Of a DNA stretch of 36,221 bases, positions 1-36,221 are shown piece after piece. This DNA is from Spirochaetota bacterium (GTDB lineage Bacteria > Spirochaetota > Spirochaetia > Treponematales > UBA12059). The stretch is taken from NCBI GenBank assembly GCA_003247225.1, contig QKAK01000219.1:1-36221 (forward strand), written 5' to 3'. Positions within the stretch are counted from its first letter, which is position 1, and the number at the start of each line of letters is the position of its first letter. The notes below the pieces were generated by a model. The model did no database searches. It was not told where the DNA came from and was given only the letters and a program-made list of their open reading frames with translations. The translations under genes and the position numbers were made by a program.

Positions 1-204
1 GTCGGCCGGCCCTTCGGCGACGCGGCCCGGTTCGACGCCCGGCTTCCGCGGGCGCGCGGCGATCGCCGCCGATCCGAAGCCGGCCGCCGCGGCGAGTATC
101 GTCGGGGCTAGGATCCAAGGGTCGGCGGACTTGACCGCTGAGACCGCCGCCGCCGCCGAGGCGGCGCCTCCGGCGAGCAGCGTAAGCGCGATTAATGAAA
201 TCAT
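1..204 (-). CDS. Membrane protein, N-terminal part only (truncated by window edge)
   Basis: An open frame of 68 codons starts with ATG at 204 and runs leftward off the window without a stop. The first 25 or so residues are hydrophobic and small (MISLIALTLLAGG followed by Ala-rich sequence), a second apolar stretch follows (WILAPTILAAAAGFGSAAIAA), and then a basic, Pro-rich segment begins (RPRKPG). This looks like a two-helix membrane hairpin or a signal sequence plus one helix, with a cytoplasmic domain outside the window. A promoter-like TTGAAG-N17-TACAGT sits 7 bp before the ATG and there is no Shine-Dalgarno sequence, as for several other genes here. No family can be assigned from this fragment. 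Confidence 0.5.
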   Translation of the reverse strand, partial: MISLIALTLLAGGAASAAAAVSAVKSADPWILAPTILAAAAGFGSAAIAARPRKPGVEPGRVAEGPAD

Positions 205-211
205 GGCTACA

Positions 212-240
212 ACTGTATTAGCAACGGGATCGATCTTCAA
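212..240 (-). promoter_or_regulatory. Candidate promoter of the leftward membrane-protein gene
   Basis: On the minus strand TTGAAG (235-240) is separated by 17 bp from TACAGT (212-217). The hexamer ends 7 bp before the ATG at 204, so the transcript would begin at or very near the start codon. Both boxes are imperfect matches to the sigma-70 consensus. Confidence 0.35.
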
Positions 241-334
241 GGAACATGGCGAGCATGAAAATGGTATGTACCAGGTCGCGGCCAATAATATGACATGGAA
301 ATGGAGAAAATTGTGCAAATGGAGTGGGTTCGAC

Positions 335-358
335 GTTTGTAGACAATTGTCTACAAAC
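335..358. promoter_or_regulatory. Perfect 24-bp palindrome, probable repressor operator
   Basis: The left half GTTTGTAGACAA is followed immediately by its exact reverse complement. Inside it are two abutting copies of the pattern TTGTNNACAA, which resembles sites bound by FadR-subfamily GntR regulators. It lies in the A+T-richer intergenic stretch (205-470) between the leftward membrane-protein gene and cheA, about 125 bp from either start. No GntR gene is in this window, so the regulator and the controlled gene are unknown. Confidence 0.55.
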
Positions 359-459
359 CAAAATTATTGATTTCGGGCGTCGCTGGAACGAGACTTCGAA
401 ACGCGGCTGTCATGGCTCGATACGCGAGCGATATACGCGGCTTCCGCGGGATCACTGAA

Positions 460-465
460 TAGAAT
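460..465 (+). promoter_or_regulatory. -10-like box before cheA
   Basis: TAGAAT ends 5 bp before the ATG at 471. No convincing -35 hexamer lies 16-18 bp upstream and there is no Shine-Dalgarno sequence, so this is a weak promoter call. It matches the leaderless arrangement seen at other first genes here and favours ATG 471 over ATG 492. Confidence 0.3.
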
Positions 466-470
466 TCTGA

Positions 471-2792
471 ATGCACGGATGTAACGCAGGTATGAAGCAG
501 GTCGACGAGGAAACCAGGGAGATACTCGATTCGTTCATCGCCGAAGCGCTCGAACGCCTGGACGAGGCGGAAGACGCTCTCTCGAAGCTCGCGGACGGCG
601 GCGACGCCTCCGGCCTCGGCTCCGTTTTCAGGCTCTTCCACTCGCTCAAGGGGAGCGCGGCGTTCCTGGACCTGGATAGTATCCGAGGCCTGACCCACGA
701 GGCCGAGACGCTCATCGATTACTACGTCAAGGCCGAGCGTCCCCCGTCGCAGGAGAGCCTCGATATCGTCTACCAGACGATAGACCTGCTTCGAGCGCTC
801 GTGGGGCGGGTGCAGGCGAGCTACGGCGACGATGGGCGCGAGGACGCCGTCGCGGCTCAGGTCGCCGCGATCAGGGCGAACGTCGAGGCCTCGAGGGCGG
901 ATGGATCGGGCTCCGCGCCGGAGCCGGCCCCCGAAGCCGAGCCGGCGCCTGAAGCCGATCCGGCGCCTCCGCCCGAGCGCCTGAACGAGATAGTCCTCAA
1001 CGAGCTCGTCACGCGGGACATGACCGAGCGCTTCCTGGCCGAGAGCCTCGACCTCGTCGACCGCTTGGAATCGGGCGCGCTCGGGCTGCTGTCCGCCCCC
1101 GATCCGGCGGAGAGCGTCCACTCGATGTTCCGCGCGGTCCATACGATCAAGGGCAACGCCGGGTTCTTCGGCTACGGCCTGCTCGAGGGGCTATGCATGG
1201 AGGCGGAGGCCTTCCTGGACCGATGCCGCAAGGGCTCGACCGCGCCGAACGAGGCGTTCGTCAACGGGGCGCTGTCCCACGTCGACGCCCTGAACCGGGC
1301 CATGGCCTCGGTCTCGATCGTCGAGGGGGGCTACGGGGGCGATAGCGGCGCTGAAGGGAAGGGACCGGCCTTCCCGGCCCCCGCCGAGGCGTCGGCTGCC
1401 CCCGCCGGCGGCGCCGCGTATAAGCCCATCGGCGAGATACTCGTCGAGATGGGCGCGGCCGACCAGGAAGCGGTACGGCGGGCGCTCGACCAGCAGGAGA
1501 AGCCGCTCGGCGAGCTGCTGGTAGACAGCGGCGCGGCCACGCGCGAGGCGGTGGCCAGCGCCCTGGAGATCCAGCGCGGTATCGAGGCCAGGCCCGCCGC
1601 CCCGGCGGCCCGGGGAGAGGAGCTCCAGCGGCGCGACGTGCGCGTCGATACCGCCAAGCTCGACAAGCTGTTCGACCTCGTCGGCGAGCTGATCACGGCG
1701 GAGGCCATCGTCGTCAACAGCCCGGACCTCAAGGGGCTCCGGCTCGACCACTTCCAGAAGTCGTTCAACGCGCTCAACAAGATCTCCAGGGAGATCCAGG
1801 AGACCACGATGGTCATCCGGATGATCCCGATGGAGGGGCTCTTCAATAAGATGACGCGCCTGGTCCGCGACCTGTCGAGGAAATTCGGCAAGCCGGTCGA
1901 TTTCCGCGTATCCGGCCAGGAGACCGAGATGGACAGGAACGTCATCGAGCAGATCTCCGACCCGTTGGTGCATATCCTCCGCAATTCCATAGACCACGGG
2001 CTCGAGTCGCCGGACGGGCGCGGGGCCGCGGGCAAGCCGGCGACCGGCGTCGTATCCCTGGACGCCAGGTACGAGGGCTCGGAGATATGGGTCAGCGTCA
2101 AGGACGACGGCAAGGGCCTCGACCGCGAGGCGATACTCGCCAAGGCGGCGGAGCGCGGCCTGCTCAAGGCCGACCCGGCTACCATCGAGGACCGAGACGC
2201 CTGGAACTTCATCTTCGAGCCGGGCTTCTCCACGGCCAAGGTCCTGTCCGAGGTGTCCGGCCGCGGCGTGGGGATGGACGTGGTCCGCAAGAACCTCGAG
2301 CGCATCAGGGGGGCGGTCGACGTGCGCTCGACGCCGGGGCAGGGCACCGAATTCGTACTGCGCATACCGCTGACGATGGCCATCATCGAGGGCATCACGG
2401 TGCGCGTCGGCGATAGCTCCTACTCGATCCCGCTATCGGACATCCTGGAATTCTTCCGCGCCGCCCCCGGCCAGCTGACGCTCGCCGCCGACGGGACCGA
2501 GACGGTCAACCTTAGGGGCGACGTCCTGCCGCTCGTCAAGCTGTGGCGGGTGTTCGGCGTGTCCGGCGCCGCCGAGCGGCCGGAGGACGGCATACTGCTC
2601 GTCGTCAAGGCCGGCGGCCGCAAGGCGGCGCTGCTGATCGACGAGGTCGTCGGCAATCAGCAGATCGTGATCAAGTCCCTTTCGGAGTATCTCGGCAAGA
2701 TAGACGGCCTATCGGGCTGCTCGATACTGGGGGACGGGACGGTAAGCTTCATAATCGATACGGGCAAGCTGTTGTCCGCCGTACTGGAATAG
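471..2792 (+). CDS. cheA: Chemotaxis histidine kinase CheA with two Hpt domains
   Basis: CheA takes signals from receptors via CheW, autophosphorylates on an Hpt histidine and passes phosphate to CheY and CheB. The 773-residue product has two Hpt domains, with phospho-acceptor histidines at about H57 (FHSLKGSA) and H224 (VHTIKGNAGF). A low-complexity Ala/Pro linker separates them. A doubled IGEILVEMG...LGELLVDSG segment at about 317-373 resembles the N-terminal domain of type II secretion/pilus ATPases. Then come the dimerisation helices (about 390-450), the ATPase domain with N-box (HILRNSIDHGLE), DDGKGLD and GRGVGMDVV motifs, and a C-terminal CheW-like domain. I see no classical CheY-binding P2 domain. 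ATG 471 is chosen because of the TAGAAT box 5 bp upstream; ATG 492 is possible. It is the first gene of the chemotaxis operon. Confidence 0.95.
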   Translation: MHGCNAGMKQVDEETREILDSFIAEALERLDEAEDALSKLADGGDASGLGSVFRLFHSLKGSAAFLDLDSIRGLTHEAETLIDYYVKAERPPSQESLDIVYQTIDLLRALVGRVQASYGDDGREDAVAAQVAAIRANVEASRADGSGSAPEPAPEAEPAPEADPAPPPERLNEIVLNELVTRDMTERFLAESLDLVDRLESGALGLLSAPDPAESVHSMFRAVHTIKGNAGFFGYGLLEGLCMEAEAFLDRCRKGSTAPNEAFVNGALSHVDALNRAMASVSIVEGGYGGDSGAEGKGPAFPAPAEASAAPAGGAAYKPIGEILVEMGAADQEAVRRALDQQEKPLGELLVDSGAATREAVASALEIQRGIEARPAAPAARGEELQRRDVRVDTAKLDKLFDLVGELITAEAIVVNSPDLKGLRLDHFQKSFNALNKISREIQETTMVIRMIPMEGLFNKMTRLVRDLSRKFGKPVDFRVSGQETEMDRNVIEQISDPLVHILRNSIDHGLESPDGRGAAGKPATGVVSLDARYEGSEIWVSVKDDGKGLDREAILAKAAERGLLKADPATIEDRDAWNFIFEPGFSTAKVLSEVSGRGVGMDVVRKNLERIRGAVDVRSTPGQGTEFVLRIPLTMAIIEGITVRVGDSSYSIPLSDILEFFRAAPGQLTLAADGTETVNLRGDVLPLVKLWRVFGVSGAAERPEDGILLVVKAGGRKAALLIDEVVGNQQIVIKSLSEYLGKIDGLSGCSILGDGTVSFIIDTGKLLSAVLE

Positions 2793-2833
2793 CAGGCGCG
2801 GCGGCGCCGGAAGAGGCGCTCAAGGAGGAACGC

Positions 2834-5590
2834 ATGAAGATCCTAGGCAAATTATTGGTCGGCTTCCTGGCCGTCGCGACGCTATGCGCCGTGGTCGGGC
2901 TGTCGGGCGTCAGCAACCTGCGCGACCTGAGGGGCTCGCTCGTCACGATAACCGACGAGACCATACCGTCGCTGCACCGGCTCGAGAGCCTCGAGAAGGA
3001 GCTGCTCGTCGTCAAGGTGGCGCTTCGGAATCTCGCTAATCCGTTCGTATACGAGGACGAGGAACTCGCCGAGAGCCAGTTCGCGAACATCGAGCGGGCG
3101 CGCGAAGTCTATAGGCCGCTGCTGCAGGAACTGGATAGCAAGGCCATGGTTCCCGAGGAGGCCGCGCTCTGGGAGGGCGTGAACGACAGGCTCGCCATCA
3201 CGGTCTCCTACACCGACCGCGTCATCAAGTCCGCCCGCGCCATCCTCGGCGCCGACGATCCCGAGACCCGGGCGGCGATGCTGCGGGAGCAGTACGCCTT
3301 CGTCTTCGGCGAAGGGCGCCTGGTGCTGGACGAGTTCATCGCGAGCGTCGACGAGCTCCTCGAGTACGACCAGGACCTGTACGGGCGCCGTATGGCCGCC
3401 GATAGCGTCGCCGCGACGTCGACCGCCACGCTGGCCCTGCTGGGCCTGACCGTCGCGGCGTTCGTCGTGGCCGTCGCCCTCGGCGTCGTCCTGGGGCGAT
3501 CGATCAGCGGATCGCTTCGCAAGGTCGTACTGACGCTCGACCGCATGGCCGCCGGCGACCTGTCGCAGAAGCTGGAGATCAGGAGCCGCGACGAGTTCAT
3601 GCAGGTCCGCGAGTCCGTCGGCACCGTCCAGGAGACCGTCGAGGCCATCATCGCCGAGACCGGCAGGATAGCCGACCATATCGTGTCGGGGCGGCTGACC
3701 GAGCGCGCCGATCCGACCCGGTTCAAGGGCAAGTACAACGAGCTGGTATGCGGCGTCAACGAGACGGTCGAGGCGATGGTCGGCTTCATCGAGGCTATCC
3801 CGATGCCGGTGATGGCGATAGACAAGGATTTCCGCGTCATCTTCATGAACAAGGCGGGCGCGGCCCTGGGCGGCGCCACCGGCGAGCAGCTCGTCTCGGC
3901 GCGCAGGCAGTGCAGCGAGCTGTTCCGCACCGGCGACTGCAAGACCGAGGACTGCGCCTGCGCCAAGGCGATGCAGATCAACGGCCAGGCGCAGTCGCAG
4001 ACCGAGGCGAGGCCCGGCGCTCACCGCCTCGACATCGACTACATCGGCGTCCCCATCCATGACCGCCAGGGCGCGGTCGTCGGCGCGCTCGAGATCGTGA
4101 TCGACCAGACCGCCGTCAAGGCGGCCCAGCGCACGATGGAGAAGGTGAGCGCGTACCAGGGCGCGGAGATAGAGCGGGTCACGAGGAACCTCGGAAAGAT
4201 AGCGGCCGGAGACCTCGGCTGCGACTTCGAGCTGGCGGAGGCCGACGAGGATACCGCGCAGGTGCGCGAGCGCTTCGCGACGATACGGGACGCGCTCAGG
4301 GCGTCGGTCGACGCGATCCATTCCCTCGTCACCGACGCCGACACGCTGGCCCAGGCCGCCGTCGACGGCCGCCTCCAGACCAGGGCCGACGCCGCCAGGC
4401 ACCGCGGCGACTACCGGAAGATCATCGAGGGCGTCAACCGGACGCTGGACCTGGTCATAGCCCCGGTGAACGAGACCATAGAGATCCTGAAGCGCATGGC
4501 CGAGGGCGACCTGACCTCGGAGATGACCGGCGACTTCAACGGCGACTTCGACGTGCTCAAGTCGGCCATCAACGAGACGCTCGCGTCGATCAACGAGCTG
4601 CTCGGCCAGGTTACCCTGGCCGTCGAGCAGGTGGCCGCCGGTTCGCAGCAGGTGTCCCAGGCCAGCCAGGCGCTGTCGCAGGGAGCGACCGAGCAGGCCA
4701 GCTCCCTCGAGGAGATCACCTCGTCGATCACCGAGATAGCCGCCCAGACCAAGCGGAACACCGACAGCGCCGTCGAGATGAACGGCCTGGCGATGTCGGC
4801 CAGGGACGGCGCCGAGCGCGGCAACTCCCAGATGAGCGAGCTCGTGTCGGCGATGAGCGACATCAACAGCTCCGCCGAGGAGATCCGCAAGATAGTCAAG
4901 GCGATAGACGACATCTCCTTCCAGATCAACCTGTTGGCGCTCAACGCCAACGTCGAGGCGGCGAGGGCCGGTAAGTACGGCAAGGGCTTCGCCGTCGTGG
5001 CCGAGGAAGTGCGCAACCTGGCCGTCCGCTCGGCCGGCTCGGTCCAGGAGACCACCAAGATGGTCGACGACGCGATCGCCAATATCGCCAGGGGCAACGG
5101 GCTCGTCGACGTGACCGCCAAGCAGCTCCAGGAGATAGTCGGGGGCTCGGCGAAGGTAGCCGGCCTGTCCGAGGAGGTATCGACGGCCGGCAAGGAGCAG
5201 TCCCAGGGGCTCGACCAGATCAGCACCGGCCTGACGCAGATCGACCAGGTTACCCAGGCGAACACCGCCAGCGCCGAGGAGAGCGCCAGCGCCGCCGAGG
5301 AGCTGTCGAGCCAGGCGCAGCAGCTCAAGGCCATGCTCTCCAGGTTCAAGCTGCGGGCCAGGGAGGCCCGGCTGACCGACGAGGACGTGATGCGCATGCT
5401 GCAGTCGGAGATGGGCAGGCGCGGGCTTTCGAGCCGGTCGGGCATCACGCTCAGGCGCGACGCGGCCCCGGCCCCGGCTCCGACGCAGGCCGTAGCCAAG
5501 AAGCCGGCTATCGCCGCTAGGGCCGCGCGCGCGCCGATCAATCCCGCCGACGTTATAGCGCTGGACGACGATGACTTCGGGAAGTTCTAG
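2834..5590 (+). CDS. Methyl-accepting chemotaxis protein with HAMP repeats and Cys-cluster PAS domain
   Basis: This transmembrane receptor of about 918 residues controls CheA. The start at ATG 2834 is fixed by AAGGAGG ending 5 bp upstream; the open frame extends further 5' into cheA but without support. Order: membrane helix 1 (about 7-27), a helical periplasmic region like a four-helix bundle, membrane helix 2 (about 198-222), HAMP, further HAMP-like segments, a PAS domain (about 310-440), more HAMP-like repeats, and the cytoplasmic signalling hairpin with its conserved tip ([13 protein letters not shown]). The PAS domain carries C360, C369, C374 and C376 (C-x8-C-x4-C-x-C), which may bind a metal or cofactor or sense redox state. 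The tail is a flexible Ala/Pro linker ending in DDDFGKF, possibly a docking tether for CheR or CheB. It lies 41 bp after cheA. Confidence 0.93.
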   Translation: MKILGKLLVGFLAVATLCAVVGLSGVSNLRDLRGSLVTITDETIPSLHRLESLEKELLVVKVALRNLANPFVYEDEELAESQFANIERAREVYRPLLQELDSKAMVPEEAALWEGVNDRLAITVSYTDRVIKSARAILGADDPETRAAMLREQYAFVFGEGRLVLDEFIASVDELLEYDQDLYGRRMAADSVAATSTATLALLGLTVAAFVVAVALGVVLGRSISGSLRKVVLTLDRMAAGDLSQKLEIRSRDEFMQVRESVGTVQETVEAIIAETGRIADHIVSGRLTERADPTRFKGKYNELVCGVNETVEAMVGFIEAIPMPVMAIDKDFRVIFMNKAGAALGGATGEQLVSARRQCSELFRTGDCKTEDCACAKAMQINGQAQSQTEARPGAHRLDIDYIGVPIHDRQGAVVGALEIVIDQTAVKAAQRTMEKVSAYQGAEIERVTRNLGKIAAGDLGCDFELAEADEDTAQVRERFATIRDALRASVDAIHSLVTDADTLAQAAVDGRLQTRADAARHRGDYRKIIEGVNRTLDLVIAPVNETIEILKRMAEGDLTSEMTGDFNGDFDVLKSAINETLASINELLGQVTLAVEQVAAGSQQVSQASQALSQGATEQASSLEEITSSITEIAAQTKRNTDSAVEMNGLAMSARDGAERGNSQMSELVSAMSDINSSAEEIRKIVKAIDDISFQINLLALNANVEAARAGKYGKGFAVVAEEVRNLAVRSAGSVQETTKMVDDAIANIARGNGLVDVTAKQLQEIVGGSAKVAGLSEEVSTAGKEQSQGLDQISTGLTQIDQVTQANTASAEESASAAEELSSQAQQLKAMLSRFKLRAREARLTDEDVMRMLQSEMGRRGLSSRSGITLRRDAAPAPAPTQAVAKKPAIAARAARAPINPADVIALDDDDFGKF

Positions 5591-5603
5591 GAAGGGGGAG
5601 ACC

Positions 5604-6134
5604 GTGACGGAAGCCGTACGGCGCGACGCCCGGGACGACCTCTTCATCGACGACGCCGAGGACGAGGATACCCAGGCCAATAAGTACATGTTCTTCAGGA
5701 TAGCCGGGGAGTCGTACGGCATAGGCATCCGCCATATCCTGGAGATCATCGAGCTGCAGCGCATATCCCAGGTGCCGGACATGCCCGCCTACGTCAAGGG
5801 CGTCATCAACCTGCGGGGCAAGGTGATCCCGGTCGTCGACCTGCGCCTGCGCTTCGGCCTGCCCGAGAGGGCCTACGACGACCGGACCTGCATCGTGGTG
5901 GCCGATATATCCGGCGCTACGATAGGCTTCATCGTCGATACGGTCGAGGAGGTCATCGAGATACCCGAGGCCCAGGTGGAGGAGGCTCCCAGGTTCCGCT
6001 CCCAGTCGGGCAAGGACCGGTACATCTCGGGCATGGGCAAGGTCGGGGAGGACGTGAAGATACTGCTCGACGTCGAGGCACTCGTCCGGGACGACGACGC
6101 GCGCGCCATCGCCGAGGCCGGGCGGGAGCCGTGA
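5604..6134 (+). CDS. cheW: Chemotaxis coupling protein CheW
   Basis: CheW links receptors to CheA in the signalling array. The 176-residue product has the CheW fold after a short acidic N-terminal extension: YMFFRIAGESYGIGI, then ILEIIELQRISQVPDMPAYVKGVINLRGKVIPVVDLRLRFGL, then IGFIVDTVEEV. The start is taken as GTG 5604 because GGGGGAG lies just upstream; an in-frame ATG at 5571 would overlap the receptor gene and has no ribosome site. The stop overlaps the GTG start of cheR (GTGA), which suggests coupled translation. Confidence 0.93.
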   Translation: MTEAVRRDARDDLFIDDAEDEDTQANKYMFFRIAGESYGIGIRHILEIIELQRISQVPDMPAYVKGVINLRGKVIPVVDLRLRFGLPERAYDDRTCIVVADISGATIGFIVDTVEEVIEIPEAQVEEAPRFRSQSGKDRYISGMGKVGEDVKILLDVEALVRDDDARAIAEAGREP

Positions 6135-6976
6135 GCGACGTCCTGCTGCCGCTCCGCGACGGCGACTTCCGGTTCGTATCCGAGCTCGTCTACGCCCGGT
6201 TCGGCATACGCCTGACCGACCAGAAGCGTAGCCTGGTCGCCGGAAGGCTATCGAAGCGGGTGCGCCAGCTGGGCTTCTCATCGTTCACCGAGTACTTCGA
6301 CCTACTGCGGACCGCCGGCGGGGCGGACGAGCTGTCCGAGCTGATAGACCGCGTCACGACCAACCACTCGTTCTTCTTCAGGGAACGCGACCACTTCGAC
6401 GCGCTATCGCGCGAGATCCTGCCGTCCCTGATCGGCGGATCGGCCCGTAGCGGTTCGCCCGTCCGTATCTGGAGCGCCGGCTGCGCCGCGGGCGAGGAGC
6501 CGTACACGATAGCGATGCTGATCTCGCAGGCGATGTCCAGGACGCCGGGGGCCGGCTCCGTGGACGCGGGCGTGCTGGCCACCGACATCTCGATGGCCGC
6601 CCTGCTCGAGGCCAAGGCCGGCGTCTACGCGGAGTCCAAGCTCCGGGAGCTGCCCAGGGAGTTACGATCGCCGTACCTGAGGCCCGCCGGCCCCGACGCC
6701 TGGTCCGTATCGCCCGCGGTGCGGTCGCTGGTACTGTTCAAGCGGCTCAACCTGATGCGCGAGCCCTATCCGTTCAAGTCGCGCTTCGACGTGGTGTTCT
6801 GCCGCAACGTCATGATCTACTTCGACCCGCCGTCGCGCGCGAGGCTCGTCGAGTCGATCTATCGCGTGGTCAAGCCCGGAGGATGGTTCTTCATAGGCCA
6901 TTCCGAGAGCCTGCCTCGCGAGTCGTGCCCGTTCGCCTACGTACGGCCGGCCACGTACCGGAAGGAAGGCGCTTGA
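6131..6976 (+). CDS. cheR: Chemoreceptor glutamate methyltransferase CheR
   Basis: CheR methylates receptor glutamates using S-adenosylmethionine, giving adaptation together with CheB. The product is 281 residues, typical of the family. The N-terminal helical domain (FRFVSELVYARFGIRL) precedes the methyltransferase domain with the SAM-binding loop WSAGCAAGEEPYTIAML and the conserved FDVVFCRNVMIYFD and VKPGGWFFIGHSES segments. The GTG start overlaps the cheW stop, and the stop overlaps the parA-like ATG by one base. Confidence 0.95.
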   Translation: MSDVLLPLRDGDFRFVSELVYARFGIRLTDQKRSLVAGRLSKRVRQLGFSSFTEYFDLLRTAGGADELSELIDRVTTNHSFFFRERDHFDALSREILPSLIGGSARSGSPVRIWSAGCAAGEEPYTIAMLISQAMSRTPGAGSVDAGVLATDISMAALLEAKAGVYAESKLRELPRELRSPYLRPAGPDAWSVSPAVRSLVLFKRLNLMREPYPFKSRFDVVFCRNVMIYFDPPSRARLVESIYRVVKPGGWFFIGHSESLPRESCPFAYVRPATYRKEGA

Positions 6977-7818
6977 TGGGCCCGTCGCTCAGGAGCCTCG
7001 GATACAGGATAGTCGCGATAGCCAACCAGAAGGGAGGCGTCGGCAAGACGGTCACCGCGCTGAACCTGGCCGCCGGGCTGGCCAGGGCAGGCCAGCGCGT
7101 GCTGGTCGTGGACGGCGACCCGCAGGGCAACCTCACGCTGATCCTGGGGCGGCGGCCCGTTCCCGCCGCCGGGGACTCTGGCGACGGGAACGGCGCCCCT
7201 TCGAGGGCGCGCAGGCCGGCGCCCCGCGACCTGGCGGGCCTGTTCGGCGCGATAGCCGCCCGGGAGCGCGTGCCCGTCTCCGATTTCATCGAGAAGGGCG
7301 TGCGGCGCGGGCTCGACCTGCTGCCGTCGCGCAATCGGCGCATGAGGCTGGAGCTCGGCGACTCGGACATACTGGCCGCGGCCCCGGGCTTCGCCTCGCT
7401 CCTGTCCAGGCTCGCCGAGCGCTACGACTGGATCGTCGTCGACACGTCGCCGTCCAACGGTCCGCTGGAGCGAGCCCTGATAGCGGCCTGCCAGGCCGTC
7501 GTCATACCGCTCGAATTCCAGCTGTTCTCCGTCTCCGGCCTCGAGGCGATCCTGGCGGAGGTGCGGGAGTGCGCGGCGGCGTTCGGGCGGGAGATCCGGG
7601 CCCACGCGCTCGTCTTCGTGAAGGCGGAGAACAAGGTGGGCCGCGTCGAGGAATATCGCAGGGTGTTCTCGAGGTTCAGGACGCCCGTGTTCGAGATATG
7701 CAAGTCGGAGTACGTCCCTCGCTCGATCGAGCGCCGCAGGACCCTCTGGGAAGCCGCTCCGGCGAGCTACGCCGCGCGCGACTACGCGCGGATCATAGAC
7801 ACGTCCTTCTTGGGGTAA
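6976..7818 (+). CDS. ParA/MinD-family ATPase of the chemotaxis operon
   Basis: This is a ParA-type P-loop ATPase of about 280 residues. The deviant Walker A motif is NQKGGVGKTVTALNLA, the Walker A' region is VLVVDGDPQGNLT, and the Walker B region is DWIVVDTSPSN. The N-terminus lacks the helix-turn-helix of large plasmid ParA proteins. Known chemotaxis-linked relatives (ParC, PpfA) position or segregate chemoreceptor arrays. Its place between cheR and cheB, overlapping cheR by one base and 4 bp before the next gene, suggests such a role by inference. ATG 6976 is preceded by GAAGGAAGG; the frame extends 5' into cheR but that start is not supported. An insert of about 30 residues rich in Gly, Ala and Arg follows Walker A'. 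Confidence 0.88.
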   Translation: MGPSLRSLGYRIVAIANQKGGVGKTVTALNLAAGLARAGQRVLVVDGDPQGNLTLILGRRPVPAAGDSGDGNGAPSRARRPAPRDLAGLFGAIAARERVPVSDFIEKGVRRGLDLLPSRNRRMRLELGDSDILAAAPGFASLLSRLAERYDWIVVDTSPSNGPLERALIAACQAVVIPLEFQLFSVSGLEAILAEVRECAAAFGREIRAHALVFVKAENKVGRVEEYRRVFSRFRTPVFEICKSEYVPRSIERRRTLWEAAPASYAARDYARIIDTSFLG

Positions 7819-7822
7819 CGAG

Positions 7823-8371
7823 ATGGCAAAGAAGACGAACGAGGCGCTCGAGCGAGAGCGGATGGCCGAATCGATCGCGATGAAGCTGCCGGCCGACTCC
7901 GGCGGCTACTCGCTGTCCGCGGCCACGGCCGGTCCCCTACGGCGGGCGCTGCGCGGGGTTTGGGCGGTGGCCTTCCACGAGGTCGGCGGGGAGCCGTTCG
8001 TGGATCGCGTCGCGGCCCGAAGCCTCAAGGGCGCCGCGCTCGCCGATATAGCCTATAGGGCCCTGTACGATTTCAAGGATTCCTTCTGCGTGAAGCGCGT
8101 CGATATCGACGGCACGGCCGAGCTGCCCGGAGGCGGCGTCCCGTACGGATTCAGGCAGCGCCTGACGCTCTCCTGGGACCTCGAGGGGGCCGAGCGCCTG
8201 CGGGTCCGCCCCGAGATGGGCTACCAGTGCACCTCGCTCGACGGGGCGCCCGCGGCCGTCAAGGAACTGGAGCCGGGCTCGGACGACCAGCTGATCCTAT
8301 TCAGGCTCGACGGGGACGAACTCGTTCTCGAGGAGGGCGACGACGTCAAGCGCCTGAGGAGGCTCGCGTGA
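7823..8371 (+). CDS. Unknown 182-residue protein between parA-like gene and cheB
   Basis: I do not recognise a family. The product begins with a charged helix (MAKKTNEALERERMAESIAMKL), continues with a mixed region containing RRALRGVWAVAFHEVGG, and ends in strand-rich acidic sequence (DDQLILFRLDGDELVLEEGDD). There are no membrane helices, no signal peptide, and no CheW-like or AIF-type domain that would mark it as ParP. The ATG follows the parA-like stop by 4 bp and its TGA overlaps the cheB GTG, so it should be made together with both. A partner of the ParA-like ATPase or a chemotaxis accessory protein is a reasonable guess from context only. Confidence 0.8.
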   Translation: MAKKTNEALERERMAESIAMKLPADSGGYSLSAATAGPLRRALRGVWAVAFHEVGGEPFVDRVAARSLKGAALADIAYRALYDFKDSFCVKRVDIDGTAELPGGGVPYGFRQRLTLSWDLEGAERLRVRPEMGYQCTSLDGAPAAVKELEPGSDDQLILFRLDGDELVLEEGDDVKRLRRLA

Positions 8372-9459
8372 GCGCGGTCCGGCGAGTCCGCGCGCTCATC
8401 GTCGACGACTCGGCGATCGCGCGGGACCTGCTCGAGCGGGGGCTGTCGCTCGACCCGGGTATCGAGGTGGTCGGCAAGGCCTCCGACGCGTACTCGGCGC
8501 GCGACAAGATCGTGTTCCTGAAGCCGGACGTCGTCACGCTGGACGTCGAGATGCCGAAGATGGACGGCCTAGCCTTCCTGCGCAAGCTGATGCCGCAGTA
8601 TCCGCTGCCGGTCATCGTGGTGTCGGCCGTGACGGCGGAGGGATCTCGGAAGGCCCTGGAGGCGCTCGAGGCGGGCGCCTTCGATATCGTCGCGAAGCCG
8701 AGCGCCTACGACGCGTTCGGCCTGAAGGCGATGGTCGCCGAGCTGGCCGAGAAGGTCAAGGCGGCGGGCCGGACCGAACCGGGGAAGATACGCCCGCTCG
8801 CCGGAGGCCTGGCGCGGCCGAGCCCGAGCGCCGGCCGCCCCGCGCACGACCGACGCTTCCGAGGCCGGCCGGTCGGGAAGGTCATAGCGCTCGGCGCCTC
8901 CACCGGCGGCACGGTGGCGCTGTCCAAGGTGGTCACGGCCCTGCCGGCGGACTCGCCGCCCGTGCTCATAGTGCAGCACATGCCGCCGGTGTTCACCAGG
9001 ATGTTCGCCGAGTCGATGGATCGCCAGTCGGCCGTCCGCGTCAAGGAGGCCGAGGACGGGGAAGAGCTCGAGCGCGGTACCGCCCTCGTCGCCCCGGGGG
9101 ACCTGCACCTGACCGTGGTCCGGTCGGGCCGGCGGCTCGAGGCGCGGCTCGACGACGGGCCGAAGGTCAGCGGGCACAGGCCGTCGGTCGACGCGCTGTT
9201 CCTGTCGGCGGCCGAGGCCGTCGGCCCTGACGCCGTGGCCGCCCTGCTTACCGGCATGGGACGGGACGGCGCCGACGGGATGCTGGCGCTCAGGCGATCG
9301 GGGGCGCGCTGCGTAGCCCAGGACGAGCCGAGCTCCGTCGTGTTCGGCATGCCCAGGGAGGCGTGGGAGAACGGGTCGGCCGAGACGCTGGTGCCTATCG
9401 AGCTGATGGCCCGCGAGATCATGGCCAGGGTCGGCGCCCGGGCCGCCGGGAGGGCGTGA
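8368..9459 (+). CDS. cheB: Chemotaxis methylesterase/glutamine deamidase CheB
   Basis: CheB removes receptor methyl groups and deamidates receptor glutamines when phosphorylated by CheA. The 363-residue product has an N-terminal receiver domain (RALIVDDSAIARDLL; phospho-acceptor about D59 in TLDVEMPKMDG; the KP lysine in IVAKPSA). A Pro/Arg-rich linker follows, then the methylesterase domain with the catalytic triad regions LGASTGG (Ser), VQHMPP (His) and LLTGMGRDGADG (Asp). GTG 8368 is chosen because GAGGAGG lies 5 bp upstream and the start overlaps the previous stop. The cheD ATG overlaps its stop by one base. Confidence 0.95.
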   Translation: MSAVRRVRALIVDDSAIARDLLERGLSLDPGIEVVGKASDAYSARDKIVFLKPDVVTLDVEMPKMDGLAFLRKLMPQYPLPVIVVSAVTAEGSRKALEALEAGAFDIVAKPSAYDAFGLKAMVAELAEKVKAAGRTEPGKIRPLAGGLARPSPSAGRPAHDRRFRGRPVGKVIALGASTGGTVALSKVVTALPADSPPVLIVQHMPPVFTRMFAESMDRQSAVRVKEAEDGEELERGTALVAPGDLHLTVVRSGRRLEARLDDGPKVSGHRPSVDALFLSAAEAVGPDAVAALLTGMGRDGADGMLALRRSGARCVAQDEPSSVVFGMPREAWENGSAETLVPIELMAREIMARVGARAAGRA

Positions 9460-9938
9460 TGGCGATCCTGAACGTCGGCATAGGCGAGTGGAAGGTGTCT
9501 TCCGATCCCCAGGACCTCATCAAGACCTACGCCCTCGGCTCGTGCGTCGCGGTCCTCATCTACGACGCCAGCCTCCGCCTGGGCGGCCTGATCCACGTCG
9601 CGTTGCCCGACTCGACCGTCGACCGCGAGTCGGGCAGGAAGCCCGCCGGCTACTACGCCGACGTCGGCTTGCCGCTGATGATCGAGGAGCTGAAGTCGAG
9701 GGGCGCGGTAAGGGCGCACGTCTGGGTGAAGCTGGCCGGCGGCAGCAGCGTGATGGACGCCGCGGGCCTGTTCGACATCGGCAAGCGCAACATCCTCGCG
9801 GTCAAGAAGCAGCTGTGGCGCAGCACCCTCGGCCCGATCGCCGAGGACGTCGGCGGGGCCATCAGCAGGACCGTCACGCTGGCGGTGGCCGACGGCGGGA
9901 CCACGCTGTCCTCCGGTTCGAGAACCTGGTCTATTTAG
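9459..9938 (+). CDS. cheD: Chemoreceptor glutamine deamidase CheD
   Basis: CheD deamidates receptor glutamines and, in systems with CheC or CheX relatives, can be bound by the phosphatase. The 159-residue product shows the family signature TYALGSCVAV with the catalytic cysteine, GGLIHVALPDS with the catalytic histidine, and the conserved KLAGGSSVMD and IGKRNILAVKKQL segments. It starts with the ATG overlapping the cheB TGA, and cheY follows after 11 bp. Confidence 0.93.
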   Translation: MAILNVGIGEWKVSSDPQDLIKTYALGSCVAVLIYDASLRLGGLIHVALPDSTVDRESGRKPAGYYADVGLPLMIEELKSRGAVRAHVWVKLAGGSSVMDAAGLFDIGKRNILAVKKQLWRSTLGPIAEDVGGAISRTVTLAVADGGTTLSSGSRTWSI

Positions 9939-9949
9939 GGGAGGCGCCC

Positions 9950-10333
9950 ATGAAGGACTTCAAGTCGATCCTGATCGTCGACGATTCGTCGACGTCCCGG
10001 ATGATCGTGCAACGCTGCCTCGAGATGACGGGCCTGGCCGAATGCCGGTTCTCGTACGCCGAGGACGGCCTGAGCGCCCTATCGGCGCTGCGTAAGGATC
10101 CCGGCGCCTACGACCTCATAGTCACCGACCTGAACATGCCCAAGATGGACGGCGTCACGTTCGTGCGCCTCGTCAAGAACGACCCGGCCACCGCTTGGAT
10201 ATCGGTGATAGTCGTCTCGAGCATAGCGGACGGAGGGCTCGAGAGCGAGCTGACGGGGCACGGGGCCGCGGCCGTCATAAAGAAGCCGGTCTCGCCGGCC
10301 AAGCTGGCGGCAGCGATAGGGGGCATTGCGTGA
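9950..10333 (+). CDS. cheY: Chemotaxis response regulator CheY
   Basis: This single-domain receiver of 127 residues carries the CheA signal to the flagellar motor switch. It shows the acidic pair in LIVDDSSTSRM, the phospho-acceptor at about D60 in IVTDLNMPKMDG, the conserved serine in VIVVSS, and the lysine in IKKPVSP. A strong GGGGAGG precedes ATG 9950. The stop overlaps the GTG of cheX, so kinase output and its phosphatase are probably translated together. Confidence 0.93.
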   Translation: MKDFKSILIVDDSSTSRMIVQRCLEMTGLAECRFSYAEDGLSALSALRKDPGAYDLIVTDLNMPKMDGVTFVRLVKNDPATAWISVIVVSSIADGGLESELTGHGAAAVIKKPVSPAKLAAAIGGIA

Positions 10334-10788
10334 ACGACGACGCGGAAGCGATCGAGACGGCCGACGCGCTCTTCAGGGCGACGTCGGAGGTGTTCGCCGG
10401 GATGGTCTTCATGGACGTCTCGAGGGCGGGCGAGGGCGCGGCCGAGACCGGGGAGATAGCGGCCGCTATCGACATACTGAAGCCGCTCTCGTGCAGGCTC
10501 GAGCTGCGCATGCCGAGGGCCCTGTACGCCGGCATCGTCGAGCTCCTCGGCTCGGGCGACGCCGACGCCGCCGACGAGCCGGAGGACGCGGTGCTGGAGA
10601 TGGTCAACGTACTGGCCGGATCGTTCATCAGCGAGCGTTTCGGGCCCGGCGCCGACATGAAGCTGGAGCTGCCCCGCTACCTGTACGGGGAGGACCGGGC
10701 CTCGGGCGTCCCGATCGCCGGCGTCGGCTGCGACGCCGAGGGAGAGCCGTTCTCCGTGCTCCTGACGTCCGTCCGCTACCGATATTGA
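10330..10788 (+). CDS. cheX: CheX-type phosphatase of phospho-CheY
   Basis: The 152-residue product matches the CheX/CheC family that dephosphorylates CheY-P. The catalytic helix reads DAVLEMVNVLAGSF, fitting the D-x3-E-x2-N pattern; a proline follows after 21 residues, one short of the usual spacing. Only one such helix is visible, as in CheX rather than CheC. It is the last gene of the operon, starting at a GTG that overlaps the cheY stop. A strong hairpin follows 14 bp after its stop. No cheZ is seen. Confidence 0.85.
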   Translation: MNDDAEAIETADALFRATSEVFAGMVFMDVSRAGEGAAETGEIAAAIDILKPLSCRLELRMPRALYAGIVELLGSGDADAADEPEDAVLEMVNVLAGSFISERFGPGADMKLELPRYLYGEDRASGVPIAGVGCDAEGEPFSVLLTSVRYRY

Positions 10789-10801
10789 GCCCGGAGGCGC
10801 C

Positions 10802-10832
10802 GAAGGCCCCCCGCGGTCGCGGGGAGGCCTTC
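10802..10832. terminator. Hairpin between convergent cheX and hpf
   Basis: GAAGGCCCCCCGC pairs with GCGGGGAGGCCTTC, with one bulged A and a 4-nt loop (GGTC). No uridine run follows directly in either direction, so intrinsic termination may be weak, but the position between two convergent genes supports a bidirectional terminator. Confidence 0.65.
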
Positions 10833-10852
10833 GATCGAGCCGCCCGGGTCGT

Positions 10853-11143
10853 TTATTTCTTGTCCTGAACCTTAGATTTTTCCTTGTTTATCTTCTGCTC
10901 GAGCGTATCAATCAGCTTGTCCATCCCCGCCGCCAGGTCGAAGTCCGTCTCCTGCACGTGGGCGCTCGAGCCCCAGCGGAAGTTGACGGTGCATTCGCAC
11001 TTGAACTGCTTCTCCTTGGTGAACGAGAACAAGAGGTCGACGATCAGGTCCTTCGCGTACGCGATGCGCTCAAGCTTCTTGTCCAGGTAAGCCCTGCTCG
11101 GTTCGCCGAGGTCGAAGTGCACGGAACGGACGTCAATAGTCAT
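10853..11143 (-). CDS. hpf: Ribosome hibernation promoting factor, short form
   Basis: This 96-residue protein of the HPF/RaiA family binds the 30S subunit and silences ribosomes in slow growth. The sequence shows the typical start (MTIDVRSVHFDLGEPSRAYLDKKLERI) and the basic C-terminus (INKEKSKVQDKK), without the C-terminal dimerisation domain of long HPF. It follows rpoN by 38 bp on the same strand, the arrangement common in Proteobacteria and others, and has a clear AAGGAGG site before its ATG. Confidence 0.9.
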   Translation of the reverse strand: MTIDVRSVHFDLGEPSRAYLDKKLERIAYAKDLIVDLLFSFTKEKQFKCECTVNFRWGSSAHVQETDFDLAAGMDKLIDTLEQKINKEKSKVQDKK

Positions 11144-11181
11144 GCAAGCCTCCTTGTGCCGGTCGGACCGGCTGATTGCGC

Positions 11182-12555
11182 CTAGCCGCGCTTGCGGCCG
11201 AACGATGAATCCATGTTCAACTCGCTTCGATACTTGGCCACTGTCCTCCTCGCTAATTTAATGCCTTTTCGGGCCAGTATGTCGGTTATGTCCTGGTCGG
11301 ACATCGCGTTCGTCTCGTTCTCGATGATCTCCTTGATCACCTGCTTGACGCCGCCCTTGGAGAACCTCGAGCCGCCGGAGCCGGAGCCGGAGATGCTGTT
11401 CGTGAAGAAGTACCGCAGCTCGTAGATGCCCCAGTCGGTCTGGACGTACTTCTTCCCGGCGATGCGCGAGATGGTCGTCTCGTGGACGCCTACCTCTCCG
11501 GCGATGTCCTTGAGCGTCAGCGGGGCGAGGTACTTGGGCCCCCGCGCGAAGAACGGGCGCTGGAACTCGACGATGGAGCGCACCACCTTGAGCAGGGTGC
11601 GGTTACGCTGCTGGATGCTCTGGATGAACCAGCGCGCCTTGCGGATGTTGTCCTTGACGAAGGCGTCCGTCTCCTTGTCGTGCTTCTCCCCGGATAGCCG
11701 GTCGAAGAACGGGTTGATGCCGATGACGGGTATCTCCTCGTCGTTGATGACGATGACGAACTCGCCGTCCTTGAGCTTGACCTGCACGTCCGGGGTGACG
11801 TACTTGGTCTCCTCGGCCGAGTAGAGCCTGCCGGGGAAGGGGTTCAGCCCCTTGATGAAGCCCAGGGCCGCCTCGAGCTCGTCGTCGTCGAGCTTGAGCC
11901 GCTTCTGTATATCCTGGTGCTTCCCCCGCTCGAGCAGGTCCATGTGATCGCCGATGATCTCCAGCGCCCCGGGAGGAGCGTCCGGGGCCTGCCCGGCCTG
12001 GACGAGCAGCGATTCCCTGAAATCCTCGGTGCAGGCGCCGATCGGCTCCAGGCGGCGGATCACGGCCATCACCTTGTCGACGGCCGCCTTGGAGAAGCCC
12101 TTGCAGAGCAGGTACGGGTCCTCCTTGTGGAAACCGTCGGCGTTCAGGTTCTGGACGAGGCGTTCGCCTATCTCGCGCTGGGACGGGGTGATGGGCTGGA
12201 GCCGGAGCTGCCACAGGAGGTGCTCCTGGAGCGTCTCGGGGTAGGTGATCGCCCCCTCGAGGAACATGCGCTTCGAGTCCGAGTCGTCGTCCCCAGAACG
12301 GCTGTAGCCCGGATCGGAGCTGTTCTCGAAGCGCTGGATGGCCTCCGACTCCGATTCGCGCTCCTCGGGGATGGACTCGAGCGACATCGTGGACCGGTCC
12401 TCGAGCACCTCGAGGGCGGGATTCGCCTCGATCTCCTGTTGTATCTCTTCCTTCAGCTCCTGGAGGGGTAGGGCCATGAGCCTGATGGACTGGATCATCT
12501 GGGGACTGAGCTTCTGCCTCTGTTCCTGGATGATCGATGGTCTCTGGAACTGCAA
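11182..12555 (-). CDS. rpoN: RNA polymerase sigma-54 factor RpoN
   Basis: The 457-residue product directs RNA polymerase to -24/-12 promoters and needs AAA+ activators. Visible parts: the Gln/Leu-rich region I (QEQRQKLSPQMIQSIRLMALPLQELKEEI as separate short motifs), the acidic region II, the core-binding domain, the helix-turn-helix (LTLKDIAGEVGVHETTISRI) and the C-terminal RpoN box (ARRTVAKYRSELNM). The start is TTG 12555 with AAGGA upstream. It is followed by hpf. A target is present in this same window: the -24/-12 promoter before atoE at 33174. Confidence 0.95.
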   Translation of the reverse strand: MQFQRPSIIQEQRQKLSPQMIQSIRLMALPLQELKEEIQQEIEANPALEVLEDRSTMSLESIPEERESESEAIQRFENSSDPGYSRSGDDDSDSKRMFLEGAITYPETLQEHLLWQLRLQPITPSQREIGERLVQNLNADGFHKEDPYLLCKGFSKAAVDKVMAVIRRLEPIGACTEDFRESLLVQAGQAPDAPPGALEIIGDHMDLLERGKHQDIQKRLKLDDDELEAALGFIKGLNPFPGRLYSAEETKYVTPDVQVKLKDGEFVIVINDEEIPVIGINPFFDRLSGEKHDKETDAFVKDNIRKARWFIQSIQQRNRTLLKVVRSIVEFQRPFFARGPKYLAPLTLKDIAGEVGVHETTISRIAGKKYVQTDWGIYELRYFFTNSISGSGSGGSRFSKGGVKQVIKEIIENETNAMSDQDITDILARKGIKLARRTVAKYRSELNMDSSFGRKRG

Positions 12556-12610
12556 GTACGATCCTTTCGTGGCGGCGATACGAGGCGACGGGCGACTACC
12601 CTCGAGCTAA

Positions 12611-12638
12611 ATGGTAAAGCATCGCCGGCCAAAGTCAA
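12611..12638 (-). promoter_or_regulatory. Candidate sigma-70 promoter of rpoN-hpf
   Basis: On the minus strand TTGACT (12633-12638) and TACCAT (12611-12616) are separated by 16 bp, about 55 bp upstream of the rpoN TTG start. The rest of the 12556-12831 intergenic stretch holds the grpE control region. Confidence 0.45.
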
Positions 12639-12722
12639 GCCGCACGATAGGCGGCCAGGGCGCCAGAACCTACAAGAACCGTGCCTATTTTCACGATTAT
12701 TCGCTAAAGAAGGCTCCAAGTG

Positions 12723-12789
12723 GCTTGACGCTTCAAAATCGCCCTTATTACTTTACATGATACCAGCCGCACGGCTCCCAGCGTCAAGC
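12723..12789. promoter_or_regulatory. Inverted repeat and possible promoter upstream of grpE
   Basis: GCTTGACGC at 12723-12731 recurs as its exact reverse complement at 12781-12789, 49 bp apart. TTGACG inside the left arm could serve as a -35 box, with TACTTT 18 bp further as a weak -10. This is not the CIRCE element (TTAGCACTC-N9-GAGTGCTAA) and I find no CIRCE before grpE. A heat-shock regulator other than HrcA, or a chance repeat, are both possible. Confidence 0.3.
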
Positions 12790-12831
12790 GAGTCAGATGA
12801 CCCTGGGGTATCATCATCGTAGAGCGAGGCC

Positions 12832-13521
12832 ATGTCTAAACACAAGCACCAGGATATAACGGAAACGCCGAACGAGGGCCAGGTTACGGATCGACCGACG
12901 GATCAGGAGGCCGGAGGCCCGGCCAGGGCCGAGCCCGATAGCGGCGCCGGGGCCATAGAGGCCAGGGCGACGGCCGCGGAAGAGAGGGCCTCGGCCGCGG
13001 AAGCCAAGGCCGCCGCCGCGGAGTCCAGGGCCGCCGAGCTGGAGGCCGAGGTCTCGTCCCTCAAGGACCAGTACCTGCGCAAGCTGGCCGATTACGAGAA
13101 TTTCCGCAAGCGCATGTTCAGGGAGAAGGAGGACGCGGTCCAGTACGCGAACTCCCAGATACTCGGCGACCTCGTGGCCGTGCTCGACGATTTCGAGCGG
13201 GCCATCAAGAGCTCGGAGCTGTCGAGGGATTTCTCGTCGCTGCACGACGGGGTCGGCATGATCCAGAAGAACCTGCTGTCGACGCTTGCCGGTAAGTACG
13301 GGCTGACCCATTTCGAGTCGGTCGGCGCCGCGTTCGACCCGAACGTGCACGAGGCCGTGATGAGCGAGCCGGGCGACTGCCCCGAGCCGACCGTCGTCGA
13401 GGAATTCATAAAGGGCTACAAGCTGCGCGACCGCGTGCTGCGGAGCGCCAAGGTCAAGGTACGCATGCCCCGCCCGAGCGGGGATTCGAACGAAAAAACC
13501 GCGCCAGAGGCGAAGGCATAA
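12832..13521 (+). CDS. grpE: Nucleotide exchange factor GrpE
   Basis: GrpE releases ADP from DnaK. The 229-residue product has a long charged N-terminal region with Ala/Glu heptads ([19 protein letters not shown]) that form the coiled coil, then the conserved [11 protein letters not shown] segment and the beta domain ([10 protein letters not shown]...[23 protein letters not shown] in part). It is longer at the N-terminus than E. coli GrpE (197 residues). Its start has only a GAGG site close to the ATG. It leads the grpE-dnaK-dnaJ cluster, with dnaK 10 bp downstream; no hrcA gene precedes it. Confidence 0.95.
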
Positions 13522-13531
13522 GGAGCATCCC

Positions 13532-15466
<1,935 letters not shown>

Positions 15467-15487
15467 CCGATCGAATATACAATATGG

Positions 15488-15615
15488 CCACGGAGGCACG
15501 AAGGCACGGAGAAGAGAAAGGTAAGAGAAATGTGAAGAGAGCGAATAAGCATCTGTTTAGATGCTTTCTAAGCTTTCTTCCATTTTCTTACCTCCGTGTC
15601 TCCGCGCCTCCGTGG
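15488..15615. repeat. Palindromic dispersed-repeat element between dnaK and dnaJ
   Basis: The outer arms start with CCACGGAGGC and end with GCCTCCGTGG; over 24 bp, 21 positions pair. Inner sequence continues as imperfect purine-rich/pyrimidine-rich arms, and near the middle AGCATCT-GTTT-AGATGCT forms a small perfect hairpin (15548-15565). Translated, one strand gives the TTEARRHGG-type peptide known as a spurious ORF product of a repeat family scattered through many bacterial genomes. It contains no gene. Because it sits inside a chaperone operon it may fold in the mRNA and affect dnaJ expression. Confidence 0.8.
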
Positions 15616-15640
15616 TTGATTTCGTCGATAAGGACAAACC

Positions 15641-16783
15641 GTGGCTAAGCGAGACTATTACGAGGTCCTGGGCGTGCAGAAGAACGCCAGCAAGGACGAC
15701 ATCAAGAAGGCGTACAGGCGGCTGGCCATCCAGAACCACCCGGACAAGAACCCGGGCGACAAGGCTGCCGAGGAGCGCTTCAAGGAAGCCACGGAAGCCT
15801 ACGAAGTCATGTCGGACGACCAGAAGCGGGCGGCCTACGACCAGTTCGGCTTCGCCGGCGTCGACAGCATGGGCGGCCAGGGCGGCGGCCAGGACTTCAC
15901 CAACATCTACCGGGACTTCGAGGATATCTTCGGCGGCTTCGGCGACTTCTCGAGCATCTTCGACAACCTGTTCGGCGGCGCCCGCTCGTCGGGCGGCGGC
16001 CGCAGGCGCGGCGAGCCGCCGCGCGGATCGAACCTGCGCTACGACCTGGAGCTGAGCTTCGAGCAGGCCGTCTTCGGCGCGACCGTCGAGATATCGTACA
16101 GCCACGACGAGGGCTGCGGCGCCTGCTCCGGCTCGGGCTCCGAGGCCGGCGGCGGCCGCAAGGTCTGCCCGACCTGCCAGGGCTCGGGCCAGGTACGCCG
16201 CAGCTCCGGCTTCTTCTCGATCGCCAGCCCCTGCCCGAACTGCGGCGGCGAGGGCTACGTCGTCGACAAGCCGTGCAAGGCCTGCGGCGGCTCCGGGCTG
16301 ACCAAGAAGAAGCAGAAGCTCAAGGTGACCATCCCGCCGGGCATCGACGACGGCAAGCGCCTGTCGGTACCGGGGCAGGGCGACGCCGGCCAGAACGGCG
16401 GACGGCCCGGCGACCTGTACGTGTTCATCCACGTCAAGCCGCACGAGTTCTTCGAGCGCGACGGCTACGACCTCTACTGCGCCGTGCCCGTCTCGGTGAT
16501 GAAGGCCACGCTCGGCGGCGAGATCACCGTCCCGACGATAGACGGCAAGCGGGTCAAGGTGACCGTGCCCGCCGGCTCGCAGCACGGTAAGATGCTCCGC
16601 CTGCGCGAGGAGGGGGTGCCCGGCGCCGGCGGCAGCGCCAAGCGCGGCGACATGTACATCAAGCTGATGGTCGAGGTGCCGCAGAAGCTGTCGAAGCGCG
16701 GCCGCGAGCTGCTCGAGGAGCTGGTGCGCGTCGAGGGAGACGTGACCGAGCCGAAGCCGATCAGGCTGTCGGACCTGAAGTAG
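15641..16783 (+). CDS. dnaJ: Co-chaperone DnaJ (Hsp40)
   Basis: DnaJ delivers substrates to DnaK and stimulates its ATPase. The 380-residue product has the J domain with the HPD motif (NHPDKNPG), a Gly/Phe-rich linker ([17 protein letters not shown]), four zinc-binding CxxCxGxG-type repeats ([32 protein letters not shown]) and the C-terminal substrate-binding domains. The start is GTG 15641 with AAGGA upstream. A strong hairpin lies 20 bp after the stop. Confidence 0.97.
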
Positions 16784-16803
16784 CGTCCTGCGCCGGATGC
16801 GAT

Positions 16804-16836
16804 GAAGCCCCGGGCTCCATCGGAGTCCGGGGCTTC
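16804..16836. terminator. Strong hairpin between convergent dnaJ and copZ
   Basis: A 15-bp stem with one G-T pair and a 3-nt loop: GAAGCCCCGGGCTCC, then ATC, then GGAGTCCGGGGCTTC. No clear uridine run follows. Its place between two convergent genes fits a bidirectional terminator. Confidence 0.75.
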
Positions 16837-16853
16837 GACGTATCCGGGCGAGC

Positions 16854-17063
16854 CTAGGGAAGCACCCCGGTGACGGAGTATCCGGCCTTCTCGACGGCGC
16901 CGCGCAGCATGTTCGAGTCCGGCGCGTCGCCCTCGACCACCGCCTTGCCCTCGGTCACGTCCACCGTCGCGGACGATACGCCCGCGACTTCCTCGAGGGC
17001 CTTCTTGACCCGCATGGCGCAGTGCCCGCAGCTCATGCCCTCGATGGTCAGTATCTTCTTCAT
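16854..17063 (-). CDS. copZ: Copper chaperone / heavy-metal-associated domain protein
   Basis: This 69-residue single HMA domain has the metal-binding motif GMSCGHC and the ferredoxin-like pattern VKKALEEVAGVSSATVDVTEGKAVVE in outline. Such proteins carry Cu(I) to a CopA-type export ATPase. GAAGGAGAG precedes the ATG. Its promoter overlaps a CsoR-type operator, which supports copper control. No copA or csoR lies in the window. Confidence 0.9.
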   Translation of the reverse strand: MKKILTIEGMSCGHCAMRVKKALEEVAGVSSATVDVTEGKAVVEGDAPDSNMLRGAVEKAGYSVTGVLP

Positions 17064-17081
17064 ACGCTCTCCTTCGTCTTA

Positions 17082-17100
17082 TATACCCCTATGGGGTATA
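17082..17100. promoter_or_regulatory. CsoR-type copper operator
   Basis: TATACCCC-TAT-GGGGTATA is a 19-bp inverted repeat with 8-bp arms. It matches the TACCCC...GGGGTA form of operators bound by CsoR-family copper sensors. It abuts the -10 box of the copZ promoter, so a bound repressor would block transcription until Cu(I) releases it. Confidence 0.75.
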
Positions 17101-17128
17101 ATATACAGCGAAGACGGACGAATGTGAA
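17100..17128 (-). promoter_or_regulatory. Promoter of copZ
   Basis: On the minus strand TTCACA (17123-17128), a 17-bp spacer and TATATT (17100-17105) make a good sigma-70 promoter. Transcription would start inside the CsoR-type operator and give a leader of about 30 nt with its own Shine-Dalgarno site. Confidence 0.65.
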
Positions 17129-17137
17129 CAGGCGATC

Positions 17138-17656
17138 TCAGTATCCGGCCGACGCCGCCTTGACCGCGGCGAGCGCCTTCGCGTAGTCGGGTTCCTGCTT
17201 GATCTCGGGCACCTGCTCGACGTAGGCCACGCGGCCGGCGGCGTCGGCGACGACGACCGCCCGGGCCAGGAGCCCCGCCATCGGCCCGTCGACCAGCTCG
17301 ACGCCGTAGTCCTCGCCGAAGGACCGGCCGCGCAGCTCCGACAGCGTTATGACCGCGTCGATGCCCTCGGCCTCGCAGAAGCGCCTCTGCGCGAACGGCA
17401 GGTCGCGGCTGACGGTCAGCACCAGGGCCCCGCCCGTCTCCTTGATCCTCGTATTGAAGGCCCTGGCGCTAGCCGCGCAGACCCCCGTGTCGAGGCTCGG
17501 CACGATGTTGAGCACCAGGACCTTGCCCTTGAAGTCGGCCAGCGAGACGTCCGACAGGTCGGACCTGGTGAGCCTGAAGTCCGGGAGCCTCGAGCCGATC
17601 CCAGGGAGCTCTCCCGAGCTGTGGACTGGGTTGCCGCCGAGCGTGATGGTAGCCAT
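17138..17656 (-). CDS. tpx: Thiol peroxidase Tpx
   Basis: An atypical 2-Cys peroxiredoxin of 172 residues that reduces peroxides using thioredoxin. It shows the peroxidatic site PSLDTGVCAAS and the resolving cysteine in RRFCEAEGI, plus the family start TITLGGNPVHSSGELP. CGGAGG precedes the ATG. A candidate promoter lies upstream at 17693-17721. The copZ gene follows on the same strand but has its own promoter. Confidence 0.95.
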   Translation of the reverse strand: MATITLGGNPVHSSGELPGIGSRLPDFRLTRSDLSDVSLADFKGKVLVLNIVPSLDTGVCAASARAFNTRIKETGGALVLTVSRDLPFAQRRFCEAEGIDAVITLSELRGRSFGEDYGVELVDGPMAGLLARAVVVADAAGRVAYVEQVPEIKQEPDYAKALAAVKAASAGY

Positions 17657-17692
17657 AAGAACCTCCGGTATGGCGCTGGAGCGCTTGTACTG

Positions 17693-17721
17693 AAAGTACG
17701 GCTAATTCCTTGCGCGATCAA
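17693..17721 (-). promoter_or_regulatory. Candidate promoter of tpx
   Basis: TTGATC (17716-17721) and TACTTT (17693-17698) on the minus strand are separated by 17 bp. Small hairpins follow in the leader (GTACT-TTC-AGTAC at 17688-17700 overlaps the -10). Confidence 0.35.
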
Positions 17722-17745
17722 GTCCGACGGACGGCCGATCCGAGC

Positions 17746-17774
17746 TTGCCGATAGCCGCGTTGCGGGGTATGCT
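17746..17774 (+). promoter_or_regulatory. Candidate leaderless promoter of the acyltransferase gene
   Basis: TTGCCG (17746-17751), a 17-bp spacer and TATGCT (17769-17774). The box ends 5 bp before ATG 17780, so the transcript probably starts at the start codon. No Shine-Dalgarno sequence is present. Confidence 0.5.
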
Positions 17775-17779
17775 GGCCC

Positions 17780-19174
17780 ATGGCCATGCACGTTCCGTAC
17801 GCCAAGCCTGTCACCATAGCCTACCCGGACGTGGGCCTTCGCGAGCCGACCGTATCGCGATGTATCCTCGGCGTGGCCAGGTCCGTCCTGGGCGCGTACC
17901 TGAGGTTCGCGCTCGGCTTCGAGCGCGTCGAGCTGCGCGGGGGCGACGAGTTGGCCGAGGCTTTCGCCGGGGCGCTCTCGGGCGAGCGGCGGCTTATCCT
18001 CGCGTTCCGCCATCCGTACGGCGACGAGCCCCAGCTCCTGTCGTGGGCCTTCCTCCGCGGCGTCGAGCGCGAGGCGTCGCGGGCCGGCGTGCGGCTGCCC
18101 GCCCGGCCGCACGCGGTGTTCGTGCACGGCTACGAGGTGCCCAGGTGGGGCGGCGCCCCGATCCGCTGGCTGCTGCCGCGCGTCGGCGCGATGCCGGTGC
18201 ACCATAGCAAGATGGACTCCGCCGGCATGGCCAGGATACGCGCCGCCATCGAGGACGGCCCGTACCCGCTGGCCCTGTCGCCGGAGGGCCAGGTGAGCTA
18301 TACGGCCGACGGCGTGCCGAGGCTCGAGCCGGGCGCGGCTCGGCTCGGCCTCCAGGCGGCGGACCGGCTCGCCAAGGCCGGGCGCGCGGCCCGCGTGGAG
18401 CTGATGCCTATCTCGGTGCGATACCGCTACGGGCCGCGCGCCCGGCGCTCGCTGCTACGGCTCCTGGCCCGGCTGGAATCCTTCGTCGGCGTCCGGGCCG
18501 GAAGCGCCGGCGAGCCGGTCGTCGGCCGGCTGGAACGCTGCCTCGAGGCCGTCCTGGCGGAGGCCGAGCGCCAGTACGGCCTCGGGCCGGCCGACGCGGC
18601 CGGCGCTACGGACGGAGCCGAGCGCGGCGTCGCGGCGAGGGTCGGCGCCGTGGTCGAGGCGGCCCTGAGCGCCGGGGAGCGCATCCTGGGTATCGGGCGG
18701 GGCGCCGGCGACCAGGTAGAGCGGCTGTACCGTATCAGGCAGATAGGCTGGGACCGCGTGTTCCTGCCGCCGGAGGAAGACCCGATGAGCGTCTCCGGGC
18801 TCAGGCGAGCGGTGCTGGACCGGAGGGCCGGCGAGGCCTGGTACGCGATGCGGCACATGGAACTGGCCGACTTCGCCTGGTACCTCCGCTCGGGGCCTCC
18901 CGCCGCCGACGGCGGCGCGACGAGCGGGCCCCTAGTCGAATTCGCCCAGAACCTATGGGACTTCGCGAACAGGCTGGCCGGCGGAGCCATATCCGGGCGC
19001 CGCGAGGTGAGGCCGAAGCGGGCCGTCGTCGTCGCCTCGCCCCCGATAGACCTGAGCGCCAGGCTCGAGGAGTACAGGCGGGACAGGAAAGCCGCCCAGG
19101 CGGCCGTCACGGACGAGCTGGCGCGATCGTATAAGGCATGCATAAAGGAGTTGATAGATGAAGAGCGCGGTTGA
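17780..19174 (+). CDS. PlsC-like glycerolipid acyltransferase with long C-terminal extension
   Basis: The first half of this 464-residue protein resembles 1-acylglycerol-3-phosphate acyltransferases. The histidine motif reads FRHPYGDEPQLL, where the acidic residue can be counted as HX3D or HX4E rather than the classic HX4D. The FPEG-like motif III appears as LALSPEGQVSY. The second half (about 220-464) is rich in Arg, Ala and Leu, probably helical, and I do not recognise it. No clear membrane anchor is seen. ATG 17780 (or ATG 17786) lacks a ribosome site; a promoter ends 5 bp upstream. The gene overlaps the start of the transporter gene by 17 bp. Confidence 0.75.
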   Translation: MAMHVPYAKPVTIAYPDVGLREPTVSRCILGVARSVLGAYLRFALGFERVELRGGDELAEAFAGALSGERRLILAFRHPYGDEPQLLSWAFLRGVEREASRAGVRLPARPHAVFVHGYEVPRWGGAPIRWLLPRVGAMPVHHSKMDSAGMARIRAAIEDGPYPLALSPEGQVSYTADGVPRLEPGAARLGLQAADRLAKAGRAARVELMPISVRYRYGPRARRSLLRLLARLESFVGVRAGSAGEPVVGRLERCLEAVLAEAERQYGLGPADAAGATDGAERGVAARVGAVVEAALSAGERILGIGRGAGDQVERLYRIRQIGWDRVFLPPEEDPMSVSGLRRAVLDRRAGEAWYAMRHMELADFAWYLRSGPPAADGGATSGPLVEFAQNLWDFANRLAGGAISGRREVRPKRAVVVASPPIDLSARLEEYRRDRKAAQAAVTDELARSYKACIKELIDEERG

Positions 19175-20519
19175 TTCGGCCGGGCGCCTGCCCGTCCGCA
19201 CGAAAGTAGGCTTCGGCATAGCAGACCTGGGCGGTAACCTTTTCTTTACCGCTATGGGCTTCTGGTCCATGTTCTACCTGACCGACGGAGTCGGGATCCC
19301 GGCCGCGATGGCCGGCGTCGCCGTGATGATAGGCAAGATCTGGGACGCGGTGACCGACCCGATGATGGGCTATATCTCCGACCGGACGGATACGAGGCTC
19401 GGCCGGCGCAGGCCGTACATCATCTTCGGCGCGGTGCCGCTGATGGCGGCGATGGTCTATTTCTTCAAGGTCCCAGGCTTCACGAACCCGGTCGCGCTGA
19501 CCGTCTGGGCGACCGTCGCGCTCTGCCTCCTCAACACCGCCTACACCGTGGTCAACGTGCCGTACGCGTCGCTGACGCCGGAGCTGACCAAGGACTACAA
19601 CGAGAGGACCAGCCTGAACGGCTACCGCTTCGGGTTCGCCGCCGTCGGCACGATGCTCGGCGCCAGCATCGTCCAGCCCATCCTCGGGATGGCCGAGACG
19701 AAGGCCGCCGGCTACCTGCTCGTCGGCCTGATCTTCGGGGCGGTGATGGCCGCGACCTCGCTCGTCACCGGCTTCTCGGTGCGCGAGCGGCACCGCGAGG
19801 GCGACATCCCGCACGGCTTCATCAAGACCTACTCGTCGGTATTCAAGAACCGACCGTACCTGATACTCCTGTTCACCTACGCGCTCAACCTGACCGGCCT
19901 CAACTTCCTGCAGGGCATCCTGGCCTATTACTTCAAGTACATCGTCGGGAACGAGGCGATGACGACGCTGGCGATGGTGCTGCTGATCGGCGTGGCGATG
20001 GTCTTCATCCCGATATCGGTGGCCATATCCAAGAAGGTCGGCAAGAAGATCGTCTACCAGCTGTGCTTCGGCACGCTATCGGCCGTCTGCGCCGTTATCT
20101 TCCTCTTCGGCCACCTGATGCCGATGCCGGCCCTGCTCGTCGTGATGGCCTTCGGCGGCGTGGGCATCGGCTTCGGCTACGTGCCGCCGTACGCGATGCT
20201 GCCGGACGCCATCGAGGTGGAGGCGGCTAGGAGCGGCAAGCGCAACGAGGGCGCCTATTACGGCATCTGGACCCTGATGTCCAAGCTCGGCACCTCGGCC
20301 GCCACGGCCCTGCTCGGCTTCGTGCTCGCCCTGGCCCGCTACGTTCCGGACGTGACCCAGGCGCCGCGCGCGCTGTTCGCTATCAGGCTGCTCGTCGGCC
20401 CGATCCCGATGGTGTTCCTGATCGGCGCCGCCGTGCTCGTGCAGTTCTACCCGCTCGACGAGATGACCTACGAGGCCATGATAGCCGGCTCTAAGGACGA
20501 GGGGCGGTCGGCGACCTGA
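19158..20519 (+). CDS. GPH-family (MelB-like) sugar:cation symporter
   Basis: A 453-residue, about 12-helix member of the glycoside-pentoside-hexuronide family in the major facilitator superfamily. The start KVGFGIADLGGNLFFTAMGF and the DPMMGYISDRTDTRLGRRRPYI loop are family signatures, as is the central YNERTSLNGYR segment. AAGGAG precedes the ATG, which lies within the end of the acyltransferase gene. The substrate is unknown. The 3' end overlaps the convergent unknown gene by 52 bp. Control by the nearby LacI regulator is possible, but no operator copy is seen before this gene. Confidence 0.92.
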   Translation: MKSAVDSAGRLPVRTKVGFGIADLGGNLFFTAMGFWSMFYLTDGVGIPAAMAGVAVMIGKIWDAVTDPMMGYISDRTDTRLGRRRPYIIFGAVPLMAAMVYFFKVPGFTNPVALTVWATVALCLLNTAYTVVNVPYASLTPELTKDYNERTSLNGYRFGFAAVGTMLGASIVQPILGMAETKAAGYLLVGLIFGAVMAATSLVTGFSVRERHREGDIPHGFIKTYSSVFKNRPYLILLFTYALNLTGLNFLQGILAYYFKYIVGNEAMTTLAMVLLIGVAMVFIPISVAISKKVGKKIVYQLCFGTLSAVCAVIFLFGHLMPMPALLVVMAFGGVGIGFGYVPPYAMLPDAIEVEAARSGKRNEGAYYGIWTLMSKLGTSAATALLGFVLALARYVPDVTQAPRALFAIRLLVGPIPMVFLIGAAVLVQFYPLDEMTYEAMIAGSKDEGRSAT

Positions 20520-21055
20520 GCCGCGTCGGATACCCGGGGCGCGTCGGCGGCCCTGGCCTCCGCGGCGACCTGAAGCGCCTCGTAGCCGAGGGCCCTGGCG
20601 GCTTCTACCCGTATCGCGAGGCTCCTGCCCGAGTCCAGGTAGAAGCCGCCGTTAACGAAGCGGCCGCGCACCGGGCCGAGGCCGCTCTCGCGGACCTCGA
20701 CGTAGGCCTCGGCCCAGGCAGGGTAGTCGCGGCGCGATAGCCTAGGCGGCCCGGCGACCGGGCGGCCGCTCGGATCGATAGCGCCGGCCACCTCGTCGAT
20801 GCCTATCGTCGGCGGCGCGGCCTGGGCCGCCGTGTCCGGGGCCGCGAGGAGGCGCAGCTCGGGCCGGCCCAGTCCCATGCGCTCGTACAGCCCGCAGAGC
20901 CCGGCGATAAGCCTGCCGAGCGCCGATCGCAGCCGGGATCGCCTGAGCGCCGCGCGGAATTCGGCCCGCAGCTCCAGCTCCTCGTACGCCTCGAGCGGCG
21001 CCGGCAGCGGCGATACGATCCCTAGGTACGGTTCATTGCCGATCGTCGATTTCAT
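20468..21055 (-). CDS. Unknown 195-residue protein under a LacI-type operator
   Basis: No family recognised. The product starts MKSTIGNEPYLGIVSPLPAPLEAYEELELR, continues with Arg/Leu-rich helices, and has a C-terminal half with strand-like sequence (YVEVRESGLGPVRGRFVNGG in part). There is no signal peptide or membrane helix. The start is ATG 21055, which has GGAGG 6 bp upstream; a longer frame from 21091 would run through the operator. It follows lacI on the same strand, with the operator TGCAACCGGTTGCA between them, so it is probably a direct target of that regulator. The 3' end overlaps the transporter gene. Confidence 0.7.
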   Translation of the reverse strand: MKSTIGNEPYLGIVSPLPAPLEAYEELELRAEFRAALRRSRLRSALGRLIAGLCGLYERMGLGRPELRLLAAPDTAAQAAPPTIGIDEVAGAIDPSGRPVAGPPRLSRRDYPAWAEAYVEVRESGLGPVRGRFVNGGFYLDSGRSLAIRVEAARALGYEALQVAAEARAADAPRVSDAAQVADRPSSLEPAIMAS

Positions 21056-21076
21056 GGGATACCTCCAGTCAATAAA

Positions 21077-21090
21077 TGCAACCGGTTGCA
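21077..21090. promoter_or_regulatory. LacI-family operator, copy 1
   Basis: TGCAACCGGTTGCA is a perfect 14-bp palindrome with the central CG typical of LacI-family sites. It lies 22 bp before the start of the unknown leftward gene and after the lacI stop. An A8 run (T8 on the transcript strand) at 21100-21107 separates it from lacI and may end some lacI transcripts. Confidence 0.8.
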
Positions 21091-21117
21091 AAAACTATTA
21101 AAAAAAACGCTCGAACC

Positions 21118-22125
21118 TCAGGCCGAATCGCGCTTGATCAGCTCGACCGGCACGACCGCGCCCTCGACGACGCCGCGCTCGATGCTCGCCACGAGGCGGC
21201 TCGCGAGCGTGCGCCCGGTGTCGGCTATGTGCTGGCTGATCGTCGTCAGCGACGGCGTCGTGTACGACGAGACGAACAGATCGTCGTAGCCGACGACGGC
21301 GACGTCGTCCGGTACCCGCCTGCCCCTCGCCGCGAGCGCGCGCATCGCGCCTATCGCCATCATGTCGCCGGCGCAGAATACCGCGTCTATCGAGCCGTCC
21401 CGGTCGAGCAGCTCGTTCATCGCGGCGAAGCCGGACGGCTCCGAGAAGTCCCCGAAGGCCTCGAGCCCCGGCGAATGGACGGAGCCGCCCCCCGCCAAGG
21501 TCTCCGAGAAGCCGAGCAGCCGCTGCACCACCTCGCTGTCGTCCATCGACCCGCCGATGAAGGCGATGCGCCGGCGGCCCGAGGCCAGGAGATGCTCGCC
21601 GGCCAGGCGGCCGCCGAGGCGGTTGTCGGTGGATACGGAGCAGCACGGATCCTCGTCGCACGAGCCCCAGACGGTGAACGGGGCCTCTAGGTCGACGAGG
21701 GCCTGCACGTGCCGCCGCTTATTCTCGTAGGTCATCAGGATGAAGCCGTCCACGCGGCCCGAGCTCAGGTACTCCTCGGCCCAGTCGCTCCGCGCCCCGT
21801 CGGCCTGGACGATCAGCATGCCGTAGCCGAGCTCGTGGAGCCCGGTCGCCGCCCCGCCCATGATCTCCAGGCTGAACGGCGACTGGAGGCCGCATTCGGG
21901 GTCGTAGGCGTCTATGACGAAGGCGACGGTCCGGCTCGCGCGAGTCGAGAGGGCGCGGGCGGTGACGCTCGGCCTGAAGCCGTACTCGTCGGCGAGCGCG
22001 ACGATCTTCTCCTTCGTGGCGACGCCGACGAGGGGACTGTCGTTGAGCGCCCGCGAAACGGTGGACTTCGAGACGCCGGCTAACCTGGCGATGTCGTCGA
22101 TGGACCTCAGTCGTGGCTTCTTCAT
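21118..22125 (-). CDS. LacI-family transcriptional regulator
   Basis: The 335-residue product has the N-terminal LacI helix-turn-helix (SIDDIARLAGVSKSTVSRALN) and hinge, then a periplasmic-binding-protein-like sensor domain (SRTVAFVIDAYDPE, DGFILMTYE, GRRRIAFIGGSMD, VAVVGYDDLFVSSYTTPSLTTI in part). Such regulators usually respond to a sugar. Identical palindromes before this gene and before the next gene downstream point to autoregulation and control of the unknown gene. The start ATG 22125 has no ribosome site. Confidence 0.93.
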   Translation of the reverse strand: MKKPRLRSIDDIARLAGVSKSTVSRALNDSPLVGVATKEKIVALADEYGFRPSVTARALSTRASRTVAFVIDAYDPECGLQSPFSLEIMGGAATGLHELGYGMLIVQADGARSDWAEEYLSSGRVDGFILMTYENKRRHVQALVDLEAPFTVWGSCDEDPCCSVSTDNRLGGRLAGEHLLASGRRRIAFIGGSMDDSEVVQRLLGFSETLAGGGSVHSPGLEAFGDFSEPSGFAAMNELLDRDGSIDAVFCAGDMMAIGAMRALAARGRRVPDDVAVVGYDDLFVSSYTTPSLTTISQHIADTGRTLASRLVASIERGVVEGAVVPVELIKRDSA

Positions 22126-22127
22126 TA

Positions 22128-22141
22128 TGCAACCGGTTGCA
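22128..22141. promoter_or_regulatory. LacI-family operator, copy 2
   Basis: TGCAACCGGTTGCA again, identical to copy 1. It covers the predicted transcription start of lacI, directly downstream of the -10 box, so binding would repress lacI itself. Confidence 0.82.
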
Positions 22142-22169
22142 ATTTACTCCCGCAACGAGCGCCTGTCAA
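22141..22169 (-). promoter_or_regulatory. Promoter of lacI
   Basis: On the minus strand a perfect TTGACA (22164-22169), 17 bp, and TAAATT (22141-22146), which shares its last base with the operator. The leader would be about 8-10 nt. Confidence 0.65.
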
Positions 22170-22200
22170 GAGCGAATAACGGCGTTCGTCGAATCGTCAC

Positions 22201-22230
22201 TTGCCGAATCGACGGATCAATCTTTACATT
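22201..22230 (+). promoter_or_regulatory. Candidate promoter of the cyclase-like gene
   Basis: TTGCCG (22201-22206), an 18-bp spacer and TACATT (22225-22230), ending 6 bp before ATG 22237. A better-looking TATAAT (22233-22238) overlaps that ATG and would instead require a start at ATG 22267. Confidence 0.35.
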
Positions 22231-22236
22231 TGTATA

Positions 22237-23403
22237 ATGCCGAACCACAGCGCTCTCGCGGCCGTCATGTTCGTCGAGTTAGCCGATTTCCCCGATATCC
22301 TGGCCTCGAGCGAGCGAGACGCGCTGTCCCTGCTCGGCGATTACCGCGGCCTGGCCGACCCCATCGTCGCCGATCACTCCGGCGAGATAGTCGACGCCAC
22401 GAATTCGGAGCTATTGGTCGTGTTCTCGAGCGCGGTAGCGGCGGTGCAGTGCGCCCTGCTCCTGTCGCTGTCCCTGGCGCCGCTGTCCGCGGAAGCCAGG
22501 GCCGGGGCCAAGGCGAAGGCGCGCGTCGGCCTGCACCTGGGCGAGATTTGGAGGGACTCGGGCCGCGTCTACGGCAACGGCGTCAACGTGGCCGCCCGCG
22601 TGATGCAGGCCGCGCCGGCCGGCGCCGTCTACCTGTCGGAGGACGTGTTCCGTCAGGTAAGCGGAAAGCTAGACCTGAGCTCCAGGCCCGTAGGCGCCGT
22701 ATCGATGAAGAACATCGACAGGCCGATAGCGCTGTACGAGCTGGAGGCCGGGCGGGGCTTCGTGGACGGCGAACCCGTAGGCGGCGGCGCCATGACAGGC
22801 GAACCCGGAACGGCCCGGGGCGGCGAACCCGAGGAAGCCGCGAGCGCGAAGCCCGGGCCCGATACCGAGGGCGTAGAAGGCCTTGCCGACGACGCCGCCG
22901 CAGCGATAACCGCCGGCATCGCCAGCCTCAAGGACCTCAAGAACCTGAGCTCGCTCAAGGCCCTGAAAGGGCTCAAGGGGCTCCAAGCCCTCGAGAAGCT
23001 CGAGGTCCTCGATAGGCTCGATAAGGAAGGCGAGCTGGACGGCCTCGGCGAGACGATAGCGCGTAAGGTCGAGGCCGCCATTTCCGACGGGAACCTCGAC
23101 GTCTCGTTCGAGCTCGGCTCCGGGAAAACGGTCAAGGCTACGCGACGCCCGCCCGCGGATCCCGAGGCCGCGGCCGACAAGGCGAGGGCGAGGATAGGGG
23201 CCGGCATACGGAAGATGCTCGTGAGCGCCGGCCTCGGCGCGGCCCTCGGCTACGGCTACGCGACGACCGGCCAATGGCTGTTCTTAGCGGGGGCGGCCGC
23301 CGTCGGGCTCTTCCCGTTCATCTCCGGCGCCCAACGCCTGGTCTCGGCCTCCTCGGAGCTTCGGCTGATAGAGAAGCGCCGGAAGCGCGGCGCCGGGGCC
23401 TAA
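22237..23403 (+). CDS. Degenerate class III nucleotide cyclase-like membrane protein
   Basis: The 388-residue product begins with a class III adenylate/guanylate cyclase homology domain: ALAAVMFVELADF, then a region ending in LLVVFSS, RVGLHLGEIW, and YGNGVNVAARVMQAAPAGAVYLS with the usual Asn and Arg. The two metal-binding aspartates look replaced: the first site reads FVEL instead of FxDI, and the usual GD motif reads NSE. Catalysis is therefore doubtful. A Leu/Lys-rich segment (SLKALKGLKGLQALEKLEVL) follows, then a C-terminal pair of membrane helices (LVSAGLGAALGYGYA and WLFLAGAAAVGLFPFI). It may act as a regulatory or binding domain. Confidence 0.7.
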   Translation: MPNHSALAAVMFVELADFPDILASSERDALSLLGDYRGLADPIVADHSGEIVDATNSELLVVFSSAVAAVQCALLLSLSLAPLSAEARAGAKAKARVGLHLGEIWRDSGRVYGNGVNVAARVMQAAPAGAVYLSEDVFRQVSGKLDLSSRPVGAVSMKNIDRPIALYELEAGRGFVDGEPVGGGAMTGEPGTARGGEPEEAASAKPGPDTEGVEGLADDAAAAITAGIASLKDLKNLSSLKALKGLKGLQALEKLEVLDRLDKEGELDGLGETIARKVEAAISDGNLDVSFELGSGKTVKATRRPPADPEAAADKARARIGAGIRKMLVSAGLGAALGYGYATTGQWLFLAGAAAVGLFPFISGAQRLVSASSELRLIEKRRKRGAGA

Positions 23404-23434
23404 CGCCGGCCGGCCGGCGGCTCGCCTTCGGCCG

Positions 23435-24079
23435 TTACATGCCTACCGGGAACAGGTTGCCCTGCTTGTCGCGCAGCCGGCATTCTATGGTGCGCACGAT
23501 CGAATCGAGGTCCCTCGACTCGGCGACGAAGTCCAGCCGGTCGCCGGGCACCACCAGCACCGGCGCTAGGTCGAAGCCGTCTATCCATTCCTCGTAGAGC
23601 CGGTTGAGCCCGGCCAGGTACTCGTCCGGTATGCTCGCCTCGAACTCGCGGCCGCGCTTGGCTATGCGCTTCTTGAGCGTAGGCACCGAGGCCCGCAGGT
23701 AGACGACGAGGTCGGGCGGCGGCAGGAGGCTCGTCAGCGTGCGGTACAGCTCGCTGTAGCCGTTCCAGTCCCGCGCGCTCATCGAGCCGCGCTCGTACAG
23801 GTTGCGGGCGAAGACCTCCGCGTCCTCGTACATGGAGCGGTCCTGCACCACCGAGTACGGGTCGTCCATCAGCGCCCTGTGGGAGCGTACCCGGTGGGTC
23901 AGGAAGAAGGTCTGGGAATGGAAGGCCCAGCGCTCCATGTCGGCGTAGAAGTCCTCGAGGTAGGGGTTCTCGGCCACCGGCTCGAAGTACGGCCTGTAGC
24001 CGAGCCGGTCGGCCAGGAGGCCGACGAGCGTCGATTTTCCGGCGCCTATATTGCCGGCTAGCACCAGGTATTTCTTCAT
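23435..24079 (-). CDS. Deoxynucleoside kinase (dNK/dGK family)
   Basis: This 214-residue P-loop kinase phosphorylates deoxynucleosides for nucleotide salvage. It shows GNIGAGKSTL (P-loop), the dNK-family ENPYLEDFYAD and FHSQTFFLTHR segments, the QDRSMYEDAEVFA motif, and a C-terminal arginine-rich lid (LKKRIAKRGREFE). Base specificity (deoxyguanosine, deoxyadenosine or other) cannot be told. It follows tag on the same strand by 28 bp, with only a weak GGA site, and is convergent with the cyclase-like gene. Confidence 0.9.
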   Translation of the reverse strand: MKKYLVLAGNIGAGKSTLVGLLADRLGYRPYFEPVAENPYLEDFYADMERWAFHSQTFFLTHRVRSHRALMDDPYSVVQDRSMYEDAEVFARNLYERGSMSARDWNGYSELYRTLTSLLPPPDLVVYLRASVPTLKKRIAKRGREFEASIPDEYLAGLNRLYEEWIDGFDLAPVLVVPGDRLDFVAESRDLDSIVRTIECRLRDKQGNLFPVGM

Positions 24080-24107
24080 GCTCGATTATCCGGCGGCCAG
24101 TCTAGGC

Positions 24108-24719
24108 TCAGTCGCCGATTTTGGCAATATCGGGGCCGGTCCGGCCCGGGCTCGCGGCCCGTCCACCCTTCGTCGCCCACGGGGCCCCGGCGGCTATCGC
24201 CCTCTTCCCCGCCGGGCAGCCCGCGACGTGGGCCCCCGGCAGGTAGCCCGTGCTCATCAGGAACTCGCCGACGATCTCGCCTCCGACGAACGTGAAGGTG
24301 CGCTTGAACAGCTTGACCCACGCGTCCTTGGTCAGCGGGTGGTAGACGTCCAGCCAGCCCCTGAACGAGCCGTACCCGGGGCGCAGGGCGACGACGCGGC
24401 GGGCGTTCTCTATCGCGGCGGCGACCTTGCGGCGGTTGCGCACGATGCCAGGGTCGGCGAGCAGGCGCGCGACGTCGGCGTCGCCGTACCCGGCGACCGT
24501 ATCGACGTCGAAGCCGTCGTAGGCGCGGAAGAACGCCTCCCGTTTCCTGAGGATGGTGATCCATGACAGGCCGGCCTGGTTGATCTCGAGTACCAGCCTG
24601 CCGAACAGGCCCGCGTCGTCAAGGATCGGGAAGCCGTACTCCAGGTCGTGGTAGGCGCGGTTCGGGTCGTCAGGGGCGGCCTGGGCGCAGTACTCGCAGT
24701 AGCTCGAGAATCCCGGCAA
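24108..24719 (-). CDS. tag: DNA-3-methyladenine glycosylase I
   Basis: Tag removes 3-methyladenine from alkylated DNA. The 203-residue product has the family core YHDLEYG, EINQAGLSWITILRKREAF with the catalytic Glu and Trp, VRNRRKVAAAIENA, and the C-terminal zinc ligands in GAHVAGCPAG; CEYC near the N-terminus gives another ligand. The start is TTG 24719, 12 bp after the lipoprotein stop, with CGGAGG at a good distance. The C-terminal 25 residues are extra and rich in Gly and Ala. Confidence 0.92.
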   Translation of the reverse strand: MPGFSSYCEYCAQAAPDDPNRAYHDLEYGFPILDDAGLFGRLVLEINQAGLSWITILRKREAFFRAYDGFDVDTVAGYGDADVARLLADPGIVRNRRKVAAAIENARRVVALRPGYGSFRGWLDVYHPLTKDAWVKLFKRTFTFVGGEIVGEFLMSTGYLPGAHVAGCPAGKRAIAAGAPWATKGGRAASPGRTGPDIAKIGD

Positions 24720-24731
24720 GCGTCGCCTCCG

Positions 24732-25784
24732 TCAGGGCGCCAGGCCGTCGACCGAGGCGGCGAAGCGCGACGCGGCGGCCATGATGGCGCGGTGGTCCGC
24801 GGCCATCGAGAAGTCGCTGGCGACGATACGCCCGTCCTCGGCCGAGGATAGCGAGTACGCGACGAGCCAGCCCGAGCCGGAGGCCACGACGCTGCCCGAG
24901 GCTACGTAGTCGGCCGAGAACAGCCCGCCTATCGCCACGTCGCGCCGGCCGGCCGGCGAGCCGGCGAGGCTCAGCTCCAGCTCGTCGAGGGCCGCGCGCC
25001 TGGAGTCCGAGTCGACGACCCGGAGGCCGGGTACCCTGGCCAGGGCGTCGCGGCAGGCTAGCCGCGCGACCTGCACGGTCGCCTCGTCGGCCCCGTGCGA
25101 CTCCGGCTCCGAGACGACGATCACCGGCGGCTCGCCGGACGCGGCGGCTACGGGGCCCTCGGCGGCCGGGCGCATGCCGTAGCCGGCGAGGTAGGTCGCG
25201 TACTCCGCCGCGGCCTCCGGCGTGTCTATGGCCACGTCGCGGAGGTCGGCCTCGCCGAGCATCACCGCCATGGCGCGCGCCGCCCGGTCGCCTATGCCCT
25301 GGGCGATCGCGAGCGCGGCGCGCTCCCTGGCCGCGGCCAGGTCGTCGGCGGCCGCGAGCCTGAACTCGAGCACGGCTCGGCCGGGGCTCAACGGAGCGCC
25401 GACCGAGGCCGACTCGTCGAGCGCGCGCCGCGCCTCCTCGCCCGAGCCGGACAGGAACAGTATCCACGCCCGCGCCTCCAGCCCGAGCGCCAGCGTCGTC
25501 TTGTCCATCGCCGCCGCGAGGGCCTCGTCGACGGCGCGTTCGGCCCGGTCGAGCTCGCCGGCCAGCGACGACGCGATGGCGGCCGATAGTACGGAGCGCG
25601 GGTCCTTCCGCGCGACCGAGTCGATGGACGGCTCCGGATCGGGCGGCGCCTCTCGCGGCGAGGTCGCGCAGCCGCCGAGCGCCAGCGCGGCGCAGGCGCC
25701 GAACGCCAGCGCGGCGTAGGCCGCCAGCGCCGAGCGGCGCGTCGGTGCAGTCCCGGTCTTCTTAACGAATCTTCTCAGCATCAT
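24732..25784 (-). CDS. Lipoprotein with helical repeats and CsgG/LpoB-like C-terminal domain
   Basis: The N-terminus has a basic stretch, a hydrophobic core and the lipobox ALGGC with C39 as the lipid site, so the protein should be exported and membrane-anchored. Residues about 60-200 are Ala-rich helices like tetratrico repeats (SSLAGELDRAERAVDEALAAA in part). Residues about 215-345 (PPVIVVSEPE, ARVPGLRVVDSD, DYVASGSVVASGSGWLVAYSL) resemble the nucleotide-free alpha/beta fold of CsgG, LpoB and TolB-N proteins. Function is unknown. The start is one of two adjacent ATGs beside GGAGGG. It lies 37 bp after the receptor gene and 12 bp before tag. Confidence 0.75.
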   Translation of the reverse strand: MMLRRFVKKTGTAPTRRSALAAYAALAFGACAALALGGCATSPREAPPDPEPSIDSVARKDPRSVLSAAIASSLAGELDRAERAVDEALAAAMDKTTLALGLEARAWILFLSGSGEEARRALDESASVGAPLSPGRAVLEFRLAAADDLAAARERAALAIAQGIGDRAARAMAVMLGEADLRDVAIDTPEAAAEYATYLAGYGMRPAAEGPVAAASGEPPVIVVSEPESHGADEATVQVARLACRDALARVPGLRVVDSDSRRAALDELELSLAGSPAGRRDVAIGGLFSADYVASGSVVASGSGWLVAYSLSSAEDGRIVASDFSMAADHRAIMAAASRFAASVDGLAP

Positions 25785-25821
25785 CCCTCCGGGTTCCGCG
25801 GCCGGGTCGGCCGCGAAGCCG

Positions 25822-27462
25822 TCATTCCGTATCGGACGCCCCGAGCCTGTCGCGGAGGCCTTCCATCCTGCGTACGTTCTCCTGCCCGAGCTCGCTGAGC
25901 GAGGCCGCCTGGGCCAGGAGCTCGTCGCAGGAAGCCGCCATCCTGTCCATCGCCCGGCGCATCGACGAGGCCACCTCGCGCGACGAGGCGGCGCGGGCCA
26001 CGGTGGACTTGAACGCGTCCCTGGTCTCGTCGACCGCGGCGCCCGCGGCCACGGACAGCTCCGAGAAGCCCCTGATCGCCTCGGTAACGCCGGCCGTGCC
26101 GGCGGATACCTCCTGCAGCTTCATCAGGAGGTCGCCGAAGGCCGACGCCATCGCCTGGATCTCGTCGGAGAGCCGGACGAAGAATTCGCTCGTCTGGACG
26201 CCGGCCTTGGTCGCGCCGCCGACGACGTCGGCGGTCTCCGATAGGATGGACGCGATGGAGCTCGAGCCCTCTGCCGCCGAGTCCGACAGCGTCTTGATCT
26301 CCTCGGCCACCACCGCGAAGCCCTTCCCCGCGTCTCCGGCGTGGGCCGCCTCGATCGCGGCGTTCATGGCTAGCATATTCGTCCGCTCGGCGACCTGGCC
26401 TATCAGGCTGTTCATCTCGTCCATCTTGGAGGTGGCCGATACGATGCCGGCTATCGCCTCGCCGATCCGGGTCACGCGCTCGTCGCCGGCCTTGACCATC
26501 TCGACGAGCTTCGTGATGCCTTCGAGCCGCTCCGTGGCCGTCTTCCCTATGCCGTCGATCGCCTCGACCATCTGCGCTATCGACGCGGACGCCTCGAGCA
26601 CCTTCGCCGAGTAGGCCTCGAGCGACGAGCTGACGCGGCCCTGGGCGGAGTCGGCGACTTTCTCGCCGTCCTCGGCCGCCGCTAGCGCGTCGATCAGCGA
26701 GGATAGGCCGGACAGCTCCTCGGAGGAGACGCCGCGCATCGCGGCCGCCGTCTCCGAGACCGCGCCGGCCGCGCCCGCCAGGCGGGTGCCTATCTCGAGG
26801 GCGCCCGCCTGGGCTTCGCCGACGGCGGCGGCCATGCGCTCGAACTGGATCCTGGCAGCGTCCGACGAGCGGCGAGTGTCGTCGACCAGCTCCGACTGCA
26901 TCCTGATCGCCATCGAGCTGAAGATGCCCGCCGCGACGACGATGACGCCGCAGGTGCCGAGGTTCTGCATCGCCAGCTCGGTGACCACGCCTCCGTCGAG
27001 GGGCAGCGCGTCGAGGTAGTACAGCGCGCCGATCGCGAGCAGGTCGAGCAGGGTCATGATCCAGGCCTGGATCGGCTTGGCGGCGATCAGCCCGGTGATT
27101 ACGAGCATGAAGCCGCCGAGCGTGCCGAAGACGTAGGTCTCGTAGACGTTCTGGTAAGCGTCGAACTTGATGGCGCCGAACATGACGGCGAACAGGGAGT
27201 ATATGAAGACGGTCGACGAGGCGCCGTAGCGTCCCCTGGCCAGCAGGACCAGCGATACGGCGCAGAGGCCGATCAGCGCCGTTAGGGCTGCTGCTACGAT
27301 GACGGCCCCGGTCGCCGCCATCAGGGCCGCCAGGATGACGGCGAGCGCCGTTATCGAGACGAGCACCGGCGCCAGGAGCTTGGCTTTCTTGTAGAGCCGC
27401 ACGTCCGAGTCGACGTACGGGCGGATAAAGAGTCTGAAAAGGCCGGCGTTCGATTTGGCCAT
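25822..27462 (-). CDS. Multi-pass methyl-accepting chemotaxis protein without periplasmic sensor
   Basis: This receptor of about 546 residues starts [13 protein letters not shown] basic cytoplasmic segment is followed by about six membrane helices ([20 protein letters not shown], then several to [16 protein letters not shown]) with only short loops, so sensing would occur in the membrane or from the cytoplasm. There is no HAMP domain with the usual signature. The C-terminal coiled-coil signalling domain has the conserved tip ([21 protein letters not shown]). It lacks the DFGKF tail of the first receptor. ATG 27462 is chosen over the longer frame from 27528 because the promoter lies between them. 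It is the first gene of the unit receptor-lipoprotein-tag-dNK. Confidence 0.9.
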
Positions 27463-27490
27463 ATGTACCCCATGGTTTAAAGTTACTAGT

Positions 27491-27518
27491 AGTATAGCGT
27501 ATGATCGGGGCGGAACAA
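27491..27518 (-). promoter_or_regulatory. Promoter of the multi-pass receptor gene
   Basis: On the minus strand TTGTTC (27513-27518), 16 bp, TATACT (27491-27496). The leader would be about 20 nt and carries GGGG before the ATG. Confidence 0.55.
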
Positions 27519-27537
27519 GCTCCGCCATGGCCGCCCG

Positions 27538-27546
27538 TGCTATAGT
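27538..27546 (+). promoter_or_regulatory. Extended -10 promoter of yigZ
   Basis: TGCTATAGT is an extended -10 (TGn-TATAGT) without a clear -35. It ends 5 bp before ATG 27552, so the message is probably leaderless; GGGG in the gap could otherwise be a weak ribosome site. Confidence 0.5.
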
Positions 27547-27551
27547 GGGGC

Positions 27552-28178
27552 ATGCTGATCGTTCCGTACGGCCGGGCGAGGGCCGAGATAACCGTGGTCA
27601 ACTCGCGTTTCATAGCCAGCCTGGCGCCGGCCGACTCGGTCGAGGCCGCCCGCGCCTATATAGCCGGCGTCCGTGCCGAATTCCCCGACGCTACCCATAA
27701 CGTGCCGGCCTTCATCATCGGGGGCGGCAACGCCGTGACCGAGTTCTGCTCCGACGACGGCGAGCCGTCCGGCACCTCGGGCAGGCCGCTGCTGGCCGCG
27801 CTCAAGGGCTCGGGGCTCGGGAACGCCGTCGTCGTGGTCACGCGCTACTTCGGCGGGACGCTGCTCGGTACCGGGGGCCTGGTCAAGGCGTATTCGGAGG
27901 CCGGCAAGGCGGTGCTGTCGGTCGCGAGGCGGGCGGAGCTGGTCGAGACGCGGCGGCTGGCCTTCGACGCGCCGTACCACCTATTCGAGCGGATACGCTC
28001 GCTCGCCGAGTCGAGCGGCGCGACTATAGTAGCGGAGAATTTCGCCGAGAGCGTCGCGCTGGAGCTCGACGTCGCCGCGGCCGACTGCGACGCGTTCCTG
28101 TCGGCCCTGGCCAACCTGAGCGCGGGCGCTATTGCCCCGAGGCTCGGCTCGACCAGGCTCGCGGCCCGGCCGCAATAG
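27552..28178 (+). CDS. yigZ: YigZ/IMPACT-family protein
   Basis: A 208-residue member of the UPF0029/IMPACT family. The N-terminal domain shows [50 protein letters not shown] and [25 protein letters not shown], which are the family signatures. A C-terminal ferredoxin-like domain follows. The family is linked to translation regulation, but the bacterial role is poorly defined. It diverges from the multi-pass receptor gene and converges on msrB. Confidence 0.92.
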
Positions 28179-28200
28179 CCCGCGCGCTTCGGCGGCCGGC

Positions 28201-28833
28201 CTAGGGCGCCGCGAACAGCGCCGCCAGCTCGCCGTAGCCCGCGGCCTCGAGCTCCGCGAGCGGCACGAAGCGCAGCGAGGCGGAGTTGATGCAGTAGCGC
28301 AGCCCGGTGGGCTCCGGCCCGTCGTCGAACAGGTGCCCGAGATGTCCGCCGGAGGCCTTGGCCCTGACCTCGATCCGCCTCATGCCGTAGGACAGGTCCT
28401 CGACGAGGACGAGCGAGCCGGCGTCTATCGGCCGCCAGAAGCTCGGCCATCCGGAGCCCGAGTCGTACTTGGCCAGCGACGCGAACAGCGGCGTCCCGTC
28501 GATAGCGTCGACGTAGACGCCGGGGCGGTGGTTATCCCAGTACTCGTTCTTGAACGGCGGCTCGGTGGCGCTCTCCACGAGCACCGCGTAGGCCTCGGGC
28601 GATAGCCTGGCGCGAAGCTCCTCGCTCGGCTCGACGTAGCAGACGTTGGCCGCGTCGATTGGCTTGTAGGCGGGCATGGCGTCGGTCTCCTTTCCGGCTT
28701 CGTCCCGGGCGGCGGGCCCCTCCGCGGAAGGCGCCGCGGCTGTCGGCGCGCCTCCGCACGAGGCCAGTGCGAACGGTATCAGGGCGAACGCGTACAGGAC
28801 CGCGACGCCCGTCGATGCTGCGCGGCGTATCAT
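28201..28833 (-). CDS. msrB: Lipoprotein-type methionine sulfoxide reductase B
   Basis: The 210-residue product has a signal peptide with lipobox ALASC (C26 lipidated), a linker of about 30 residues, and an MsrB domain: ESATEPPFKNEYWDNHRPG, YDSGSGWPSF, GHLGHLFDDGPEPTG and LRYCINSASLRF with the catalytic cysteine. It would repair methionine-R-sulfoxide in exported proteins at the cell envelope. The two CxxC zinc pairs are absent, and the resolving cysteine often found as SGCGWPSF is serine here. The start has no Shine-Dalgarno sequence but a promoter box lies within a few bases. Confidence 0.9.
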   Translation of the reverse strand: MIRRAASTGVAVLYAFALIPFALASCGGAPTAAAPSAEGPAARDEAGKETDAMPAYKPIDAANVCYVEPSEELRARLSPEAYAVLVESATEPPFKNEYWDNHRPGVYVDAIDGTPLFASLAKYDSGSGWPSFWRPIDAGSLVLVEDLSYGMRRIEVRAKASGGHLGHLFDDGPEPTGLRYCINSASLRFVPLAELEAAGYGELAALFAAP

Positions 28834-28839
28834 GAGTAT

Positions 28840-28868
28840 AATATATGAAAATTACTATGAAACGAGAA
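28840..28868 (-). promoter_or_regulatory. Candidate leaderless promoter of msrB
   Basis: On the minus strand TTCTCG (28863-28868), 17 bp, TATATT (28840-28845), ending 6 bp before the ATG at 28833. The overlapping A+T run offers other -10 registers. Confidence 0.4.
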
Positions 28869-28895
28869 GTCGCGAACGATTCGCGTCGCGTACTT

Positions 28896-29009
28896 AGTTC
28901 CTCGAAGCTTGTGAGACGTCGACAGACGCTACTCGATGGAACGTCGATCGTCGTAGCCTTCTACCATCGCCGGTATTAGTCTTGACCGCTCCACAAGGTT
29001 CGAGGAACT
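28896..29009. repeat. Long inverted repeat with internal stems, candidate RNA structure or small element
   Basis: AGTTCCTCGAA at 28896-28906 is the exact reverse complement of TTCGAGGAACT at 28999-29009. Pairing continues inward imperfectly (GCTTGTGAG against CTCCACAAGG). The enclosed 73 nt hold further short stems, such as CGATGG with CCATCG and GTAG-CCTT-CTAC. It starts 9 bp after the thioesterase stop on the minus strand. It could be a terminator, a non-coding RNA fold or a small non-autonomous element. I recognise no known RNA family. The rest of the 28834-29018 gap holds only the msrB promoter. Confidence 0.5.
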
Positions 29010-29018
29010 ATACGAGGC

Positions 29019-29786
29019 CTATGCCCCTATGGATAGCTCGGCGCGGAAGTTGGCCTTCGCGTCCCCTGAAGGGGAGCCCGACGGGGAGCGTCCCTCGACG
29101 GCGTAGCCCTTGGCCCAGCCGTCCCGCGGTTCGAGGGCCTTGGCGTAGATGTCGCCGGCCTGGCCGGGCAGCATCTCCGACAGGTAGTTGATGTCGAGCC
29201 GCAGCGACGGGGCCGCCGCCAGCTCGTCGGGGTCTAGCGCGTCCTGGATCCACTGCACGTAGCGGGCGTTGTTCATGTGGCCGTTGTAGTCGAGGTCGGA
29301 ATAGGCCACCGAGCGGCGGGCCACCGGCGACAGGCCGTCGGCTTGACGGATGGCCTGGCCGCCGCCGGGCAGGGCCTCGAGCCCGTCGTTGGACGGCAGC
29401 CCGGACGCCAGCTCCTCGGGCCGGCGCGGCCTAAAGGTGGCGGCGTCGACGATGAGCCAGGCGCTGCGCCCGACCCCGATCCGCGCGCCGGCCTCGTCCC
29501 ATAGCTCGTAGTCGCGTACCGCGAACAGGCGGTCGGTGCCTCGCGGCCAGGTGCGCGCGCGCAGCCGCGCCCCCCAGCCGGGCCTATGGTCGATCCTGGC
29601 GCTCATCCTGGACAGTATCCAGACCTGGCCATGCTCCGTCATATACTCGGTGCCGACGCCGAGGTCGGAGGCGTGGTGGCCGGCGGCGTCCTGGAAATAG
29701 TTGAAGGCGGCGGCCAGGGTCAGCCTGTCGGCCCGGTCGACGTCCCAGGTGCATACCTTGAATCCTTCGTCGAATATCGCGTTCAT
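29019..29786 (-). CDS. Acyl-ACP thioesterase (FatA/FatB-like)
   Basis: The 255-residue product fits the double hot-dog acyl-ACP thioesterase family, which releases free fatty acids from acyl carrier protein. Visible features are the N-terminal hot-dog start (DRADRLTLAAAFNYFQDAAGHHA), GQVWILSRMSARI, and the second hot-dog with YSDLDYNGHMNNARYVQWIQD, which holds the catalytic Asn and His. No signal peptide is present. The ATG has no Shine-Dalgarno sequence; a good promoter lies 8 bp upstream. It diverges from the atoS-like gene. Confidence 0.9.
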   Translation of the reverse strand: MNAIFDEGFKVCTWDVDRADRLTLAAAFNYFQDAAGHHASDLGVGTEYMTEHGQVWILSRMSARIDHRPGWGARLRARTWPRGTDRLFAVRDYELWDEAGARIGVGRSAWLIVDAATFRPRRPEELASGLPSNDGLEALPGGGQAIRQADGLSPVARRSVAYSDLDYNGHMNNARYVQWIQDALDPDELAAAPSLRLDINYLSEMLPGQAGDIYAKALEPRDGWAKGYAVEGRSPSGSPSGDAKANFRAELSIGA

Positions 29787-29794
29787 GATGGACC

Positions 29795-29823
29795 ACTATA
29801 GCGCCGAGCGCCGCTCGTGACAA
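29795..29823 (-). promoter_or_regulatory. Leaderless promoter of the thioesterase gene
   Basis: On the minus strand TTGTCA (29818-29823), 17 bp, TATAGT (29795-29800). The box ends 8 bp before the ATG at 29786. Confidence 0.6.
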
Positions 29824-29868
29824 CCGGAGCTCGAATGTCACGAGCCGGGCGCCGGCGGGAATCGTCCA

Positions 29869-29897
29869 TTGACAACCCCCGCCGGAACGGGTTGTAT
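29869..29897 (+). promoter_or_regulatory. Promoter of the atoS-like gene
   Basis: A perfect TTGACA (29869-29874), 17 bp, TTGTAT (29892-29897), ending 5 bp before ATG 29903. TATAAA (29895-29900) is an alternative -10 with a 20-bp spacer. No Shine-Dalgarno sequence is present. Confidence 0.55.
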
Positions 29898-29902
29898 AAA
29901 CC

Positions 29903-31720
29903 ATGAGCCTCTCGACCCGGCTGTTCATCCTAATGCTCCTCTCCGTCATGGTGCCGATGCTCGGCATGTCCTTCTTCCTGAAGAGCGAGATAAGCGAGAG
30001 CATACTCGTCGAGAAGCGCGACAAGCTGTTCGGGCTGGCCAGGCAGCTGGACGCCGCCCTCGACGGGAGCTACGACGACATACTCGCCGAGGAGGGCGCG
30101 CTCGACGCCGACCGGGAGACGAAGATAGCCGTGCTCAACGCGAGGCTGCGCGGGATCACCGACTTCGTGGCCTCGGGCAACGCGGGCGTCGGCGTCGGCT
30201 ACTACGGCCGCGACCTGGACGCCGTGCTCACCTACGGCCCGAGCGAGCAGTTCCAGTACACGGTCGGGCAGCCCATCTTCCAGGGGCACAAGGGCTACGA
30301 GGTGATGGCGACGGGCCGGCCGATGGTCCAGACCGGCTCGCTCGTGCGCGGGGACATACTCAACTGCATGTGGCCGATAAACCGCGACGGCCGGACGATA
30401 GGCTATATCTGGTCGAACGAGACCCTCGATATGATAGACGACCAGCTCGACCCGATCCTGGACCGCGTCGTGCTGATCCAGGTGCTGATCTTCTTCCTGA
30501 TCTACATGAGCCTGACGGTGACGATGAAGGGCCTCCTCGACAAGATCACCTCGATCAAGAAGGGCATCGAGGTGCTGTTCCACATGCCGAACTACCATAT
30601 ACCCCAGGTCTCGGGCGAGCTGTCGACGATCGTGAGCACGATCAACGACCTCGTCGACACCAACAACCTGGTCAAGTGCTACAACAAGAACATACTCGAG
30701 GGCGTGATGAACGGCGTACTCGCGGTCTCGTGCTCCGGCGCGGTGACGAGGGCTAACAAGGCCTTCCTCGAGCTGTTCCCGGAGCTGGGCGCCGACTTCA
30801 TCGACGCGCCGTACCGCGAGGCGCTCGGGCCCGTCCTGGCGCCGATGATCGAGCGGATGGAGAAGGCCCTCGAGGAGCGCGGTTCCCTGTCCGGGGTGGA
30901 GCTCGGCTACGGGGAGCGCGTCATCGAGGTCTACGGCTCCGCGATGTTCGACGAGACCGGCTCTCGCATCGGCGCCGTGTACGTATTCCGCGACGTGACG
31001 ACGATGCGGCGCTACGAGAAGGAGATCAAGGAGAAGGAGCGCGCCGTGCTCCTGAGCGAGATGGCGCTCGCGGTCGTCCACGAGGTCAAGAACCCGATGA
31101 CCTCGGTCAAGGGCTTCGCCCAGCTACTCGGCCGGCCCGGGGTCGGGGAGGACAGGCGGCGCGAGTACCTGCGGCTGATCGACGAGGAGCTCAACCGGGT
31201 GAACCGGCTCCTGAACGAGATGCTCGTGTACGGCGGCGAGAGCCGCCTGGACCCGCGGCCCTGCGACGTGGCCGAGCTGGTCCGCGACTCGGCGAGCCGC
31301 AACGACTGGAGCCCCTACGGGGTCAGGCCGACGGTGCTGGTCGACGGCGACGGAGACTTCACGGCGCCGGTCGACGGGTTCAAGCTCGGCCAGGTGCTCG
31401 ACAACGTGCTCAAGAACGCCTGCGAGGCGGTGGCCGCCAAGGGCTCGGGCCGCGTCGTCGCCCAGGTCGCCCAGGTCGGCGACGCGGTGATGGTGCGGGT
31501 CGTCGACTCCGGCGTCGGCATAGCGCCCGACGCGCTGCGCAGGATAGGCAGCCCGCTGTTCTCCACGAAGAAGGACGGCAACGGCTTCGGCCTGGCCATA
31601 TCCAGGAAGATCGTCGAGGCGCACGGCGGCAGCCTCTTCGTCGATTCGCGGGAGGGGCTCTATACGAAGGTGAGCGTCTTCCTGCCCAAGGGCCGGCCGG
31701 GCGACGGAGGAGCGCGATGA
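29903..31720 (+). CDS. atoS: AtoS-like sensor histidine kinase
   Basis: This 605-residue membrane kinase is close in length and layout to E. coli AtoS. An N-terminal membrane helix (LFILMLLSVMVPMLGMSFFL) is followed by a periplasmic domain of about 160 residues, a second helix (VVLIQVLIFFLIYMSLTVT), a HAMP-like linker and a PAS domain (ILEGVMNGVLAVSCSG). Then come the His box with H393 (ALAVVHEVKNPMTSVKGFAQLL) and the ATPase domain with LDNVLKNACEA, VVDSGVGIAPD and GNGFGLAISRKIVEAHGG. It should phosphorylate the regulator whose start overlaps its stop by 4 bp. The symbol is assigned from context with atoC and atoEDAB; the ligand is not shown by sequence. Confidence 0.85.
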   Translation: MSLSTRLFILMLLSVMVPMLGMSFFLKSEISESILVEKRDKLFGLARQLDAALDGSYDDILAEEGALDADRETKIAVLNARLRGITDFVASGNAGVGVGYYGRDLDAVLTYGPSEQFQYTVGQPIFQGHKGYEVMATGRPMVQTGSLVRGDILNCMWPINRDGRTIGYIWSNETLDMIDDQLDPILDRVVLIQVLIFFLIYMSLTVTMKGLLDKITSIKKGIEVLFHMPNYHIPQVSGELSTIVSTINDLVDTNNLVKCYNKNILEGVMNGVLAVSCSGAVTRANKAFLELFPELGADFIDAPYREALGPVLAPMIERMEKALEERGSLSGVELGYGERVIEVYGSAMFDETGSRIGAVYVFRDVTTMRRYEKEIKEKERAVLLSEMALAVVHEVKNPMTSVKGFAQLLGRPGVGEDRRREYLRLIDEELNRVNRLLNEMLVYGGESRLDPRPCDVAELVRDSASRNDWSPYGVRPTVLVDGDGDFTAPVDGFKLGQVLDNVLKNACEAVAAKGSGRVVAQVAQVGDAVMVRVVDSGVGIAPDALRRIGSPLFSTKKDGNGFGLAISRKIVEAHGGSLFVDSREGLYTKVSVFLPKGRPGDGGAR

Positions 31721-33054
31721 AGAAGAGGATACTCGTATGCGACGACGAGGCGAACGTCAGGACCTTCCTGTCGGAGCTGCTGTCCCTCGAGGGTTTCGCC
31801 GTCGTCGAGGCGGACTCTGGCGCCTCGGCCGTCGCGGCCGTCGCGAGGGATAGGCCGGACCTATGCGTGCTCGACCTGATGCTGCCCGACTGCAGCGGCG
31901 TCGAGCTCCTGCCCAGGCTCAAGGCCGCGGACCCGACGCTGGCGGTCATCGTGATCACCGCGCTCGGCACCGTCGACAACGCGGTGCTGTCGATGAAGGC
32001 CGGCGCCTACGACTTCATCACGAAGCCCTTCGACATGGACACCATACTGATGGCCGTCAAGCGCGCCCTCGACTTCGTGTCCGTCAGCAGGGAGAACACG
32101 GTCCTGTGGAACCTGCATAAGAACCGCGTCTACTACGAGGAGTTCATAGGCGACTGCCCGGCCGTGGCCCAGATCAAGGCGCTGATACCGAAGCTGGCCT
32201 TCGCCGACGTGCCCATCCTGATCACCGGCGAGACGGGCACCGGCAAGAACGTGCTGGCGAAGCAGATCCACTTCACGCTGTCGGGGGCCCAGGCGCCGCT
32301 CGTGTACGCCAACTGCTCGAGCATCCAGGCCACGCTGTTCGAGTCTGAGCTGTTCGGGCACGAGAAGGGCAGCTTCACCGGCGCCGCGGCCCAGAAGAAG
32401 GGGCGCGTCGAGCTGGCGGACGGCGGCACCCTGCTGCTCGACGAGATCACCGAGATACCGTACGAGATCCAGGCCAAGCTGCTCGACTTCCTGCAGGAGC
32501 GCAGCTTCTACCGGGTCGGCGGCGTCGCGCCCGTCTCCGTCGACATACGCGTGATAGCGCTGACCAACAAGAACCTGCAGGAGGAGATCGAGGCCGGGCG
32601 TTTCAGGAAGGACCTCTTCTACCGGCTCAACGTGATCCACTTCAGCGTGCCGCCGCTGCGGGAGCGCGGCGACGACATCGCCCTGATATGCGAGTACCTG
32701 CTCGGGCTGCTCCGGCGCAAGTACAACAGCCCGTCGATACGGCTGTCGGCGTCGGCCGAGGCCCTCGTCCGGGGCTACTCGTGGCCGGGCAACGTGCGCG
32801 AGCTCAAGAACGCGCTCGAGCGGGCGTTCATCTGCGCCGAGGGCGACGTGATCGAGGCCGACTCGATCGCCCCCGAGGACCACGGCCGCCACGGCGCGGC
32901 TAAGGGCCTGCACGAGCTCGTCGGCGAGTTCGAGCGCGAGGTGATCCTCCGCCGGCTGGCCTTCTTCAAGGGCAACAGGACCGCGACCGCCCAGGACCTG
33001 GGCATTTCGCTCCGGAACCTGCAGTACAAGCTGGAGAAATACGACCTGCGCTGA
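31717..33054 (+). CDS. atoC: AtoC-like sigma-54-dependent response regulator
   Basis: The 445-residue product has a receiver domain (RILVCDDEANVRTFL; phospho-acceptor about D53 in VLDLMLPDCSG), an AAA+ domain with Walker A (ITGETGTGKNVLAKQIH), the sigma-54 contact loop as GSFTGA (usual GAFTGA), Walker B (GGTLLLDEITEIP) and an arginine-finger region, and a Fis-type DNA-binding helix-turn-helix at the end (ATAQDLGISLRNLQYKLEKY). It would activate the -24/-12 promoter 120 bp downstream. A GC-rich palindrome (33064-33077) follows the stop and may act as a terminator. Confidence 0.93.
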   Translation: MKKRILVCDDEANVRTFLSELLSLEGFAVVEADSGASAVAAVARDRPDLCVLDLMLPDCSGVELLPRLKAADPTLAVIVITALGTVDNAVLSMKAGAYDFITKPFDMDTILMAVKRALDFVSVSRENTVLWNLHKNRVYYEEFIGDCPAVAQIKALIPKLAFADVPILITGETGTGKNVLAKQIHFTLSGAQAPLVYANCSSIQATLFESELFGHEKGSFTGAAAQKKGRVELADGGTLLLDEITEIPYEIQAKLLDFLQERSFYRVGGVAPVSVDIRVIALTNKNLQEEIEAGRFRKDLFYRLNVIHFSVPPLRERGDDIALICEYLLGLLRRKYNSPSIRLSASAEALVRGYSWPGNVRELKNALERAFICAEGDVIEADSIAPEDHGRHGAAKGLHELVGEFEREVILRRLAFFKGNRTATAQDLGISLRNLQYKLEKYDLR

Positions 33055-33075
33055 TCCTGTCCCGCGCGGCGCCGC

Positions 33076-33087
33076 GCAAGATCTTGC
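33076..33087. promoter_or_regulatory. Palindrome, candidate activator site
   Basis: GCAAGATCTTGC is a perfect 12-bp palindrome about 87 bp upstream of the -24 box, a usual distance for an enhancer bound by a sigma-54 activator. A related TTGC-GCG-GCAA lies at 33106-33116. The palindrome overlaps the end of the GC-rich one at 33064-33077 (GCGCGGCGCCGCGC). Confidence 0.4.
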
Positions 33088-33141
33088 ATAGCGACGCGAC
33101 AGAATTTGCGCGGCAATGTCACGCGTCTACGCCCGCGCCTC

Positions 33142-33161
33142 GCTGAAACGGTGGTTTCAGC
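33142..33161. promoter_or_regulatory. Inverted repeat just upstream of the sigma-54 promoter
   Basis: GCTGAAAC, 4 bp (GGTG), then GTTTCAGC: perfect 8-bp arms ending 12 bp before the -24 box. It is closer than typical enhancers, so it may be a repressor site or a second activator site. Confidence 0.45.
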
Positions 33162-33173
33162 AATTGAATCGAG

Positions 33174-33190
33174 CTGGCACGCTTATTGCA
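33174..33190 (+). promoter_or_regulatory. Sigma-54 (-24/-12) promoter of the ato operon
   Basis: CTGGCACGCTTATTGCA matches the consensus YTGGCACGRNNNTTGCW at almost every position, with GG and GC elements correctly spaced. It lies 34 bp before atoE. RpoN and an AAA+ activator gene are both present in the window. Confidence 0.92.
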
Positions 33191-33224
33191 TATAAAGCCT
33201 CCAGAAAGTATCTAGGAGGCATCT

Positions 33225-34556
33225 ATGATTAGAGCTCTCGGCAATTTCTTCTCGAAGATTGCCAAGCGCTGGATCCCCGACGCGTTCGTGTTCGCGATCA
33301 TCCTGACCATCATCGTGTTCGCGCTCGGCATGATCATCCAGGGCTCGTCGTTCATGGAGATGACGACGTACTGGGGCGGCGGCATGTGGGACCTGCTCGG
33401 CTTCTCGATGCAGATGGTGCTCGTGCTCGTACTAGGCAGCGCGCTGGCCATCTCGAAGCCGGTACACCGGGCGATGGTCGCCATAGCCAAGGTAGCCAAT
33501 ACCCCCGGCAAGGCCATCGTCATCATCACGGTCGTCGCGCTCGTGGCCAACTACCTGAACTGGGGCTTCGGCCTCATCGTCTCCGCGATCCTGGCCAAGG
33601 AGATCGCCAAGAACAGCAAGGGCATCCATTACCCGCTGCTCGTCGCCAGCGCCTATTCCGGCTTCATCATCTGGCACTCGGGCCTCTCGGCCTCGATCCA
33701 GCTGACCGTCGCGGCCAAGAACCCCGTGATGGAGAAGTTCGGCGAGGGCGCCATCATCCCGACCAGCCAGACCCTGTTCTCGGCCCAGACCCTGATCATC
33801 GCCGCCGTGATGCTCGTCAGCATCCCCGTCATCAACATGCTGATGCACCCGAAGAAGAAGGAAGAGATCTACGAGGTAGACCCGGCCATCTTCGTAGACG
33901 ACTCGTACGAGGACGAGGTCAAGCCGCGCAAGGAGATGACCCCCGCCGAGAAGCAGGAGAACTCGATCGTCCTGGCCCTGATCATCGCCGTCGTCGGCGT
34001 CATCTACTCGGTGATGTACTTCGTCAAGGGCGGGTCGCTCGGCCTGAACATCGTCATCTTCATCTTCCTCGCGCTCGGCCTGCTCTTCCATAAGACGCCG
34101 ATCGCCTACGTCAAGGCCATCAACAAGTCCGTGACCACCGCCGGCGGCATCGTGCTGCAGTTCCCGTTCTACGCGGGCATCATGGGCATGATGGTCAAGT
34201 CCGGCCTCGCCGCGACGTTCTCCAACTGGTTCGTCAGCATCTCGACCCCGCAGACCTTCCCGTTCTTCACCTACCTGTCCGCGGGCCTCGTCAACATGTT
34301 CGTGCCGTCCGGCGGCGGCCAGTGGGCCGTCCAGGGCCCGATCATGATGCCGGCCGCCAAGGCCCTCGGCGTCTCGTACGCCCAGACCGCCTCCGCGATC
34401 GCGTGGGGCGACGCGTGGACCAACATGCTCCAGCCGTTCTGGGCCCTGCCGCTGCTCGCGGTCGCCAAGCTGAACATCAAGGACATCATGGGCTACACCA
34501 CGGTCATACTGCTGTGGGCCGGCCTCATCACGTCCCTCGGACTGCTCTTGATCTAG
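33225..34556 (+). CDS. atoE: Short-chain fatty acid transporter AtoE
   Basis: A 443-residue polytopic membrane protein of the AtoE family that takes up short-chain fatty acids such as butyrate or acetoacetate. It shows the N-terminal FSKIAKRWIPDAFVFAIILTIIVFALGM region, the NYLNWGFGLIVSAILAKEI helix, and the conserved VPSGGGQWAVQGPIMMPAA and WGDAWTNMLQPFWALPLLA segments. A charged cytoplasmic loop lies in the middle (about 215-250). AGGAGG precedes the ATG. It is the first gene after the sigma-54 promoter; the atoD gene follows after 140 bp that hold a hairpin. Confidence 0.94.
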   Translation: MIRALGNFFSKIAKRWIPDAFVFAIILTIIVFALGMIIQGSSFMEMTTYWGGGMWDLLGFSMQMVLVLVLGSALAISKPVHRAMVAIAKVANTPGKAIVIITVVALVANYLNWGFGLIVSAILAKEIAKNSKGIHYPLLVASAYSGFIIWHSGLSASIQLTVAAKNPVMEKFGEGAIIPTSQTLFSAQTLIIAAVMLVSIPVINMLMHPKKKEEIYEVDPAIFVDDSYEDEVKPRKEMTPAEKQENSIVLALIIAVVGVIYSVMYFVKGGSLGLNIVIFIFLALGLLFHKTPIAYVKAINKSVTTAGGIVLQFPFYAGIMGMMVKSGLAATFSNWFVSISTPQTFPFFTYLSAGLVNMFVPSGGGQWAVQGPIMMPAAKALGVSYAQTASAIAWGDAWTNMLQPFWALPLLAVAKLNIKDIMGYTTVILLWAGLITSLGLLLI

Positions 34557-34570
34557 ACTAGATCGCCTTA

Positions 34571-34614
34571 CGGGCGCTCCGGCCCAGGCCGGCCGGCTTG
34601 ATCCGGAGCGCCCG
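34571..34614 (+). terminator. Hairpin between atoE and atoD
   Basis: CGGGCGCTCCGG and CCGGAGCGCCCG form a perfect 12-bp stem with a 20-nt loop that is itself GC-rich. No uridine run follows and the operon continues, so it is more likely an mRNA-stabilising or partially terminating structure than a full terminator. Confidence 0.5.
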
Positions 34615-34696
34615 ATTCCCCGAAGCCTACCATCAGACACACGCCTCGCTACGCGCGCCTGGGACGGGCTCATTCCGATCGAAAAGGAGCGACGAT

Positions 34697-35374
34697 ATGG
34701 TAAAGAAACCCATCGTCACGGCCGACGAGGCCGTGAAACTCATCAAGGAAGGCGACGCCGTCATGGTCGGCGGCTTCCTCGGCTGCGGCTCGCCGACCGG
34801 CCTGATCGCCGCGCTCGAGAAGCGCGGCACCGGTAAGCTGACCCTGATCTGCAACGACTGCGCCATGTACAACCCGAAGACCGGCGACATGAACGGCGTG
34901 GCCCCGCTCGTCGCCAAGAAGCGCTTCAGCGTCGCCGTCGTCTCGCACATCGGTACCAACCCCGAGATCCAGCGGCAGATGAACGAGGGCGAGACCGACG
35001 TCCGGCTCGTGCCCCAGGGGACGCTCGCCGAGCGCATCCGCGCTGCCGGCGCCGGCCTCGGCGGCGTGCTGACGCCGACCGGCCTAGGCACCGAGGTCCA
35101 GGACGGCAAGAAGGTCGTCGAGGTCGACGGCGTGAAATTCCTGCTCGAGAAGGCCCTCAAGGGCGACGTGGCGCTGATCCGCGCGAAGAAGGCCGACAAG
35201 TCGGGCAACTGCGTGTACGACAAGAGCGGCCGCAACTTCAACCCGCTGATGGCCATGGCCTGCGACACGGTCATCGTCGAGGCCGACGAGATCGTGGAGA
35301 TCGGCGAGCTCGACCCGGAGGTCGTCGTCACCCCGTCGGTCTTCGTCACGCACATCGTCCAGGGCAGGAAGTAG
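34697..35374 (+). CDS. atoD: Acetate/acetoacetate CoA-transferase, alpha subunit
   Basis: The 225-residue product is the alpha subunit of a family I CoA transferase, which moves CoA to short-chain acids such as acetoacetate. It shows the glycine loop GGFLGCGSPTGLI and the PTGLGTEVQ...LEKALKGDVALIRAKKADKSGN region. ATG 34697 has AAAAGGAGC upstream; the longer open frame from 34598 overlaps the hairpin region and is rejected. The beta subunit gene follows after 9 bp. Confidence 0.95.
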   Translation: MVKKPIVTADEAVKLIKEGDAVMVGGFLGCGSPTGLIAALEKRGTGKLTLICNDCAMYNPKTGDMNGVAPLVAKKRFSVAVVSHIGTNPEIQRQMNEGETDVRLVPQGTLAERIRAAGAGLGGVLTPTGLGTEVQDGKKVVEVDGVKFLLEKALKGDVALIRAKKADKSGNCVYDKSGRNFNPLMAMACDTVIVEADEIVEIGELDPEVVVTPSVFVTHIVQGRK

Positions 35375-35383
35375 GAGTCCGAC

Positions 35384-36049
35384 ATGGAATACGTAGCCAA
35401 CAAGGAAACCATAGCCAAGCGCATCGCCCGCTTCTTCAAGAACGGCGACGTCGTCAACCTGGGCATAGGACTCCCGACCCTCGTCGGCAACTACGTGCCC
35501 GAGGGCGTCGAGCTGATACTCCAGTCGGAGAACGGCTTCATGGGCCTCGGCCCCGCGCCCGAGGCGGGCGAGGAAGACCCGATGCTCGTCAACGCCGGCG
35601 GCATGCCGGTGACCATCAAGGCGGGCGGCTGCTACTTCGACTCGGCGATGAGCTTCGCCATCATCCGCGGCGGCCATATCGCGGCCACCGTGCTCGGCGT
35701 GCTCGAGGTCGACCAGGAGGGCAACCTGGCCAACTATAAGATCCCGGGCAAGATGGTCCCCGGCATGGGCGGGGCGATGGACCTGACCGTAGGCGCCAAG
35801 ACCGTCTTCGCCGCGACCCAGCACTTCGACGCGAAGGGCAACTCGAAGCTGCTGCGCCGCTGCAAGCTGCCGTTGACCGCCGCGGCCCAGGTCGACTACG
35901 TCGTGACCGACGTCGGCCTGTTCCAGGTCAAGGACGGCGCCTTCGTGCTCAAGGAGTACTTCAAGCCGTACACGGTCGACTACATACTCGAGACGACCGA
36001 CGCCGACATCGTCGTCGACAAGGACTGCAAGGAAGTCGACCTGGCCTAA
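35384..36049 (+). CDS. atoA: Acetate/acetoacetate CoA-transferase, beta subunit
   Basis: The 221-residue beta subunit carries the catalytic glutamate in LILQSENGFMGLG and the conserved VNLGIGLPTLV, GGHIAATVLGVLEVD and PGMGGAMDL segments. It pairs with the upstream alpha subunit. AGGAG precedes the ATG. The thiolase gene follows after 39 bp. Confidence 0.95.
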   Translation: MEYVANKETIAKRIARFFKNGDVVNLGIGLPTLVGNYVPEGVELILQSENGFMGLGPAPEAGEEDPMLVNAGGMPVTIKAGGCYFDSAMSFAIIRGGHIAATVLGVLEVDQEGNLANYKIPGKMVPGMGGAMDLTVGAKTVFAATQHFDAKGNSKLLRRCKLPLTAAAQVDYVVTDVGLFQVKDGAFVLKEYFKPYTVDYILETTDADIVVDKDCKEVDLA

Positions 36050-36088
36050 GCGCCGCTTATCCTGATTATACGCATCTAGGGGGGAACC

Positions 36089-36221
36089 ATGAAAGACGCA
36101 TTCATCGTAGGCGCCGCGAGGACGGCGGTAGGCAGCTTCAACGGGGCTCTGGCCGGCGTGAGCCCGGTGGAGCTGGGGCGGACGGCGCTCGTCGCGGCGC
36201 TCGATCGGGCGGGGCTGAAGC
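36089..36221 (+). CDS. atoB: Acetyl-CoA acetyltransferase (thiolase), N-terminal part
   Basis: The first 44 codons are present and the gene runs off the window. The start MKDAFIVGAARTAVGSF and the PVELGRTALVAALDRAGL segment are typical of thiolases. GGGGGGAA precedes the ATG. With atoE, atoD and atoA it would complete uptake, activation and cleavage of acetoacetate to acetyl-CoA. Confidence 0.92.
   Translation, partial: MKDAFIVGAARTAVGSFNGALAGVSPVELGRTALVAALDRAGLK

Follow-up and report, generated by a model that had tools for sequence, protein, structure and literature searches.

The ParA-like ATPase and the 182-residue protein (hereafter X) encoded between cheR and cheB probably form a two-protein intracellular positioning module that, as found in this operon, is dedicated to its chemosensory system, with X acting as an ATPase-activating adaptor. 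X as the partner of this ParA is strongly supported: at all 23 distinct loci pooled over all searches, X lies directly 3′ of parA, an adjacency far above chance that gives the pairing very good genomic support. The chemoreceptor array as cargo is plausible, as judged purely from the gene neighbourhood. In the open-access literature, to which the search was confined, no description of the ParA–X pair was found.

The window, i.e., the whole 36,221-nucleotide stretch of DNA analysed, carries the gene order cheA-mcp-cheW-cheR-parA-X-cheB-cheD-cheY-cheX, with a Pfam match for each named gene (Table 1). The frames are tightly packed: the cheR stop overlaps the parA ATG at 6976 (TGATG), X begins with the ATG at 7823, 4 bases after the parA stop, and the X stop overlaps the cheB GTG at 8368 (GTGA). 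The tight linkage of parA and X between cheR and cheB, described in an earlier note on this DNA, is therefore borne out, with both open reading frames in place on the + strand. The genome has several chemosensory systems, of which this operon encodes one, since at least five CheA matches and one further CheB are present (contigs C73, C123, C137, C170, C135 and C216). The CheW of the operon has an N-terminal extension (window 5571–5690) that is conserved in related operons, acidic in relatives and ends in EDTQANKYLFF. Located 3′ of the che operon (window 10853–16783) are an ORF resembling a ribosome hibernation factor and a sigma-54-like gene on the − strand and, beyond them, grpE, dnaK and dnaJ on the + strand, all named from their translations.

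Table 1. Coordinates of the che operon, of the parts of X and of the X genes outside che operons (L071–L073, positions in those loci).
Feature	Coordinates	Strand	Basis and remarks
cheA	471..2792	+	Pfam; part of parA-X operon
Methyl-accepting chemotaxis protein (4HB, PAS, HAMP, signalling domain)	2834..5590	+	Pfam
cheW	5571..6134	+	Pfam
cheR	6131..6976	+	Pfam; stop overlaps parA start
parA-like ATPase (280 aa, one domain, deviant Walker A motif KGGVGKT)	6976..7818	+	ORF, Pfam
Gene X, 182 aa: basic N-terminus and lipocalin-like β-barrel (modelled); proposed ParA-activating cargo adaptor	7823..8371	+	
X N-terminal basic segment (~residues 1–22), putative ParA-binding/ATPase-activating peptide	7823..7888	+	
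X barrel domain (residues 28–182), proposed cargo- or ligand-binding part	7904..8371	+	AlphaFold2, Foldseek
cheB	8368..9459	+	Pfam; start overlaps X stop
cheD	9456..9938	+	Pfam
cheY	9950..10333	+	Pfam
cheX	10330..10788	+	Pfam
Brevinematales X, L071	8366-9061		
Brevinematales X, L072	8242-9102		
Brevinematales X, L073	8227-9099		

The parA product belongs to the ParA/MinD P-loop class (Pfam AAA_31, E=4e-33; CbiA, 1e-17), in agreement with its earlier description as a single-domain ParA ATPase. Both the deviant Walker A motif KGGVGKT and the motif DGDPQ are invariant in all 19 ParA sequences aligned. MinD and FlhG have a C-terminal membrane-targeting helix, whereas this ParA lacks one and, where its end could be read, stops a few residues past the DYARII..FLG core. 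Conserved basic residues (R223, R228 and R249) would be compatible with nonspecific DNA binding, and with no more than that. By sequence, the nearest solved structures are Soj/ParA proteins; however, the Soj of the same genome scores 104 bits against 410 bits for the operon ParA, so the operon ParA represents a distinct clade. In the ParA tree, families f1, f4 and f5 are interleaved, and the operon has therefore probably moved between lineages.

X has no match to any Pfam or NCBIfam family, and as the earlier note had it, the protein is unrecognised. It is a real gene nonetheless, because homologues of 31–48% identity occupy the same slot in other genomes. A scan of genome contigs with the single protein gave no match, its profile found among PDB sequences only a weak match to AdcA (E=0.76), and the 17-row alignment offers no conserved stretch usable as a scan query. 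Residues invariant across the 17 che-type X proteins include G45, W47, H52, Y78, F84, K91, G133 and Y134, and R111 is near-invariant. When modelled alone from 20 sequences with AlphaFold2, the C-terminal part is predicted with high confidence (pLDDT 94.1, pTM 0.87) as one N-terminal helix followed by nine antiparallel-type strands with one inserted helix, in what the strand list suggests is a meander topology. The best Foldseek matches of this modelled lipocalin-like β-barrel are the lipocalin-like VtrC and ToxS (TM 0.5–0.6, E of at least 7e-3, none under 1e-3), followed by fatty-acid-binding proteins. A weak Pfam Lipocalin_4 match (E=0.049) in 2 of 20 X members agrees with such a fold. Neither X nor its relatives match Pfam CheW, no CheW/SH3-like chain occurs among the 50 structural matches listed for the barrel, and X has no Pfam match to an MCP signal domain; the reported lack of a CheW-like or receptor domain thus holds in these searches.

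Preceding the barrel, the N-terminus of X is charged and non-hydrophobic. Residues 2–8 are basic, with a mean net charge of +1.57 versus −0.24 elsewhere in X (0 of 20000 resamplings), and in the full-length model residues 1–30 are of low confidence whereas the barrel is confident. By the charge test and the low pLDDT of these residues, X possesses the basic, flexible N-terminal peptide that characterizes activating partners. Such a start is not peculiar to X, as the window's CheB and CheW begin basic too.

Surveys at increasing taxonomic depth show the two genes travelling together. Among 59 near relatives, X occurs in six genomes, the window's own included, and this ParA in seven. Across the window's order, X is found in 18 of 394 genomes; each of the 18 has parA-X in the cheR–cheB slot, followed by cheD-cheY-cheX as far as the contigs extend. 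In 393 genomes sampled from the phylum, the clade ParA was found in nine and X in eight of the same nine or their like. The genome of this sample that gave no X match, G025, was ruled out as a ParA lacking X: the first 30 X codons, starting with MGRKKDWSDHALQVGMALDSPERGNDTGGY, are present up to the contig end that cuts the gene. With the C-terminus of ParA as query, about 85,000 species were scanned; this gave 19 loci, all metagenome-assembled, with X after parA in every one. Judged by kinship label or record title, all genomes with the clade ParA belong to Spirochaetota, a contig titled just 'bacterium' being assigned to the window's order in the survey of that order, and all named genomes carrying the pair are metagenome-assembled. 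One metagenome contig with the operon (L085, DYPP01000049) is labelled Treponema denticola (SulCav isolate), a species label that looks doubtful. Twenty of the 23 loci share one che operon type, that of the window, and three lie outside che genes; X is thus not a protein found mostly away from parA and che genes, an outcome that would have told against the earlier proposal. The other che systems of the relatives contain neither parA nor X (24 of 24 loci), and cheR mostly adjoins cheB there. Neither X nor a parA of this clade occurs in the seven remaining genomes from the same genus as the window.

The three exceptions belong to one family (f52), one record of which bears the name Brevinematales. 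There parA-X is preceded by an XRE-HTH/S24 regulator and stands by itself, with proS and further housekeeping genes close by. Here X is 231–290 residues long and has a PomX-like layout, in which a Pro/Glu-rich linker of 60–130 residues separates a basic N-terminus from the barrel domain that the che-type proteins also carry. Searching with an HMM of the che-type N-terminus did not bring up that of the Brevinematales proteins, and we therefore claim no homology between the two N-terminal segments. The Brevinematales ParAs branch separately in the tree, with moderate support (0.82). Other che systems are present in these genomes, whose best CheA is ~41% identical to that of the window, against 61% for an operon orthologue; the same che operon type is absent from them. 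Because the pair occurs here outside che genes, ParA–X is not exclusively a chemotaxis device, and these genomes point to a portable module whose cargo can be exchanged.

Comparison with known systems places ParA–X among ParA-based positioning devices. ParA/MinD ATPases are stimulated by diverse partners through positively charged disordered N-termini, with the rest of the partner binding cargo, and TlpT and McdB are named as probable cases of this basic N-terminal activation (PMC7993993; PMC10241942). The ParC/ParP system, which positions polar arrays in Vibrio, likewise pairs a ParA-like ATPase with an adaptor encoded by an adjacent gene inside a che operon, as is the ParA homologue of our 20 loci, and ParP, in analogy to the arrangement proposed for X, joins an N-terminal ATPase-contact part to a C-terminal cargo-binding part. 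However, the C-terminal AIF domain of ParP is SH3-like and CheW-related (PMC5706961), whereas X has a predicted lipocalin-like barrel and no CheW match, and its gene, unlike that of ParP, lies between cheR and cheB. PpfA/TlpT, which segregates cytoplasmic clusters in Rhodobacter sphaeroides, also combines a ParA-like ATPase with a che-encoded partner of basic N-terminus, but TlpT is a predicted cytoplasmic chemoreceptor and X has no receptor domain. Since a CheW-like or receptor partner, which defines those systems, was searched for and is absent, ParA–X is a member of neither. PomX/PomZ and McdB/McdA resemble it in that their partners, though non-homologous, carry a positively charged activating peptide at the N-terminus, and the Ala/Pro-rich region before the C-terminal domain of PomX is reminiscent of the Pro-rich linker of Brevinematales X; their cargo, however, is the division complex or the carboxysome, and their C-terminal domains are unrelated to X. 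ParA–X is most aptly described as a new class of adaptor in ParA-based positioning, with the same principle and an unrelated cargo-binding fold.

In the mechanism we propose, ParA-ATP dimers would attach to a surface that extends through the cell, nucleoid DNA being the most likely one. X, as the cognate adaptor, would dock its short basic N-terminus on the ParA dimer and stimulate ATP hydrolysis, as known ATPase-activating proteins do. Its C-terminal barrel would bind a chemosensory component, most likely the array core or the adaptation enzymes CheR and CheB, and cycles of ParA binding and release would then place or partition the array. Given the position among che genes, the chemosensory array, or CheR/CheB, heads the list of cargo candidates; we infer the ParA–X interaction, ATPase activation, DNA binding and cargo alike. 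A precedent exists in H. neapolitanus, where a ParA-like protein of a che operon is required for assembly and position of the CheY focus (PMC10241942). The earlier suggestion that X may be a new array-positioning partner is strongly supported as regards partnership with ParA; array cargo is its plausible part, tempered by the Brevinematales pairs.

Several other explanations deserve weighing. ParA–X could be a generic positioning module that was captured into a che operon and whose barrel recruits other cargo, such as membrane, lipid or another protein. The Brevinematales pairs, adjoining an XRE/S24 regulator in genomes without the same che operon type, speak for it, but the che loci place the pair between cheR and cheB across four families, usually in overlapping or near-touching frames, and we consider this reading rather unlikely. 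It is unlikely, too, that X is a co-component sensing device and not a structural adaptor, its pocket binding a small lipophilic molecule and gating ParA or CheR/CheB. The nearest solved folds, VtrC with bile acid bound and ToxS, are lipocalin-like partners whose genes are tightly paired with those of their own partners, and the overlap of the vtrA and vtrC genes (PMC9214523) counts in favour, as do the invariant H52 and K91 and near-invariant R111 of X. Against this, the fold match is weak, and the VtrC and ToxS domains are periplasmic, at odds with the character of the X N-terminus. They also differ from X in sensing together with a ToxR-like transcription factor and show no detectable sequence similarity to it. 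A combined version, in which X is a ligand-responsive adaptor, a lipophilic signal switches the cargo binding of ParA, and the portable pair is re-targeted between cargoes in spirochaetes, strikes us as distinctly doubtful; if it were true, a chemical signal would set array position, or which cargo moves.

The CheW of the operon might instead be the real ParA partner, as proposed for ParC of H. neapolitanus, leaving X an unrelated role. Its N-terminal extension is indeed conserved in the che operons examined; because that extension is mostly acidic in relatives (DDExEDTQANKY), we rate this very low, and outside che operons it is X, not CheW, that accompanies ParA. Least credible is that ParA and X are a partition pair of plasmid or prophage type left behind in the operon: the ParA superfamily is common to plasmid partition proteins, but a plasmid search for X found none, the chromosomal neighbourhoods are conserved, and neither Pfam nor the Foldseek matches listed give X a ParB-like or DNA-binding domain. 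The positioning module with X as activating adaptor remains our preferred reading.

Many ParA/MinD ATPases remain orphans because their partners vary so widely, and the strict pairing reported here links one ParA clade to a protein family not described before. It also suggests that an adaptor with no kinship to CheW or receptors can serve in array positioning, and the che-linked and unlinked pairs offer a natural comparison for which part of the adaptor sets the cargo.
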